Notes under the pieces: model-generated
The model's input: only the letters and a program-made list of their open reading frames with translations
Databases searched by the model: none
Told to the model about the DNA's origin: nothing
NCBI GenBank assembly: GCA_021847015.1
Contig: JAJZVW010000003.1
Span: forward strand, 62,001-126,000
Source: Pseudomonadota bacterium
Lineage (GTDB): Bacteria > Pseudomonadota > Alphaproteobacteria > Rhodospirillales > Magnetospirillaceae
Direction: 5' to 3'
DNA length: 64,000 nucleotides
Shown here: piece by piece, positions 1-64,000 of the stretch
Layout: each line of letters starts with the position of its first letter
Position numbering within the stretch: position 1 is the stretch's first letter
Made by a program: the position numbers and the translations under genes

Positions 1-112
1 GTTCCACCGCAACCCCGCATTTCGGGCAGGTAATCGGCGTGCGAGCCATATCGTAGAAGCGGCAACCACAGCTTGTGCAGGTTCGCTTCTGGCCCCATTC
101 TGGCTTAGCCAC
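1..112 (-). CDS. TIGR02300-type FYDLN-acid zinc-ribbon protein, N-terminal part
   Basis: The gene runs off the left edge, so only its first 37 codons are visible. Read on the minus strand from a GTG at 112 it begins VAKPEWGQKRTC and carries two CxxC pairs (C12/C15 and C29/C32) around FYDMARTPITCPKCG. This is the hallmark of the small alphaproteobacterial FYDLN-acid family, whose members have a zinc ribbon followed by an acidic tail; the tail would lie outside the window. A clear GAGGAGG ribosome-binding site precedes the GTG and decides the start. The gene is divergent from aroA. The molecular function of the family is unknown to me. Confidence 0.85.
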   Translation of the reverse strand, partial: MAKPEWGQKRTCTSCGCRFYDMARTPITCPKCGVAVE

Positions 113-327
113 CTTCGCGTCCTCCTCGCATTCGGCACCCAATCCTTTGATGGACACCGGTTGGGGGGCGATTTGCCATGTTCGCCAGCGTGTGTCAAAA
201 CGAAAAAACCATGCCCTCGCCGGCAGGGATGCCCGTCCACGCCGGTCTATGCCGGACGGGGCGGCTGTGGTAGATGACGGCCGTTGATTTCGAGCGGCGC
301 CCCAAGCGCCGCCACGCGGGAGAGAAC

Positions 328-1662
328 ATGCAGAAACCAATGGTTTCCAGCCGTGCCGGCGCGCTTGCCGGCACCGCGCGGGTGCCGGGCGACAAGTCCG
401 TCTCGCACCGGGCGCTGATGCTGGGCGCGCTGGCGGTCGGCGAGAGCGTGATCGAAGGCCTGCTGGAAGGCGAGGACGTCCTGTGCACCGCCGAGGCCAT
501 GCGCGCCCTGGGCGCCGAGGTCGAGAGGCTGGGCGACGGCCGCTGGCGCCTGCATGGGCGTGGCGTCGGCGGGCTGACCGAACCCGAAGGCGTGCTGGAC
601 ATGGGCAATTCCGGCACCGGCGTCCGGCTGCTGATGGGCTTGGTCGCGACCCATCCGTTCACCACCTTTTTCACCGGAGACGCCTCGCTGCGGTCGCGGC
701 CGATGAAGCGGGTGGTCGAGCCGCTGTCCCGCATCGGCGCCGGCTTCGTCACCCGCACCGGCGGACGCCTGCCGGCCGCGGTGATCGGCACGCCCATGCC
801 GCGCCCCATCACCTATGAACTGCCGGTGGCGTCGGCGCAGGTGAAGTCCGCCATTCTGCTGGCCGGGCTGAACACCCCCGGCGAAACCACGGTGATCGAA
901 CGCGAAGCCACCCGCGACCATACCGAACTGATGCTGAGGAATCTGGGCGCCGCCATCACCGTCGAACACCTGCCCGAAGGCGGGCGGGCGATCCGTCTGG
1001 TCGGGCAGCCGGAACTGACCGGACGGCCGGTCATCGTGCCGGCCGACCCCTCCTCCGCCGCTTTTCCGGCCGTCGCCGCCCTGGCCGTGCCGGGGTCCGA
1101 CGTGCGTCTGACCGGTGTCGGAGTCAATCCGTTGCGCACCGGCCTTTACCAGACGCTGGCGGAAATGAGCGCCGACATCCGTTTCGAAAACGGCCGCACC
1201 GAAGCCGGCGAGCCGGTGGCGGATCTGGTCGTGCGTTTCTCGGCCCTCAAGGGTGTGGACGTGCCGGCCGAGCGGGCGCCGTCCATGATCGACGAATACC
1301 CGATCCTGGCGGTCGCCGCCGCCTTCGCGGAAGGCAAGACGCGCATGTTCGGCCTGGCCGAATTGCGGGTCAAGGAAAGCGACCGCCTGGCCGCCATGGC
1401 CCGCGGACTGGCCGCCTGCGGCGTGAACGTCGAGGAGGATGCGGACACCCTGGTGGTCCATGGCACCGGCAAGCCCCCCAAAGGGGGAGCCACCATCGCC
1501 GTCAACCTCGACCACCGCATCGCCATGGCCTTCCTGGTCCTGGGCATGGCGTCGGAGGAACCGGTCGCCATCGACGACGCGCGCGCCATCGACACCAGCT
1601 TCCCCGCCTTCCCCGCCATGATGAACGCCTTAGGGGCGCGAATCGCGGCAAGGGAGGGGTGA
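328..1662 (+). CDS. aroA: 3-phosphoshikimate 1-carboxyvinyltransferase (EPSP synthase), class II-like
   Basis: Transfers enolpyruvate from PEP to shikimate-3-phosphate in aromatic amino acid synthesis (cytoplasmic). The ATG at 328 is chosen because GGGAGAG precedes it and the product (444 aa) then starts like family members; an in-frame ATG at 274 would add 18 unlikely residues. Visible signatures are the substrate loop [10 protein letters not shown] (K23), GNSGTG (N94-G98), the block [14 protein letters not shown], and [21 protein letters not shown]-type active-site residues near 320. The wording follows the class II (CP4-like) lineage, but Gly96 occupies the place where glyphosate-insensitive CP4 has Ala100. 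The gene lies a few bases ahead of cmk, so they are probably cotranscribed. Confidence 0.96.
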
Positions 1663-1667
1663 CGGCC

Positions 1668-2306
1668 ATGATCATCGCCATCGACGGTCCCGCCGCCGCG
1701 GGAAAGGGCACCCTGGCCCGCCGGCTGGCCGCCGAACTGGCGTTCGACTATCTGGACACCGGCCAGATCTATCGCGCGGTCGGCATGAGGGTGGCGCGGA
1801 CGGGCGCCGATCCGGCCGATCCGGCGCTGGCCGCCGACGCGGCCCGCGCGCTGGTGCCCGCCGATCTCCATGCCGGGGATTTGCGCGGCGACGATGCCGC
1901 CCAGGCGGCATCGAAAGTGGCCGCCATCCCCGAGGTGCGGGCGGCGCTGTTGGATTTCCAGCGCGCCTTCGCCGCGCGGCCGCCGGGAGGGAGCGGCGCG
2001 GTGCTTGATGGCCGCGACATCGGCACGGTGGTCTGCCCGGACGCGCCCATCAAGCTTTTCGTCACCGCCTCGCTGGAAAAAAGGGCTGAACGCCGAGTGA
2101 AGGAGTTGCGGCAGCGCGGTCTCATCGCTATACAAGAGACCGTCCTCGCGGAGATGCGGGAAAGGGATACCCGCGACTCGAGTCGTTCGGTGGCCCCTCT
2201 CGTCCCCGCGGATGACGCCTTCGTGCTGGATACCACGGAACTCGACGCCGATGCGGCATTCGCCGCGGCGATCGGGTTTGTCCGTTCCCGCATGCCAGTC
2301 GATTGA
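1668..2306 (+). CDS. cmk: (d)CMP kinase
   Basis: Phosphorylates CMP and dCMP with ATP, feeding CTP and dCTP pools. The product is 212 aa from the ATG at 1668 and starts [15 protein letters not shown], the family P-loop at residues 7-15. The typical downstream blocks [27 protein letters not shown] and [10 protein letters not shown] are present. An AGGGAGGGG Shine-Dalgarno lies at 1651-1659, inside the end of aroA. A GTG at 1659 overlapping the aroA stop is the alternative start. The order aroA-cmk-rpsA is conserved across many proteobacteria. Confidence 0.95.
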
Positions 2307-2370
2307 ACGCCATCGATTGACCGGCGGCGACGCCGCGATGGCGCCGCGCCCCATCGGCGCTTAAGGAGAG

Positions 2371-2404
2371 CGGGCCCTGGCCTTTCACGGCCGGGGACCG
2401 TTTT
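2371..2404 (+). terminator. Rho-independent terminator or attenuator between cmk and rpsA
   Basis: The stem CGGGCCCTGGCC (2371-2382) pairs with GGCCGGGGACCG (2389-2400) with one mismatch and one G-T pair around the loop TTTCAC, and TTTT follows. It lies 64 bases past the cmk stop and 78 bases before the rpsA start, so it could end the aroA-cmk transcript or act in the rpsA leader. Confidence 0.6.
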
Positions 2405-2482
2405 GGCATTTCGATAACCGTCAAAGACCGCCGGAACCAACCGGCTGGCCGGAAAAAGCGACACAGAAAGGAAATAGACTTT

Positions 2483-4195
2483 ATGGTTAACACCGCCACC
2501 ATGCAGGCGACCGAAGACTTCGCCAGCCTGCTCGACGAAACCATGGGCGTGGGCAGCGCCTTCGAAGGGACCGTCATCAAAGGCATGATCGTCGAGATCG
2601 ACAACGATTTTGCGGTCATCGACGTGGGCCTCAAGTCCGAAGGCCGCGTGCCTCTCAAGGAATTCGCCACCGCTGGCCGCGCCGCCGAAATCAAGCCGGG
2701 CGATCAGGTCGAAGTGTTCGTGGAACGCTACGAGGACCGCAACGGCGAGGTCATGCTCTCCCGCGAGAAGGCCAAGCGCGAAGAGGCCTGGACCCTGCTT
2801 GAGAAGAGCTTCCAGGACAATCAGCGCGTCACCGGCGTCATCTTCGGCCGCGTCAAGGGCGGCTTCACCGTCGATCTTTCGGGCGCCGTGGCATTCCTGC
2901 CGGGCAGCCAGGTCGATATCCGTCCCGTGCGCGACATCACGCCGCTGCTGGGCACGCCGCAGCCGTTCCAGATCCTCAAGATGGACCGCTCGCGCGGCAA
3001 CATCGTGGTGTCCCGCCGCGCCGTCCTGGAAGAGACCCGCGCCGAGCAGCGTTCCGAGCTGATCGAGAACCTGAAGGAGGGCCAGATCCTCGAGGGCGTG
3101 GTGAAGAACATCACCGATTACGGCGCCTTCGTCGACCTGGGCGGCGTCGACGGCCTTCTGCACGTCACCGACATCGCCTGGAAGCGGATCAACCATCCGT
3201 CCGAGGCGCTGCACATCGGCCAGAACGTGCGCGTGCAGGTCATCCGCTTCAACCCGGAAACCCAGCGCATCAGCCTGGGCATCAAGCAGCTTGACGCGGA
3301 TCCGTGGGAAGGCGTCGAAGCCAAGTATCCGGTGGGCGCCAAGTTCGTCGGCCGCGTCACCAACATCACCGATTACGGCGCCTTCGTCGAGTTGGAGCCC
3401 GGCGTCGAGGGCCTGGTCCACGTCTCGGAAATGAGCTGGACCAAGAAGAACGTCCATCCCGGCAAGATCGTTTCCACCAGCCAGGAAGTGGAAGTGATGG
3501 TGCTGGACGTCGATCCCCAGAAGCGCCGCATCAGCCTGGGCCTCAAGCAGACCATGTCCAATCCGTGGGAGAGCTTCCTGGAGCGGCACCCGGTCGGCAG
3601 CGAGGTCGAGGGCGAGGTCAAGAACATCACCGAGTTCGGTCTGTTCGTCGGCCTGTCCGGCGACATCGACGGCATGGTGCATCTCTCGGACCTGGATTGG
3701 GAAAAGCCGGGCGAGCAGGCCATCGGCACCTACAAGAAGGGTGACATGGTCAAGGCCAAGGTCCTTGACGTCGATGTCGAGAAGGAACGCATCAGCCTGG
3801 GCATCAAGCAGCTCGGTTCCGATCCGTTCCAGTCGGCGATGGCCTCGCTGAAGAAGGGCGACATCGTCACCTGCACCGTCACCCAGGTCACCGAAAACGG
3901 TCTGGAAGTGGCGGTCGATGGCATCGGCGGCTTCATCCGCAAGTCCGACCTGGCGCGCGAGCGTTCGGAGCAGCGCCCCGAGCGGTTCGCCGTCGGCGAG
4001 AAGATCGACGCCAAGGTCACGGCCGTCGAGAAGAGCGCCCGCAAGATTTCGCTGTCCGTCAAGGCCCGCGAGATCGACGAGGAAAAGCAGGCGATGGCGG
4101 AGTACGGGTCGTCCGATTCCGGCGCTTCGCTGGGCGACATCCTGGGAGCCGCCTTCAACAAGGCCCGCGAAGGGAAAGCGGCCGACGAGAAGTAA
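2483..4195 (+). CDS. rpsA: 30S ribosomal protein S1
   Basis: Large mRNA-binding ribosomal protein that promotes translation initiation. The 570-aa product has six S1 repeats beginning near residues 27, 115, 202, 289, 376 and 463. Repeats 3 and 4 carry nearly identical NITDYGAFVDL/VEL motifs, and repeat ends read RISLGIKQL or RISLGLKQ. A good AGAAAGGAAATAG ribosome-binding region precedes the ATG. Length and architecture match the usual proteobacterial six-domain S1. The 175-base leader holds a hairpin plus T-run (2371-2404), so expression could be partly independent of cmk. Confidence 0.97.
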   Translation: MVNTATMQATEDFASLLDETMGVGSAFEGTVIKGMIVEIDNDFAVIDVGLKSEGRVPLKEFATAGRAAEIKPGDQVEVFVERYEDRNGEVMLSREKAKREEAWTLLEKSFQDNQRVTGVIFGRVKGGFTVDLSGAVAFLPGSQVDIRPVRDITPLLGTPQPFQILKMDRSRGNIVVSRRAVLEETRAEQRSELIENLKEGQILEGVVKNITDYGAFVDLGGVDGLLHVTDIAWKRINHPSEALHIGQNVRVQVIRFNPETQRISLGIKQLDADPWEGVEAKYPVGAKFVGRVTNITDYGAFVELEPGVEGLVHVSEMSWTKKNVHPGKIVSTSQEVEVMVLDVDPQKRRISLGLKQTMSNPWESFLERHPVGSEVEGEVKNITEFGLFVGLSGDIDGMVHLSDLDWEKPGEQAIGTYKKGDMVKAKVLDVDVEKERISLGIKQLGSDPFQSAMASLKKGDIVTCTVTQVTENGLEVAVDGIGGFIRKSDLARERSEQRPERFAVGEKIDAKVTAVEKSARKISLSVKAREIDEEKQAMAEYGSSDSGASLGDILGAAFNKAREGKAADEK

Positions 4196-4220
4196 GGCTC
4201 GCGCCCTGGTGGCATGGGAA

Positions 4221-4243
4221 GGCCCGCATCGACGATGCGGGCC
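4221..4243 (+). terminator. Rho-independent terminator after rpsA
   Basis: Perfect 10-bp stem GGCCCGCATC / GATGCGGGCC with loop GAC, followed by TTCGCCATTT. It lies 26 bases past the rpsA stop and separates rpsA from ihfB. Confidence 0.8.
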
Positions 4244-4361
4244 TTCGCCATTTCGCCTGAAGCATGGTAAAAAGCATTACCCCTCAACAGCTTGGCTTGA
4301 CGCCCCCCGCCGCTTGCGGCAGGCTTGGGCGATGTTCGACCAACGCGACGAATGAGAAGCC

Positions 4362-4655
4362 ATGACAAAGTCAGAGCTGATCGCCCGCCTAGCCTCAACC
4401 CACCCCCATCTCTACCAGCGGGATATCGAGCGCATCGTCACCACCATTTTCGACGAGATCGCCGCCGCGCTGGGCCGGGGCGACCGTGTCGAACTGCGGG
4501 GCTTCGGCGCCTTTTCGGTGCGCAAGCGCGATCCGCGCCAAGGACGCAACCCCCGTACCGGCGAAGCGGTGTCGGTGGAAGGAAAGGCCATCCCTTTCTT
4601 CAAGACCGGCAAACAGCTCCGTGAGCGTCTGAACCGCGAGGGGGGGCGCGAGTAA
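4362..4655 (+). CDS. ihfB: Integration host factor subunit beta
   Basis: DNA-bending nucleoid protein that acts as a heterodimer with IHF-alpha. The 97-aa product starts [10 protein letters not shown] and holds the family blocks [21 protein letters not shown] (RGFGxF plus the minor-groove beta-arm RNPRTGE) and [17 protein letters not shown]. Full length. It is followed four bases later by the LapA-domain gene, and pyrF and trpF continue downstream in the same direction, a common alphaproteobacterial cluster. Confidence 0.95.
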
Positions 4656-4659
4656 CGCC

Positions 4660-4965
4660 GTGCGCGCGCTGGGCTGGATCGTCGCCGTCGCCATCGCGCT
4701 GCTGTCCATCGTGTTCGCGGTATCCAACCGCCAGCCGGTGGCGCTGGAATTGTGGCCGCTGCCTTGGTCGCTGACGTTGCCGCTTTACCTCGCCGTATTC
4801 GGGGCACTGGTGTTGGGCATGGCGGTCGGCGCCGTCGCGGCGTGGGCTTCGGGGCGCGGGACGCGGCGGCGTGCCCGAGACCAGAAGCGACGCGCCGATA
4901 GCCTGGCCCGGCAACTGGAAACCGCGGGCCCGTCTTCGGAGCGGCCGGCCGAACCTCGGGCCTGA
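4660..4965 (+). CDS. LapA (DUF1049) domain membrane protein
   Basis: Small inner-membrane protein (101 aa, GTG start) related to LapA/YciS, which in E. coli cooperates with LapB in setting lipopolysaccharide levels. Two hydrophobic segments are visible, about residues 4-22 and 40-65, separated by SNRQPVALELWPLPWS, the characteristic loop of the family. A basic, coiled-coil-like cytoplasmic tail rich in Arg and Lys follows (RRRARDQKRRADSLARQLE). It sits four bases behind ihfB, as in many alphaproteobacteria. The role here is inferred from family only. Confidence 0.85.
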   Translation: MRALGWIVAVAIALLSIVFAVSNRQPVALELWPLPWSLTLPLYLAVFGALVLGMAVGAVAAWASGRGTRRRARDQKRRADSLARQLETAGPSSERPAEPRA

Positions 4966-5001
4966 CCTCACCTCTCCGCCGTACTTTGCCAAAGGTTATC
5001 C

Positions 5002-5706
5002 ATGTCCAATCCCATTTTCGTCGCCCTCGACACCACCGAGACCGGCAAGGCCGCCGCGCTGGCGGCGCGGCTTGGGCCTCTGGTCGGCGGCATCAAGCTG
5101 GGCCTTGAATTCTTCGTCGCGCAAGGTCCCGCCGGCGTCGCCGAGGTGGCGCGGGCGGGATCGCCGCTTTTTCTGGACCTCAAGCTCCACGACATTCCGA
5201 ACACGGTCGCCGGCGCCATGCGGGCCGTGGCACGGCTGGCCCCGGCCTTGACCACCATCCACGCCTCGGGCGGGTCCGACATGATGAAGGCTGCGGTCGC
5301 GGCGGCGCGGGAGGAGGCCGACAAGCGCGGAGTTGCGCCCGCCAAGGTGCTGGCGGTGACCATCCTCACCAGCCTGGACCAAGCCGGCATGGGGGCGGTG
5401 GGCATCCCGGGAACCGTCCTGGATCAGGTGCGGCGCCTGGCGGAGCTGGCGCGACGCGCCGGTGTCGACGGGCTGGTGTGCTCCCCGCACGAAGTCGCCG
5501 CCGTGCGGAATGCCGTCGGCACCGATATGATGCTGGTGGTGCCGGGCATCCGCCCCGCCTGGAGCGCGGTCGAGGACCAGAAGCGGATCATGACCCCGCG
5601 CGAGGCGTTGCGGCAAGGCGCCGACGTCCTGGTCATCGGCCGGCCGATCACGGCGGCGGACGCCCCGGAGGAAGCCGCACGCAGGATTGCCCATGAGTTG
5701 AGTTAA
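5002..5706 (+). CDS. pyrF: Orotidine 5'-phosphate decarboxylase
   Basis: Final step of UMP synthesis, decarboxylating OMP. The 234-aa TIM-barrel protein shows the full catalytic set: D10 in VALDT, K32, and DLKLHDIPNTV with D59, K61 and D64, plus the phosphate-binding end VVPGIRP and VIGRPIT. Full length. It lies 36 bases after the LapA-domain gene and 31 before trpF, so a shared transcript from ihfB onward is likely. Confidence 0.97.
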   Translation: MSNPIFVALDTTETGKAAALAARLGPLVGGIKLGLEFFVAQGPAGVAEVARAGSPLFLDLKLHDIPNTVAGAMRAVARLAPALTTIHASGGSDMMKAAVAAAREEADKRGVAPAKVLAVTILTSLDQAGMGAVGIPGTVLDQVRRLAELARRAGVDGLVCSPHEVAAVRNAVGTDMMLVVPGIRPAWSAVEDQKRIMTPREALRQGADVLVIGRPITAADAPEEAARRIAHELS

Positions 5707-5737
5707 GCTGACCGCCCACCGGTCGAGGAGCTCCATC

Positions 5738-6379
5738 ATGCCGGTCGCCGTGAAGATTTGCGGCATCAACAGCGAAAAGGCCATGGAGGCCGCGATCGAG
5801 GCCGGCGCGGATTACGTGGGACTGGTGTTCTTTCCCCCCAGCCCGCGCTTCGTGACCCCCGCGCATGCCGCCGAACTGCTCCAATTTCTGCCCGAGGAAA
5901 TGGTCAAGGTCGGCCTGTTCGTGGATCCCGACGACGCGCTGCTCGACGAGGTGCTGTGCCAGGTGCGGCTGGACATGTTGCAGTTTCACGGGCGCGAGAC
6001 CCCGGCGCGCCTCGACACAATCCGCCTGGAATACGGCATCCCCGTCATGAAGGCCATTCCCGTCTCCACGGCCGAGGACCTCGGCGCGGCCGAGCCATTC
6101 CTATCGGTGGCGGACAGCTTGCTGTTCGACGCCAAGCCGCCCAAGGACGCCATCCTTCCCGGCGGCAATGCGGCCTCGTTCGACTGGACCGTCCTTGCGG
6201 GACGTCGTTGGAGCCTGCCGTGGATGCTGGCCGGCGGCCTGACCCCCGAGAACGTGGCCGAAGCCATTCGTGTTTCCGGCGCCCGGGCGGTGGACGTGTC
6301 CTCGGGCGTCGAAAGCGCGCCGGGAATCAAGGATGCGGCCCGCATCCGCGCCTTCGTCAAAGCGGCGAAGGGAGCCTGA
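5738..6379 (+). CDS. trpF: Phosphoribosylanthranilate isomerase
   Basis: Amadori rearrangement of N-(5'-phosphoribosyl)anthranilate to CdRP in tryptophan synthesis. The product is 213 aa. VKICGI with C8 as general base, YVGLVFFPPSPR, the LLFDAKPPKD block with the acid Asp, and LAGGLTPENV (phosphate loop) are all present. A GGTCGAGGAGCTCC ribosome-binding region precedes the ATG. In many relatives trpB and trpA follow, but here the next gene is an unrelated nuclease-like orphan, so trpBA must lie elsewhere. Confidence 0.96.
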   Translation: MPVAVKICGINSEKAMEAAIEAGADYVGLVFFPPSPRFVTPAHAAELLQFLPEEMVKVGLFVDPDDALLDEVLCQVRLDMLQFHGRETPARLDTIRLEYGIPVMKAIPVSTAEDLGAAEPFLSVADSLLFDAKPPKDAILPGGNAASFDWTVLAGRRWSLPWMLAGGLTPENVAEAIRVSGARAVDVSSGVESAPGIKDAARIRAFVKAAKGA

Positions 6380-6380
6380 C

Positions 6381-6953
6381 GTGGTCAGCGAACGCCAGTG
6401 GGCCGAGGCGCTGGCCGCCGCCCTGCAAGCCCCGCTTGCCTCGCGCCTGGGCGCCGGAATCCACGTCACCACCGAAGACTTGATCCGGCATACGGCGGCC
6501 ATTACCGGGCACGGGCCCGATCATCAGCCCGTGCTCGGACGCCTTGACCATGAATTCACCACCGACATGCTGGTATGGGACGACCAGCCCCACGACGAGG
6601 GCACCGGCTGGCTGCCGCGCGTGGTGGTGGAGGTGAAGTTCTTCGCCGTCAGCGCCCATGACGCCCTGGCCTTCATGGCCAAGGCCGAGCGCCACCGCCA
6701 GCTCTACCCCTATCTGCGCACCGCCCTGGTCATGCCGGGAATGGCCGCGATCCCGCCGCGCCTGCCCCTGCTGGCCGACCGCTTCGATCTCATGCTCGCC
6801 CTGCCGCGCCTGGAATGGGACGACGGGCTGCTGGCGGAGGTGGCGGACGCGCTCGCCGCCGAAACCGAGGCATCGCGGGCGCTGGAGCGCCTGCTCACGG
6901 AAAAGGGCAAAGGACGCCTGCGGATGGTGCGGCGCGGCCTGGACCTGCGCTGA
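6381..6953 (+). CDS. Hypothetical protein with PD-(D/E)XK nuclease-like core
   Basis: I do not recognise this 190-aa protein. GTG start at 6381 with GGGAG upstream, one base after the trpF stop, so probably translationally coupled. The core TDMLVWDD (D62) followed by RVVVEVKFF (E84, K86) has the order Asp...Glu-x-Lys expected for the PD-(D/E)XK fold, after which a helix rich in His and Arg follows (MAKAERHRQLYPYLR). The C-terminal third is helical and charged. Nuclease activity is inference from the motif spacing alone. It is convergent with trmB, and only six bases separate the two genes. Confidence 0.55.
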   Translation: MVSERQWAEALAAALQAPLASRLGAGIHVTTEDLIRHTAAITGHGPDHQPVLGRLDHEFTTDMLVWDDQPHDEGTGWLPRVVVEVKFFAVSAHDALAFMAKAERHRQLYPYLRTALVMPGMAAIPPRLPLLADRFDLMLALPRLEWDDGLLAEVADALAAETEASRALERLLTEKGKGRLRMVRRGLDLR

Positions 6954-6959
6954 AGGCTG

Positions 6960-7676
6960 TCAGGTCCGAGGCTTGCGGCAGAAGCGCATGAAGGTCGGCG
7001 GATAGCCGGCCAGCAACTTCCGCTCGTAACGGGTTGGCGGCCAATCGTCGGGCAACGCCGCACGCTCTTGCGTGATCTGGCGGGCGGTGAAGGCGGGATG
7101 ATCGCCCAAGTGCCCAAGCGCCCATTCGACGTAGACGGGATCGTCGCTCGCAACCCGCAATTCGGCACCATCGGCCATCACCCGGGCCAGGGCGGCGAGA
7201 TTGGCCGGCCCGATGAATCGACGCTCGGCATGACGCTTTTTCGGCCACGGGTCGGGGAAAAGCACGAACACCCGCCCGAGGCTGGCCTCCGGCAATGCCG
7301 GCAGCAGCAGGCGCGCATCCTCGGGAAAAATGCGCACCGTATCGATGCCGCTGGCGTTCAAATGCCCGAGAAGGCTGGCGACGCCGTTGAGGAAGACCTC
7401 GCAACCGATGATGCCGACATCGGGATGCCGGCGGACCTGCTCGGCCACATGCTCCCCGCCGCCGAAACCGATTTCCAGCCAGACCTCGGATACCGCGCGC
7501 GGGAAAAGGCTGGCGGGAACGACCACCTCGTCCGCCCCCGGGACGGCGATGGCCAGCCTGGGCAGCAGCTCGGCCATGAGGTCACGCGCGCTTTGACGCA
7601 GCCGCTTGCCGCGCCGACGGCCGAAAAAGCGCGGCCCGCCGGGTCGCGCTCCGTCACGGTTGCCGCTTTCGCCCAC
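6960..7676 (-). CDS. trmB: tRNA (guanine-N7-)-methyltransferase
   Basis: Methylates G46 of tRNAs to m7G using SAM. The 238-aa product (GTG start) has the SAM motif EIGFGGGEHV, the acidic block FPEDARLLL, the signature VLFPDPWPKKRHAERRF, and the C-terminal PTRYERKLL substrate segment. Full length for the family. It begins six bases after the metK stop, so the SAM synthetase and a SAM-dependent methyltransferase are probably cotranscribed under the metK riboswitch. Confidence 0.96.
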   Translation of the reverse strand: MGESGNRDGARPGGPRFFGRRRGKRLRQSARDLMAELLPRLAIAVPGADEVVVPASLFPRAVSEVWLEIGFGGGEHVAEQVRRHPDVGIIGCEVFLNGVASLLGHLNASGIDTVRIFPEDARLLLPALPEASLGRVFVLFPDPWPKKRHAERRFIGPANLAALARVMADGAELRVASDDPVYVEWALGHLGDHPAFTARQITQERAALPDDWPPTRYERKLLAGYPPTFMRFCRKPRT

Positions 7677-7682
7677 GACCGG

Positions 7683-8849
7683 TCAGAACGCGCGCTTCAG
7701 TTGTTCGGCCAGATCGGTGCGCTCCCACGAGAACCCGCCGTCCGGATCGGGATTGCGGCCGAAATGGCCGTAAGCCGCGGTGCGGGCGTAGATGGGCTTG
7801 TTGAGGGCCAGATGAGTGCGGATACCGCGGGGGCTGAGGTCCATCAGCTTCTGCAACTGGATCGACAGCGCATCCTCGTCCACCCTTCCGGTTCCGTAGG
7901 TGTCCACATAGACCGACAGCGGCTTGGATACGCCGATGGCATAGCTGAGCTGGATCACGCAACGGTCCGCCAGCCCGGCCGCGACCACGTTTTTCGCCAG
8001 ATAGCGGGCCGCATAGGCAGCCGAGCGGTCCACCTTGGTGGGGTCCTTGCCCGAAAAAGCGCCACCGCCATGGGGAGCGGCGCCGCCATAGGTGTCGACG
8101 ATGATCTTGCGGCCGGTCAGGCCGCAATCGCCGTCCGGCCCGCCGATGACGAAGCGCCCCGTGGGGTTGACGTAGAAGGAATCCTCCGGGCACATCCAGC
8201 CTTGGGGCAGGACGTCGAGCACATGGGGACGGACGATCTCGCGCACATCCGCCTGGCTGAGGCTGGCGTCGTGCTGGGTGGAGACCACCACCGACGTGGC
8301 CCGCACCGGCTTGCCGTCGCGGTATTCCAGGGTCACCTGGCTCTTGGCGTCGGGACCAAGCAGGGGCTGCGCGCCCGAGTGGCGGGCCTCGGCCAGCGAC
8401 TTCAGAATGTTGTGGGCATAGTAGATCGGCGCCGGCATGAGCTGGGGCGTCTCGTTGCAGGCATAGCCGAACATGATGCCCTGGTCACCCGCCCCCTCAT
8501 CCTTGTCCCCGGCCGCATCGACGCCCACCGCAATGTCGGCGGATTGGGAATGGACGTGGACCTGGACCTCGGCCTTTTTCCAGTGGAAGCCTTCCTGCTC
8601 GTACCCGATGTCGCGGACCGCGTGGCGCGCGACGTCCTCCATCAGCCCCTTGGTCACCGACGCCGGGCCGCGCACCTCGCCGGCCAACACGATCAGGTTG
8701 GTCGTGCACAAGGTCTCGACGGCGACGCGCGAATAAGGGTCCGCGGCGAGAAAGGCATCGACGATGGCGTCGGAGATGCGGTCGGCAACCTTGTCGGGAT
8801 GTCCTTCGGACACCGACTCGGACGTGAACAGGTAATTCTTCTTGGACAT
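7683..8849 (-). CDS. metK: S-adenosylmethionine synthetase
   Basis: Makes SAM from methionine and ATP. The product is 388 aa from the ATG at 8849, chosen because AGGAGG sits eight bases upstream (a TTG six bases further out is the alternative). Motifs are [10 protein letters not shown] near the N-terminus, [12 protein letters not shown], and the phosphate loop [16 protein letters not shown]. The roughly 70-base leader after a SAM-II riboswitch (8921-8970) indicates feedback control by the product SAM. trmB follows immediately. Confidence 0.97.
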
Positions 8850-8920
8850 GGGCAAGCCCTCCTAGTTCCGATCAACAGGGACCAGGGGCATCGAAAATGG
8901 TTGGAATGCCATCGTGATGC

Positions 8921-8970
8921 ACCCACTTAGCCTGCGTTTAACGTGGCGGCAAGCGGTCAAATCTCCACGT
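8921..8970 (-). promoter_or_regulatory. SAM-II riboswitch in the metK leader
   Basis: Minus-strand sequence gives a classic SAM-II pseudoknot. P1 is ACGTGG (8970-8965) with CCACGT (8946-8941). The P1 loop contains GATTTGACCGCTT, whose CCGCTT pairs with AAGTGG further 3' to form P2 (one G-T pair). The linker TTAAAC and the conserved GCTAA are in place. Position about 70 bases before metK fits the known class, which senses SAM and blocks expression. The pairings are seen directly; the class assignment comes from recall of the SAM-II consensus. Confidence 0.9.
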
Positions 8971-9164
8971 CGAAGCACGTTCGAATAACCGTAGAAACAC
9001 CAGGGACGCTTGCATGCGACCCTTTGATCCCGGACTTGTGGCAGGGACGGCATGGCAAAGTCAAGCGTTCGCGCGGGAACACCCTCACTTTCGCGGGATG
9101 TTCAGAAAAAACTCCGGGCCCCTCTGCGGAAGGAGAGTGCCGATAGGAAGGGAAATCCTTCCCC

Positions 9165-9647
9165 TTACGGCGCGGCGCTGTCGGCCAAGGTTTTGGCGAG
9201 CTCGTAGACGCGTTTCCGAATATGAGGATCGACGATGCGGTAATAGGCTCTCACCAGCTCCAGCGTTTCGCGCTTGGTCAGAGGGTCGTGCTCGTACTCC
9301 CGCACCGATTCCTCGAGCCCTCCCAGCAAGAGACTGGGGGTCTGCCTTTTCGTATCGTCCGACATGTCGTCGAAAAAGAAACTGACCGGCACGTCGAGGA
9401 CCCGCGAGAGATCGTAGAGCCGCGACGCCCCGATCCGGTTGGCGCCGCGCTCGTACTTCTGGACCTGCTGAAAGGTCAGGCCCAGGGCCTCGCCCAACCG
9501 CTCCTGGCTCATGCCCAGCAGCGTGCGCCGAAGGCGCACGCGGCCACCCACGTGGATATCGATCGGATTGGGCTTGCCCGAAGGGGTCCGCCCCCGGCTG
9601 CCTTTGCCGCCGGGCGCCTTCTTGGAAATGCGAGAAGTGGCAGTCAT
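9165..9647 (-). CDS. Cro/C1-type helix-turn-helix regulator
   Basis: A 160-aa transcription factor. After a basic, probably disordered N-terminus (residues 1-30), an HTH_3 domain spans about 33-92: GGRVRLRRTLLGMSQERLGEALGL...QQVQKYERGANRIGASRLYDL. VSFFFDD follows, a linker typical of a widespread alphaproteobacterial regulator subfamily. The C-terminal part (about 110-158) is helical and charged. Its place between lnt and metK on the same strand recurs in this group as I recall it. Target genes are not evident. It is separated from metK by about 315 bases containing the riboswitch. Confidence 0.88.
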   Translation of the reverse strand: MTATSRISKKAPGGKGSRGRTPSGKPNPIDIHVGGRVRLRRTLLGMSQERLGEALGLTFQQVQKYERGANRIGASRLYDLSRVLDVPVSFFFDDMSDDTKRQTPSLLLGGLEESVREYEHDPLTKRETLELVRAYYRIVDPHIRKRVYELAKTLADSAAP

Positions 9648-9764
9648 ATCGGTGTCCCGCCCATAAGGTCATCGTGCGCAACGATTACCGCACGGAGAAA
9701 ACACTATTGGCCGGTTGTATGCAAGTCAATCCACAACCCGTGACATGATCACCACAACGGGAAT

Positions 9765-11336
9765 TTAACGGCGCCGGGAAAACCCGATACCCAGGAGAGC
9801 GGCGACGGCCGCCAAAGAAAGTGGAATAACATCGCCCCAACGCCCATAAAGGGTGATTCCCGGCGGAGCCGCCGGCAACGGCGCGTCCAGCACACCGCGC
9901 TTGCCGAGGCCGAGGCGGGCAACGTCTCGCCCGAGGCCATCGAAGACCGCGGAAATTCCGGTATTCGCGGCGCGCACCAGCGGGAGGCCCTCCTCGACCG
10001 CGCGCATCCTCGCCGCCGCCAGGTGCTGATAGGGCCCGGCCGACGTGCCGAACCAGCCGTCGTTGGTGATGTTCAAGAGCCATTGGGGCCGCGGCGAATC
10101 CTTGGCGACCACGGCTCCGGGAAAGATCGCCTCGTAGCAGATGAACGGGCTGACCGGGGGCACGCCCGGGAGGATGAGCGTGCGCGGACCGGGGCCGGGC
10201 GAGAAATCGACCGCACCGGGCGTGATCTTGGACAAAGGCAATATCCCGCGCAACGGCACGTATTCGCCGAAGGGGACAAGGTGCGCCTTGTCGTAGACGC
10301 CGTCGATGCGGCCGTCCGAGGTGATGGCAAACAGGCTGTTCCACACCTGGAAAGGCTCGACCCCGCGCGGAGTTACGCGCGGCGCACCGGTGACGATCAG
10401 CCCGCCGGGGGGGGCCGCCTGCACGACCTGGGCGCGATGCGCGAGATCGAGATCGAGGAAATACGAGGCGGCGGTCTCGGGCCAGATGACGTGGGTCAGC
10501 GTCCCGAAGCCGGGCTGCCGCGACAGCGCGATCTGTGTTTGCAGGTTGCGCTCGCGCTGGTCGTCGCGCCATTTGCTGCCCTGCGCCAGGGCGGCCTGAA
10601 CCAGCCGGAGCCGGACGCCCGGAACCATCGTCTCGGGCGTGGCGGCCAGACGCGCGGTCCCCCAGCCATACGCCGCAAGCGGCAAGGCGGCCGCCAAGCC
10701 GAATGCCGCGGCCCGCCCGCGCCAGCCGGAAGCTGCCGCGGCTGCGGCCGGCAAGGCGAAGACCAGCACGGTCATCAGGGACAGCCCATGCACCCCGACC
10801 AGCGCCCCCGCCTGGAGCACCGGCAGAACGCCGTCCCACACCGATCCGATCGGATTCCAGGGGAAACCGGTGAGAACGAACGTTCGCAGCCACTCGCCCA
10901 GGGTCCAGGCCGCCGCCAGCAACAGGATGCGGCCGGGCCCCCGCACGCCGGGCAACCGGGCCAGCCAGGTCGCCATGCCGGGATAGACGGCCATCAGCCC
11001 GCCAAGCCCCAACGTGGCGAAGGGGATCGCCCAGCCGAATTTCTCGGGCTCGATCAGCATGGCCTCGGCGATCCAGTAGAAGCCGACCGAATACCATCCG
11101 AGCCCCCACCACCAGCCGGCGCCGAACGCCGCCCGGCGGGATTCGCTTCCGTCCCAGACCCAGACGAGCGCCGGAAGCGAAATCAGCAGGATGGGAATGA
11201 CATTGACGGGCGGCACGGCGAGCACGCTCATGGCGCCCATGAGAGCCAGGAAGCCGCGCCGGCGCCAGCCGCGAAGGTTGCCGAGACGGTCCGCGACGGC
11301 GTGAAGCGAGCCGAAGGCCGAGGGAGACGCGCGCAT
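9765..11336 (-). CDS. lnt: Apolipoprotein N-acyltransferase
   Basis: Integral inner-membrane enzyme that adds the third acyl chain to lipoproteins. The 523-aa product has several transmembrane segments up to about residue 225, then a periplasmic nitrilase-like domain with the catalytic triad visible as E287 (VIWPETAAS), K350 (VYDKAHLVPFGEY) and C400 (PFICYEAIFP). A last hydrophobic segment precedes a GFSRRR tail. Full length. It starts eight bases after the corC stop, completing the miaB-phoH-ybeY-corC-lnt cluster typical of alphaproteobacteria. Confidence 0.96.
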   Translation of the reverse strand: MRASPSAFGSLHAVADRLGNLRGWRRRGFLALMGAMSVLAVPPVNVIPILLISLPALVWVWDGSESRRAAFGAGWWWGLGWYSVGFYWIAEAMLIEPEKFGWAIPFATLGLGGLMAVYPGMATWLARLPGVRGPGRILLLAAAWTLGEWLRTFVLTGFPWNPIGSVWDGVLPVLQAGALVGVHGLSLMTVLVFALPAAAAAASGWRGRAAAFGLAAALPLAAYGWGTARLAATPETMVPGVRLRLVQAALAQGSKWRDDQRERNLQTQIALSRQPGFGTLTHVIWPETAASYFLDLDLAHRAQVVQAAPPGGLIVTGAPRVTPRGVEPFQVWNSLFAITSDGRIDGVYDKAHLVPFGEYVPLRGILPLSKITPGAVDFSPGPGPRTLILPGVPPVSPFICYEAIFPGAVVAKDSPRPQWLLNITNDGWFGTSAGPYQHLAAARMRAVEEGLPLVRAANTGISAVFDGLGRDVARLGLGKRGVLDAPLPAAPPGITLYGRWGDVIPLSLAAVAALLGIGFSRRR

Positions 11337-11344
11337 CGTCCGCC

Positions 11345-12253
11345 TCAGGCCGAACGGGCCGACGGTTGCGCTTTTCCGTGGCGGACGCGCAGCCGCTTGA
11401 TCCGCCGGGGATCGGCCTCGACCACCTGGAATTCGAGCCCCGAGGAATGGGTGATCAGTTCACCCCGGGATGGCACACGGCCCGCAATAAAGAAAACCAG
11501 CCCGCCCAGAGTCTCCACGTCATCCCTCTCCTCTTCGGAAAGCACCGGCCCCACCACCTCCTCGAAATCCTCGATGGAGGTGCGCGCATCGGCCTCGATC
11601 ACCCCGTCCGGACCAACCACCAGATCGGGCTCGGCGTTGCGATCATGCTCGTCCTCGATTTCGCCAACGATCTCTTCGACGACGTCCTCGATCGTCACCA
11701 GCCCGTCGATGCCCCCATACTCGTCGACCACCAGCGCCATGTGCGTGCGCTTGAGGCGCATTTCGAGCAGAAGATCGAGCGCCCGCATCGACGGCGAGAC
11801 GAACAGGACGCGGCGGACAAGGCGGGACAACGCGAAGGGCTGGTCCCGCTGGGCCGCGATGATCACATCCTTGACGTGGACCATGCCCGCTACGTCGTCC
11901 AAGGTCTTGCGATAGACGGGCAGGCGGGAATGTCCGCAGCGGGTGAACAAGTCCAGCAATTCCTTCGGCCCCGTTCGCGCCTCGACCGCGACGATATCGG
12001 CGCGCGGAACCATCAGGTCGCTGGCGGTGACGTCGCGCAGGTGAAGGATGTTGCCGAGCAGAAGCCGCTCGTTGTCGTCGATCGGAACCTCGGAATGCTC
12101 CCGGTCCTCGATCAGTTCCTCCAAGGCCTCGCGGACGGTTTCGCTGCCTTTGGAACGGCGCAGGAAGCGTAGCCAGCCGCGGATGGTGGCGATCAGTGAT
12201 TCGTCGGGCGCCCCGCTGTCGCGGGGCTGCCTACTACTGCCAGGGTCGTTCAT
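11345..12253 (-). CDS. corC: CorC/HlyC-type CBS domain protein
   Basis: Soluble CBS-pair protein of the CorC/TlyC family, linked in other bacteria to magnesium/cobalt homeostasis. The start at 12253 is chosen because its ATG overlaps the ybeY stop (ATGA); a GTG three codons upstream is possible. The product is 302 aa. Two CBS motifs lie around residues 70-190 ([17 protein letters not shown]..., [44 protein letters not shown]) and a CorC_HlyC C-terminal domain at about 205-290. No membrane segment is present. Confidence 0.92.
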
Positions 12254-12786
12254 CGTCCGCACCGCCCTCCTTCGGCGATGGTGTCGTCGGGGGCATACGG
12301 ATCGGGAATGCCGAGACCGGCCAGGACGGCCACCTCCATGGCTTCCATTTCCTCGGCATCGGCATCGTCCCCCTCATGGTCGAAGCCGAGCAGATGCAAC
12401 ACGCCATGCGCCACCAGATGGCTGAGATGGTCGGCCAAGGGCTTTCCCTCCCGTTCCGCTTCGGCGGCACAGGTCTCGAACGCCAGCACGACATCACCGA
12501 GCAGAAGCGGGGCGCCGGGAACCACGGGCGCGTCGTCGCCGTCGAGCGCGGCGAAGGACAGGACGTTGGTTGACCTGTCCTTCCCCCGCCAATCGCGGTT
12601 GAGGCCCTGAACCAGGGAATCGTCGGCCAGAACGACGGATATCTCGGCCGGCCGGCCGGCGACAGCCTCGCCGGCGGCGACGGCGAAGGTCGCGGCGGCG
12701 GCCCGGCGACAAAGGCCGGCGACGTCCGGGAGCGCCTCCGCCCAGGCCGGATGTTCAATGGCAACGGCTATGTCGGGCTCGGTCAT
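12250..12786 (-). CDS. ybeY: Endoribonuclease YbeY
   Basis: Zinc-dependent endoribonuclease acting in 16S rRNA 3'-end maturation and ribosome quality control. The 178-aa product has the metal-binding signature [11 protein letters not shown] (HxxxHxxxxxH), preceded by STNVLSFA and LGDVVLAFE, all diagnostic. Its start overlaps the phoH stop and its stop overlaps the corC start (ATGA both times), so the three are translationally coupled. The C-terminal acidic tail is somewhat longer than in E. coli. Confidence 0.95.
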
Positions 12787-13778
12787 CGGCCCTCCCCGGC
12801 CTCCGCTGCCCTGCGCTCGCGTTCAACCCTATCGTAGGCCCGGACGATGCGGGTGACCAGACCATGGCGCACCACGTCCCTGTCGGTGAAGCGGATGATG
12901 GACACGCCCTCCATCTCGCCGATAACGGTGATCGCCTCGTCCAGCCCCGAACGCTGCCCGGCGGGCAGATCAACTTGAGACAGGTCTCCCGTGACCACCA
13001 TACGGGAATGCTCGCCCATCCGGGTGAGGAACATCTTCATCTGCACGGGTGTGGTGTTCTGCGCCTCGTCGAGGATGATGAAGGAATTCGCCAACGTGCG
13101 CCCCCGCATAAAGGCGATGGGCGCCACCTCGATCTCCCCGGACGTCAGCTTCTTCATCACCTGATCGCCCGGCAGCATGTCGTAAAGGGCGTCATAAAGG
13201 GGACGCAGATAGGGATCGACCTTTTCCTTGAGGTCGCCCGGCAGGAAGCCCAGCCGTTCGCCCGCCTCGACCGCCGGGCGCGACAGGATGATGCGGTCGA
13301 CCTCTCCCTTCATCATCATCGACACCGCCTTGGCCACGGCCAGATAGGTTTTCCCCGTTCCCGCCGGGCCGAGGCCGAAAACCAGCGCCTGATCCCTCAT
13401 CGCCTGAATGTAGGAGGCCTGGACCGGCGTGCGCGGGGCGATGTGCCGTTTGCGGGTACGGATGACCACGTCGCCGTCCGGCCCGGGGGCATGGCGGGCC
13501 ATGCGCGTGGCGGCATCCACGTCGGCGGTCTCGATATGCCCCTGCCGGCGCGCCAAGTCGTAAAGGCCATCCAGCACCTGACGGGCGTCAGCCACCGACT
13601 GGGCCGAGCCCGAGATCGCGACGGTGTTGCCGCGGGCGTTCAGGGCGACGCCCAGTTCCCGCTCGATGTGTTCCAGATTCCCGTGGTGCGGGCCGAAAAG
13701 CGCTTGCAGCACGGCATTGTCGGCAAATTCCCGATGGAAAATGGTCTCGGCCGGCGGCCGAGAGGAATCCTCATTCAT
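12783..13778 (-). CDS. phoH: PhoH-family ATPase (YbeZ type)
   Basis: Cytoplasmic ATPase of the PhoH/YbeZ type, usually encoded with YbeY and thought to assist RNA processing. The 331-aa product has an N-terminal KH-like region (about 25-100, [24 protein letters not shown]) and a P-loop ATPase domain with Walker [12 protein letters not shown] and Walker [10 protein letters not shown], plus [17 protein letters not shown]. Start overlaps the miaB stop (ATGA), stop overlaps ybeY. A second, shorter PhoH protein is encoded at 25675. Confidence 0.95.
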
Positions 13779-15178
13779 GCATACGCCTTTTCGCCCTGCG
13801 GCCTCGCGCCGCCACCCGGCGACACCTCCCCCGCAAGGCTGTTGGGGTGGACGCCGGTGATCCGCACCGGGACGACCTGTCCCATGAAGGTATCGGCGCC
13901 TTCCACATGGATAGGCTGCATATATGGGCTGCGCCCGATGATCTGGCCAGGATGGCGTCCCGGCCGGTCGAACAGGACCGGCATGACCCGTCCGACGCTG
14001 CGGCGGTTGAAATCTGTGGTCAGTTCCGTCAGCAGTGCCTGCAATTCCGCCAGCCGCGCCTCCTTCACCCGCTCGGGCACCTGATGCTCAATGGCGGCGG
14101 CCGGCGTGCCGGGACGCGGGCTGTACTTGAAGGAATAGGTCTGCACGAAACCCACCCGCCGGACGAGGTCAAGCGTTTCGGCGAAATCCGCGTCCGTCTC
14201 GCCGGGAAAGCCGACGATGAAGTCCGAGGACAGGGCCAGATCGGCGCGGGCTTCCTTCAGCCGGCCGACCAGGTCCAGGTAGAAGTCGCGATCGTGGCGG
14301 CGGTTCATCGCCTCAAGGATCCGATCCGAGCCCGCCTGCACCGGCAAATGAAGGAACGGCATCAGGCCCGGCACCTCGCCATGGGCGGCGATCAGTTCGC
14401 CGTCCATGTCGCGGGGATGGGAGGTGGTGTAGCGGATGCGCTCCAGCCCCTCGATCTCCGCGAGCGCCCGGATCAGCCGGCCAAGCCCCCACTCCGACGC
14501 CGCGGCGTGGGAGGAGGCCGGCGCCTCGCCGTGATAGCCGTTGACGTTCTGGCCCAACAGCGTGATTTCGACCGCCCCCTGGGACGCCAGGCGCCGGGCC
14601 TCGGCCAGGACCGCACCGGCCGGCCGCGAATATTCGGCCCCCCGGGTATAGGGCACGACGCAGAAGGAGCAGAATTTGTCGCACCCCTCCTGGACCGAGA
14701 GAAACGCGGAAAACCCCTCCGCGCGGCTTTCCGGCAGGTGGTCGAACTTGGGCTCGGCCGGAAATTCGGTATCGAGCACCGAGCCCGCCGCGCGCGACGC
14801 CTTGGCGACCATTTCCGGCAGGCGGTGGTATGTCTGCGGCCCCAACACGATGTCCACATAGGGAGCCCGCCGCAGGATTTCCTCGCCCTCGGCCTGCGCG
14901 ACGCAGCCGGCCACGGCCAGAATCAGGCGTCCGCCGCCATCTTCCTTGCGACGCTTCAACGATTTCAGCCGTCCGAGTTCGGAAAAGACCTTCTCGGCCG
15001 CCTTCTCGCGGATATGGCAGGTGTTGAGGATGACCATGTCGGCCTCCTCGGGGCTATCGGTGTTCGCATAGCCCAGCGGCGCCAAGACATCCGCCATTCG
15101 CGCGGAGTCGTAGACGTTCATCTGGCAGCCGTAGGTCTTGACGTAGAGCTTCTTGGCCAATGTGGTCGGGCGGTTCAT
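13775..15178 (-). CDS. miaB: tRNA-2-methylthio-N6-dimethylallyladenosine synthase
   Basis: Radical-SAM methylthiotransferase modifying i6A37 of tRNAs. From the ATG at 15178, preceded by GGCGGGGG, the product is 468 aa. The N-terminal UPF0004 domain supplies three cluster cysteines ([26 protein letters not shown]). The radical-SAM motif CDKFCSFC follows, then a TRAM domain at the end ([22 protein letters not shown]). An upstream start would add 19 residues without family support. First gene of the coupled miaB-phoH-ybeY-corC set. Confidence 0.96.
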
Positions 15179-15305
15179 CCCCCGCCGGCGGTGATGCAAA
15201 AGGTCTGGCATCGATGCGAAATGGAAATCGCGCACCGACGCCGTTCCGGGGCTGCCCAGAAGCTAACATCGGCGATCAAAGAGTCAAGGCGCCCGGATGG
15301 ATGGC

Positions 15306-15447
15306 AGCGGTTCTCATTATGCGGCATCAGGGCATGTTGTCATCCCGAGGGAGCGGAGCGACTGAGGGATCCTTCACGCGAAAGTGCCGGAAAGATCCCT
15401 CGCCGCCGGCTCGGGATGACAGCGAAAAATGCATAATGAGAACCGCT
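15306..15447. repeat. 142-bp nested inverted-repeat element (MITE-like)
   Basis: Perfect 17-bp terminal inverted repeats AGCGGTTCTCATTATGC (15306-15322) and its complement (15431-15447). Inside is a second inverted repeat, TGTCATCCCGAG (15338-15349) with CTCGGGATGACA (15410-15421). The interior (GAGGGATCCTTCACGCG...GATCCCTCG) resembles the core of the 197-bp elements elsewhere in the window. No coding capacity. It fills much of the 447-base gap between miaB and the zinc-ribbon gene. Confidence 0.75.
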
Positions 15448-15474
15448 GGATGGATGGTCGGGGCTCCGCGTTCT

Positions 15475-15563
15475 TTCCACTCCCGCCTTCTTGGCGCTCG
15501 AACTCCCTCGTCAAGGGTAAACCAAATGCCGCCGGACGCTCCCTTTCCCTCTCGGGAGTGGAA
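15475..15563. repeat. Inverted repeat with 11-bp arms followed by a T-run
   Basis: TTCCACTCCCG (15475-15485) is complementary to CGGGAGTGGAA (15553-15563), and TTTTTT follows at once. The arms are 67 bases apart. It could be another small element or a long-loop terminator; nothing else is recognisable between 15448 and 15625. Confidence 0.4.
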
Positions 15564-15625
15564 TTTTTTCCGTTGGCCATACCGGCATAATGAACGCAAA
15601 CGCCAACATCGGGAGAGACGCGACG

Positions 15626-15844
15626 ATGAATGTTCACTGCTTTCATGTCTCCGATTTCGCGGCGGGAGCCGCCAGAATGGACTTCCGCTGCACGCGCTGC
15701 GGAGCGCAGACGGCGCGGTCGGTCGAGGATCTGGTCGAGACCTACGGGGAGGAATGCTCGCTCGCCGACGTTCTGGCCGACGTCACGTGCCGGCACTGCG
15801 GCGGCGGCTATCTCGTCGCCTCCCCGGACTGGCCCGAGGATTGA
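15626..15844 (+). CDS. Small zinc-ribbon protein
   Basis: Unrecognised 72-aa protein. The ATG at 15626 is preferred because GGGAGAG lies upstream; an in-frame ATG at 15590 would add 12 residues without a ribosome-binding site. Two CxxC pairs (FRCTRCGAQ and TCRHCGGGY), about 35 residues apart, suggest one bound zinc. Between them is an acidic helix (SVEDLVETYGEECSLADVLADV). It precedes the PLP decarboxylase-like gene by 30 bases on the same strand and may be cotranscribed with it. Function unknown. Confidence 0.6.
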   Translation: MNVHCFHVSDFAAGAARMDFRCTRCGAQTARSVEDLVETYGEECSLADVLADVTCRHCGGGYLVASPDWPED

Positions 15845-15874
15845 CCGCCGGATATAGGCCTTGCGGCCGCCCGT

Positions 15875-17104
15875 ATGGTTGCGGCGTTCCGCGCCTTCCC
15901 GCACCATCGGCGCCTTCCGCGGCCACAGCCGATTCCACGGGATAGCGACGTGCTCCGAAACCTCGCCGACAGGATCGAATGGGGGGAGTCCTTAAGTGCC
16001 CTGGCGCGGCGGATGGGGACTCCGCTTTACATCTATGACGCCGAGGTGGTGCGCGACCGGCTGGCGGAACTGCGTCACGGCATATCCTGTGTCGGCCGCC
16101 CCTGGCACATCCATTACGCGATGAAGGCGAATCGCCATCCCGGGATCCTCCGCGCCGTGCGCGCCGAAGGCGACATCGGCATCGACGCAAGCTCCCCCCG
16201 CGAGATCGCCTTGGCGTTGGACGCGGGCTTCACCCCCGACGAGATCTCCGTCACCTCCAGCATGCCCTCCGATCGCGACCTGACCGAGTTCGCCCGGGCC
16301 GGAGCCCATGTCAACCTCGACACCCTGTCGTCCATCCGGCGCTACGGAGCACTGGCCCCGCCCGGCAGCCGCATCGGCCTGAGGCTCGATCCCGAGGTGG
16401 CCATCGGCTGGCGCGGCGATTCCCGGATGGCCTACGGCAAGGGCAAATTCGGTTTCGACGAACCGGCGGTCGCCGCCGCGCTGGACGCGGCCCGCGCGGC
16501 GGGGTTGGAGGTGGACACGCTGCACATGCATTGCGGCTGGAACATCGATGCTTCGGCGATCGACGGTTTCGAGGCCGCCCTGGCGCTCCTTGCCCGCATC
16601 GCCCGCCAGGTGCCGGTGCGCACCGTCAATGTGGGCGGGGGCCTGGGCGTGCGCTTCCTCCCCGGCGACCAGCCCTTGTCGCCCAGGGCTTGGGCGGGCG
16701 CCCTGCGGCGCCACCTGGGCGGACTGGATTGCGCCATCGCCTGCGAGCCGGGTACGTTCGTGGTGGCCGAGGCGGGGGTGCTGATCGTCGAGGTCAACAC
16801 GGTCGAGCAGCGGCGCGACACCGTCTGGGTCGGCGTCGACGCCGGCCACAACATCAATCCGCTCGCCGCGCATTACGGCGTTCCGTTGCGCATCGCGGCC
16901 GTCGGCCGCGTCGCGGAGCCGGCGCGGCGCTACACGGTCGCCGGCAACATCAACGAGGCCATCGACATCTTCGCGCGTGACGTGGCATTGCCCGAAATTC
17001 GCGAAGGCGACCTTCTCGCCCTCTTCCCCGCCGGCGCTTATGGCAGCAGCATGGCGAGCGACCACTGCTTGCGAGGCCGTCCGAACGAGGCGATGCTGGC
17101 CTGA
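15875..17104 (+). CDS. Fold-type III PLP decarboxylase-like protein without the catalytic Cys
   Basis: A 409-aa protein of the diaminopimelate/ornithine decarboxylase family. K84 in IHYAMKANRHP is the PLP lysine; HMHCGW, NVGGGLGVRF and ACEPGTFVVAEAG supply the cofactor-binding histidine and loops; GDLLALFPAGAYGSSM is the usual end. The motif that normally reads G-P-x-C-E-S-G-D reads GNINEAID (357-364), so Asn360 replaces the cysteine that takes part in catalysis from the partner subunit, and the terminal Tyr-Asn is absent. It may use another amino acid or an acyl-carrier-bound substrate, or be a racemase; lysine synthesis is unlikely. GTG at 15950 is an alternative start. Confidence 0.75.
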   Translation: MVAAFRAFPHHRRLPRPQPIPRDSDVLRNLADRIEWGESLSALARRMGTPLYIYDAEVVRDRLAELRHGISCVGRPWHIHYAMKANRHPGILRAVRAEGDIGIDASSPREIALALDAGFTPDEISVTSSMPSDRDLTEFARAGAHVNLDTLSSIRRYGALAPPGSRIGLRLDPEVAIGWRGDSRMAYGKGKFGFDEPAVAAALDAARAAGLEVDTLHMHCGWNIDASAIDGFEAALALLARIARQVPVRTVNVGGGLGVRFLPGDQPLSPRAWAGALRRHLGGLDCAIACEPGTFVVAEAGVLIVEVNTVEQRRDTVWVGVDAGHNINPLAAHYGVPLRIAAVGRVAEPARRYTVAGNINEAIDIFARDVALPEIREGDLLALFPAGAYGSSMASDHCLRGRPNEAMLA

Positions 17105-17204
17105 GAGTTTGTGAAAGAATACTTATTCCGCTCGATTTCGACAGAAAAAACGCCAATGTTTTCAATGGCTGTTCTTTCACGAGTTCGATTGATTTACAAA
17201 CTCT
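17104..17204. repeat. 101-bp nested inverted repeat, AT-rich
   Basis: AGAGTTTGT (17104-17112) is complementary to ACAAACTCT (17196-17204). Inside, GTGAAAGAA (17111-17119) is complementary to TTCTTTCAC (17172-17180). The stretch is noticeably AT-richer than its surroundings and overlaps the stop of the preceding gene. It may be a small element or a terminator structure; no promoter was identified with confidence. Confidence 0.45.
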
Positions 17205-17280
17205 GACGCGCCGTCTCTCTGCGCGCTTCCCCCGACCGCCTTGCTCGTGGATAACGGTAATTCGTCCGACGGAGGTCCAC

Positions 17281-18021
17281 ATGCGCCTGCAACTTGCCAC
17301 CTGGCCCGAGGTGGATGCCTATCTCGCCCGATCCGCCGCGATCATTCTGCCCATCGGATCGACCGAACAGCACGGCCCCACCGGGCTGATCGGCACCGAT
17401 GCGCTCTGCGCCGAGGCCTTGGCGGAAAACGTGGGCGAGCGGCTAGGCGTGATGGTCGCCCCGACGCTGGCGGTGGGAATGGCCCAGCACCACATGCGGT
17501 TTTCGGGGTCCATGACGCTGAGACCTTCGACCCTGCTGGCGCTGATGCGCGATTGCCTTGTATCGCTGGTGCGCCACGGGTTCACCCGGGTGCTGGTGCT
17601 GAACGGCCACGGCGGCAACATCGCCACGCTCCAGGCGGCCTTCGCGGAAACCCAGATGGAGCTCGATGCCCTCACCCCGCGCCCGGAATTGCGCACGCGC
17701 CTGCTGAACTGGTGGGAGCTGCCGCGGGTGGATAAGGTGTCGGTGGAATTGTTCGGCGACGCGGTGGGGTCCCACGCCACCCCGCCGGAAGTGGCGCTGA
17801 CCTGGGCCCTGCATCCGGACCGGGCCGATCCCCGGCCGCTGGATCCCCGGATTGCGCCGCGCGCCGCCTTCCATGGGGCGGAGGATTTCCGGCGGCAATT
17901 TCCCGACGGCCGGATCGGCTCGGACCCGTCCCTGGCCAGCCCGGCCCTGGGCGAACGCATCCTGTCCGTCGCCGTCGACGAGATTTCGGCGCTCGCCCGG
18001 CGCTTTTTCGAAGCGGAGTGA
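17281..18021 (+). CDS. Creatininase-family amidohydrolase
   Basis: A 246-aa metal-dependent hydrolase of the creatininase superfamily. Metal ligands are visible as E29 and H31 (GSTEQHGP), D40 (IGTDAL), the histidine of LNGHGGN, and the Glu of SHATPPEVA. Length fits. Members act on creatinine, mycofactocin precursor or formamides of sugar or pterin compounds, and the sequence does not distinguish these. An ACGGAGGTCC ribosome-binding site precedes the ATG. The gene stands alone between the nested repeat and a convergent gene, so context gives no substrate clue. Confidence 0.85.
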   Translation: MRLQLATWPEVDAYLARSAAIILPIGSTEQHGPTGLIGTDALCAEALAENVGERLGVMVAPTLAVGMAQHHMRFSGSMTLRPSTLLALMRDCLVSLVRHGFTRVLVLNGHGGNIATLQAAFAETQMELDALTPRPELRTRLLNWWELPRVDKVSVELFGDAVGSHATPPEVALTWALHPDRADPRPLDPRIAPRAAFHGAEDFRRQFPDGRIGSDPSLASPALGERILSVAVDEISALARRFFEAE

Positions 18022-18033
18022 GCGCCGTCCCGC

Positions 18034-18597
18034 TCAAGGCCGGGTGACGGCGACGACCACCCACTTCACGGACGGCTCCGCGGCCAGCACCTCCTTGACA
18101 TGCTCGACCGCGGCGGGCGATCCGGCGCTGCCGAGGAGGTAGACGACCCCGTCCACCACCCGGATCTCGTAATCGCTGGCCGCGATGGCCGGGTCGGCGG
18201 CCAGCCGCGCCGACAGCGCGGTTTCGCTGCCGGGATCGGGGAGATAACGGTCGAAGAATCGCTCTTCGACGAGCTGGATCTCGTCGCGGACGTCCACCAC
18301 CCCGGGAACCTGGGCGGCCGCCTGCTCGGCATTGCGCCGCTGTTCCGGCTTGACCACGGCACCCGTCAGCAGAACCCGGCCGGCCAGGACCGTCGCCGTC
18401 ACCGTTCGATACGCCCTGCCGTCGAGACCACGGATCCGGCCGGTCACCGCCGATGCGAGGGCGTCGTCGCGCTCCCGCTCGCTGACGGTCCTCTCGGGGG
18501 CGGGATGGGCCGCCTGCGAAACGCTCGGGCCTTGGTCGGCGGTTCCGCAGCCGGACAGGGTCACCACCGCGAGCAGGAGGACGATCGGACGACGCAT
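18034..18597 (-). CDS. BON-domain lipoprotein
   Basis: Predicted lipoprotein (187 aa). A short signal peptide ends in the lipobox LSGC (C17). Two BON-like repeats follow, about residues 45-115 and 118-187 (VTGRIRGLDGRAYRTVTATVLAGRVLLTGAV, then AASDYEIRVVDGVVYLLGSAGSP), as in OsmY/DolP proteins that associate with the envelope. GAGGGGTGAGG precedes the ATG. Last gene of the minus-strand group glycosyltransferase - TVP38-like - BON lipoprotein, four bases behind its neighbour, so an envelope role is inferred. Confidence 0.85.
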   Translation of the reverse strand: MRRPIVLLLAVVTLSGCGTADQGPSVSQAAHPAPERTVSERERDDALASAVTGRIRGLDGRAYRTVTATVLAGRVLLTGAVVKPEQRRNAEQAAAQVPGVVDVRDEIQLVEERFFDRYLPDPGSETALSARLAADPAIAASDYEIRVVDGVVYLLGSAGSPAAVEHVKEVLAAEPSVKWVVVAVTRP

Positions 18598-18601
18598 GGC
18601 C

Positions 18602-19324
18602 TCACCCCTCGGAACCCGCCGGCGCAACGGCGGAACCGTCGCCGGGCAGCCGCCGGGTGCGGCGTGCCCGCCGCCACAGCCACATTCCCAGGATGCTGGA
18701 CACCACGAACAGAACCACGCTTCCGCCCCAGCGCAACGCCGGATCGAGCGCGAACCCGGACCCCAGCAGCGCGAACACCAGGGTCTGCGGCAGATACCCC
18801 AGCGCGGACCCGGCGACGAACGGCGCCATCCGCACCCCGGACACTCCGGCCGCGAGATTGGTGGCGAGGTTGTTGGTGAAGGGCGACAGACGCAGCACCA
18901 TCGCCATCGTGGCGGTGTTGTCGGCCAGGAAGCCGTCAATCTTCTGCATGTGGCCGGGAAAACGGCGCAGCAGGAACGCGCGCCCCATGAAGCGGGCATA
19001 CTGGAAGGCCGCCGCCGCTCCGGCGAGGGTCGCCAGCAGCCCGAGGGCGGTGCCATGGACCAGCCCGAACGCGTAGCCGGCCAGGAAGCTCGGCACCTGG
19101 CGCGGAAGGCCGATAGCCGTGAAAACGGCTGCCGCCGCAAGGAAGGTCGCCTCGCCGGCCAGTCCCTTCCCGCGCACCTGGGCGTCGATCCAATTGGTGC
19201 CCAACATGTCGCGGAATCCCAGCACGTCGAGGACCGCACCGATGCCCACCAAGGTTGCGATCAGGATGAACCCGCGCACGAGCACACGGGCGTCGGCCAG
19301 CGTGTTCCGGCGGCTTGCGGTCAT
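18602..19324 (-). CDS. TVP38/TMEM64 (DedA-superfamily) membrane protein
   Basis: Polytopic membrane protein of 240 aa with the VTT (SNARE-associated Golgi) domain. The start at 19324 overlaps the glycosyltransferase stop (ATGA), indicating translational coupling. Conserved blocks are GLPRQVPSFLAGYAFG, LRLSPFTNNLATNLAAG (the re-entrant loop with the usual F-x-NNL) and VAGSALGYLPQTLVFALLGSG, with about five hydrophobic segments. DedA/VTT proteins are implicated in lipid scrambling or lipid-carrier recycling; pairing with a dolichyl-phosphate-mannose-synthase-like enzyme supports a role with lipid-linked sugars (inference). Confidence 0.85.
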   Translation of the reverse strand: MTASRRNTLADARVLVRGFILIATLVGIGAVLDVLGFRDMLGTNWIDAQVRGKGLAGEATFLAAAAVFTAIGLPRQVPSFLAGYAFGLVHGTALGLLATLAGAAAAFQYARFMGRAFLLRRFPGHMQKIDGFLADNTATMAMVLRLSPFTNNLATNLAAGVSGVRMAPFVAGSALGYLPQTLVFALLGSGFALDPALRWGGSVVLFVVSSILGMWLWRRARRTRRLPGDGSAVAPAGSEG

Positions 19325-20076
19325 GGCGCCACGGTCTCGACCACCGGATTGCGGGATCGGCGCATCAGCCACATAACCCCCAGGAGATCGGGAATGCCCA
19401 CCAGGGCGCGGCGCAGATTGCCGTATTTCGAGGCGCCGCGCTCCCGCGGCCGATGGTTGACCGCCACCGACTGGACCCGGCCGCCCGCGCGCAGAACCAG
19501 CGCCGGCAGGAAACGGTGCATGTGGTCGAAGCGCGGCAGGTCGAGAAACAGCTCGCGCGGAAACAGCTTCGTGCCGCAGCCGGTGTCGGGCGTGTCGTCG
19601 CCGAGAAGGCCCGCCCGGATGGCATTGGCGAGACGCGAGGCGACGCGGCGCGAGACCGTGTCGCGGCGTTTCGCGCGCCAGCCGGCGATCATCAGCTTGG
19701 GGCGGTCCGGCGCCGCGGCGGCCCGCCAGCATTCCGCCAGCGCGGGAAGGTCGGCGGGATCGTTCTGCCCGTCGCCGTCCAGGGTGGCGATCAACGGGGC
19801 GCGGGCATGCCTGACCCCGGTGGCGATGGCCTGGCTCTGGCCGCACGAGACGCGGTGCCGCACCACCCGCAGCCGCGGATAGGCCTTGCGCGCTTCGGCG
19901 AGAATGGCCGGCGTGTCGTCGTCCGAGCCGTCGTCCACGTAGACGATTTCGAATTCCATGCGGCCGGCCAGGGCGGCGTGGATTTCCTCGATCAGGGCGA
20001 GGATGTTATCCGCTTCGTTCTTGACCGGCACCACGACGGCGAGTTCGGGAACGGTGGCGGCGGCATCGGAACGCAT
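19321..20076 (-). CDS. Family 2 glycosyltransferase (DPM1/ArnC-like)
   Basis: A 251-aa GT-A-fold glycosyltransferase without membrane segments. Family blocks are VVPVKNEADNI, YVDDGSDDDT, LDGDGQNDP (the metal-binding DxD-like site) and the late RERGASKYGNLRRAL motif typical of enzymes that transfer a sugar to a polyprenyl phosphate. The downstream TVP38-like gene overlaps its stop codon, so the pair is probably made together. The sugar donor cannot be told from the sequence. Confidence 0.88.
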   Translation of the reverse strand: MRSDAAATVPELAVVVPVKNEADNILALIEEIHAALAGRMEFEIVYVDDGSDDDTPAILAEARKAYPRLRVVRHRVSCGQSQAIATGVRHARAPLIATLDGDGQNDPADLPALAECWRAAAAPDRPKLMIAGWRAKRRDTVSRRVASRLANAIRAGLLGDDTPDTGCGTKLFPRELFLDLPRFDHMHRFLPALVLRAGGRVQSVAVNHRPRERGASKYGNLRRALVGIPDLLGVMWLMRRSRNPVVETVAP

Positions 20077-20178
20077 AGAAGGGCCTCGGACTCGGGCGGA
20101 CGGCCTATTTACACCCGAAAGGGCGGAAGAAGGAACGCCTTTGTCACCCCCGCGCCACCCGAAGGGGAAAGGACGGCG

Positions 20179-21135
20179 TCACGCCGCCAAGCCGGCCCGC
20201 CCCATGTCGAGGAACTTTTCCCGGCGCCTGGCGCGCAGAACGCCGCCATCGGTGCCCGAAAGCTCCCGGAAGGCGGAATCGAGCGCCGTCGACAGGGTCT
20301 GGATGGCGAGATCGGGATTGCGGTGCGCCCCCCCCAACGGCTCGGGCACCACCGCGTCGATGACGCCCAGCTTGTGCAGATCCTGCGCGGTCAGCTTCAG
20401 GGCCTCGGCGGCATCCTTGGCGGCATCGCTGGTCCGCCACAGGATCGAGGCGCAGCCCTCGGGGCTGATGACCGAATAGATGGCGTGTTCAAGCATCAGG
20501 ACGGTGTTGGCGGCGGCCAGGGCGATGGCCCCGCCCGATCCGCCTTCGCCGATGATCACCGACACCATCGGGACACGGATGTCCAGGCATGTCTCGATCG
20601 AGCGGGCGATGGCTTCGGCTTGGCCCCGGGCCTCGGCATCGACGCCGGGATAGGCCCCGGCGGTATCCACCAGCGTCAGCACCGGCACGCCGAAATGGGC
20701 GGCCATCTCCATCAGCCGGCGGGCCTTGCGGTAGCCTTCGGGCTTGGCCATGCCGAAATTGTGTTTGAGGCGGCTTTCGGTGTCGCTGCCCTTCTCGTTG
20801 CCGATCACCATCACCGAGGCGCCCCGGAAACGGCCCAGGCCGCCGACGATGGCGCGATCCTCGCCGAAGCTGCGGTCACCGGCCAACGGCGTGAAGTCTT
20901 CGATCAGCGCCCGGACGTAATCCAAGGCGTGCGGGCGCTCCGGGTGGCGGGCCACCAGGGTCTTCTGCCAAGGCGTGAGCTTGGCGTAAGTCGAGCGCAG
21001 GAGCTTGTCGACCTTCGCCTGGAGACGGCCCACCTCATCGGCGATGTTGACGTCGCCGCCGTCGGTGAGGTGCCGGAGCTCCTCGATCTTGCCCTCGAGC
21101 TCGGCGATGGGCTTTTCGAAGTCCAGGATATGCAT
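20179..21135 (-). CDS. accA: Acetyl-CoA carboxylase carboxyltransferase subunit alpha
   Basis: Alpha half of the carboxyltransferase that moves carboxyl from biotin to acetyl-CoA in fatty acid synthesis; AccD lies elsewhere. The 318-aa product starts [20 protein letters not shown], the family opening, and carries [48 protein letters not shown] and [11 protein letters not shown], which form the CoA and biotin pockets. Full length, with its own transcript likely because a 197-bp repeat element lies just upstream of its start (21181-21397). Confidence 0.97.
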
Positions 21136-21180
21136 GAGCGAATGTCATACCGATACCTTGGCCTTCGGGCAAGGCCCCCG

Positions 21181-21397
21181 TTGCCAAAGCCAGGGCTCGG
21201 AACTCGGATGACTGAATCCTTGACGCCCCCCAGAGTGATGGCGTCATCCCGAGCGGAGAGAGGGATCCTTCAGGCACGAACGGCAGCCGCCAGCGGCTGA
21301 AGGATCCCTCGCCGCTGTCGCTCTGTCGGGATGACAGGGAGGTGGACGATGACATTGACCAATTCAAAACCTGAGTTCGGAGCCCCGTTGCCAAAGC
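21181..21397. mobile_element. 197-bp MITE-like element, copy A, with 10-bp target duplications
   Basis: The element spans 21191-21387. Its left end CAGGGCTCGGAACTCGG is complementary, with mismatches, to its right end CTGAGTTCGGAGCCCCG. Perfect 10-bp direct repeats TTGCCAAAGC flank it (21181-21190 and 21388-21397). Inside, TCATCCCGAGC...GATCCTTCAGGC pairs with GCTGAAGGATCC...GGGATGA to form a large hairpin. It has no plausible gene and fills most of the 290-base accA-mcl interval. Confidence 0.85.
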
Positions 21398-21425
21398 GCC
21401 ATTGCCGCCGCTTTCCCAGCCGAGA

Positions 21426-22475
21426 TCACAGGCCGTATTTTTCGGCCATGTCCGCGTCCCTGGCGGCAACCTGCCGCGCCAGATCGACGATGACCTTGGC
21501 CTGCTTCCAGGTGGCGTCGTCCTGCATCTTGCCGTCGATCATCACCGCCCCGCTGCCGTCGGGCATGGCGTCGAGGATCTTGCGGGCGAAGCGGACCTCC
21601 TCGGCATCGGGACTGAACACCCGCTTGGCGATGTCGATCTGGCTGGGATGGAGACTCCAGGCGCCGACGCACCCCAGGAGGAAGGCGTTGCGGAACTGGG
21701 CCTCGCAGGCGGCCGGGTCCGAGAAATCCCCGAACGGCCCATAGAACGGGCGAATGCCATTGGCCACGCAGGCATCGACCATCTTGGCCACGGTGTAGTG
21801 CCACAAATCCTGCTGGGTCAGCATCCTCGGCGCACCGTCCGCCCGGGCATCCTCCAGCACGCCGTAGAACGGATGGCCGCCGCCGACCCGCGTGGTCTTC
21901 ATACCCCGGCTGGCCGCCAGATCGGCCGGACCCAGGCTCATGCCGTGCATCCGCGGGCTGGCGGCGGCGATCGCTTCGACATTGGCGACGCCCAGCGCGG
22001 TTTCGAGGATGGCATGGATCAGGATCGGTTTCGCGATCCCGTGGCGCGCCTCCAGTTGGGCGAGCAACTGGTCGAGGAAATGGATGTCCCATGGTCCCTC
22101 GACCTTGGGCAGCATGACGACGTCCAGCTTGTTCCCCACGGCGGCGACGATTTCCGTCAGGTCGTCCAGCACCCAGGGCGAATTCAGGCTGTTGACCCGC
22201 GTCCACAGCCCGGTATCCCCGAAGGCGTTGGCCCGGGCCACGGCGATGAACCCGCGGCGCGCATCCTCCTTGCGGTCGGCGGGGATGGCGTCCTCGAGAT
22301 TGCCGAGAACGACATCCACCTGACCGATCATCTCGGGAATCTTGGCCCGCATCTTGTCCAGGTGCGGCGGGACGAAATGGATCATCCGTTCCAGCCGGAC
22401 GGGGATGTCGCGGTAGGGCTGGGGCGCGCCGATGGCCAGGGGCTCGAAGAATTTTCGGGGCGGCTTGATGCTCAT
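21426..22475 (-). CDS. mcl: Malyl-CoA lyase, Chloroflexus-type (HpcH/HpaI family)
   Basis: CoA-ester lyase that cleaves L-malyl-CoA or beta-methylmalyl-CoA to glyoxylate plus acetyl- or propionyl-CoA. The start at 22475 gives 349 aa beginning [18 protein letters not shown]; an upstream extension is unlikely. [22 protein letters not shown] (Glu metal ligand), [32 protein letters not shown] and the C-terminal [17 protein letters not shown] closely match the trifunctional Chloroflexus lyase as I recall it, more than the 318-aa Rhodobacter Mcl1. It suggests acetyl-CoA assimilation by an ethylmalonyl-CoA or related route. Confidence 0.88.
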
Positions 22476-22666
22476 GGCGGCCTGATCCTTGTGCCGGAAG
22501 CGGATCGTGCGGCGAATGATGAAACGCCATTGTGCGACGCACAAGCGGGAAGAGGGCTAATCGGAAACAACCGGCGGGCTCTTGCCCCCATTCCCCCGTC
22601 TGGGGCAGAGTACGTCACCCTCCGGTCCGGAGGAGGTTTCCGCGACATGGAACGACGGCTGCGATC

Positions 22667-23017
22667 ATGACGGACGCCAAGGGACCTCCCTCGGCCCGAG
22701 AGAGTGCGCGAACGCGCCGCCGCTGGCGGCGGCGGTTGCGCGTCCTCGCCAAGCGGACGGCTTTTTTCGGCGCCGGCAGCACCGTGATGGTGGCGGCCTT
22801 CGCCTCGGTGCCGACGCCGGTGCCGGGGCTTGGCCTGATCCTTTTCGTGGTGGCGCTCTACCTCCTCGCCCATGGGTCGAAGACGGCGCGGCGGGCCGTG
22901 GCCTGGGTGCTGCGGCGCCTGCCGATGCTGGCTTGCGGATTGGAGCGCGTCAAACCCAGGCTGCCCCGCCGCATCCGCGAATTCATCGACCACAACGCCT
23001 CCTGCCCGCGCGCTTAG
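22667..23017 (+). CDS. Small PGPGW-like membrane protein
   Basis: A 116-aa protein, start ATG at 22667. A strongly basic N-terminus (RTRRRWRRRLRVLAKR) is followed by two close hydrophobic segments, about 30-48 and 52-68 (GAGSTVMVAAFASV, PTPVPGLGLILFVVALYLLAHGS), and a basic amphipathic tail. The PVPGLG turn between the helices resembles small PGPGW-type inner-membrane proteins of unknown function. It is divergent from mcl, with about 190 bases of shared upstream region, and is followed by a strong hairpin and a mobile element. Confidence 0.6.
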   Translation: MTDAKGPPSARESARTRRRWRRRLRVLAKRTAFFGAGSTVMVAAFASVPTPVPGLGLILFVVALYLLAHGSKTARRAVAWVLRRLPMLACGLERVKPRLPRRIREFIDHNASCPRA

Positions 23018-23040
23018 CATTGATTTTGTGGGCCGATTCA

Positions 23041-23078
23041 CCCGACAAAAGGTTCAAGCCTTTGAACCTTTTGTCGGG
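23041..23078. terminator. Near-perfect 17-bp hairpin between convergent genes
   Basis: CCCGACAAAAGGTTCAA (23041-23057) is complementary to TTGAACCTTTTGTCGGG (23062-23078) with loop GCCT. It stands between the small membrane protein (+) and the oxidoreductase (-), directly beside the 181-bp element. There is no external T-run, but TTTTG lies in the stem in both orientations, so it may act as a bidirectional terminator. Confidence 0.5.
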
Positions 23079-23087
23079 ATCGGACCA

Positions 23088-23268
23088 CTAGCAGACTGTT
23101 GAAAAAGTCGGTCTTTTCAACCGTCACCCCCGCGAAAGCGGGGGTCCATGCCTCCGCGAATACAAGATATAGCGGATAAGCCTGCTCTTTCGGCCCAACA
23201 TTGACCCCCGCTTTCGCGGGGGTGACGAAAAAGCGGGGGTGAAAAATGCTTTTTCAACAGCCTGCTAG
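23088..23268. mobile_element. 181-bp MITE with 20-bp terminal inverted repeats
   Basis: Left end CTAGCAGACTGTTGAAAAAG (23088-23107) is complementary, with one mismatch, to the right end CTTTTTCAACAGCCTGCTAG (23249-23268). The interior carries a second inverted repeat, CGTCACCCCCGCGAAAGCGGGGGT against ACCCCCGCTTTCGCGGGGGTGACG. No coding capacity. The outer CTAG may be a palindromic target duplication. The right end overlaps the stop codon of the adjacent oxidoreductase gene. Confidence 0.85.
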
Positions 23269-24122
23269 GGGTTCCCGCCCCGCAGGATGGCGGCCAATCC
23301 CTCGCGGTAGGTCGGATAGCGCAGCCGCACGCCCAGTTCGGTCTTGATGAGGTCGTTCCGGACCCGCTTGTTGTCGGCGTAGAAGGACAAAGCCATGGGC
23401 GACAGCGTGGCGCGGGCTTCCTCCCACGGCATCTCGGGAGGCGGCTCGACGCCCAACAGCCGGCAGGCGTGGAGGATGACATCCTGGGGGGGCGCCGGTT
23501 CGTCATCGGCGAGGTTGTAGACCGCGCCGGGACGCGGGCGGTCCATGGAGGCGCGCACCGCGGCGGCGACATCGTCCACGTGGATGCGGCCGAACATCTG
23601 CCCCGGTTTGACGATGCGGCGCGCCTTGCCCGCGCGCACGGAGTCGATGGCCGAACGCCCCGGCCCATAGATGCCCGCCAACCGGAAGATATGGGCGGGC
23701 AAGCCGCTCGCCCGCCAGGCCCGTTCGGCCGCCACCCGCCGTTCCGACCGCCCGAGATCGGGCTTGAGGTCCGACGTCTCGTCCACCCACTCCCCGTCGC
23801 GGTCACCGTAGACGCCCGTGGTCGAAAGATAGCCCGCCCAGGCAAGGCCCAGTCCCCTCAACATCCCCCCCGCGCCGTCGAGGACGGGATCGCCCAGATC
23901 ATCGGGCGGCACCGTGGAGACGACATGGGTGGTCCCCGCCAGCGCGGCGGGGTCGAGAGGGTGGGTGCGGTCGAAGGGGAAGACGGGAATGCCGGGAAGA
24001 CCGGGAAGACCGGTGGACTCGCCGCTGCGGGTGGTGCCGGCAACCGCCCAGCCTTCGGCGGCGAGAGCCCGGGCAAGGGCGCCGCCGGTGAAGCCCAGCC
24101 CGAAAACAAACAGCTTCGGCAT
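23265..24122 (-). CDS. SDR-family NAD(P)-dependent oxidoreductase/epimerase (YeeZ-like)
   Basis: Extended short-chain dehydrogenase of 285 aa. The Rossmann motif GLGFTGGALARAL is at the N-terminus, followed by VVSTVPPDD, the active-site region YLSTTGVYGDRDGEWVDE (Tyr within VYG, as in YeeZ-type proteins), FRLAGIYGPGRSAID and RIHVDDVAAAV. The substrate is unknown. The TAG stop (23265-23267) lies within the right inverted repeat of the 181-bp element, so the native C-terminus may have been altered by the insertion. Solitary and divergent from the TPR gene. Confidence 0.82.
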   Translation of the reverse strand: MPKLFVFGLGFTGGALARALAAEGWAVAGTTRSGESTGLPGLPGIPVFPFDRTHPLDPAALAGTTHVVSTVPPDDLGDPVLDGAGGMLRGLGLAWAGYLSTTGVYGDRDGEWVDETSDLKPDLGRSERRVAAERAWRASGLPAHIFRLAGIYGPGRSAIDSVRAGKARRIVKPGQMFGRIHVDDVAAAVRASMDRPRPGAVYNLADDEPAPPQDVILHACRLLGVEPPPEMPWEEARATLSPMALSFYADNKRVRNDLIKTELGVRLRYPTYREGLAAILRGGNP

Positions 24123-24190
24123 GATTCCTCCTTGCGTCCCCGCCCGTGGACGTCACACTAATATCGGCTTTTCCTGCTTCCAAGGGATCC

Positions 24191-24958
24191 ATGCGCCCGT
24201 CTTCGCCGACCGCCGCCGCCCTTGCCCTGCTCGCCGCGATCGCGGCGGGCGCTCCCGCCGTCCGCGCCTCCCAGGCGGACGACGCCAAGCGGTATGAGAA
24301 CTGCATGGCGATGGCCCGCAGCAAACCCGACGAGGGGCTGGAGGAAGCCCTGGCCTGGCAATCGCTGGGTGGCGGGGAACCGGCCGAGGATTGCGCCGCC
24401 GTCGCCCTGATCGGCCAAGGCAAGTACACCGACGCCGCGGCCCGTCTGGAAAAGCTGGCCGCGGCCAGCAAGCAGGGGGCCGACATCCGCGCCGGCATGC
24501 TGCAACAGGCCGCACAGGCGTGGCTGATGGCGGGGAAGACCGAGCGGGCCGACGCGGTGCAGCGCACCGCGCTGACCCTTGCGCCCGGCAACGTCGAAAT
24601 CCTGCTCGACCATGCCCTCACCATGGCGGAGGTCCACCATTACAAGGAGGCGGTGGACGACCTTACCCAAGTGGTGAGCAAGCAGCCCGACCGGGTGGAA
24701 GCCTACACCATGCGCGCCAGCGCATACCGCTACCTGAACAATACCGCCGCGGCGCAGGCGGACGTGGACCGGGCGCTGACGCTGGACCCGGGCTCTCCCT
24801 CGGCGCTGGTCGAGCGGGGCATTCTCCGCCGCCTCAAGGGCGACAACGCGGGAGCGCGGGAGGACTGGCTGAAAGTGGTCGAGACGGTCCCCGGCGGCCC
24901 CGCTTTGGACGATGCGAGAAAGAATCTCGAACTGTTGGACGTCAATACGAAACAATGA
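24191..24958 (+). CDS. Exported TPR-repeat protein
   Basis: Predicted periplasmic protein of 255 aa. The start at 24191 opens directly with a signal peptide (MRPSSPTAAALALLAAIAAGAPAVRA, cut after about residue 26). The mature part is a chain of tetratricopeptide-like helices, for example QAAQAWLMAGKTERADAVQRTALTLAPGN and YRYLNNTAAAQADVDRALTLDPGS, from about 85 to 245. Two early cysteines (ENCMAMARSK, EDCAAVALI) could form a disulfide. Such proteins act as scaffolds; the partner is unknown. The stop overlaps the start of the next gene (ATGA). Confidence 0.8.
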   Translation: MRPSSPTAAALALLAAIAAGAPAVRASQADDAKRYENCMAMARSKPDEGLEEALAWQSLGGGEPAEDCAAVALIGQGKYTDAAARLEKLAAASKQGADIRAGMLQQAAQAWLMAGKTERADAVQRTALTLAPGNVEILLDHALTMAEVHHYKEAVDDLTQVVSKQPDRVEAYTMRASAYRYLNNTAAAQADVDRALTLDPGSPSALVERGILRRLKGDNAGAREDWLKVVETVPGGPALDDARKNLELLDVNTKQ

Positions 24959-25383
24959 GGACGACCTTGCACAACCGCAACGCCATCGACATCGCCGCCG
25001 GCAGCTTCGTCGCCGCGACCATCGCCGGCCGGCGCACCCTCTGCCTCAAGGTGGACCGCGTGGGTAAGGAGCACACCAACCATTACCTGGTGCCCCTCGA
25101 CCCGGTCGACGACCGGCGCTCGCTCGCCCTGGTCTACATCGACCCGGAAGACGAGATGACCGCCGTCGACGGCATCTCGTTCGCCTTCGCCGACGAGGTC
25201 TCGGGCTTCGTGCCCGAGGTCGGCGACGCCTTCTCCTGCGCGGCGGGGGTATTCCTCAAGGTCATCGACGATCCCCAGTCGCAGCGCATGCACGCCTATG
25301 TGGATATCGCCACCGGCATGCTGCGCGCCCGCATGGACCGCCATGCCGAACGCATCCTGAGCTGGTCGGTCAGTCGGATTTAA
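24955..25383 (+). CDS. Conserved hypothetical protein coupled to TPR gene
   Basis: Unrecognised soluble protein of 142 aa. The ATG overlaps the stop of the TPR gene (ATGA), so the pair is translationally coupled. It looks like an all-beta protein: SFVAATIAGRRTLCLKVDRVG, NHYLVPLDPVDDRRSLALVYIDPED, SFAFADEVSGFVPEVGDAF, then a long strand-helix tail KVIDDPQSQRMHAYVDIATGM. No signal peptide or membrane segment. I cannot assign a function. Confidence 0.65.
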   Translation: MRTTLHNRNAIDIAAGSFVAATIAGRRTLCLKVDRVGKEHTNHYLVPLDPVDDRRSLALVYIDPEDEMTAVDGISFAFADEVSGFVPEVGDAFSCAAGVFLKVIDDPQSQRMHAYVDIATGMLRARMDRHAERILSWSVSRI

Positions 25384-25615
25384 AACGAAATCGCATCGTC
25401 TTGTGTTACTTTTGGATGACACGCTTTTTTCCGATGACAACTTGGGAATACTCGGGATAGAGTGAACACGTTGACACTAAGGGACGGTGGATTGGATTGA
25501 CCGATCGCCCCGGCCGCGGTTTCCCCGGCCACCCTCTTGCACTCGGCGCCCGGCCGCGACGTTGTCGCGGCGCCGCCGTCACCGCCGCCGCGCCTTTCCG
25601 CGCCGCGCGCGACCG

Positions 25616-25645
25616 GGCCTCCCCGCTGGGAGGCCTTTTCTTTTT
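25616..25645 (+). terminator. Strong intrinsic terminator in the leader of the second phoH
   Basis: Perfect stem GGCCTCCC (25616-25623) with GGGAGGCC (25628-25635), loop CGCT, followed by TTTTCTTTTT. It lies 230 bases past the last upstream gene and only 29 bases before the phoH2 start, so it is badly placed as an ordinary operon end. It could end a small RNA transcribed from about 25470 (TTGACA at about 25471) or attenuate phoH2. Confidence 0.85.
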
Positions 25646-25674
25646 CCCCTGCCCCGCAGCCGATGGAGACGAGC

Positions 25675-26406
25675 ATGGCAAAGCGTGCCCCGCGCAACGG
25701 CACCCAGCCCAGGACGGAAACGGTGGTCGCCCTCTATCCCCAGGCGGAATGGTCCCCCGTCGATGAGGAGAACCGGGATCAAAGCTATGTGCGCAAGGTG
25801 CGTCCGCGGAGCGACAACCAGCAGCGGCTGCTGGACGCCTTCCAGCGGCACAACCTGACCCTGGCGCTGGGCCCGGCGGGCACCGGCAAGACGTACCTGG
25901 CCATCGCGTCCGCCGTCGAGGCCTTCGAAGAGGGCCGGGTGTCCCGCATCGTCCTGTCGCGCCCGGCGGTCGAGGCGGGGGAGTCCCTGGGGTTCCTTCC
26001 CGGCGACATGCAGGAGAAGCTGGCCCCCTATCTGCGGCCCCTTTACGACGCCCTGTCGGACCGCCTCGGCGGCAAGCGGCTGCGGCAGATGCTGGGCGAC
26101 GGTTCCATCGAGATCGCGCCGATCGCCTTCATGCGCGGCCGCACCCTCAACAACGCTTTCGTCGTCATCGACGAGGCGCAGAACTGCACCTATGGCCAGA
26201 TCAAGATGCTGCTGACCCGGCTGGGCTGGCATTCGACCATGGTGCTGACCGGCGACCCCGACCAGACCGACCTGCTGCCCGGCCTCTCGGGCTTGGCCGA
26301 CATCGCCCGGCGCCTGGAGGCGCTGCCCGACATCGCGGTGGTCCAGTTGGATGAGCACGACATCGTCCGCCACCCGCTGGTCGCCGGTATGCTTTCGGTA
26401 TTATGA
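25675..26406 (+). CDS. PhoH-family ATPase, short form
   Basis: Second PhoH-type protein, 243 aa from the ATG at 25675 (GGAG upstream). It has only the P-loop ATPase domain: Walker [15 protein letters not shown], then [34 protein letters not shown] and Walker B VVIDEAQN, ending in MVLTGDPDQTDL. It lacks the KH-like N-terminus of the YbeZ-type paralogue at 12783. The role is unknown; related single-domain PhoH proteins may be RNA helicases or nuclease partners. It is preceded by a leader terminator and followed by a GC-rich hairpin, so it appears monocistronic. Confidence 0.9.
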   Translation: MAKRAPRNGTQPRTETVVALYPQAEWSPVDEENRDQSYVRKVRPRSDNQQRLLDAFQRHNLTLALGPAGTGKTYLAIASAVEAFEEGRVSRIVLSRPAVEAGESLGFLPGDMQEKLAPYLRPLYDALSDRLGGKRLRQMLGDGSIEIAPIAFMRGRTLNNAFVVIDEAQNCTYGQIKMLLTRLGWHSTMVLTGDPDQTDLLPGLSGLADIARRLEALPDIAVVQLDEHDIVRHPLVAGMLSVL

Positions 26407-26412
26407 CATCGG

Positions 26413-26436
26413 GGGGCCCGGCTTGCGCCGGGCCCC
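26413..26436 (+). terminator. GC-rich hairpin after the second phoH
   Basis: Perfect 10-bp stem GGGGCCCGGC / GCCGGGCCCC with loop TTGC, seven bases after the stop codon. No T-run follows, so termination strength is uncertain. Confidence 0.5.
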
Positions 26437-26510
26437 TCCGCCACCGCAAATCCGGCCAATCGCTCCCGGACCACCAGCCGGAAGGCCGCCTCGAAATTCC
26501 CCCTTCGCAC

Positions 26511-26539
26511 TTGACAGCTCGGCAGTGCCCTCCTAGATC
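26511..26539 (+). promoter_or_regulatory. sigma-70-type promoter of groESL
   Basis: A -35 box TTGACA (26511-26516) and a -10-like box TAGATC (26534-26539) are separated by exactly 17 bases. Transcription would begin inside the CIRCE operator just downstream, the usual arrangement for HrcA repression. Confidence 0.75.
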
Positions 26540-26540
26540 G

Positions 26541-26567
26541 TTGGCACTCGTCGCGGGGGAGTGCTAA
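26541..26567 (+). promoter_or_regulatory. CIRCE operator (HrcA binding site)
   Basis: TTGGCACTC, nine-base spacer, GAGTGCTAA: one mismatch from the consensus inverted repeat TTAGCACTC-N9-GAGTGCTAA. It lies 60 bases before groES and next to the promoter, so heat-inducible repression by HrcA (encoded elsewhere) is expected. Confidence 0.95.
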
Positions 26568-26627
26568 CGCCCCCGCGTCGGATTGTGTCCAGCTCACACT
26601 GGCGAAACGAATTCGACGGAGGCTCGT

Positions 26628-26915
26628 ATGAAGTTCAGACCGCTCCACGACCGCGTGTTGGTGAAGCGCCTGGAGTCCGAAGAAAAGACCGCAGGCGGCA
26701 TCATCATCCCGGACACGGCCAAGGAAAAGCCGATGCAGGGCGAAGTCGTCGCCGTCGGCCCCGGCGGCCGTGGCGAGGACGGCAAGCTCGTCCCGCTCGA
26801 CGTCAAGGCCGGCGACCGCATCCTGTTCGGCAAGTGGTCGGGCACCGAGGTCAAGATCGACGGCCAGGAGCTGTTGATCATGAAGGAATCGGACATCCTG
26901 GGCGTGCTCGCCTAA
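26628..26915 (+). CDS. groES: Co-chaperonin GroES
   Basis: Ten-kilodalton lid of the GroEL folding chamber, a heptamer. The 95-aa product starts [19 protein letters not shown] at the ATG at 26628 (ACGGAGG upstream) and has the mobile loop [18 protein letters not shown] followed by VVAVGPGGR and KVGDRIL-like [13 protein letters not shown]. Full length. First gene of the groESL operon; CIRCE and a sigma-70-type promoter lie upstream. Confidence 0.97.
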
Positions 26916-26930
26916 GGCTCAACCAGTTAG

Positions 26931-28586
<1,656 letters not shown>

Positions 28587-28616
28587 CCGGTCGAACCGGT
28601 CGAACCGACCGAACGG

Positions 28617-28648
28617 AAACCCCCTCCCGGCGACGGGAGGGGGTTTTT
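28617..28648 (+). terminator. Rho-independent terminator of groESL
   Basis: Perfect stem CCCCCTCCCG (28620-28629) with CGGGAGGGGG (28634-28643), loop GCGA, flanked by AAA and TTTTT. A short tandem repeat of CGGTCGAAC lies between the groEL stop and this hairpin. Confidence 0.92.
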
Positions 28649-28662
28649 CGTTGTCTGGCCCT

Positions 28663-29070
28663 CTACTCCGCGAATGGATCGACGACGGCCACTCCCGTCG
28701 GCTCGAAGTGCCGAAGGTTGCGGGTCGCGACGGTCAGACCATGTTCCAGCGCGGTGGCGGCGATCAGAAGGTCGGCGCCGTCATTGCCGATACGCGCGCT
28801 CATCTGTCCCCACCGGCGCGCGACCGCAGCGTCCACCGGAAGGATGCGATCCTCGAACGTCCGCAGGGTTACGTTGAGCCACGCTTCCAAGGCCTCGGCG
28901 AAGGCCGCGTCCTTGGCACGCTGGCGAACGATGCCCCGCTCGATCTCGCCGATGGTAACCGCGCTGAGAAAAAGGGAGGTCGCCGGTTTGTCCCCGAGCC
29001 AGCGCACCACCGAGGTGGCCCGTTCCCGCTTCCGCAGTTCGGAGAGGACGACGGTGTCGAGCAGGTACAT
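28663..29070 (-). CDS. vapC: VapC-type PIN-domain toxin
   Basis: PIN-domain ribonuclease toxin of 135 aa. The start at 29070 (MYLLDTVVLSELRK) overlaps the antitoxin stop (ATGA). Acidic catalytic residues are visible as the Asp of LLDTVVLSEL, the Glu of TIGEIERGI, and the Asp of NDGADLLIAATALEHG, followed by VATRNLRHFEPTGVAVVDPF. This is the complete set for a FitB/VapC-like enzyme that cuts RNA, often initiator tRNA. The pair lies at the edge of the accessory interval containing the restriction-modification gene. Confidence 0.9.
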   Translation of the reverse strand: MYLLDTVVLSELRKRERATSVVRWLGDKPATSLFLSAVTIGEIERGIVRQRAKDAAFAEALEAWLNVTLRTFEDRILPVDAAVARRWGQMSARIGNDGADLLIAATALEHGLTVATRNLRHFEPTGVAVVDPFAE

Positions 29071-29327
29071 CAGAGATCGACGTCGCGCGGGCGGACCGGC
29101 GCGCGTTCGAATGCGCAACCGTCCCGAGGCATCGCCAGAAGATGGTCGATGAAGGACGGCGCCTCGGGCGCCTGCCGCTGGTTCAGGCGCTCGTATTCCG
29201 CCACCGACAGCACGACGACGGCGGGCCTGCCGCGCTTGGTGACGGTTTGCGGCACACCGCCGAGGGCGGCGTCAACCACCCTGCTGAAACTGTTCTTGGC
29301 ATCCTGCAACGACCACCGCCCAACCAT
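29070..29327 (-). CDS. Phd/YefM-type antitoxin
   Basis: An 85-aa antitoxin of the Phd/YefM family. WSLQDAKNSFSRVVDAALGGVPQTVTKRGRPAVVVLSVAEYERL is the usual DNA-binding half; the C-terminal part (about 55-85) would bind and neutralise the downstream PIN toxin. The stop overlaps the toxin start, so synthesis is coupled. A palindrome 13 bases upstream (29340-29360) is a likely autoregulatory operator. Pairing a Phd-like antitoxin with a VapC toxin is a common combination. Confidence 0.88.
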   Translation of the reverse strand: MVGRWSLQDAKNSFSRVVDAALGGVPQTVTKRGRPAVVVLSVAEYERLNQRQAPEAPSFIDHLLAMPRDGCAFERAPVRPRDVDL

Positions 29328-29339
29328 CGTAGCGTCATC

Positions 29340-29360
29340 CTAGCCAGATCAACTGGCTAG
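29340..29360 (-). promoter_or_regulatory. Palindromic operator of the toxin-antitoxin pair
   Basis: Perfect 8-bp arms CTAGCCAG / CTGGCTAG around a 5-bp centre (ATCAA), lying 13 bases upstream of the antitoxin start. Position and symmetry fit binding by the antitoxin dimer; not tested. Confidence 0.7.
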
Positions 29361-29407
29361 ATTGTGGTTTCGCCGGATGGCCCTGTCAAGCCGGCGGTCC
29401 TCATTAT

Positions 29408-29490
29408 CAGGGCTCCGAACTCAGATGACCGAATCCTTGACGCCCCGCGAGTGATGGTGTCATCCCGAGCGGAGAGGGGCGGGATCAGGC
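29408..29490. mobile_element. MITE-like element, copy B, truncated
   Basis: Starts with the intact left end CAGGGCTCCGAACTCAG and follows the family through TCATCCCGAGCGGAGAGG, after which homology fades to GGGATCAGGC and stops. The right half is missing. The TGA stop of the restriction-modification gene (29485-29487 on the minus strand) lies in this remnant. It has the same orientation as copy C at 32539. Confidence 0.8.
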
Positions 29491-32460
29491 GTCGAGGGTT
29501 TCGTGCTCCACCTCGTCCACCGGCGCATCGGCGACGCCCTGGGCCGCCGCGCGGGCATGGTTGAGGGCGAGCAGGCGGGCCAGCGCGTCCTCGTCGGAGA
29601 TGTCGGCCGGCCAGCCATAGGCGGCGGCCACGGCGGCATCGAGGTCGCGATGGGCGTTGTCCAGCCACGCCGGCCGCTGGTTGTAGAGATTGGTCAGCGT
29701 CCGCTTCCTCAACTCGGCCTCGGCCTTCGCCCCCTTCGGCAGGATGCGGTCGGGGAAGCCCGGCACAACCTCGGGGACGATCTTCACCAGGTCGGGCGGG
29801 TTCAGCCAGTTGCGCCGCAGTTCATCCAACCGCCTGGCCGCCGCGGCGATGGCCCGGGCGCGCGGGTCGTCGGCGTAGTCGGCGGCGGGAATGTTGGGGG
29901 TGAGGCCTTCCGGGAAGGGAAACGTCCCAAAAACGGATTCGCCGTTATAGGTCGGGTCGTTTCCTATGCCATGCCATGAGCACGTCGCCAACGACCAGCG
30001 TTCATGAAAGCGGCTGTGCAGGATGCCGAAGGTGGTGTCGTCAGCGCGGGCGATGGCGACAACGCGAGTATCCGGCAGGACCGACTTATCGAGCCAGACG
30101 AACAGCCGATGCTTGGCGACGCGCGGCGTCGCGATGAAGCGGGAAAGCGGCCTTATCGCTGCCCTGAGCCCAGGAGTTGTCTCGCCATGTTGCCACCAGA
30201 AGCGCTGTCGCTTTTCTCTGCGGTTCTTATCTCGTTCCGGCTTCACTACCTTGCGAACATACTCAAACGGCGCCTCATAGAAGCTCGCTGTGCTCTCGCC
30301 CATATCGTTGAAGTCGATGATCCATGTGTCCGATGGGCGCCTGGTAATGTCCATGCCGTTGGCCCAGGGCCGCACCACGTCTTTATTGGGCCGCCCATTG
30401 GGGTTTAGGGGCTTTTCGAGGAACTGGCGCGCAAGAGGGCCGGGAATATCAAAGGCCCCCACCTTTACCGGCCCCTGAAAGGCAACGCCGACGTTCGCGG
30501 CAAGCCGCTGAGTTGTGGTCAGGTCGGACGACGTTCCGGTCAGGTCGGCGTGAATGCGCTCCACCGCTTGGCCGTCAAGGCATGCCGCCATGCCGTGACC
30601 GGCACGGGCAAAGCACGTCAGCGACACCCGCACGGCCGCTCCATCGACCACCCATGGCTCGTCGTCCCAGGCGTCATAGATCGCCCCGGCGGCGGCTATG
30701 GGTTCGAGCACCTTGCGATTGGCGCCGCCCCGGATCGAGTTGGTGGACACGAGGCCGGCAGTCGACAGCCTGCCCGCCGTGACCCGCTCCCACGCCTTGA
30801 CGAACCAGTAGGCCACCAAGTCGGCCTCTCCCGGGACGCGTCCCCGATAGGTGGCGAACAGGCGTTCGACGTAATCGTCCTTCAACGCCGCCCGCAGCTT
30901 CTTGTTGCCCACGAACGGCGGATTCCCCACCATCACGTCCGCATCCGGCCAGTCGGCCTCCTTGCCCTTGGGCGTCAGCAAGGCATCGCGGCATTCGATC
31001 TGATCGAGCCGTCCCAGGATCGGGGATCGCTTGACCAGATAATCGAAGGCGTTGCGCATCTGCCATTGCAGCTCGCCGATCCAGATGGTGACACGGGCCA
31101 GTTCGGCGGCGTAGGGATTGACCTCGATGCCCTTGACCGCCTGCGGCGTCACCCGCTGGTCGTCGATGGGCATGCCCATGTCCCGTCCCTCCGTCAGCAC
31201 CTCAAGGTCGAAATCCTTGAGGCGCATGAGCGAAAGGTAGAGGAAGTTGCCCGAACCGCAGGCGGGGTCGAGCACCCGGAACGCGCCCAGGCGTTCGCGG
31301 AAGGCCGTCCAGGCGGCGCGGGCCGCGTTCTCGGCCCTGGTGCGGGCGGCATCGGTCTTCGCCGTGTCGCGGGCGGCCCGGTGGCCTTCGATCGCGGCCT
31401 TCACCGTCTCCCATTCACGGCGCAGCGGCGCGATCACCACCGGCTCGATGATCTTCATGATGGTGGCCGGATCGGTGTAGTGGATGCCGACGCCCTTGTC
31501 GGCCGGCGCCGCCTTGCCGCCCTTCTTGGGCTTGGCCGCCGGATCGAACAGCGAGGCCATCGCCTCGCGCTTCTCCGGGTCCAGCCCGGCCTCGAACAGC
31601 GTGCCGAAGATCGACGGCTCGATGGCGCTCCAGTCGAGCCGGGCGGCGTCCGCGAGGTCCTTGATCTCGAACCAGGAAAGCGGCAACACCTCGTCGTCGT
31701 CGAACAGGCCGCCGTTGAACCAGGGGATCGAGACGGTGCCGAACCGCCCGCCCTTGTCCTTCATCGACCGGAACAGGTCGCGCAGCATCGGCTGAAAGCC
31801 GTCGGACGACTTGACCGACTCTTCCAGGATGTCGGCGAAGACACGGCCGGGAAGCAGGTCGATGTCCTCGACGAACAGGCAGAAGACGAGGCGGTTGAGG
31901 AAGTGGGCGACCTTCCGGGGATCGTGCTTCTGGACACGCAGCTTGGCCGCTATGGCGCCGAACGTCTTGGCCGCGTCGCGCGTGACCGTCTCGCGCGTCG
32001 CGGTCGGCCGAAGCCTCTCGGGGTCGGTGAAGCACCAGCGCAGCGTCTGCCGGGCTTCGACGCCCATCAGATCGCGGATATGGATGACGTGCTGGACCGA
32101 GACCGCGTTGGTGAAATTGGTGTGGACGCGAATCTCCTCCATGTCGGAGACGATCAGCAGCGGCGGGTTCTCAAGGGCGTCGGCGTATTCCTTGATCTGG
32201 CTGTAGGCCTTCACCAGATTCTTGCGCGGTCCTTTGTATTCCCAGGCGAAATGGCCTTTGCGCCACACGTCGGCGAAACCCGGGCGTCCGTCCGCCTTAA
32301 CGACGCTTTTCTCGAAGGTATAGAATTCGCCGTGCGAGTCCTCGTCCTGCGGCTTTTTCACGTCCAACAGGTCGCAGAGGTCGAGGAAGTGTTCGTGCGA
32401 CGCCGAGCGCTCGGTGCGGGTCGATCCCTTCCACTTGGCGATGAACTGTTCTGGCGTCAC
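29485..32460 (-). CDS. MmeI-like type IIL restriction-modification enzyme
   Basis: Single 991-aa polypeptide combining nuclease, adenine methyltransferase and target recognition. An N-terminal PD-(D/E)XK site shows D64...E74-Y-K76, the same D-x9-E-x-K spacing I recall in MmeI. A helical region spans about 150-390. The gamma-class methyltransferase has SAM motif DPACGSGNF (398-406) and catalytic NPPF (513-516). A target-recognition region follows (about 600-860) and a helical C-terminus. Such enzymes methylate one adenine strand and cut about 20 bases away. All catalytic residues are present, so it looks intact and needs no partner genes. It is bracketed by MITE copies B and C; its last codons run into copy B. 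Acquisition by transfer is likely. Confidence 0.88.
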   Translation of the reverse strand: MTPEQFIAKWKGSTRTERSASHEHFLDLCDLLDVKKPQDEDSHGEFYTFEKSVVKADGRPGFADVWRKGHFAWEYKGPRKNLVKAYSQIKEYADALENPPLLIVSDMEEIRVHTNFTNAVSVQHVIHIRDLMGVEARQTLRWCFTDPERLRPTATRETVTRDAAKTFGAIAAKLRVQKHDPRKVAHFLNRLVFCLFVEDIDLLPGRVFADILEESVKSSDGFQPMLRDLFRSMKDKGGRFGTVSIPWFNGGLFDDDEVLPLSWFEIKDLADAARLDWSAIEPSIFGTLFEAGLDPEKREAMASLFDPAAKPKKGGKAAPADKGVGIHYTDPATIMKIIEPVVIAPLRREWETVKAAIEGHRAARDTAKTDAARTRAENAARAAWTAFRERLGAFRVLDPACGSGNFLYLSLMRLKDFDLEVLTEGRDMGMPIDDQRVTPQAVKGIEVNPYAAELARVTIWIGELQWQMRNAFDYLVKRSPILGRLDQIECRDALLTPKGKEADWPDADVMVGNPPFVGNKKLRAALKDDYVERLFATYRGRVPGEADLVAYWFVKAWERVTAGRLSTAGLVSTNSIRGGANRKVLEPIAAAGAIYDAWDDEPWVVDGAAVRVSLTCFARAGHGMAACLDGQAVERIHADLTGTSSDLTTTQRLAANVGVAFQGPVKVGAFDIPGPLARQFLEKPLNPNGRPNKDVVRPWANGMDITRRPSDTWIIDFNDMGESTASFYEAPFEYVRKVVKPERDKNRREKRQRFWWQHGETTPGLRAAIRPLSRFIATPRVAKHRLFVWLDKSVLPDTRVVAIARADDTTFGILHSRFHERWSLATCSWHGIGNDPTYNGESVFGTFPFPEGLTPNIPAADYADDPRARAIAAAARRLDELRRNWLNPPDLVKIVPEVVPGFPDRILPKGAKAEAELRKRTLTNLYNQRPAWLDNAHRDLDAAVAAAYGWPADISDEDALARLLALNHARAAAQGVADAPVDEVEHETLDA

Positions 32461-32528
32461 TGCCGGTTACCTCTCCACTGCTCGCGGAGCGAGGGTACGG
32501 CATGCGTGCGCCGACTTCCAGCCCGCGC

Positions 32529-32745
32529 ACCGGCCGGGCAGGGCTCCGAACTCAGATGACTGAATCCTTGACGCCCCCGCGAGTGATGGTGTCATCCCGA
32601 GCGGAGAAAGGGATCGTTCAGGCACGAACGGCAGCCGCCGGCGGCTGAAGGATCCCTCGTCGCTGTCGCTCTGTCGGGATGACAGGGGGGTGGACGATGA
32701 CATTGACCAACACGAAGCCTGAGTTTGGAGCCCTGACCGGCCGGG
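32529..32745. mobile_element. 197-bp MITE-like element, copy C, with 10-bp target duplications
   Basis: The element spans 32539-32735 with ends CAGGGCTCCGAACTCAG and CTGAGTTTGGAGCCCTG (one mismatch). Perfect direct repeats ACCGGCCGGG flank it (32529-32538 and 32736-32745). Its interior matches copy A almost throughout. It occupies most of the 365-base gap between the restriction-modification gene and xseA. Confidence 0.88.
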
Positions 32746-32775
32746 GCCGTTCTCATCACGCGCCCGCATTCGCAT

Positions 32776-32814
32776 TGTCATCCCGACCGAGCGTAAGCGA
32801 GCGGAGGGATGACA
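32776..32814. repeat. Short inverted repeat TGTCATCCC / GGGATGACA
   Basis: Nine-bp arms at 32776-32784 and 32806-32814 around CGACCGAGCGTAAGCGAGCGGA-type sequence. It shares the core of the larger elements. It ends 11 bases before the xseA stop and could serve as the terminator of xseA on the minus strand. Confidence 0.6.
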
Positions 32815-32825
32815 GCTTCGCTTCG

Positions 32826-34340
32826 CTACAGCAGACTCCCTTGCCGCCCGTCGGATTTCGGCTTGGCGGCTTTTTTCCCCTGGGCCGGCGGCGCCGCATG
32901 GCCCTCGACCCGCGCGGCCACGCTTCCGTCCGTGAACTCCACCGTCACCTCCATGCCCGGCCGGGCGGCTTCGGCGGAAATCACCGGTTGGCCGGTTGCG
33001 TCGCGCACCACGGCGTAACCGCGCTCCAGCACCTTCTTGTAGGAATAGCTTTCCAGCAGCGCCCCAAAACCGTCGATTTGCCGCGCCCGCTCGGCCAGCA
33101 GGCGGGACATGGCGGGGGCCAGACGCTGGCCGGCCTGGTCGAGGCGCAGCCGTGCCTGGGCCAGCCGCGCGGTTTCCGCGTGCAGGGCTGTTTTCAGCGC
33201 GTGGTCGAGGGAGGCGGCGCAGCGATCCAAAGCGTGGCGCTTGTCCGCCAGCAATTCGCGCGGATGCTTGAGCCTCGCGGCCAGCCGGTGCAAATCGGCC
33301 TCGCGGCGGTGCAGCAGGTTGGGCAGGGCGAGGCGCAGCCGCTCGGTGCGGTCGTCGAGGCGCCGCGTGCAATCCTCGATGACCGCGCGGGGATTGGGAA
33401 GGGCGCGGGCGAGCGCCTCGACCCGGGTCTTGCGGTCGGTCACGGCGCGGATCGCGGCACCCGCCAGCCGCGCCCCGGTGGCGGCCATCTGCGCCACCAG
33501 TTCGGCGCGCACCGGCACCGCCTTCTCGGCGGCGGCGGTCGGCGTCGGCGCGCGCAGATCGGCGGCGAAGTCGATCAGCGTGGTATCGGTCTCGTGCCCC
33601 ACGGCCGAAATGAGCGGGATGGCCGAGGCTGCGGCGGCGCGCACCACGATTTCCTCGTTGAAGGCCCACAGATCCTCGATGCTGCCCCCGCCCCGCGCCA
33701 CGATCAGCAGGTCGGGGCGCGGCACGGCGCCGCCCGCCGGCAGGGCGTTGAACCCCCGGATGGCGGCGGCCACCTGTTCGGCCGCGCCCTCGCCCTGGAC
33801 CGCCACCGGCCACAGCAGCACCCGGCGCGGAAAGCGGTCGGCCAGCCGGTGCAGGATGTCGCGGATCACCGCCCCGGTGGGCGAGGTGACGACGCCGATC
33901 ACGCCCGGCAGGTAGGGCAGCGGCTTCTTGCGCGCCGAATCGAACAGCCCCTCGGCGGCCAGCTTGCGCTTGCGGTCCTCCAGCAGTTTGAGCAAAGCGC
34001 CCTGGCCGGCCAGTTCCAGGCGTTCGATGACCATCTGGTACTTGGAGCGGCCGGGATAGGTGGTCAAACGGCCGCTGGCCACCACCTCCATGCCGTCTTC
34101 CGGAGCAATGCCGAGCCGAGCCGCCTGCCCGCGCCAGCACACCGCATCCAGCACCGCCTCGGAATCCTTGAGGCTGAAATAGAGATGCCCCGAGGAATGC
34201 CGCTTGAACCCGGAAATTTCGCCCCGCACCCGCACCAGCGCGTAAGCCTCCTCGACGGTGCGGCGCAAGGCGCTGGACAGTTCGCTTACCGTGAATTCGG
34301 GGACATTGCCGGCCGGCGGAGGGGATGGAGTGTCGCTCAT
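32826..34340 (-). CDS. xseA: Exodeoxyribonuclease VII large subunit
   Basis: Catalytic subunit of ExoVII, which degrades single-stranded DNA; the small subunit XseB is encoded elsewhere. The 504-aa product from the ATG at 34340 has the N-terminal OB-fold ([44 protein letters not shown]), the catalytic domain with [18 protein letters not shown] and [29 protein letters not shown], a long coiled-coil stretch of basic helices and a [10 protein letters not shown] barrel. Full length, with a slightly extended Lys/Ala-rich tail. Divergent from purD. Confidence 0.96.
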
Positions 34341-34413
34341 GGGGCGAGGATGCGGCAAAGCGCGGTGGATTGCAAAGGCCGGCGGCCGTGATAAAAACCG
34401 CGAGCCGCCCCGG

Positions 34414-34498
34414 CTGTCATCCCGAGGGAGCGAAGCGGCCGAGGGATCTTTCACGCGCTTCCGCCTGAAAGATCCTTCGCATGCGCTCAGGATGACAG
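34414..34498. repeat. 85-bp inverted-repeat element CTGTCATCC / GGATGACAG
   Basis: Outer 9-bp inverted repeats at 34414-34422 and 34490-34498, with an inner pair GGATCTTTC / GAAAGATCC. Internal wording (CCGAGGGAGCGAAGCG) matches the element at 15.3 kb. It lies in the divergent xseA-purD promoter region, so it may influence or separate the two promoters. Confidence 0.7.
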
Positions 34499-34533
34499 CG
34501 AGGAAGGCAACCGAACAACGGAGGTTTGGGTCG

Positions 34534-35814
34534 ATGAAGGTTCTGGTGGTCGGCGGCGGCGGCCGCGAGCATGCGCTGTGCTGGAAGCTGGCCCAGTCCC
34601 CCCTGTTGACCAAACTGTGGTGCGCGCCGGGCAACGCCGGCATCGCCGCCGTGGCCGAGTGCGTGCCCATCGCCGCCGAGGACGTGGCCGCCCTGGTGGC
34701 CTTCGCCCGCGACCACGCGGCCGATCTGGTGGTGGCCGGCCCAGAAGCCCCGCTGGTGGCCGGCTTGGCCGATTCCTGCGCGGCGGCGGGGATCAGGGTC
34801 TTCGGTCCCTCGGCCGCCGCCGCCGCGCTGGAAGGTTCCAAGGGCTTCATGAAGGACGTGGCCGCCAGGGCCGGCGTGCCGACGGCCTGGTACGGGCGCT
34901 TCACCGACATCGGCGCCGCCAAGGCATTCATCCGCGAGAAGGGCGCCCCCATCGTCGTCAAGACCGACGGGCTGGCCGCCGGCAAGGGCGTGGTGGTGGC
35001 GACGACGCTGGACGAAGCCTTGGCCGCCGTGGACGACATGATGGGAGCCAAGGTGTTCGGTTCGGCCGGCGACGAGCTGGTGATCGAGGAATTCCTTGAC
35101 GGCGAGGAGGCGTCCGTCTTCGCGCTCTGCGACGGCACGACCGCGCTGTTCATGGGCGCGGCCCAGGACCACAAGCGGGTCGGCGACGGCGACACCGGCC
35201 CCAACACCGGCGGCATGGGCGCCTATTCCCCCGCGCCCGTGGTCACGCCCGCCCTCCAGGCCGAGGTGATGGAGCGCATCGTCCGTCCCACGCTCGCCAC
35301 CATGGCCGGGATGGGGCACCCTTACACGGGCGTGCTGTTCGCCGGCATCATGGTGACGGCGTCCGGGCCGAAGCTGCTGGAGTTCAACGTCCGGTTCGGC
35401 GACCCCGAATGCCAGGTGCTGATGGCGCGTCTGGATTCGGACCTGCTGCCGCTGCTGGCGGCCGCCGCCGAAGGCCGTCTCGGCGGCGCCGAACCGGCAT
35501 GGTCGCCGGACGCCGCCCTGGTGGTGGTGATGGCCGCCAAGGGCTATCCCGGCGGCTACGCGAAGAACACGGTGATCCGGGGCCTGGAGTCCGCCGCTGC
35601 GGTGGACGGTGTGACCGTGCTGCACGCGGGCACACGGCGCAACGAAGCGGGCGAGGTCGTCGCAACCGGCGGCCGCGTGCTCGGCATCACCGCCCGGGGC
35701 GGGACGGTGCGCCAGGCGCAAGACCGCGCCTATCGGGCCATCGCCCGCATCGACTGGCCCGAGGGCTTCTGCCGCCACGACATCGGCTGGCGGGCGGTGG
35801 CGCGGGAAGGCTGA
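34534..35814 (+). CDS. purD: Phosphoribosylamine-glycine ligase (GAR synthetase)
   Basis: Second step of purine synthesis. The 426-aa product from the ATG at 34534 (ACGGAGG upstream) starts [19 protein letters not shown] and shows [24 protein letters not shown] (ATP-grasp lysine), [23 protein letters not shown] and [12 protein letters not shown] (metal ligands). Full length. The ribosome-binding site follows directly on the 85-bp repeat element. tadA is convergent seven bases downstream. Confidence 0.97.
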
Positions 35815-35821
35815 AACGGAG

Positions 35822-36262
35822 TCACCGCCGTTCCAGGAAGAACGCGCGCAGCATCTCGGCCGCCGCGCTTTCCCGGATGCCGCCATAGATTTCGGGACGG
35901 TGGTGGCAGGTGACCTGTTCGAAGATGCGGGCGCCATGCTCGACCCCGCCGCCCTTGGGATCGTAGGCCCCGAAATAGAGGCGGCGGATGCGGGCGAAGG
36001 ACATGGCCGTGGCGCACATGGGGCACGGCTCCAGGGTGACGTAAAGGTCGGCCCCCTCCAGCCGCGGTTCCCCCGCCGCCGCCGCCGCCGCCCGGATGGC
36101 CAGGATTTCGGCGTGAGCGCTGGGATCGGCCAGTTCCTCGACGCGGTTGCCGGCGGCGGCCAGCACGATTCCGTCGCGCACCACCACGGCGCCCACGGGC
36201 ACCTCCCCGCGGGCGGCGGCGGCACGGGCTTCGGCGAAGGCGAGGTCCATGAAATCGGTCAT
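35822..36262 (-). CDS. tadA: tRNA-specific adenosine deaminase
   Basis: Converts A34 to inosine in tRNA-Arg(ACG), an essential wobble edit. The 146-aa product has the zinc site H50-A-E52 (PSAHAEILAI) and PCPMC (C80, C83), plus VPVGAVVV and the C-terminal FFLERR end typical of TadA. ATG at 36262; an ATG four codons inside is the alternative start. Divergent from the C26 peptidase gene by about 110 bases, within which CTATAC could serve as its -10. Confidence 0.94.
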   Translation of the reverse strand: MTDFMDLAFAEARAAAARGEVPVGAVVVRDGIVLAAAGNRVEELADPSAHAEILAIRAAAAAAGEPRLEGADLYVTLEPCPMCATAMSFARIRRLYFGAYDPKGGGVEHGARIFEQVTCHHRPEIYGGIRESAAAEMLRAFFLERR

Positions 36263-36370
36263 GAGGGTCTTATACAGCGTATTCGCCCGTCCGGCATCGC
36301 TCGCGCCGTTGCTAGACGGCCCCGGCGGCTCTATACGAAGGGCAGACTCCCCTGGCCCGAGGTTCGCTCC

Positions 36371-37087
36371 ATGACCCGTCAGCCCGTGATCGGCATCACC
36401 TTGGACAGCGAGGAGCCCGGCGGCTATTCCAAGCTGCCGTGGTACGCCTTGCGCAAGAACTACTCGGAGGCGGTGGTGCGAGCCGGTGGCGTGCCTGTCC
36501 ATCTCGCCCACGAGCCGGACGCGGTCCCCGCCTATCTCGACCTCATCGACGGGCTGGTGGTGACCGGCGGCGCGTTCGACATCGACCCGGCGCTGTTCGG
36601 CGCCGCCGAACGGCACCCCACCGTCACCCTCAAGACCCGGCGCACCGAGTTCGAACTGGCCATCGTCCGCGGCGCGCTCGACCGCGACCTGCCGGTTCTG
36701 GGCATCTGCGGCGGCCAGCAATTGCTGAACGTCGCCTTGGGCGGGACCCTGATCCAGCATATCCCCGACGAGGTGGCCGGCGCGCTGGCCCACGAACAGC
36801 CCAATCCCCGCACCGAACCCGGCCACGACGTCGAACTGACCCCCGGGACCAGGTTGGCGGCCATCGCCGGCGCCCCGCGGATTCCCGTCAACAGCGCCCA
36901 CCATCAGGCGGTGAAGGCGGTGGCACCCGGCTGCGTCGCCGACGCCATCGCCCCGGACGGCGTGATCGAGGGGATCGAGGACCCGTCGCGGCGCTTCTGC
37001 ATCGGCGTGCAATGGCACCCGGAATACGACATCGGTCCCGCCGATGCGGCGCTGTTCCGAGCCTTCGTCGAGGCCTGCCGGACATGA
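36371..37087 (+). CDS. Class I glutamine amidotransferase-like peptidase C26 (PuuD-like)
   Basis: A 238-aa gamma-glutamyl hydrolase-like protein. The nucleophile is C113 in LGICGGQQLLN, with the His-Glu of IGVQWHPEYD near 218-220; GLVVTGGAFDIDP forms the oxyanion region. Relatives hydrolyse gamma-glutamyl-GABA in putrescine breakdown or peptidoglycan-derived peptides. Context (rluB, rsmD) does not name the substrate. The stop overlaps the rluB start (ATGA), so the three genes form one coupled unit. Confidence 0.85.
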   Translation: MTRQPVIGITLDSEEPGGYSKLPWYALRKNYSEAVVRAGGVPVHLAHEPDAVPAYLDLIDGLVVTGGAFDIDPALFGAAERHPTVTLKTRRTEFELAIVRGALDRDLPVLGICGGQQLLNVALGGTLIQHIPDEVAGALAHEQPNPRTEPGHDVELTPGTRLAAIAGAPRIPVNSAHHQAVKAVAPGCVADAIAPDGVIEGIEDPSRRFCIGVQWHPEYDIGPADAALFRAFVEACRT

Positions 37088-37899
37088 GCGAAACGCTGGA
37101 GAAGGACGCCGGAATGCGGGCGCCGGCCGGCGAGCGGATCGCCAAACGCCTGGCGCGCGCCGGGCTGTGCTCGCGCCGGGATGCCGAACGCTGGATCGCG
37201 GAGGGGCGGGTTTCCGTCAACGGCCGTGTCCTCGCCACGCCCGCGGTGACCGTCGGCGACGACGACCGCATCGCCGTGGACGGCAAGCCGATTCCCGAGG
37301 CCGAACGCACCCGCCTGTGGCGCTACCACAAGCGGGCCGGATTGGTCACCACCCACCGGGACCCGCAGGGCCGGCCGACCGTGTTCGACCGCCTGCCCGA
37401 AGACATGCCGCGCGTGATTTCCGTGGGGCGGCTGGACCTCAATTCCGAAGGGCTGCTGCTGCTGACCAACGACGGCGCCCTGGCCCGCCGCCTGGAACTT
37501 CCCGCCGCCGGCTGGGTGCGCCGCTACCGCGTCCGCGTCCATGGCGAGATCGATGCCGCCCGCCTGGCGGCCCTGGAAAAGGGCGTCACCATCGACGGCG
37601 TCCGCTATGGGTCCATCAAGGCGGCGCTCGACCGCCAGCAAGGCTCTAACGCCTGGCTGACGGTGTCGCTGCAAGAGGGCAAGAACCGGGAAATCCGGCG
37701 GGTGATGGAGTACCTGGGCTGGCCCGTGACCCGGCTGATCCGGGTCGCCTACGGTCCCTTCCAATTGGGCAGCCTTCCCGAGGGAGCGGCGGAAGAGGTT
37801 CCCGGGAAGGTGGTCAAGGAGCAGTTGGGCCCGGCCAAACCCGCCAAGGCCAAGGACAACACCAAGGTGAAGCATGCGGATCATCGCCGGACGCCATAG
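37084..37899 (+). CDS. rluB: Ribosomal large subunit pseudouridine synthase B-like
   Basis: Pseudouridine synthase of the RluB/RsuA family (271 aa). An N-terminal S4 RNA-binding domain (RIAKRLARAGLCSRRDAERWIAEGRVSVNG) precedes the catalytic domain with the Asp in SVGRLDLNSEGLLLLTND and the late block EGKNREIRRVMEYLGW. A Lys/Ala-rich tail follows. RluB makes U2605 in E. coli 23S rRNA; the exact target here is inferred. Its 3' end overlaps rsmD by 26 bases in another frame. Confidence 0.92.
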   Translation: MSETLEKDAGMRAPAGERIAKRLARAGLCSRRDAERWIAEGRVSVNGRVLATPAVTVGDDDRIAVDGKPIPEAERTRLWRYHKRAGLVTTHRDPQGRPTVFDRLPEDMPRVISVGRLDLNSEGLLLLTNDGALARRLELPAAGWVRRYRVRVHGEIDAARLAALEKGVTIDGVRYGSIKAALDRQQGSNAWLTVSLQEGKNREIRRVMEYLGWPVTRLIRVAYGPFQLGSLPEGAAEEVPGKVVKEQLGPAKPAKAKDNTKVKHADHRRTP

Positions 37900-38422
37900 G
37901 GGACGCCGGCTGGCCGCTCCGGCCGGCCGCAACGCCCGCCCCACCTCGGACCGCGCCCGCGAGGCGCTGTTCAACATCCTTGCCCATTGGGACGGGGTCA
38001 CCCTGGACGGCGCCCGGGTCATCGATTGCTTCGCCGGCACCGGAGCCTTGGGGCTGGAGGCGCTGTCGCGGGGCGCCCGGCACGCGACCTTCGTGGAAAG
38101 CGATCCGGCGTCCCTCGCCGCGTTGGACGACAACATCGCCACTCTGGGCGAACGCCAGTCCACCACGGTGATCCGGGTCGACGCCACCCGCCTTCCCCCC
38201 GCGGAACTGCCCTGCCAAGTGGCGTTTCTCGATCCGCCGTACCACTCCGCCCTGGCCGGTCCGTGCCTGACGGCCCTCATCCACGGCGGATGGCTGGAAA
38301 AAGACGGCTTTGCGGTGGTGGAGGTGGCGGCCAAGGAAGCCTTCGCGCCGCCGCCGATGGTCCAAATCCTCGACGAGCGCACCTATGGGGCGGCGCGGCT
38401 GGTGTTCCTGCGCCGGAGCTAG
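37874..38422 (+). CDS. rsmD: 16S rRNA (guanine(966)-N(2))-methyltransferase
   Basis: SAM-dependent rRNA methyltransferase of 182 aa. It starts MRIIAGRHRGRRLAAP, continues with RPTSDRAREALFNIL, DCFAGTGALGLEALSRGA (SAM motif), and the catalytic VAFLDPPY. Full length. It overlaps rluB by 26 bases, a strong sign of a shared transcript: two rRNA modification enzymes made together. Confidence 0.95.
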   Translation: MRIIAGRHRGRRLAAPAGRNARPTSDRAREALFNILAHWDGVTLDGARVIDCFAGTGALGLEALSRGARHATFVESDPASLAALDDNIATLGERQSTTVIRVDATRLPPAELPCQVAFLDPPYHSALAGPCLTALIHGGWLEKDGFAVVEVAAKEAFAPPPMVQILDERTYGAARLVFLRRS

Positions 38423-38464
38423 ATTTGTCTTGGCCTCTGCCTAAGCGCAGGCTCCGCCTGCTTG

Positions 38465-38510
38465 GCCGCCGCCTCAACGGCGGCGGTGCACGATCCGAAG
38501 CAATCGGATC
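38465..38510. terminator. Two hairpins between convergent rsmD and marR-like genes
   Basis: GCCGCCGCCTCAACGGCGGC-type hairpin (stem CCGCCG / CGGCGG, about 38466-38486), then GATCCGA (38492-38498) with TCGGATC (38504-38510), loop AGCAA. The second hairpin ends five bases before the regulator stop. Neither has a T-run; bidirectional termination is plausible. Confidence 0.45.
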
Positions 38511-38515
38511 GCACT

Positions 38516-38887
38516 CTAACCGGCCGCTTCGTTGGCGATCCCGGCGGCGCTGACGATCAGGTCCCCGAATTCCCGCAGGAACACCGACCCTTTGACGGTG
38601 CGCTGCACCAGAACGCTGCGGCGGTCGTTGTCGTCCACCTTGCGCTTGATCAGCCCGAGTTCCGACAGGCGGTCGAGCGCGCGGGTAACCGCCGGCTTCG
38701 AGATGTTGAGCGTCTGGGCCAAACCGCGGACGGTGTGCGGAGGCGGCACCAGATAGACCGTCAGCATGAGCGCCATCTGCCGCGCCGACAGGTCGGGCCC
38801 GTCCCGCCGAACGCTGTCGACGATCGCCCCCCGCCACAGATGGAGCGCCTGAACCGCCGTCAACTGAAAGCCCATAGACCCATCCAT
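38516..38887 (-). CDS. MarR-family transcriptional regulator
   Basis: A 123-aa winged-helix regulator. LSARQMALMLTVYLVPPPHTVRGLAQTLNISKPAVTRALDRLSELGLIKRKVDDNDRRSVLVQRT-type sequence gives the recognition helix (SKPAVTRALDRL) and the wing (DDNDRRS). An ATG four codons inside (38875) is also possible. A palindrome overlaps the annotated start codon (38887-38903), which fits autorepression. The effector and other targets are not evident. Confidence 0.85.
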   Translation of the reverse strand: MDGSMGFQLTAVQALHLWRGAIVDSVRRDGPDLSARQMALMLTVYLVPPPHTVRGLAQTLNISKPAVTRALDRLSELGLIKRKVDDNDRRSVLVQRTVKGSVFLREFGDLIVSAAGIANEAAG

Positions 38888-38903
38888 TCGTTCCGCGGAC
38901 GAA
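38887..38903 (-). promoter_or_regulatory. Candidate operator of the MarR-type gene
   Basis: TTCGTTCCGCGGACGAA is a near-palindrome centred on CCGCGG with TTCGT / ACGAA-like arms, offset by one base. It overlaps the first annotated start codon. Autoregulation is inferred. Confidence 0.4.
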
Positions 38904-39039
38904 ATCTTTTATCCTACCGGCAGAGCACCGGCAATGCCCCGATGCGGGGGCACGGCCCGATTCTCGCCGTTTGCTGGCGCAACACGACTCCTGCCTATCG
39001 GCTGGTTAAATTGTAATGAAGGCCGCCCCGATTTCCGGG

Positions 39040-40428
39040 TCAACGCCTCGGAAAACGCTTGGCCATCATGGAGAACAGGGCACGCAGAGCCATCGCCTCG
39101 CCGCCTTCGGGCCGTCCGGGACGCCCGGCGGTGTTCCAGGCCATGAGGTCCAGATGGGCCCAGGGAATCCCCGCCGGCACGAATTCCTGGAGGAACAAAG
39201 CGGCGGTTATGGCTCCGGCGTAACTGCCCTCCGACACGCTGGCGATATCGGCGACCTTGCTGTCCAGCATGCGCCGGTAAGGCTTGAACAGGGGAAGCCG
39301 CCACATGGGATCGGCCTCGGCTTCGCCGGCGCCGAGGATGTCGGCCGCCAGGGCCTCGTCGTTGCAGAACAGCGCCGGAAGATCGGTCCCGAGAGCGGCG
39401 CGGGCGGCCCCGGTGAGGGTGGCGACGTCGATCAGCATCGCGGGGGTCTCCGTCGCCGCCTCGGCCAGGGCATCGGCAAGGATGAGCCGCCCCTCGGCAT
39501 CGGTATTGCCGATTTCGACGGTGATGCCCTTCTTGGTCCTCAACACGTCGAGCGGCCGGATGGCATCGCCCGAGACGGCGTTCTCGACCGCGGGAACCAG
39601 CACCCGCAGCCGCACGGGCAGGCCCGAATCCATGATCAGGGACGCCAGGCCCAAAGCATGCGCGGCGCCCCCCATGTCCTTCTTCATCAGCTTCATGTTG
39701 GCGGACGGTTTGATGTCGAGGCCGCCCGAATCGAAGCACACCCCCTTGCCCACCACCGTCACCTTGGGCGCGTCCGGGTCTCCCCACACCAGATCGACAA
39801 GCCGTGGCTGGCGGTGCGGAGCGGCCGCGCGACCCACGGCGTGGATGCAGTGGTAGCCTTCGGCCAGCAGTCCTTCCCCGCCGACCACGCGGACCGACGC
39901 GGAATGGCGGGCGGCGAGTTCCGCCGCGGCCGCCGCCAGTTCCGCCGGTCCCATATCGGCGGCGGGCGTATTGATGAGGTCGCGCACCAGGGTGATGGCC
40001 GCGGCGAGGCGCTCCACCTGGGGCCGGTCGGCGGCCTCAGGCCAGACCAGCTTGGGCCAGTCGCGCCCGTCGCGGCTCTTGTACCGGCCGAAGGCATAGG
40101 TGGCGAGCGTCCAGCCCAGCGCGGCCCAGTTGGCGGCCGGCATCGCCATCCCCTGGGCGAGGCGGTACGCCCCGGCCGGAAGTTTGGACGGCAACGCAGC
40201 GAACGACCATGGGTCCTCCTCGTCGCCCAGGCCGACCAGCACCGACGCCAATCCGCCCTTCTCGTCGGGAACCGGGCAGACGGCTCCCGCCTCGGCGGCG
40301 AAGCCCGACGCCCGCACCCACACGCCCACCCGCTCCGGAGCGGAGGCCAGCCATTCCCCCAGGCCCGGTTTGCGGATCGGCACCAGATCGATTGCGCCGG
40401 TTCCCGCTTCGACAATATGCTCTGCCAC
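39040..40428 (-). CDS. M17 family leucyl aminopeptidase
   Basis: Cytosolic metallo-aminopeptidase (462 aa). The GTG start at 40428 is chosen because GGAGGCGGAGC precedes it. The catalytic domain shows VVGKGVCFDSGGLDIKPS (Lys and Asp ligands), MKKDMGGAA, and the family signature NTDAEGRLILADAL, then TLTGAARAALGTDLPALF. The N-terminal domain is shorter and less conserved than in PepA, as in the PepB-like branch. Probable role: release of N-terminal residues from peptides. Divergent from the GST gene. Confidence 0.92.
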   Translation of the reverse strand: MAEHIVEAGTGAIDLVPIRKPGLGEWLASAPERVGVWVRASGFAAEAGAVCPVPDEKGGLASVLVGLGDEEDPWSFAALPSKLPAGAYRLAQGMAMPAANWAALGWTLATYAFGRYKSRDGRDWPKLVWPEAADRPQVERLAAAITLVRDLINTPAADMGPAELAAAAAELAARHSASVRVVGGEGLLAEGYHCIHAVGRAAAPHRQPRLVDLVWGDPDAPKVTVVGKGVCFDSGGLDIKPSANMKLMKKDMGGAAHALGLASLIMDSGLPVRLRVLVPAVENAVSGDAIRPLDVLRTKKGITVEIGNTDAEGRLILADALAEAATETPAMLIDVATLTGAARAALGTDLPALFCNDEALAADILGAGEAEADPMWRLPLFKPYRRMLDSKVADIASVSEGSYAGAITAALFLQEFVPAGIPWAHLDLMAWNTAGRPGRPEGGEAMALRALFSMMAKRFPRR

Positions 40429-40561
40429 GCTCCGCCTCCGTTTGCGCACGTCCGATCAGAACATGGCGAAACTTGCGCCGCGGGGAAAGAGCCGAACGTC
40501 CGGTCTTGCGGCCACCGCCGTCCCAGGTCATCATCCACCCTCAACCAATTGGAGAGAGAGC

Positions 40562-41206
40562 ATGTCCGAGACCTTGACCCTGGTGATCGGCACCCGGCGG
40601 CTGTCGTCGTGGTCGCTGAGGCCCTGGCTGGCGCTCCGAATGGCGGGGGCGGCGTTCAAGGAGATCGAGATCGCGCTCCGCCAGCCCGACACCAAGGCGC
40701 GCATCCTTGAATTCTCCCCCTCCGGCAAGGTGCCGCTGCTGATCCATGGCGACGTGAAGGTCTGGGACTCGCTGGCCATTTGCGAGTACGCCCACGAGCT
40801 GTTCCCCGGCGCCGGGCTGTGGCCCGACGACGCGAAGGCCCGCGCGGTCGCCCGTGCCGTCGCGGCGGAAATGCATTCGGGTTTCCCCAATTTGCGCTCC
40901 GTCTGCGCGATGGATGTTTGCGCCACGACGCCGCTGGGCGAGGTTCCACCCGAGGTCGCCGCGGAAACCGGACGAATCCGTGCGGTCTGGGCCGACTGCC
41001 GCCAGCGTTTCGGCGCGAAGGCCACGGGCAAGAACGCGGGCCCTTTCCTGTTCGGGCGCTTCACCATCGCCGACGCCATGTATGCCCCGGTGGTTACCCG
41101 CTTCACCACCTACGCCCTGCCTCAGGACGCGACGTCCCAGGCCTATTGCGACGCGATTTGGGGATTGCCGCCGATGCGGTCCTGGCGCGAGAGCGCCTGC
41201 CTTTGA
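40562..41206 (+). CDS. Glutathione S-transferase family protein
   Basis: A 214-aa GST. The thioredoxin-like N-terminus reads LVIGTRRLSSWSLRPWLALRMAG, with the serine pair where cytosolic GSTs have their catalytic Ser/Tyr/Cys, then SGKVPLLIHGDVKVWDSLAICEYAHELFP (glutathione-binding cis-Pro and Asp-Ser). The C-terminal helical domain ends FTIADAMYAPVVTRF. It resembles the maleylacetoacetate-isomerase/YfcF-like branch. The substrate is unknown. GGAGAGAG precedes the ATG. Confidence 0.9.
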   Translation: MSETLTLVIGTRRLSSWSLRPWLALRMAGAAFKEIEIALRQPDTKARILEFSPSGKVPLLIHGDVKVWDSLAICEYAHELFPGAGLWPDDAKARAVARAVAAEMHSGFPNLRSVCAMDVCATTPLGEVPPEVAAETGRIRAVWADCRQRFGAKATGKNAGPFLFGRFTIADAMYAPVVTRFTTYALPQDATSQAYCDAIWGLPPMRSWRESACL

Positions 41207-41210
41207 CACG

Positions 41211-41236
41211 CGGCCGCCACCCCCGGGCGGCGGCCG
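41211..41236. terminator. GC-rich hairpin between convergent GST and TAXI genes
   Basis: CGGCCGCC (41211-41218) is complementary to GGCGGCCG (41229-41236), loop of ten bases. No T-run. It occupies half of the 53-base convergent gap. Confidence 0.4.
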
Positions 41237-41259
41237 TCGTCGGCGGATGCCCCCGCCCA

Positions 41260-42291
41260 TCAATGGGCCAATTGGGCCTTCGCGTAGTAGGCAGCGGCTC
41301 CGGGATGCAGCTCTATGCCGAGCTTGGGCGGCGAATCGGCGTCGAGCCCGATAAGCCTGCCGTGATGGACGCCGTTGACCAACAGCTTCTGGGTCGACGG
41401 ATGCCACAGCGCGCGGGTGATGCCGGCGACGAGGTCCTTGTCCTCCTCGGCCGAGGTGACCAGCATGACTCCGATTCCCAGCGTCTTGACCGCTTGGGTC
41501 ACGCCCTCGTAGGCGTCGGCGCGGATTTCGCTGTCGGTGAAGAACGGATACTGGGTCCGGAGCGCGTCAACTTGCGGCCCGGTCAGCGGCAGCAGGGCGA
41601 TGGGCGTCGTCCGGGCCAGTTCGCTGACCGCCGGAATCGGCCAGCCCTCCACCGTCAGGAAGGCGTCGATCTGGCCCGCGGCCAGGGCGTCCGCCGCGGC
41701 CAAGGGATTCATGTTCCGAATGGCCGTTCGGCCGTCCGACAATCCATAGGCGGCCAGCACCAGCCGGCCCGGCGCCAGAGCCCCCAGCTCGCTGTCGTCG
41801 ACCGCGACCCGCTTGCCGGCCAGATCCTTGATGCCCAGAAGCTTGGCGTCCTTGCGGACGACCAGATGAAGGCTTTGCGGATAGACCATGGCGATGGCGC
41901 GAAGATTCGTCACCGGCTTGTCCTTGAAGACGCCCACGCCACGGACCGCCCAATAGGCGGCGTCCGCATCGACCAGGGCGGCATCGAGCCTGTGATCGGC
42001 CACATCACGGATGTTGGCGACCGAACCGGCGGTGGACTTCGCCACGGCCACCAGTCCCGGCACGCCGCAAGACCCGCCCTTTTCGCATTCGCGCGAACCG
42101 GGGGGATTGGAAATGGCGTTGGCGATCAGGCCGCCCAAGGGAAAACGGGCCTCGCCGGTGGGACCCGTCCCCAATTGGAAGAAACGGAGTTCCTCGGCGC
42201 CCAGCCCGCCCGCCAACAGCGACAGGACGGCGGCGAGCGCGAACAGGCGGAAGCGGCGAACTCTGCGGCGGACGGGGAACACGGATCCCAC
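41260..42291 (-). CDS. TAXI-family TRAP transporter solute-binding protein
   Basis: Periplasmic binding protein of the TAXI type (343 aa). The GTG at 42291 is chosen for its GGAGG at seven bases and because it opens a signal peptide (VGSVFPVRRRVRRFRLFALAAVLSLLAGGLGA). The mature protein begins EELRFFQLGTGPTGE, and TAXI-like blocks include KSTAGSVANIRDV, DLAGKRVAVDDSELG and VNGVHHGRLIGLDAD. Ligands of the family include glutamate-like and other carboxylates. No fused DctQM membrane gene is adjacent, so the transporter partner must be elsewhere, or the protein is a sensor-type orphan. Confidence 0.85.
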   Translation of the reverse strand: MGSVFPVRRRVRRFRLFALAAVLSLLAGGLGAEELRFFQLGTGPTGEARFPLGGLIANAISNPPGSRECEKGGSCGVPGLVAVAKSTAGSVANIRDVADHRLDAALVDADAAYWAVRGVGVFKDKPVTNLRAIAMVYPQSLHLVVRKDAKLLGIKDLAGKRVAVDDSELGALAPGRLVLAAYGLSDGRTAIRNMNPLAAADALAAGQIDAFLTVEGWPIPAVSELARTTPIALLPLTGPQVDALRTQYPFFTDSEIRADAYEGVTQAVKTLGIGVMLVTSAEEDKDLVAGITRALWHPSTQKLLVNGVHHGRLIGLDADSPPKLGIELHPGAAAYYAKAQLAH

Positions 42292-42349
42292 GGCGGACCT
42301 CCAACGGCGGCAATTTCGGAGTACAGGCGGCAACACGCCGCCGATGGAC

Positions 42350-42386
42350 ATTATACACTCGGGACATGAACCGTTCCTTATATAAT
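42350..42386. promoter_or_regulatory. Divergent -10 boxes between TAXI gene and orf340
   Basis: TATAAT on the minus strand (42355-42350) and TATAAT on the plus strand (42381-42386) lie 25 bases apart in an AT-rich interval. Good -35 boxes are not obvious for either, so activator dependence is possible. Confidence 0.45.
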
Positions 42387-42479
42387 CGGACCGCCTTACG
42401 CGATCGAAAATCATCTTGACCATTTTCCCCGCTTGGCATTGCGGGCAATATAGAGCAGCGAAAAAACTGGCCGGGTCCC

Positions 42480-43502
42480 ATGGAAGACGAGCTGCAACCC
42501 ATTTCCGACAGCGATATGGATTCGATGTTCATTCTACCGCTGTCGATCATCCCGCTGGAGACGCCGGCGCTGCAAAGCGCGAAGCTGATAAAAAACGTCC
42601 GCCTGAAAAGCGTGATCGAGATCTTTTCGGACATGCAGACGGGGTCCGGCCAGGTTGAGGTCGAAGACCTGCCGAAGATGTTCGGGTGGCCGCCGGACAT
42701 CCTGCACCCGGACCTCGGCGTGCTGCGGCGGCTCGCCCTTCTGCCCAGTTACGACGTGTACTCGTTGCGCATTTCTCTCCGCGAGCACGGCATTACGGTC
42801 AACGACTTCGCTTCGCTCAAGCTCAGTCCCGAGAAGGCGAAGGACCTGACCAAGTACATGCTCATGTTCACCCGGCCGCTCGTGCGGCTGATCTACGCGG
42901 ACGAGCAGGTCAGCGTGGACAGCTACGATGACCTCCTGAAGCTCTTCCGCGATCCCGACGTTCGCAAGGCACGCCAACGGCTGGAGCAAATGGCGAACAG
43001 TCTCGGCATCGAGATTCACGAGGTGCCGCGCTTCCTGGAAGACTACGGGGACACCTTCCTCGCGCTCAGCTATTTCCGTCATTGCCTTGACCGGCTGGAG
43101 CCCTATTTCACGGCCTGCGTCGATGCGCTCGACCCCATTCGGAAGCATTTCCAGCTCAAGCAGAACGTCAACCTGATGAAAACCTGCGATTTCATCGAGG
43201 AGGTCATCAATTCGATAAGCGCCAGCATTACCGGCCGGCTCGAGGTCTTCGAGAAGCGCACCCGCGATATGTGGAACAACATTTCCCAGGAAGAATTTCG
43301 CACCGTGAAGGGGATGATCGAGCGCTACCATGTGACCATTGGCGGCGCGCTATGCGGACTTACGGTGAAGATGAACTCCTTCGCCCGCACATTCCCGCGT
43401 CCCAATGTCGGCGGCCCAATCAAGCGGGCGGATTTCATGATGGCGGAGATGCTGCAAGGCATCGAACTGATTCGCGACAGCGAGAAGAAATTCGCGCCCT
43501 GA
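42480..43502 (+). CDS. Hypothetical protein, 340 aa, in signalling cluster
   Basis: I do not recognise this protein. It has no signal peptide or membrane segment and looks almost entirely helical, with charged amphipathic stretches (KLSPEKAKDLTKYMLMFTRPLVRLIYADEQ; a run near 165-180; TCDFIEEVINSISASITGRLEVFEKRTRDMW near 235-270 could be coiled coil). The first 60 residues are acidic. It is convergent with the receiver gene next door, so not in the same operon, but its place beside the c-di-GMP and chemotaxis genes hints at signalling or motility. Confidence 0.65.
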   Translation: MEDELQPISDSDMDSMFILPLSIIPLETPALQSAKLIKNVRLKSVIEIFSDMQTGSGQVEVEDLPKMFGWPPDILHPDLGVLRRLALLPSYDVYSLRISLREHGITVNDFASLKLSPEKAKDLTKYMLMFTRPLVRLIYADEQVSVDSYDDLLKLFRDPDVRKARQRLEQMANSLGIEIHEVPRFLEDYGDTFLALSYFRHCLDRLEPYFTACVDALDPIRKHFQLKQNVNLMKTCDFIEEVINSISASITGRLEVFEKRTRDMWNNISQEEFRTVKGMIERYHVTIGGALCGLTVKMNSFARTFPRPNVGGPIKRADFMMAEMLQGIELIRDSEKKFAP

Positions 43503-43507
43503 CGCGA

Positions 43508-43876
43508 TCAGGAGGCGCAATAGCCGGCGACGTCGTCGAGAAGCTTGCGTATCGAGATCGGCTTCGTGATGACCTGGTCGAAGCCTTCCTTGAGGAAAGC
43601 CGCAACGGAATCGGGATCCGCGAAAGCGGTGACCGCCACGACGGTCACCGAGGCGGTGCGGGCGTCACCTTTCAGCAGCTTCAGCAAATCCACGCCGGAC
43701 CGTGTGGGCAACTGGATATCCATGAGCACGAGCTTCGCGCCGCTGCCGGCCGCCAGCTCCACCAAGCCTTCTCCGTCGGGCGACTTGACCGTCCGGTATC
43801 CGGCGATGGACAGCGCCTGGTCGAGCAGCTTCATGTTCATCACATTGTCTTCGACGATGACGACGGTCCCCGTCAT
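43508..43876 (-). CDS. Single-domain response regulator (DivK-like)
   Basis: Stand-alone receiver of 122 aa. It has the acidic pair in VIVEDNVMN, phospho-acceptor Asp in KLVLMDIQLP, the Thr of VAVTAFA and the Lys of ITKPIS, so phosphorylation should be possible. No output domain. The start overlaps the stop of the upstream PAS/GGDEF/EAL gene (ATGA), implying a fixed stoichiometry with that protein. The MDIQLP wording resembles DivK-type receivers. Confidence 0.92.
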   Translation of the reverse strand: MTGTVVIVEDNVMNMKLLDQALSIAGYRTVKSPDGEGLVELAAGSGAKLVLMDIQLPTRSGVDLLKLLKGDARTASVTVVAVTAFADPDSVAAFLKEGFDQVITKPISIRKLLDDVAGYCAS

Positions 43877-46800
43877 GAACGCGCTCCCTGCGGCGGCCTG
43901 GCATGTTGGATTTGCATACCATCCCGCGCGACGACCTCGTAGCTGGCGGCGAAAGCCCGGAACTCGGATGCCGGCATCGGCCGCCCGACGAGATATCCTT
44001 GTATCTCGTCGCAGCCCTGGCGCGCCAACAATTTGGCCTGGGCCTCGGTCTCCACGCCTTCGGCAATGGTCTTGAGCGACAACGAGTGAGCGAGCGAAAT
44101 GATCGCGTTGGCGATGACGCGGCCATCCTGATCATGATCGAGATCGCGAATGAACGTCCGGTCGATCTTGACGGTATGCACCGGAAAACGCTTCAGATAC
44201 GCGAGGGACGAATATCCCGTGCCGAAATCGTCGATGGACAGGGTGACACCCAGGTCCGCGAGATCCCTGAGGAGCTGAAGCGCCCCCTCGCCGTCCATCA
44301 TCAGGATGCTCTCGGTGAGCTCGAGGTCCAGCATGCCGGGATCGATTCCCGCTTCGGCGATCGCCTCGGCGACCTGCCCGGCGAGGTTGGGTTCGCGAAA
44401 CTGGCGGCCCGAGATGTTGACGCCCAGCCGGAGCGGCGGCAATCCGCTGTCCGCCCACACTTTCAACTGCGCGCAGGCGGTCCGCAGAACCCACGCCCCG
44501 ATCGGCACGATCAGTCCGGTCTCCTCGGCCAAGGGGATGAACCGGTCGGGCGCGATGATCCCCAATTCCGGATGCCGCCAGCGGATCAGGGCTTCGGCCC
44601 CGATCAGATAATTGTCGGCAAGACGAACCTGGGGCTGGTAAAACAGCTCGAAGCGCTCGGATTTCAAGGCTTCCTGGAGCGACCGTTCCAGGGTCAGGCG
44701 CTCGCTGACGGCGAAGGACATCGCCGCTTCGAAGAAACCGAGGCGGCCGCCGGGTTGGCGTTTGACCGTGTGCAGCGCCATCTCCGCCTTCCGCAGCAAC
44801 TCGTGCGCTTCGTCACCATCGCGGGGAAAGACCGAGATGCCGATGTCGGCCATCACCGACAGCTCGGTGCTCTCGATGTGGTACGGTTTGGCCAGTACCT
44901 CCTGGATGGCGTCGACGGCGCGCGCAACGGCGCCGAGATCGGCAAGCTGCGGCAGGACGGCCGCGAATTCGTCGCCGCCGAGACGCGCCGCCGTGCCGAC
45001 CGCCGACACCGCATGGGTCAAACGGCGCGCGGTCTCGCACAGCAACTGGTTGCCGGCCTCATGCCCGAGGGAATCGTTGATGGTGGTGAAACCATCGAGA
45101 TCGACGGTCAGGACGGCGACATGGTGGCCCCTGCCCCGGGCCTGCACCAGCGTCTGGGACAGCCGGTCCGCCAGTAGGGCGCGGTTGGGCAGGTCGGTGA
45201 GGGGATCGTGGTTGGCCAGATACGCCACCCGCTGGGCCAGCGCCTTGCTCTCGCTGAGATCGCGAATCGTCCCGGTGAACAGGCGGCTGGCACCGAGCGC
45301 GAGTTCGGCCACCGAGAGATGAACCGGGAATTCGCTACCATCCCCGCGGCGGGCCATGACCTCGCCGCCGCTGCGGTCGCCGTCCCTGAGGAAACGGTGG
45401 AAGCAGCCTTGGGGATGGCTTGCCTCACCGGCACCTGCGGGATCGGGCATCAGGACCGAGATGCCGGTGCCGATGACGTCCGACAGCGGATAGCCGAAAA
45501 TTCGCTCCACGGACAGGTTGGCGTTCAGGATGGTGCCATCCTCGTCGATGGTGATGATGGCGTCCAACACGGTATCCATGATGGCGCGGATACGGTGTTC
45601 GCGTGCGGCCACCGCGCGCATCGCCGCCGTGACCTCGGTGATGTCGCGCCCGACCAGGAGAGTCGCGGTGCGGCCGTCGCGCGTCAACGGCACGGCCGAA
45701 AGCTCGAGGTCCCGTGTCCGCCCCGCGAAGGTGACGATCTGCACCGGGACCGGATGTTCCTCGGCATAGAGCGTGTCGAGCCCGCCGCCGATGGCGGCGC
45801 GCGAGCGCTCGTGGACGAAATCCAGGAACGGCCGCCCCTCGCAGGCCTCGGCCGCCGGGGCCCGCAGCATCCCCGCACCGGCGATGTTGATGCGTTCGAT
45901 CACCCCATCCACGCAAACGCAGATCAGGTCCGGCGACAACTCCACCAGATCGCGATAGGAGGATTGATCCTTGAGCAGGACGGTTTCCAGCATCGACACA
46001 TCGGTGATGCGGTCGATGAGCTTCAATATTTGGACGCCGGAATTGTTGACGGCCTCCGCGAAGTCCCGGTATCGGGCCGGCTGGATCGGCCCCAGCATTT
46101 CGCTGGCGATCATTTCCGCAAAGCCGACCACATCGTTGAGCGGCGTGCGGATATCACGGCTCATCCGGGCCATGAATTCCGTCTTGGCACGGTTGGCCAG
46201 ATCGGCCTCCTCCTTGGCCTCGGCCAATTTGGCGGCGGCGGCGCGTTCGGCCGTGATTTCGCGGATGAACACGGCGCAGCGGTGGTCGTTCGCGGCTGCC
46301 CCGGCCACGGCCAGAAGGCGATTGGCGAACCACCGGGAGCCGTCGCCGTCTTCGAATTCGACGGTCCGCCCGCTCTGGAGCGCCTCGGCGAACGCGGCCC
46401 GGCGGCGCCCCGCCAGAGCCGGCGGCAACAGCGAGAAAAAGTCGGCGCCGACCAGTTTCGCCGCTGGACGGCCGAAGTACTCGCTGGCATGGGCATTGAG
46501 AGTAACCACCCGGCCGGCCGCGTCCAACAGCAGCGCCAGGTCGTGACTCGCATCCAGCAGGGCCTGCGCGGTTCGATGCGAAGCGTCCAAAGCGGTCTGG
46601 GATTGCTGGCGCTCGACGGCGTGGCAGATGACGCGCGGCAGAAGCTCCAGCCCCGCCAAAGACTTGACGACGTAATCCTGGGCCCCCGCCCGTATCGCGT
46701 CCTGGGCCACCTGTTCATCGTCCAGTCCGGTCAAGACCACCAGCGCGATCGCTGGCGCCGCCGTCCTCAGCCGGAACACCGCATCGAGACCGGCCGCATC

Positions 46801-46992
46801 GGGCAAGCCGAGATCGACGAGCAGGCAGTCGTATTCGGGGAACGGCGCACGCGCCAAAGCAGCGCGCAGCGTTTCGCAAAGTTCGGTCTGCCACGCCGAG
46901 AACGATTCGGCGAGCTTCGTCCGGATCAACCTCTGGTCACCCGGATTGTCTTCGATGACCAGCAATTTTTTCGGCGGTACCGGAACAATCAT
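43873..46992 (-). CDS. Hybrid REC-PAS-(degenerate HisKA)-PAS-PAS-GGDEF-EAL protein
   Basis: A 1039-aa soluble signalling protein for cyclic di-GMP turnover. Domains in order: receiver (about 8-125; E14/D15, phospho-acceptor D60, K110), PAS (about 140-250), a HisKA-like dimerisation helix (265-335), PAS (about 342-455), PAS (about 463-585), GGDEF (590-755; intact LGGDEF at 671-676), EAL (765-1020; GAEALIRW, NISGRQF, ELTES, DDFGTGYSSL, all present). The HisKA H-box reads MSRDIRTPLN, with Arg279 where the phosphorylated His belongs, and no ATPase domain follows, so this part cannot act as a kinase. It probably transmits the receiver state. Both synthase and esterase sites look active. Confidence 0.93.
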   Translation of the reverse strand: MIVPVPPKKLLVIEDNPGDQRLIRTKLAESFSAWQTELCETLRAALARAPFPEYDCLLVDLGLPDAAGLDAVFRLRTAAPAIALVVLTGLDDEQVAQDAIRAGAQDYVVKSLAGLELLPRVICHAVERQQSQTALDASHRTAQALLDASHDLALLLDAAGRVVTLNAHASEYFGRPAAKLVGADFFSLLPPALAGRRRAAFAEALQSGRTVEFEDGDGSRWFANRLLAVAGAAANDHRCAVFIREITAERAAAAKLAEAKEEADLANRAKTEFMARMSRDIRTPLNDVVGFAEMIASEMLGPIQPARYRDFAEAVNNSGVQILKLIDRITDVSMLETVLLKDQSSYRDLVELSPDLICVCVDGVIERINIAGAGMLRAPAAEACEGRPFLDFVHERSRAAIGGGLDTLYAEEHPVPVQIVTFAGRTRDLELSAVPLTRDGRTATLLVGRDITEVTAAMRAVAAREHRIRAIMDTVLDAIITIDEDGTILNANLSVERIFGYPLSDVIGTGISVLMPDPAGAGEASHPQGCFHRFLRDGDRSGGEVMARRGDGSEFPVHLSVAELALGASRLFTGTIRDLSESKALAQRVAYLANHDPLTDLPNRALLADRLSQTLVQARGRGHHVAVLTVDLDGFTTINDSLGHEAGNQLLCETARRLTHAVSAVGTAARLGGDEFAAVLPQLADLGAVARAVDAIQEVLAKPYHIESTELSVMADIGISVFPRDGDEAHELLRKAEMALHTVKRQPGGRLGFFEAAMSFAVSERLTLERSLQEALKSERFELFYQPQVRLADNYLIGAEALIRWRHPELGIIAPDRFIPLAEETGLIVPIGAWVLRTACAQLKVWADSGLPPLRLGVNISGRQFREPNLAGQVAEAIAEAGIDPGMLDLELTESILMMDGEGALQLLRDLADLGVTLSIDDFGTGYSSLAYLKRFPVHTVKIDRTFIRDLDHDQDGRVIANAIISLAHSLSLKTIAEGVETEAQAKLLARQGCDEIQGYLVGRPMPASEFRAFAASYEVVARDGMQIQHARPPQGARS

Positions 46993-47046
46993 CTATGAAA
47001 GATGCAACATCGGACACCGGAAGTAAACGCCGCCCGATACGGGCAT

Positions 47047-47240
47047 CAGGGCTCCGAACTCAGACAACCGAATCCTTAATGTGCCCCTGAATGATGGTGT
47101 CACCCCGAGCGGAGCGAGGGATCTTTCGGGCACAAACGGCAGCCGCCAGCGGCTGAAAGATCTCTCGTCGCTGTCGCTCTGTCGGGATGACAGGGGGGAC
47201 GATGACATTGACCAATTCGAAACCTGAGTTCGGAGCCCCG
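47047..47240. mobile_element. MITE-like element, copy D (194 bp)
   Basis: Left end CAGGGCTCCGAACTCAG and right end CTGAGTTCGGAGCCCCG, with the same hairpin interior as copies A and C but several substitutions and small deletions. The flanks share only GATACGG (47036-47042 and 47241-47247), so the target duplication has decayed. It sits in the 324-base gap between the hybrid signalling gene and orf377; nothing else was found there. Confidence 0.82.
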
Positions 47241-47316
47241 GATACGGCGTCCGCCCGAATCCGGTTCCCCGAAATGCGTCCCTGCGCGGCCTTGCGGAAA
47301 CGGTCGAAACCGAGCC

Positions 47317-48450
47317 TCAGGCAGCCCTCGGCTGGCGTGCCAGCCATTCCAGAATGGATGGCACCATGGCCTTACAGGTAAGGGTAAAGGACGCCAGCAA
47401 TTTGTCCTTCTCCTGGGTCATGTGCAGCAGATTGTCGACCACCTTGCGCAGCATGTCGCGGGAGAACGAGGGGGCGCTGAGAACCATGGGAAGTTTCGGC
47501 CCCAGAGCAGCCCTCAACGCAGCAATGAGCACCTCGCTCTTGTCGATGTTGAGACGCTGCACCTCTTCGAGATTTTCACTGGCGATATAGCACAGCACGT
47601 CGCCGAAAACCCTTGCCGTGGCCTTGTCCAGCGCGGCGACCACGTTGAAGAAGGCTTTGTCGCGGGCGAAAAAGGCCCACGCCTTGTCCCCCAAGAGCTT
47701 GCGGTAGAAATCGTACATCTCACGGTTCCAGACCGCGATGCCGCCGATCGCTTCCGGCCGGTCGGCCAGAATTTCGGGGAAGTCGGCACCCGTGGCCTCC
47801 TTCACCTTCCGCAGCAGAGCCGGCTCGAACCGGGCGACGGCGGCCACCGCGTCTTCAGTCGGCAAGGCCACCAGCGCCTCGCCGATCTCGATCAGATGCT
47901 GGTACGTCAGATGGCGGCGATAGGCGTCCAGCAGCGGCAATTGCCAGACGAACGCCACATTGCGGACGATTTCACGGATCTTGCGGTCCTCAACGGGGTC
48001 GTGGGCGGGCCGCTGGACCTCGACCTTGCGGGTCTTGCGGAAGAACAGGAAAGATTTCTTGGCGACGGGTTCCGTCACGGTCTCGACGGGACGGTCGAGT
48101 TCGCACACTTTCTTGGCGCAGGTGCGCACGAGAAGGTGCTGGATCTGATTGAGGCTGACCCCGCACACCAGCAGCGCGTCGTCGTCGCGCACCGGGCCGC
48201 TGCCGTCCTTGGAGCGGACGACATCGTCGGCCGCGTCCCGGTGGGCGGCGAACACCTGGATGAATTCCGTAAGAACGCGAGGGTTGGAGATGATGTCGAG
48301 ATACGTCACCGAGCCGTCAAGAAACCCGGCGTGCTGAAATTTCGCCAGCACCTTTTTCAAGCCGTCGATGATGGCCTTCTTGGTATCTCCGTCGATATCC
48401 ACCGGGGGTGGAAGCATCGGTACCGCCATGACACCAGCCATCCTCAGCAT
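47317..48450 (-). CDS. Hypothetical protein downstream of cheR, 377 aa
   Basis: Not recognised. Soluble, mostly helical protein without signal peptide. The N-terminal third (about 20-75) is basic and helical (TKKAIIDGLKKVLAKFQHAGFL), the middle contains a Lys/Phe-rich loop (KKSFLFFRKTRKVEVQRP) that may bind nucleic acid or membrane, and the C-terminal half is a set of amphipathic helices (IAVWNREMYDFYRKLLGDKAWAFFARDKAFFNVV). It follows the che genes on the same strand but after a 148-base gap, so it may have its own promoter. Start choice among ATGs at 48450, 48441 and 48429 is open. Chemotaxis involvement is inferred from position only. Confidence 0.65.
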   Translation of the reverse strand: MLRMAGVMAVPMLPPPVDIDGDTKKAIIDGLKKVLAKFQHAGFLDGSVTYLDIISNPRVLTEFIQVFAAHRDAADDVVRSKDGSGPVRDDDALLVCGVSLNQIQHLLVRTCAKKVCELDRPVETVTEPVAKKSFLFFRKTRKVEVQRPAHDPVEDRKIREIVRNVAFVWQLPLLDAYRRHLTYQHLIEIGEALVALPTEDAVAAVARFEPALLRKVKEATGADFPEILADRPEAIGGIAVWNREMYDFYRKLLGDKAWAFFARDKAFFNVVAALDKATARVFGDVLCYIASENLEEVQRLNIDKSEVLIAALRAALGPKLPMVLSAPSFSRDMLRKVVDNLLHMTQEKDKLLASFTLTCKAMVPSILEWLARQPRAA

Positions 48451-48598
48451 GCGACTGCTCTAAGATGTACCTCCCCCTTGGCTCTATGGCAACCCGCGGA
48501 GAAAACGAGAGCATGGTTTTCACAAGAAGACCGGGCGGATTTCCCGCATGGGAGCAAACCCGGGCCTCGGCACGCCGGCATCCCTGCGAACGCCCCGG

Positions 48599-49462
48599 TC
48601 AGCGCCCGCCCGAAAACAATGAGGCGACGCCGGCGGCAGGAGCGCCATTGCCGCCGCGATTGACGGCATAGACGCCCCGCTGGTCGGGGACGGGGCGGAA
48701 TCGGTCGGAAATACCAAGCACGGTTTCGGCACCGCCAAGGTAAAGAAGCCCATCGTCGGGCATATTGCGGCTGATGGCGTCGAGGACGCGGGCCTTCGTC
48801 GGCTGATCGAAATAAATCAACACATTGCGGCAGAACACGATATCGAACTGACCCAACGACTTGGGGTCGCCAAGGAGATTGAAATCCCGATATTGCACCA
48901 TCGCCCGAATGGAGGGGTCGATCTGCCACATCTCGTTGTTCTTTTTGAAATATTTCACGAGTAGCTGAATGGGAAGCCCACGCTGCACCTCGAACTGCGA
49001 GTAGAGACCGGCCTTGGCCTTCTCCAGCATCTCCGCGGAAATGTCGGTGCCGACGATCTCGATCTTCCAGCCGGCCAGACGGGCAGCCTCCTCCTTGAGG
49101 ATCATCGCCAGCGAATAGGCTTCCTGGCCCGACGAGCAGGCCGCCGACCAGATGCGGAAGGATTTTTTCGCGGCACGAGCCTGGAGCATTTGCGGCAGTG
49201 CGGCCGTGCGGAACAACTCGAATGGCTTGATGTCCCGGAAGAAGAACGACTCGTTGGTCGTCATCGCCTCGGTGATCTCGCGCAGCAGATCCTCGCTGGC
49301 GGCGCGCAATGAGCCGAGGAGGTCATCGAGGCCCTTCATGCCGCGCCGACGCGCCACCGGAGTGAGCCGGCTCTCCAGCAGGTAGGACTTGTCGGCCGTG
49401 ACGATCAGCCCGGAACGTTCCTTCAGGATCTTGGCGATGAGGTCGAAATCCTCGGCCCGCAT
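48599..49462 (-). CDS. cheR: Chemotaxis protein methyltransferase CheR
   Basis: Methylates glutamates of chemoreceptors with SAM. The 287-aa product has the N-terminal helical domain (LIVTADKSYLLESRLTPVARRRGM), the diagnostic AMTTNESFFFRD, SAM-binding WSAACSSGQEAYSLAM, VGTDIS and FDIVFCRNVLIYFD. Full length, with a short Gly/Ala-rich tail. It starts one base after the cheB stop, so the adaptation enzymes CheB and CheR are made together. Confidence 0.96.
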   Translation of the reverse strand: MRAEDFDLIAKILKERSGLIVTADKSYLLESRLTPVARRRGMKGLDDLLGSLRAASEDLLREITEAMTTNESFFFRDIKPFELFRTAALPQMLQARAAKKSFRIWSAACSSGQEAYSLAMILKEEAARLAGWKIEIVGTDISAEMLEKAKAGLYSQFEVQRGLPIQLLVKYFKKNNEMWQIDPSIRAMVQYRDFNLLGDPKSLGQFDIVFCRNVLIYFDQPTKARVLDAISRNMPDDGLLYLGGAETVLGISDRFRPVPDQRGVYAVNRGGNGAPAAGVASLFSGGR

Positions 49463-49463
49463 G

Positions 49464-50603
49464 TCAGCGCCTCGCCGCAGTCTTCATGATCCACGGAGCG
49501 ATCTCGGGCAGCGGAAGGATGGCCGAACAGATTCCGGCGGTGGCCACCGCTCCGGGCATGCCCCAGACCACGCTGGTGGCCTCGTCCTGGGCGATCATCG
49601 CGCCGCCAGCGGCGATCACCGCCTGGCCGCCCTTAAGCCCGTCCGAGCCCATGCCGGTGAGGATGCAGGCCAGTACGCGCCGGCCGTAGGCGGCCGCCAC
49701 GCTGCGCAACATGGGATCGACCGCCGGCCGGCAAAAGTTCTCCGGCGGGTTCTTGTTGAGGCGCAGCACCTTGTCCGCACCCTTCGTCTCCACGACCATA
49801 TGGAAGTCGCCCGGGGCGATGTACACGCGCCCGCCCCGAATGACCTCCCCGTCCTGGGCCTCCCGCGCCTCCCAACCGGAAACGCGGGAGATGTGCTCGG
49901 CGAGGATGGTGGTGAAGGTCGACGGCATGTGCTGGGTGATGAGGATGGGCTGGCGCACCGTCCCGGCGCGCATGGTCCCCAGCACCGCGAACAGCGCCTG
50001 GGGCCCCCCGGTCGAACTGCCGATGGCGATGACGTCCGGGGGCTCGATCGCTTGGTTGCGCACGACCGGGGGCGGCGAAACAACGGCCGGGCGCGGCGGC
50101 ATGATGGGACGGAGCGGCTGCGCGGGTGCGCCCGGGCGCACCGGCCGGCGGGGATTGCGGTGCCGCGCCATGCCAAGCGCCTTCACCTTTCCCAGCAGTT
50201 CGGTCTTGAAATCCATGCCGCCGGCCAAATCGCGCGTGCTGGTCGGCTTGGGAATATAATCGGAGGCGCCCATCTGAAGCGCCCGCATCGACACGTCGGC
50301 GCCCTTCAGAGTCAATGTCGATTGCATGATGACGCGCACGCCGGGATCGATCTGGAGCAGTTTCGGCAGCGCGGTCATGCCGTCCATGATCGGCATTTCG
50401 ATGTCGAGGAGCACGACGTCGATGTCGTTGCGTTCCAGCGCCGAGACGGCCATCTGGCCATTGCCCACCGAGGCGGCGACGGCGATCGCCGGGTCTTCCT
50501 CGAGAATGCGCGTCACCAATCCGCGCACCACGGCGGAATCGTCGACCAACATCACACGGATGCGGTCGCTGGCAGTTCCGGGTATGGCGGGATCCAAAAC
50601 CAA
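49464..50603 (-). CDS. cheB: Chemotaxis response regulator protein-glutamate methylesterase CheB
   Basis: Removes methyl groups from, and deamidates, chemoreceptors. The 379-aa product has a receiver domain (RVMLVDDSAVVRG, phospho-acceptor in VVLLDIEMPIMDG, KPTS) and a C-terminal esterase with Ser in AIGSSTGGPQA, His in ITQHMP and Asp in GMGSDGLKGG. A proline-rich linker (about 170-200) joins them. The start is a TTG at 50603 with GGAG upstream, uncommon but without a better in-frame choice before the receiver. Confidence 0.95.
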   Translation of the reverse strand: MVLDPAIPGTASDRIRVMLVDDSAVVRGLVTRILEEDPAIAVAASVGNGQMAVSALERNDIDVVLLDIEMPIMDGMTALPKLLQIDPGVRVIMQSTLTLKGADVSMRALQMGASDYIPKPTSTRDLAGGMDFKTELLGKVKALGMARHRNPRRPVRPGAPAQPLRPIMPPRPAVVSPPPVVRNQAIEPPDVIAIGSSTGGPQALFAVLGTMRAGTVRQPILITQHMPSTFTTILAEHISRVSGWEAREAQDGEVIRGGRVYIAPGDFHMVVETKGADKVLRLNKNPPENFCRPAVDPMLRSVAAAYGRRVLACILTGMGSDGLKGGQAVIAAGGAMIAQDEATSVVWGMPGAVATAGICSAILPLPEIAPWIMKTAARR

Positions 50604-50631
50604 GGCATTCGCTCCGACGGAAAGGAAAGGG

Positions 50632-50997
50632 TCAGAGCAATCCGACCTGGGAAAACTTCGCCTGAAGGATCTCGCTGTCGAAGGGCTTCATGATGTACTC
50701 GTTGGCCCCGGCAGTGATCGCCTCTTGAATGTGATCGATATCGTTCTCGGTGGTGCAGAACACCACGACGGGATGATCCCCGCCCGGCAGCTTGCGCAAC
50801 CCTCGAAGAAAGTCGATACCGTTCATGATGGGCATGTTCCAATCGAGAAGAACGGCATCCGGCATTTGCTTCCGGCACAGATCGAGCGCCTGTTGCCCGT
50901 CTTCAGCTTCCTGCGTACTGAAATTGAGCTCATGCAGGATCTTTCTGGCCACCATGCGGATGACCTTAGAGTCGTCGACGATCAGGCAAGACTTCAT
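50632..50997 (-). CDS. cheY: Chemotaxis response regulator CheY
   Basis: Single-domain receiver (121 aa from the ATG at 50997) that carries the signal from CheA to the flagellar motor. It has CLIVDDSKVIR, phospho-acceptor in VLLDWNMPIMNG, Thr in FCTTEND and Lys in IMKPFD. The wording, including WNMP, is that of alphaproteobacterial CheY. It lies between cheW and cheB in an operon typical of this group. Confidence 0.94.
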   Translation of the reverse strand: MKSCLIVDDSKVIRMVARKILHELNFSTQEAEDGQQALDLCRKQMPDAVLLDWNMPIMNGIDFLRGLRKLPGGDHPVVVFCTTENDIDHIQEAITAGANEYIMKPFDSEILQAKFSQVGLL

Positions 50998-51072
50998 GGC
51001 CAAGCAAACTCCCACTTGGAGGCTGTGGGGCCGGAAGCCCAGACCTCGCCCCTCTGACCCGAAACCCTAATA

Positions 51073-51555
51073 CTATTCGCTCCGGGTAAAATCCAGAAGC
51101 TTGGCGACGTCCAACACCACCAGGAGTTTATCCTCAAGCCGATAAATGCCGAGTGAGAATTCGCGCCACTTCGGATCCAGGGTGGGCGGATTGCGTTCGA
51201 ACTTGGCGGCCGGCAGGGACAACACCTCCCCCACCGAATCCACCATCAGGGAATAGAGTTCGCCCCCCATGTCGACCACGACGCTCATGCCTTTGTCGTC
51301 CGCCGGCCGGCTGCCGAGGTCGAGGCGCAGCCGGACGTCGATGGCGGTGACGATACGGCCGCGCAGATTGAGGCTGCCGGCCACCTCGCGGGGCGCCAGA
51401 GGGATGCGGGTGATCTTCTGCGGCCCCAGCACGTCCTGGACTGTCAGCACCGGGATGCCGAACAACTGGCCGTCGATCAGCATCGTGACGAAGTCCTGCG
51501 TCTCCGGCGCGGCCAGATCGGTACTCTGGCGCTTGGCTGGAACGATCTGGTTCAT
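51073..51555 (-). CDS. cheW: Chemotaxis coupling protein CheW
   Basis: Adaptor linking CheA to chemoreceptors. The 160-aa product reads FVTMLIDGQLFGIPVLTVQDVLGPQKITRIPLAPREVAGSLNLRGRIVTAIDVRLRL across the CheW fold, with VDSVGEVLSLP later. The start overlaps the cheA stop (ATGA), showing translational coupling. Confidence 0.95.
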   Translation of the reverse strand: MNQIVPAKRQSTDLAAPETQDFVTMLIDGQLFGIPVLTVQDVLGPQKITRIPLAPREVAGSLNLRGRIVTAIDVRLRLDLGSRPADDKGMSVVVDMGGELYSLMVDSVGEVLSLPAAKFERNPPTLDPKWREFSLGIYRLEDKLLVVLDVAKLLDFTRSE

Positions 51556-54227
51556 GCGGCACCTTTGATGGCGGCGAGCGTCTGGGCGATGGTCATCAGC
51601 AGCGAGTCACGATCGAACTTGGCGACGTAGTCGTTGAAGCCGACTTGCCGGCCCCGTTCGAAATCCTTGTCGGTGGCGTGCGACGACAGCGCCACCATCG
51701 GCGTGGCCTGCCAGCGCCCTTCCGAACGCACCGCCGCGGCGAATTCGAAGCCGTTCATGACCGGCATTTCGATGTCGCTGATGATCATGTCGAAGTCCTG
51801 GCCCTGCTCACGCAATGCCAGGGCTCGGTCCGGGGCTTCGACCGCGGTCACGTCGTAGCCCGCGACCGACAGCAGCGGCGTCAGCAGGTTGCGGAAGAAC
51901 GGGCTGTCGTCCACCAGAAGGATGCGGGGGCGGCCGGTTTCGTCGGCACCGAATTCCTTGGTCGAACCGAACCAGTCGCCGAAGGCCTGCGGCAGATAAT
52001 ACCCGGCATCGACGATGGTGGTGGCCCGGCCGGCGATCACCGCCGTGCCGATGGCTCCCGGCATATCGGCGGACAATTCCACCTTGAGGCGGTCCTCGAC
52101 GATATCGACGATCTCGTCCACGACCAGCCCCATGGTGCGGTCGTGGTCCGAGAACACCAGAACCGGCTGCCGGCCTTCCTCGCGGAAGCTGTAGGAGCCG
52201 TCGATGGATACCAGCGGCATGAGATGGCCGCGGTACTGGACCATCGGCTTGCCGTGACTGTACTCGACGTCCTTGACCTCGACCTCCTCCAGGCGGGCCA
52301 CCAGGGCCAGCGGCACCGCCTTGAGGTCGCTGCCGCCGGCGCGGAACACCAACAGCGAGGTCTTGGCATCGGAATGGCTTTCGCGCACGACCTGCGCCTC
52401 GGTGCTCTGCGAGCCGCCCATCAGCGCCGACTCGCCCGTGGCGGCGGCGATGCCGTTGGGATCGAGGATCATGATCACCGAGCCGTCGCCGAGGATGGTG
52501 TTGCCCGAGAACATCGAGATGTGCCGCAGGATCGGCGCCACCGGCTTGACCACGATTTCCTCGGTGTCGAACACCCGGTCGACGATGATCCCGAAGGTGT
52601 AGGTGCCGACCTGGGTGACGACGATGAACGTCTCCTGCCGCTCGGCTTCCTTGTCGTCGGTCAGGCGCAACAGCCGCTTCAGGCTGACCAGCGGCAGCAG
52701 GCGATCGCGCAGGCGCAGCACCGGCGCGTTGTTGATGGTCTCGATGCCGTGCTCGGAATTGTTGGTGACGCGCACCAGCTCCAGCACGCTGATCTGGGGA
52801 ATGGCGAACCGTTCCCCGGCGCATTCGACGATCAGCGCCGAAACGATGGCCAGGGTCAGCGGTATCTTGATGACGAAGGTCGAGCCGCGGCCCGGCTGGG
52901 ACTTCAGTTCGACGGTGCCGCCGATCCGCTCGATGTTGGTGCGGACCACGTCCATGCCGACGCCGCGCCCGGAAACGCTGGTGACCTTTTCGGCGGTCGA
53001 AAATCCCGCCCGGAAGATGAACTGATAGATCTGCTGGGGCGTCATGCCGTCCAGTTCGGCCTCGGAGGCAAGGCCGTTCTGCACCGCCTTCGCCTTGATC
53101 CGGTCGATGTTCAGGCCGCGGCCGTCGTCGGAAATCTCGATGATGATGTGCCCGCCCTCGTGGTAGGCGTTCAGCACGACCTTGCCGATTTCCGGCTTAC
53201 CCACCCGCTTGCGCTCCTCGGGGCCCTCCAGGCCGTGATCGGCCGAATTGCGCACCATGTGGGTGAGCGGGTCCTTGATCAGCTCCAGAACCTGGCGGTC
53301 CAACTCGGTCTCGGCCCCCAGCATCTGGAGGTCGATCTTCTTGCTCATTTCGAGCGCGAGATCGCGGACGATTCGCGGAAGCTTGGCCCAGGCGTTGCCG
53401 ATGGGCTGCATGCGGGTCTTCATCACCCCTTCCTGGAGGTCGGTGGTGATGTGGGACAGCCGTTGCAGGGGCGCCGTGAACTCGCTGTCGTCGCGCCCCC
53501 GCACCATCTGGAGCAGCTGGTTGCGGGTCAGCACCAGTTCGGACACCAGCGTCATCAGCCCTTCGAGAAGCTCGACGTTGACGCGGATGGTCTGCGCCGC
53601 CACCGACGATTCCTTGGGATGGTCGGCCGCGGCCGCCGGCGCCGATTCGCGCACGGCCGGCGGCTGCGCAGGCGCGGCCGGAACGCTGGGCGCCACCGCG
53701 GCCGGTTCCGGTTCGGGCTCCGCTTCCGGCTCAGGGGCCGGTTCGGGTTTGGCCTCGGGCGTGGCCTTGGATTCGAAAAGGGCGTCCAGATCGATCTCGG
53801 CCACCGGTTTCTTGGCTGGGCCCGCCTTGCCCTGGGCGCCGGCCGCCCCGCCCCGCCCTTCGGCCATGGCGTCGAGGCGCTCGATCAAATCGCCGTCGCT
53901 GCCCTCGGGCTCGCATTCGTTCTGTTCCAGGTGGGTCAGGATCGACTTGATGCGGTCGATCGCCGCCAGAATCAACGTCACCGCATCCGGCGTCACTTCG
54001 AGTTCGCCGTCGCGGAACTTGCCCAACACGTTCTCCGAGGCGTGGGCGACGTGTTCGAGGCGCGGCAGACCCAGGAAGCCGCAGGTTCCCTTGATGGTGT
54101 GGACCAGACGGAAAATGTTCTGGAGTATCGAGGGCTCGGGATTCTGCTCAAGCTTGACCAGTTCAAGGTCCAGAACCGACAGGCTCTCCGACGTCTCGGT
54201 CAGAAACTCGCTGAGAAGATCATCCAT
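51552..54227 (-). CDS. cheA: Chemotaxis histidine kinase CheA with C-terminal receiver
   Basis: Central kinase of chemotaxis, 891 aa from the ATG at 54227 (GGAGCC upstream). Domains in order: HPt (1-110; H43 in RLVHTIKGTCGFLG), a Pro/Glu-rich linker without a clear CheY-binding P2 domain (about 150-225), dimerisation, HATPase (HMVRNSADHGLE, DDGRGL, GRGVGMDVV), two successive CheW-like regions, and a receiver at the end (ILLVDDSPFF, IISDIEMPVMNG). A C-terminal receiver and duplicated CheW-like domain make it a hybrid CheA as found in several alphaproteobacteria. The receiver may act as a phosphate sink. First gene of the che operon. Confidence 0.95.
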   Translation of the reverse strand: MDDLLSEFLTETSESLSVLDLELVKLEQNPEPSILQNIFRLVHTIKGTCGFLGLPRLEHVAHASENVLGKFRDGELEVTPDAVTLILAAIDRIKSILTHLEQNECEPEGSDGDLIERLDAMAEGRGGAAGAQGKAGPAKKPVAEIDLDALFESKATPEAKPEPAPEPEAEPEPEPAAVAPSVPAAPAQPPAVRESAPAAAADHPKESSVAAQTIRVNVELLEGLMTLVSELVLTRNQLLQMVRGRDDSEFTAPLQRLSHITTDLQEGVMKTRMQPIGNAWAKLPRIVRDLALEMSKKIDLQMLGAETELDRQVLELIKDPLTHMVRNSADHGLEGPEERKRVGKPEIGKVVLNAYHEGGHIIIEISDDGRGLNIDRIKAKAVQNGLASEAELDGMTPQQIYQFIFRAGFSTAEKVTSVSGRGVGMDVVRTNIERIGGTVELKSQPGRGSTFVIKIPLTLAIVSALIVECAGERFAIPQISVLELVRVTNNSEHGIETINNAPVLRLRDRLLPLVSLKRLLRLTDDKEAERQETFIVVTQVGTYTFGIIVDRVFDTEEIVVKPVAPILRHISMFSGNTILGDGSVIMILDPNGIAAATGESALMGGSQSTEAQVVRESHSDAKTSLLVFRAGGSDLKAVPLALVARLEEVEVKDVEYSHGKPMVQYRGHLMPLVSIDGSYSFREEGRQPVLVFSDHDRTMGLVVDEIVDIVEDRLKVELSADMPGAIGTAVIAGRATTIVDAGYYLPQAFGDWFGSTKEFGADETGRPRILLVDDSPFFRNLLTPLLSVAGYDVTAVEAPDRALALREQGQDFDMIISDIEMPVMNGFEFAAAVRSEGRWQATPMVALSSHATDKDFERGRQVGFNDYVAKFDRDSLLMTIAQTLAAIKGAA

Positions 54228-54348
54228 GGTCGGCTCCAGTTTTCCGCCTGACACCGGGGGCAAGTCGCGAGCACGGGTTTGTCGCGGTTGTTGAAAACTT
54301 GCCCGACCATCATTGTCATATCACGCCCGAAAAATCTTTAGAAGCTAC

Positions 54349-55011
54349 CTAACCGTTGGAATCGGAGTAAACATCGCCGCTCTCGTCTTCCAGGCGAAGT
54401 TCCACCCGGGTCGAATCGGCGCGCACCGACAGCGTCCCCCCGGCCCGGGCCGCCAATTGGCGGGTAAGAACGGCTTGAGCCCCGCGCGGCCCGGAGGCGT
54501 CCCGGCCATCGACAAGAACCGCGCGGGCTTCGTCGTCCAGGTTGGCGACGTCCCCCGAGGCCGTCATCGTCAGGCGCGCGCCCCGGCCCGAACCGGCGGC
54601 GATGGTGATGGTGCCGCCACGCGACAGCGCGTCGCGTCCGATCAGAACCACATTGACTATCAGCCGCGCCAAGTCGGCGGACAACTCCCCGGCATCGACC
54701 CGCCATGCCAGAACGAGGCCGGCCGATGACGCCGAAACCGTCCGCTTCAGGTAGCTTTCGACAAGGTCGCGGATCGCCGCCGCGGGCTGATCCTTGGCGG
54801 TCGGCGCGAAAGCCGCGCGGAGGAATTTCAACCGGGCCGCCGCGCCGGCGGCGCTGTCGGCGACCAGCCCCAGCGTCTCCCCGTCGCCGCCCGTCTCTTC
54901 CAGCAGTTCAGCGCCCGCGGCCGCCGCGCCCACCGGGCCGGCGAGGTCATGGCACAGCCGCGCGCACAGAAGCTCGGCGATCTTGAATTCGTCGTGATCA
55001 GGGGCGGACAT
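54349..55011 (-). CDS. chpT: Histidine phosphotransferase ChpT-like
   Basis: Protein of 220 aa of the ChpT/DUF2328 type. The start MSAPDHDEFKIAELLCARLCHDLAGPVGAAAAG shows the phosphorylatable H21 in the helix RLCHDLAGPVGA, followed by the degenerate ATPase-like fold (VVLIGRDALSRGGTITIAAGSGRG). In Caulobacter ChpT relays phosphate from CckA to CtrA and CpdR, and alphaproteobacterial orthologues link to flagellar control. Here it lies 121 bases upstream of cheA on the same strand, suggesting joint expression of cell-cycle relay and chemotaxis. Confidence 0.85.
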   Translation of the reverse strand: MSAPDHDEFKIAELLCARLCHDLAGPVGAAAAGAELLEETGGDGETLGLVADSAAGAAARLKFLRAAFAPTAKDQPAAAIRDLVESYLKRTVSASSAGLVLAWRVDAGELSADLARLIVNVVLIGRDALSRGGTITIAAGSGRGARLTMTASGDVANLDDEARAVLVDGRDASGPRGAQAVLTRQLAARAGGTLSVRADSTRVELRLEDESGDVYSDSNG

Positions 55012-55113
55012 CGGGATCGGACAACCCCCTTGCTGGCGATCCTTCGCCGGGGAAGGTTAGCAGCCTTCCCCGAAGGTGATAAAGCGAAAACCCCCGTTCC
55101 GCCCCCTCTGCCG

Positions 55114-55821
55114 TCAATCGCGCAAAAGCTCCATGGCGCGGTTCAACTGGCTCATCCGCTGGTGGCTGCCATACAGGGAATCGGGATGGTGGATGGTTGC
55201 GAGCATCCGGAACCGGGCGCGGACCGCCCGCTGGTCGGGCCGCGAGGCCGGGGAAAACCCAAGGACGTGCAGGGCTTCCGCGCGGGTGTTGACGCCTTCG
55301 GGCAAAGGCTCGAAGGCGAGAACCGAGATCACCGCGCGCATCCGCTCGATTTCCTCGCGGCAGGTTTCCAGGGCGCGGCCGTCGCCGGCCGGCTCGGGCG
55401 GATGGCCGCGGGAGTGTCCCGAAGGCTCGATCCGGACCTCGAATTCCCCCCTGTCCAAAGCCACGGCGATGGCGAGCGCGCGCCGGATGAACGGCACGTC
55501 GTAGCCGGGGGCCATACGCACCTGCAAGCGGGGTTTGCGCCTCCAGGGGCGGCCTTGGGCGGGGCCGGATTTGAGGATCACCGTCTCGCGGTCGCCCGGC
55601 ACCGGCTCGCCGGGATCGGGATGGGCGGCGATCACCGCCGCGGGAAAGGCAAGCAGCGCGGACCGGGCGATGTCGCCCACGTTGACCCGCCGGCGGGCAG
55701 CCAGGGCCTCCACCGCGTCGCGGAACGCGGCCGAACAGGGAATGGTATAGGAATGCTTTATGACGCTGGCTTCGGCTTCGGCCGAGGCGGTTTCGCCGGC
55801 GTCGCAGGCGGCGCTGTCCAT
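55114..55821 (-). CDS. J-domain protein
   Basis: Protein of 235 aa with a C-terminal J domain (about 178-234): EALHVLGFSPASRPDQRAVRARFRMLATIHHPDSLYGSHQRMSQLNRAMELL, including the HPD motif that stimulates DnaK ATPase. The N-terminal half is a globular region with a basic beta stretch (RRKPRLQVRMAPGYDVP) unlike classical DnaJ, and there is no G/F or zinc-finger region. Partner and client are unknown. The ATG at 55821 is preferred; one at 55875 would reach near the SRP RNA gene. It follows ffs on the same strand. Confidence 0.78.
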   Translation of the reverse strand: MDSAACDAGETASAEAEASVIKHSYTIPCSAAFRDAVEALAARRRVNVGDIARSALLAFPAAVIAAHPDPGEPVPGDRETVILKSGPAQGRPWRRKPRLQVRMAPGYDVPFIRRALAIAVALDRGEFEVRIEPSGHSRGHPPEPAGDGRALETCREEIERMRAVISVLAFEPLPEGVNTRAEALHVLGFSPASRPDQRAVRARFRMLATIHHPDSLYGSHQRMSQLNRAMELLRD

Positions 55822-55960
55822 CGATCGGTTTGGCCCCGGTTGCTGACCGGCAACGAATAGGCCCCGTCCGCACATCCGTCAACTGCGGACGCCGACACCG
55901 GCCCACGCCCCCCCCTCCCCGCGCCAGCGGCCGGCATGGTCCGGTCCGCCTTGCGGCGGT

Positions 55961-56056
55961 GGGAGGCCGGACGGCGACCCGAACCGGAAATCGTTACGGC
56001 TGCTTCCTTCCGGACCTGACCGGGTTGGCGACGGGTCCGCCCGCCGCCGGCCTCCC
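55961..56056 (-). ncRNA. ffs: Signal recognition particle RNA (4.5S)
   Basis: On the minus strand the 96-base transcript starts GGGAGGCCGG and ends CCGGCCTCCC, a perfect closing helix. The conserved apical core GGTCAGGTCCGGAAGGAAGC, which binds Ffh, lies in the middle. Length is typical of small bacterial SRP RNAs. A hairpin CCGCC/GGCGG follows 3'. The SRP receptor gene ftsY is about 3 kb away on the same strand. Confidence 0.97.
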
Positions 56057-56062
56057 GGGGGG

Positions 56063-56068
56063 ACTATA
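56063..56068 (-). promoter_or_regulatory. -10 box of the SRP RNA gene
   Basis: TATAGT on the minus strand, six bases upstream of the predicted 5' end of the SRP RNA. A TTGCAT (56093-56088) could be the -35, with a rather long 19-base spacer. Confidence 0.6.
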
Positions 56069-56099
56069 TCCGCCCTCCCCGGCCGGAATGCAAGGACAT

Positions 56100-56912
56100 T
56101 CACCCGGCTCCGCCCAGCCGCCGGTCGAGGAAATCGACCACCGTCGCGCCGATGCCGCGTTGCCATAAATCCGAGTGCCCGCCCCCGGCGATGAAGACCC
56201 CCTCCTTGTCGGTCGCCGCCGCGTCGAACAGCCGGCGTCCGAGGCCGATCGGCACGACATCGTCGGCATCCCCGTGGACGATCAGCAAAGGGGCCTGGAC
56301 CGCACCGATCTTGGCGAGATTGTCGAAGCGGTCGACCATCAGCATGCCGGCAAGCCCCGAGGGCACCACCGCGGGCGCCAGATCGGGCAGACGGGTATAA
56401 GGCGCTTCCAGCACGACCGCGGCCACGGCGTATTCGGTGGCCATCTGCACGGCAACCCCGGTCCCCAGCGATTCCCCGTAGAGCGCCACCTGCGGCGCCT
56501 TTACGCCCCGGACCCCCAGCCAGCCGAGCGCGGCGCGGGCGTCCGCGTAAAGGCCTTTTTCGCTCGGCCGCCCGGGATTGCCCCCGAACCCGCGGTACCC
56601 GGCGAGGAGCACGCCGAAACCGGCATCCAGCAGGGCGCGCGCCTTGACGGCCCGGTGGGCCAGGGATCCCGAATTGCCGTGGAAAAGGACCACGGTCGCC
56701 CCGCCGGGCCGCCGCGACGGCGCGTACCAGCTGGCGACCAGCACCCCGTCGGCGGTCCGCACCGGGACGGAGACCATCTCCGGCAGACCCGCTTCGGCGG
56801 GTTCGCCCCGGACCGGCGAAGGGAAATAAATCATCCCGCGCTGAAAGACGGCCATGCCACCGACCAGCAGCACATAGCCGCCGGCCAGGGCCCCCAGCAT
56901 CTCGACGACCAC
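56100..56912 (-). CDS. Membrane-anchored alpha/beta hydrolase (BEM46/ABHD13-like)
   Basis: Hydrolase of 270 aa with an N-terminal hydrophobic anchor (about residues 5-24). The GTG start has AGGAGG upstream. Catalytic triad: Ser in LYGESLGTGVA, Asp in HGDADDVVP, His in GGGHSDLW; the oxyanion region is LFHGNSG. The substrate is unknown; family members include lipases and thioesterases. It begins 28 bases after the acs stop on the same strand and so may share its transcript. Confidence 0.85.
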   Translation of the reverse strand: MVVEMLGALAGGYVLLVGGMAVFQRGMIYFPSPVRGEPAEAGLPEMVSVPVRTADGVLVASWYAPSRRPGGATVVLFHGNSGSLAHRAVKARALLDAGFGVLLAGYRGFGGNPGRPSEKGLYADARAALGWLGVRGVKAPQVALYGESLGTGVAVQMATEYAVAAVVLEAPYTRLPDLAPAVVPSGLAGMLMVDRFDNLAKIGAVQAPLLIVHGDADDVVPIGLGRRLFDAAATDKEGVFIAGGGHSDLWQRGIGATVVDFLDRRLGGAG

Positions 56913-56940
56913 TCGGCCCTCCTTGTCGCCGTCAGGGAGC

Positions 56941-58884
<1,944 letters not shown>

Positions 58885-59112
58885 TCTTAGGACGCCTCCG
58901 TCTTGGCTGGCTTTGCCCCTTTGCCTTCACGCAAGAGACGTTACCGCTGGCGCAAGCGCCGGATTATCCTCGACTTGCCGATGGCAGACAACCCCGGGCG
59001 GCACACCAGTCCACACTTTTGGACAGGCCGCCACAATCCCGACCGAAGCCGTATATTCCAAAAGAAAGACCGGAATTCAGCCATCTCCGGCCATGTTCCG
59101 GGGTAGGCCCCG

Positions 59113-60210
59113 TCAATCCAGCCCGACCAGGGAGCGGGCGAACGCCCGGGCCTCGAAGGGCCGCAGGTCGTCGGCCTTCTCGCCGACCCCGATGGCGTGG
59201 ACGGGCAGCCCGAACGTCTCGGCGAGGGCGACCAGCACGCCGCCCCGGGCCGTGCCGTCCAGCTTGGTCAGGATCAGGCCGGTGACGTCCACCATGTCCT
59301 TGAAAACCTCGACCTGGGAATGGGCGTTCTGGCCGACGGTGGCATCGAGCACGAGCAGGACGTCGTGGGGTGCCGTGGGGTCCTGCTTCCTGATGACGCG
59401 CACCACCTTCTGGAGTTCCGCCATCAGATCCGACTTGTTCTGCAACCGGCCGGCGGTGTCGATGAAGAGAAGGTCGTCGCCGCGCCTTTTGGCCTCGGCA
59501 AGCGCGTCGAAGGCCAAGCCGGCCGCATCGGCGCCGGTGTCGCGGGCGATTACCGGACACCCCGTGCGCTCGCCCCACACGTTGAGCTGCTCGACGGCGG
59601 CAGCCCGGAAGGTGTCGCCCGCCGCCAGCAGGACGGATAGGCCCCGGTCGCGGTAATGCTTGGCCAGCTTGCCGATGGTAGTGGTCTTGCCCGAGCCGTT
59701 GACGCCGACCACCAGGACGACGTGAGGCCGACGGCTTACGTCCGGTTCCAGCGGCTTCGCCACCGGCTCCAGGATATCGGCCACTTCATCGGCCAACGCC
59801 GCCTTGACTTCCGCGGGCTCGACATCCTGCCCGAAGCGGGTCTTGGCCAGGCGCGCGGTCACCCGGCCGGCGGTGGCGACGCCGAGATCGGCGGTGATGA
59901 GCAGTTCCTCCAGTTCCTCCAGCGCCTCGTCGTCCAGCTTGCGCTTGGTGAACAGCGTGGTGATGCCCTGGGTCAGCCGCGACGAGGATTTGGACAGGCC
60001 GGCCTTGAGCTTGGCGAGCCACCCGGCCTTGCCCGCCGGCTCGCTCTCTTCGGCGACGACGGCTTGCTCGGCGGCGCCCCCCGGCGGCCCGGATTCCGGA
60101 ATGGACTGGACGTCGAGGTCCGCCTCGGCCGCGACCGGCTCGTCAGGCTGCGCGGCCCGGCGTCCATCGGCCTTGCCCCAAAGACGCCCAAACAAACCGG
60201 TCTTGCTCAT
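59113..60210 (-). CDS. ftsY: Signal recognition particle receptor FtsY
   Basis: GTPase receptor that docks SRP-ribosome complexes at the membrane. The 365-aa product has an acidic N-terminal A domain (about 1-65), the N domain (LKAGLSKSSSRLTQGITTLFTKRKLD), and the G domain with GVNGSGKTTTIGKLA, DTAGRLQNKSDLMAEL, and TKLDGTARGGV. Its start overlaps the mtaB stop (ATGA). Cotranscription of dapF, mtaB and ftsY is common in alphaproteobacteria. The SRP RNA gene lies 3 kb downstream. Confidence 0.96.
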   Translation of the reverse strand: MSKTGLFGRLWGKADGRRAAQPDEPVAAEADLDVQSIPESGPPGGAAEQAVVAEESEPAGKAGWLAKLKAGLSKSSSRLTQGITTLFTKRKLDDEALEELEELLITADLGVATAGRVTARLAKTRFGQDVEPAEVKAALADEVADILEPVAKPLEPDVSRRPHVVLVVGVNGSGKTTTIGKLAKHYRDRGLSVLLAAGDTFRAAAVEQLNVWGERTGCPVIARDTGADAAGLAFDALAEAKRRGDDLLFIDTAGRLQNKSDLMAELQKVVRVIRKQDPTAPHDVLLVLDATVGQNAHSQVEVFKDMVDVTGLILTKLDGTARGGVLVALAETFGLPVHAIGVGEKADDLRPFEARAFARSLVGLD

Positions 60211-61457
60211 GCTGCCTCCTCGGCCACCAAGCCGGCCCCTTCGACCGCCACGGCCCGCGCGGAAACGAGGGTTCCATCGGCCGCGGCGCCGGCCAGCCGC
60301 ACCGGCAGATAATGCTCGGAATGTCCCCGCCCCTCCTGCTCGATCAGCACGCTGACGGTCCGCCCCAGCCGGGAGCGCAGGAACACCGCCATGGCCGCCT
60401 CGCCCTTGGCACGCAGGCGCGCAGCCCTGTCGCGCACCACGTCGCCCGGCACCTGTGGCATGCGCGCGGCCGGGGTCCCCGGGCGCGGCGAGAACGGAAA
60501 GACGTGCAGATGGGTGAACCCGGCCTCGTCCACCAGGTCCAGGGACCGCAGGAACATCCCTTCGTCCTCGGTGGGGAAACCGGCGATGATGTCCGCGCCC
60601 AGGGCGACGTCGCCGCGCAATTCCCGCAGCCGGCGGGCCAGCGTCAGGACGTCGGCGCGGCTGTGGCGCCGCTTCATCCGCTTCAGCACCAGATCGTCGC
60701 CGGCCTGGACCGACATGTGGAAGTGCGGCATCAGCCGCTCATCCTCGGCGATCGCCCGCAGCAAGTCCCCGTCCACCTCGACCGGGTCGATCGACGACAG
60801 GCGCAGCCTGCGCAACTCGGGGACCTGCGCCAGCAGGCGGCGCACCAACTGCCCCAGATTGGGCCTGCCCGGCAGATCGCCGCCATAGGCGGTGATATCG
60901 ACGCCGGTCAGCACCACCTCGCCGAAACCCTGGGAAACCAGCGTCCGGACCTGTTCGGCGATGTGCCCCATGGGAACCGAGCGATTGGGCCCCCGGCCAA
61001 ACGGAATGATGCAGAACGTGCAGCGGTGGTCGCAGCCCTGCTGAACCTCGACGAAGGCCCGCGCCCTGCCCTCGAACCCCGATACCAGATGCCCCGCGGT
61101 CTCGCGCACCTGCATGATGTCGGTGACGACGATGCGCCCCGCCGGGGGCTTGGCGAAGACCTCGGGGCGCATCTTGTCGGCGTTGCCCAGCACCTGGTCC
61201 ACCTCGGGCATGCCGGCGAACAGTTCCGGATGGACCTGGGCGGCGCAGCCGGTCACCACGATGCGCGCGTCCGGCCGCTCGCGCCGCAGCCGGCGAATCG
61301 CCTGGCGCGCCTGCCGCTCGGCCTCGGCGGTGACGGCGCAGGTGTTGACGATGACGGTTTCGCAACCCGCCGCGCCGGCACCCGCGTGCGCGCGCATCAC
61401 TTCGGATTCGTAGGCGTTGAGGCGGCAGCCGAAGGTGACGATCGTGGGGCCGCTCAT
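60207..61457 (-). CDS. mtaB: tRNA (N(6)-L-threonylcarbamoyladenosine(37)-C(2))-methylthiotransferase MtaB
   Basis: Radical-SAM methylthiotransferase acting on t6A37. The start at 61457 overlaps the dapF stop (ATGA); the product is 416 aa. The N-terminal domain supplies cluster cysteines ([28 protein letters not shown]), the radical-SAM motif is CDHRCTFC within [18 protein letters not shown], and a C-terminal RNA-binding region follows. GCRLN distinguishes MtaB from MiaB (GCQMN), which is encoded at 13775. Middle gene of dapF-mtaB-ftsY. Confidence 0.95.
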
Positions 61458-62296
61458 GGCGACAGGCTCGGGTCGAGCCGCCCGGAGAAGGCCACCGCCA
61501 CCGGGCCGGTCATCAGCACGTGGTCGTCCTTCAGCCATTCGATGCCCAGAACGCCGCCGTCCAGAACGATTTCGGCCTGGCGTCCGGCGAGGCCGCGGCG
61601 GGCGGCGGCCACCAGGGTGGCGCAGGCGCCGGTCCCGCAGGCGCGGGTGATGCCCGATCCGCGCTCCCACACCCGCATGCGGATGCGTCCGGGCTCCAGC
61701 ACCTGGGCGACCTCGATATTGGCCCGCTCGGGGAAAAACGCGTGCCGTTCCAGAATGGGGCCGACCGCCGCCAGGTCGACGGCCTCCACGTCCGGGACGA
61801 AGAACACCGCATGGGGATTGCCCATGCCCACCCCGACCGGATCGGCCAGGGGACCGACGGCCAGGGGCAGATGCAGGGTGTCGACCGGTTCGGCCACGGG
61901 GATGTCCCGCCAATCGAGGCGGGCGGGGCCCATATCCACAGCCACCAGCCCTCCGCTCCGCCGCTCGGCGTCGAGAAGGCCGGCGCGGGTTTCAATCACC
62001 ACCTTCTCGCGACCGCTCTCCTGCATCAGCAGCCATGCGACGCACCGTGTGGCGTTGCCGCAGGCCGAGACTTCGGAACCGTCCGCATTGAAGATGCTCA
62101 TCCAGGCGTCGGATACGCCGCCCCGGGCCGGGCCGACGACGATGAGCTGGTCGCATCCGACCCCGGTTTGGCGGTCGGCGAGAGCGGAGACCTGCGCCGG
62201 AGACAAGGTCAATGAATCACCGCGCGCATCGAGAACGACGAAATCGTTCCCGAGCCCGTGCATCTTGAGGAAGGCGCGGCCGGAGGCGGTCATCAT
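61454..62296 (-). CDS. dapF: Diaminopimelate epimerase
   Basis: Converts LL- to meso-diaminopimelate for lysine and peptidoglycan. The 280-aa product opens with [17 protein letters not shown] and has both catalytic cysteines: SACGNATRC and [22 protein letters not shown] is also typical. ATG at 62296 (or the next codon, 62293). A real meso-DAP pathway gene here makes it less likely that the odd PLP decarboxylase-like gene at 15875 is the main LysA. Divergent from rpmB. Confidence 0.96.
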
Positions 62297-62474
62297 GGCT
62301 GGCGTTATATGGGCCGGATCCCCCGCGAGTCCATAGTATTGGCGGCAGCCGGCGAATCTCCGCTTGACGCCGTGTCCACCGGCCAGTAGAAACGCGGCTT
62401 CTTCGCGCCACCACCATATCAGGCGCTCGGCCGCCAATGGGCGCCGGGCGAGACGGACAGAAGGATTTGAGACC

Positions 62475-62774
62475 ATGGCACGTCGTTGCGCCATCACCGG
62501 CAAGGGTGTCCTGACCGGGAACAACGTCAGCCACGCCAACAATAGGACCCGGCGCCGCTTCCTGCCCAATTTGCAGGAGACCTCGGTCCTGTCGGATGCG
62601 CTGAACCAGATGGTGCGGCTCAAGGTCTCGACCCGTGGCCTCAAGACGATCGAGCACAATGGCGGCCTCGACGCCTATCTGCTCTCGTGTTCCAACACCT
62701 CCCTGACGGACGATGCCCGGCGCATAAAGCGGCGCATCCAGAAGGCGTTGGCGAACAAGCAGGCGACGGCGTAA
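62475..62774 (+). CDS. rpmB: 50S ribosomal protein L28
   Basis: Ribosomal protein of 99 aa. [34 protein letters not shown] is the classic L28 opening; the C-terminal part ([19 protein letters not shown]...KRRIQKAL) is the longer alphaproteobacterial form. AAGGAT precedes the ATG. It stands alone, divergent from dapF, with a terminator 22 bases past the stop. Confidence 0.97.
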
Positions 62775-62796
62775 CACCCCTCGCGGCAATTGGCGT

Positions 62797-62829
62797 ACAG
62801 GGTCCGCGGGCAGCCGCGGGCCCTGTTTG
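62797..62829 (+). terminator. Terminator after rpmB
   Basis: ACAGGGTCCGCGG (62797-62809) pairs with CCGCGGGCCCTGT (62814-62826) with one T-G pair, loop GCAG, followed by TTGCGTTT. It also lies just before the convergent LysR stop. Confidence 0.75.
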
Positions 62830-62847
62830 CGTTTGCGAGGCGCGCGT

Positions 62848-63702
62848 TCAGGCCGAAAGCGATTCCCTCAGAATGAGGGCGAGCGACTGGGCCGCCGCCG
62901 ACGCACCCGGGTTCAACGCGATCGATAGCGTCATCTTCGGCAGGGGCGGGAATCCCTGGCGCTCGTCGGCGACGCACATTCCCTCGCCCACCATGTCGGC
63001 CGACAGCGGCGCAATGCCCACGCCCGCTTCCAGGGCGCTTCTGACCACAGGCCACCGGGGGGATTCGCAGACGATTTCCCATCGGATTCCGGCAGCGGAG
63101 AGTGCCGACAGCGCCGCCTGCCGGTAAACGCTTCCCCGGCTGAACAGAACGAGCGGAACCGCCGGCCCAAGTCCGGCCATCAGGGGGCGCCGCGACGCCC
63201 AAACCATCCGCACCGTCTTCGCCGCGCCGTGATCGCGTGCGGCCGTGGCCAGCGACGCCTCGACGGCGACGTCGAACCCGCCGTCGCCGAGAACGGAAAT
63301 CAAATCGCCGGTCAGACGCTGATCCACCGCCAGGGATGCGGTCCCGTTCCGCTTGCGGAAATCGCGCACGATGGCGTCGAGGGGAAGCGCCCCGTATTCT
63401 TCCGGCGCCCCCATGCGGACCACCTCGCCCATCGCCCCGCCGGAAAGCCGGTCGATGATCTCGTCGTTCAGGGCCAGCATCCGCTCCGCATAGGCCAGCA
63501 CGATCTCGCCTGCACGGGTAAGCCCCACACGGTCGTGGGACCGGGTCAGAAGCGCCGTGCCGACAACGTCCTCCAATCGGCGCAGCCGCTGGCTGATCGC
63601 CGGCTGGGTACGAAGCAGACGACGGCCCGTCGCCGTGACGCTGCCGGTTGCCGCGACCGTCTGAAAGGTCCGCAACAGCGACAGGTCAATATCCCTACGC
63701 AT
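62848..63702 (-). CDS. LysR-family transcriptional regulator
   Basis: A 284-aa LysR-type protein. The N-terminal HTH is LSLLRTFQTVAATGSVTATGRRLLRTQPAISQRLRRLEDVVGTALLTR; the effector domain spans about 90-282. It is divergent from the gene at 63812, the arrangement in which LysR proteins commonly regulate their neighbour. The effector is unknown. The intergenic region (63703-63811) is AT-rich and contains ATAATTAT-like sequence suitable for a T-N11-A site or promoter. Confidence 0.9.
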   Translation of the reverse strand: MRRDIDLSLLRTFQTVAATGSVTATGRRLLRTQPAISQRLRRLEDVVGTALLTRSHDRVGLTRAGEIVLAYAERMLALNDEIIDRLSGGAMGEVVRMGAPEEYGALPLDAIVRDFRKRNGTASLAVDQRLTGDLISVLGDGGFDVAVEASLATAARDHGAAKTVRMVWASRRPLMAGLGPAVPLVLFSRGSVYRQAALSALSAAGIRWEIVCESPRWPVVRSALEAGVGIAPLSADMVGEGMCVADERQGFPPLPKMTLSIALNPGASAAAQSLALILRESLSA

Positions 63703-63811
63703 GATGATAGCGCTCCGTCTTATGGCCCCATAAGAACTATGAATTACGAATAATTATAGACAGCCATCATCATCGACTCGCGGATTTGGCGTTTTACATG
63801 GTGGCGCGATC

Positions 63812-64000
63812 ATGCGAACGAGAGCCGTTGTCGTGGTTGGCGACAAGTTTGCGAATTTTGGCGCTAACAAAGACGTCCTTACCATTTCCCAACTGCGGGG
63901 GTTCCTTTCGCTTCCGCGAGAATTGGTTCTCGATCGCGAACGCATAGCGTTGATCCCCGGCCAGGGGCTGTCGGACGGCGATGTGCTGGAGGTATCGGAG
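63812..64000 (+). CDS. Unidentified protein, N-terminal part (possible beta-grasp fold)
   Basis: Open frame from the ATG at 63812 to the window end (63 codons, no stop). It reads MRTRAVVVVGDKFANFGANK, then DVLTISQLRGFLSLPRELVLD and IALIPGQGLSDGDVLEVSE. The strand-strand-helix-strand pattern and the LSDGDVLEV ending recall small ubiquitin-like beta-grasp domains, but this is only a pattern impression. Base composition is AT-richer than the preceding genes, and codon use looks less GC-biased at third positions, hinting at an accessory region continuing to the right. Confidence 0.45.
   Translation, partial: MRTRAVVVVGDKFANFGANKDVLTISQLRGFLSLPRELVLDRERIALIPGQGLSDGDVLEVSE

Follow-up and report, generated by a model that had tools for sequence, protein, structure and literature searches.

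The interval in front of phoH2 in the window (the whole stretch of DNA analysed here, 64,000 nucleotides long) has the architecture of a conserved attenuator-type leader, a reading that is well supported by the arrangement of its predicted elements, in which a strong terminator hairpin lies between a putative promoter and phoH2 and, among relatives, is kept with this gene. The promoter in this arrangement was taken from consensus and alignment, and no second promoter was seen on reading the 29-nt gap behind the terminator. The original prediction had offered attenuation of phoH2 as one possibility, and this idea is supported by conservation of the terminator with phoH2 while the upstream genes differ. 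Feature positions are collected in Table 1.

Table 1. Features of the phoH2 leader and its flanking genes in the window
Feature	Position	Strand	Basis or detail
Upstream CDS, 142 aa, last gene ahead of the leader	24955..25383	+	translation
Direct repeat GTTAC-N6-ATGAC, 11-bp period, operator-like, upstream of the promoter	25405..25420	+	family pattern
Putative promoter ATGACA-18-TAGAGT	25434..25463	+	consensus scan; relatives' boxes by eye
SD-like GGACGGTGG, G-rich run ahead of the leader start codon	25482..25490	+	
Putative leader ORF, TTG start, 89 aa, crosses the terminator and the phoH2 start	25497..25766	+	start aligns with relatives' TTG/GTG/ATG
Intrinsic terminator (putative attenuator)	25615..25645	+	8 perfect pairs plus G-T, CGCT loop, TTTTCTTTTT
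phoH2, PhoH-family ATPase, 243 aa (PF02562)	25675..26406	+	Pfam; SD GGAG 25665-25668

The PhoH2 protein matches PF02562 with an E value of 1.1e-80 in Pfam, and the product of the last gene ahead of the leader has no Pfam match. An inverted repeat upstream of groES (TTGGCACTC-N9-GAGTGCTAA, 26541-26567) is one that we take to be CIRCE-like. To our knowledge, PhoH proteins occur widely, and little has been established about what they do. The PhoH protein YbeZ of E. coli is described as interacting with the rRNA maturation nuclease YbeY (PMC5101352), and the Streptomyces PhoH-like protein SCO2532 is described both as a member of the WblC regulon, which responds to translation inhibitors, and among listed ribosome-associated proteins, in an account in which wblC itself is controlled by uORF attenuation (PMC7157823).

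The terminator hairpin in front of phoH2

Direct reading of the hairpin places stem arms GGCCTCCC (25616-25623) and GGGAGGCC (25628-25635) on either side of the CGCT loop, followed by TTTTCTTTTT (25636-25645), with G25615 and T25636 adding a ninth pair. The GC-rich stem and U-run of an intrinsic terminator are both present, and the hairpin would be expected to stop transcription in the cell. The segment 25612-25646 folds with a minimum free energy of -18.5 kcal/mol (z -2.97), one of 200 shuffles being as good. A strict scan of both strands of the window, requiring at least eight pairs, at least six of them G-C, and at least six T in eight positions, matched this hairpin only; the same scan on three Markov-resampled control sequences, each read on a single strand, found 0, 0 and 1 sites. 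Since a looser scan of 24800-26200 found one site where 0.9 were expected, the case rests on the strength and conservation of the hairpin, and not on its presence. The T-run ends 29 nt before the phoH2 ATG (25675), and the stem lies 232 nt beyond the end of the upstream coding sequence (25383). The perfect 8-bp stem with its T-run at 25616-25645, originally described at this distance from phoH2, is borne out by direct reading and the strict scan, as is the end of the upstream operon some 230 bases earlier by the coding-sequence end.

Relatives were sampled through the PhoH2 protein, which was sought in 55 family genomes and gave a match at 1e-40 in 54; matches at 1e-90 or better, found in 49 of the 54, were taken as phoH2, and weaker PhoH matches (43-59% identity) were attributed to the other paralogue of phoH or to relatives. 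Loci came from sets of 30, 80 (named contigs; the best 80 of 576 relatives) and 19, and merging of identical upstream stretches reduced 123 to the 107 used. The family set comprises 48 loci (from 48 of the 49 phoH2 genomes, six of them represented by a named contig), and the distant set comprises 56, with L129 and L130 excluded and one locus with less than 150 nt upstream skipped. Six loci (L068, L073, L104, L109, L114 and L147) showed no phoH by motif and stand outside all terminator counts; on rechecking, L109, L114 and L147 have the hairpin, and L104 has none within 100 nt of its chosen start. A search of 41 genomes at the DNA level gave mostly short GC-rich matches; those of L002 and L010 reach the terminator, and that of L003 the phoH2 start.

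Terminators were counted over -100 to 0 and -140 to 0 of phoH2. One lies within 100 nt upstream in 47 of the 48 family loci (L148 is the sole exception), with 19 to 58 nt between stem end and ATG, and in 15 of the 56 more distant loci, leaving 41 without; the hairpins of L088, L103, L106, L112 and L118 fall outside these 15 because they lie at about -144 to -121. As controls, a terminator was found in 22 of 2006 random same-strand 100-nt stretches, mostly coding DNA, and, for other conserved genes of the 107 loci, at 2 of 323 starts, which are approximate because each is the first ATG of its frame, and which replaced a groES control yielding three loci. The stem sequence differs by clade (e.g. 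GCCTCCC/GGGAGGC and GGTCTCTC/GAGAGGCC). The conserved upstream ORF varies by clade as well, many loci having cluster c0, part of genus g7 having c3, and two further groups c6 and c19, respectively; these clusters are stop-to-stop frames, of which some merely cross the leader. Were the hairpin merely a late-placed 3' end of the upstream operon, it would be the only candidate for that role, the looser scan giving no second terminator-like site between 25383 and phoH2; yet the terminator stays with phoH2 while the upstream genes change between clades, and the control gene starts so rarely have one, that we regard this explanation as highly improbable. The earlier placement of the hairpin in the phoH2 leader, and not at the end of the upstream operon, stands on the same comparison.

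Putative promoter elements and leader reading frame

ATGACA-18-TAGAGT is the only promoter-like site around the leader in the window (one found against 0.1 expected), and many relatives have, by eye, GTCGACA or NTGACA together with a TTAAGGT- or TAGCGT-like box at the matching distance. The TTGACA at 25471-25476, with which the structured stretch was originally said to begin, has no -10 partner in the promoter scan and lies at or after the expected start; it is probably not the promoter, the ATGACA-18-TAGAGT site being the one that aligns by eye with the boxes of relatives. For M. gryphiswaldense, transcription is reported to start mostly 6-9 bp past the -10 element, and 23-27% of the extracted 5'-UTRs to be 150-300 nt long, in a transcriptome paper of which the main text does not mention phoH (PMC9549626). 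With a spacing of 6-9 bp, transcription in the window would be expected to start at about 25468-25471, near 25470, and a terminated leader to measure near 175 nt.

Further upstream, a TKAC direct repeat with an 11-bp period occurs in 19 of 45 family loci, against a mean of 0.11 and a maximum of 2 in shuffles, and lies in relatives approximately 89-100 nt ahead of the leader start; it presumably resembles a Pho box on the other strand and may be a response-regulator site. In 27 of 45 loci the spacer separating the -35- and -10-like boxes, 46-64 nt ahead of the leader start codon, contains a GANTC site for CcrM methylation (mean 2.4 and maximum 7 in shuffles), with N being G in 10, T in 7, C in 6 and A in 4; the promoter in the window is without one. 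RAMA-domain (CcrM-type) proteins are present in 48 of the 55 genomes, and GcrA (PF07750) scores above cut-off in only 6 of the 55.

A leader start preceded by an SD was assigned in 45 of the 48 family loci (TTG in 26, GTG in 15, ATG in 4), in part by alignment and by eye and with only A, G or T starts allowed; L024, L063 and L148 were left without one. That no CTG start occurs carries little weight, C preceding TG in just 142 of 737 cases. In the window, the terminator is spanned by three open frames and the leader start is one of several, with an alternative GTG start opening 25487-25858. Among the assigned family ORFs, 43 of 45 cross the hairpin, whereas L062 and L139 stop at its foot. The ORF end falls within -20 to +8 of the phoH2 ATG in 24 of the 45, and four are in-frame fusions to phoH2. 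This openness is weak evidence, because with rule-picked starts a stop codon interrupts frames 0, 1 and 2 ahead of the end of the terminator in 6, 25 and 7 of the 45 loci, respectively, so that frame 2 is nearly as open, and because the DNA is GC-rich. Rule-based starts lie 81-148 nt from the stem end, a distance at which coupling could be conditional.

None of the family ORFs is codon-selected. Codon positions are flat in group A (0.303/0.310/0.301) and likewise in groups B, B2 and C, and the family leader has no clear in-frame excess of synonymous changes. Given the flat codon positions, a conserved leader peptide in the family of the window was rejected, and because the peptide is not conserved there, we infer, and do not read directly, that its leader is translated.

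Codon selection was found in four distant loci (L109, L110, L114 and L116), with TTG-started leader ORFs of 72, 70, 72 and 65 codons, respectively, the hairpin lying inside each. Over their six pairs, 63, 64 and 185 differences fall at codon positions 1, 2 and 3, and the peptides have the common core LDLIRLHV...IASPATR.VKS..ASPWEVFLCP; the leader ORF ends 2, 0 and 3 nt ahead of the phoH2 ATG in L109, L110 and L116, and in L114 its stop overlaps the ATG. Across 54 ungapped codons of L110 and L116, 16 synonymous codons are counted in the ORF's own frame, compared with 1 and 2 in the two alternatives (p 0.0004), and across all 65 aligned codons 18 are synonymous and 22 changed. Judged by these substitution patterns, the leader ORF containing the hairpin is under codon selection in all four loci. 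A search of 385 class genomes with the L110 peptide gave a single weak match, in L150, whose fetched stretch contains no phoH. In L075 (45% GC), an ATG ORF of 48 codons spans the hairpin and stops at -40.

The leader frame is fused to phoH2 in L088, L103, L106, L112 and L118, with the hairpin inside it at the position given above and with a third-position excess (0.258/0.252/0.457), and Hyphomonadaceae-type loci have an open in-frame extension with flat codon positions (0.33/0.355/0.352). Some clades may thus have PhoH2 with an N-terminal extension in frame; as a general explanation such an extension was rejected, since in several genus-g7 loci the ATG is immediately preceded by TAG.

Leader RNA structure and a possible free-standing transcript

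The stretch after TTGACA, thought at the outset to be potentially highly structured, does fold better than shuffles, but only modestly so (25470-25646, z -2.0, 7 of 200 shuffles as good). Rfam scanning of the window, together with a permissive scan of the leader, gave no leader match at gathering score, the best sub-threshold match in the leader (17.9 bits) lying over the terminator. A bacterial small SRP RNA was found elsewhere in the window by the same means (55958-56056, minus strand, 61.3 bits).

Covariance, for which the original prediction proposed a search across relatives, was seen in part of genus g7 and not more widely. A seven-helix structure, obtained with RNAalifold on an 11-sequence alignment (A3) of 11 of the 16 g7 leaders, is paired in 93.0% of cells against 34-51% for slid versions, and 10 of its pairs are changed on both sides (slid versions 3-6; shuffles mean 3.9, with 0 of 500 reaching 10), a comparison that favours the structure because it was predicted on the same alignment. 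It replaced a first helix guess, P1, which was off register and 48.5% paired. A 14-sequence g7 alignment, with L026, L029 and L030 added, gave a consensus of 22 pairs and no multi-branched fold; L060, L061 and L136 are excluded from the g7 alignments, and the alignments of two other leader groups were read by eye.

A model built from 28 of the 38 pairs of the g7 structure (R1), which stems from a single genus and is blind to divergent leaders, was searched against the 55 family genomes. It gave 16 strong matches (E <= 9.9e-5), all adjoining phoH2 and 11 of them its own sequences, and 22 weaker ones (E 3.9e-4 to 0.08), of which 3 adjoin phoH2 and 19 lie elsewhere. Outside g7 and its nearest kin E values were 8e-4 or worse, the window genome has no match at 0.1, and the window itself gave a 55-nt match at E 0.74; taken together with the alignments, this makes the structure genus-level at most.

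The pairing and double-sided changes of the g7 structure are what might be expected if an RNA-binding protein, an antisense RNA or a ligand acting on a structured leader, and not translation, set readthrough into phoH2, and such a factor would share the evidence from the terminator and its placement. The 14-sequence consensus nevertheless differs, R1 scores poorly beyond g7 and its nearest kin, Rfam gives no match, and by eye no pairing alternative to the terminator was found in the leader; attenuation of this kind seems to us doubtful. A candidate antiterminator, in which the SD pairs with the 5' arm of the terminator, was set aside as inconsistent across clades by eye. Nor does the interval resemble a riboswitch with a conserved aptamer, having no Rfam match and a leader body that diverges fast and is poorly conserved across the family, and the metabolite-sensing leader first suggested is disfavoured on these two grounds.

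A gene for a trans-acting small RNA, about 175 nt long and ending at 25645, with phoH2 expressed by terminator readthrough, would account for the promoter-like element and strong terminator, for the structured body in part of one genus, and for the 19 weak R1 matches away from phoH2. Set against this are the 16 of 16 strong R1 matches that adjoin phoH2, as found with a model of single-genus origin that misses divergent leaders, the SD-like run and start codon near the 5' end, and the fast divergence of the body. The free-standing small RNA of the original prediction is less likely on this evidence, and we consider it improbable.

Proposed mechanism and comparison with known systems

We prefer translation-coupled attenuation of phoH2 resembling that of pyrBI and, taken as a whole mechanism, give it marginally better than an even chance. 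Transcription would start near 25470, yield a leader of about 175 nt and meet the terminator directly before the phoH2 ribosome site, and phoH2 would be expressed only from polymerases reading through; this dependence is expected because the small gap between terminator and ATG makes a separate promoter unlikely. The leader ORF would start approximately 25 nt into the leader and cross the terminator, ending at the phoH2 start or beyond it. Ribosomes that load early and trail the polymerase closely would keep the hairpin from folding, and phoH2 would be made; were leader translation to lag, transcription would stop and leave a short leader RNA, so that attenuation, too, would yield a terminated RNA of about 175 nt. 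Both regulated readthrough at the terminator and translation as its regulator in the family of the window are suggested by this layout.

More tentatively, and as a possibility that we think unlikely on balance, the leader may be a general sensor of translation capacity, in which translation of the ORF, and hardly its sequence in the family of the window, would gate the terminator; PhoH2 would then be a factor linked to ribosomes and produced in keeping with their supply. In relatives the same cassette is seen both as a separate leader ORF and as an in-frame extension of the PhoH2 N-terminus, where the terminator falls within the gene. If the leader does tie phoH to leader translation, it would provide a handle on PhoH function. 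It would also serve as a test of transcription-translation coupling in Alphaproteobacteria, and as a case of one cassette occurring as a separate ORF, an overlapping ORF, or a fused extension with the terminator in coding sequence.

Open PMC literature on phoH with attenuation or leader peptide yielded no description of this leader. The trp and his amino-acid biosynthesis attenuators combine a leader ORF with a terminator, as the phoH2 leader appears to; unlike in these systems, the terminator of the phoH2 leader lies inside the putative ORF and not after it, and the family of the window has no conserved peptide and, by eye, no alternative hairpin. Rfam families are alike in having a leader with a terminator hairpin, none matching the phoH2 leader at gathering score. 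The actinobacterial whiB7/wblC systems resemble the proposed switch in that uORF attenuation is described as tied to translation state (PMC7157823); they differ in gene, phylum and leader, and the likeness is one of regulatory principle.

In E. coli pyrBI (pyrL), as in the layout predicted for the phoH2 leader, a terminator lies within a short leader ORF just ahead of the gene. Translation across an intrinsic terminator is reported to repress it, the pyrBI terminator, inside a 135-bp leader gene, being suppressed by the translating ribosome (PMC4824070, PMC5021804), and translation across the phoH2 hairpin would similarly be expected to relieve termination. The likeness is one of terminator-in-ORF layout, of which the UTP-sensing pause region is no part, and unlike in pyrBI the gene is an unrelated one and the leader frame is separate from phoH2, overlaps it or is fused to it, depending on the locus.
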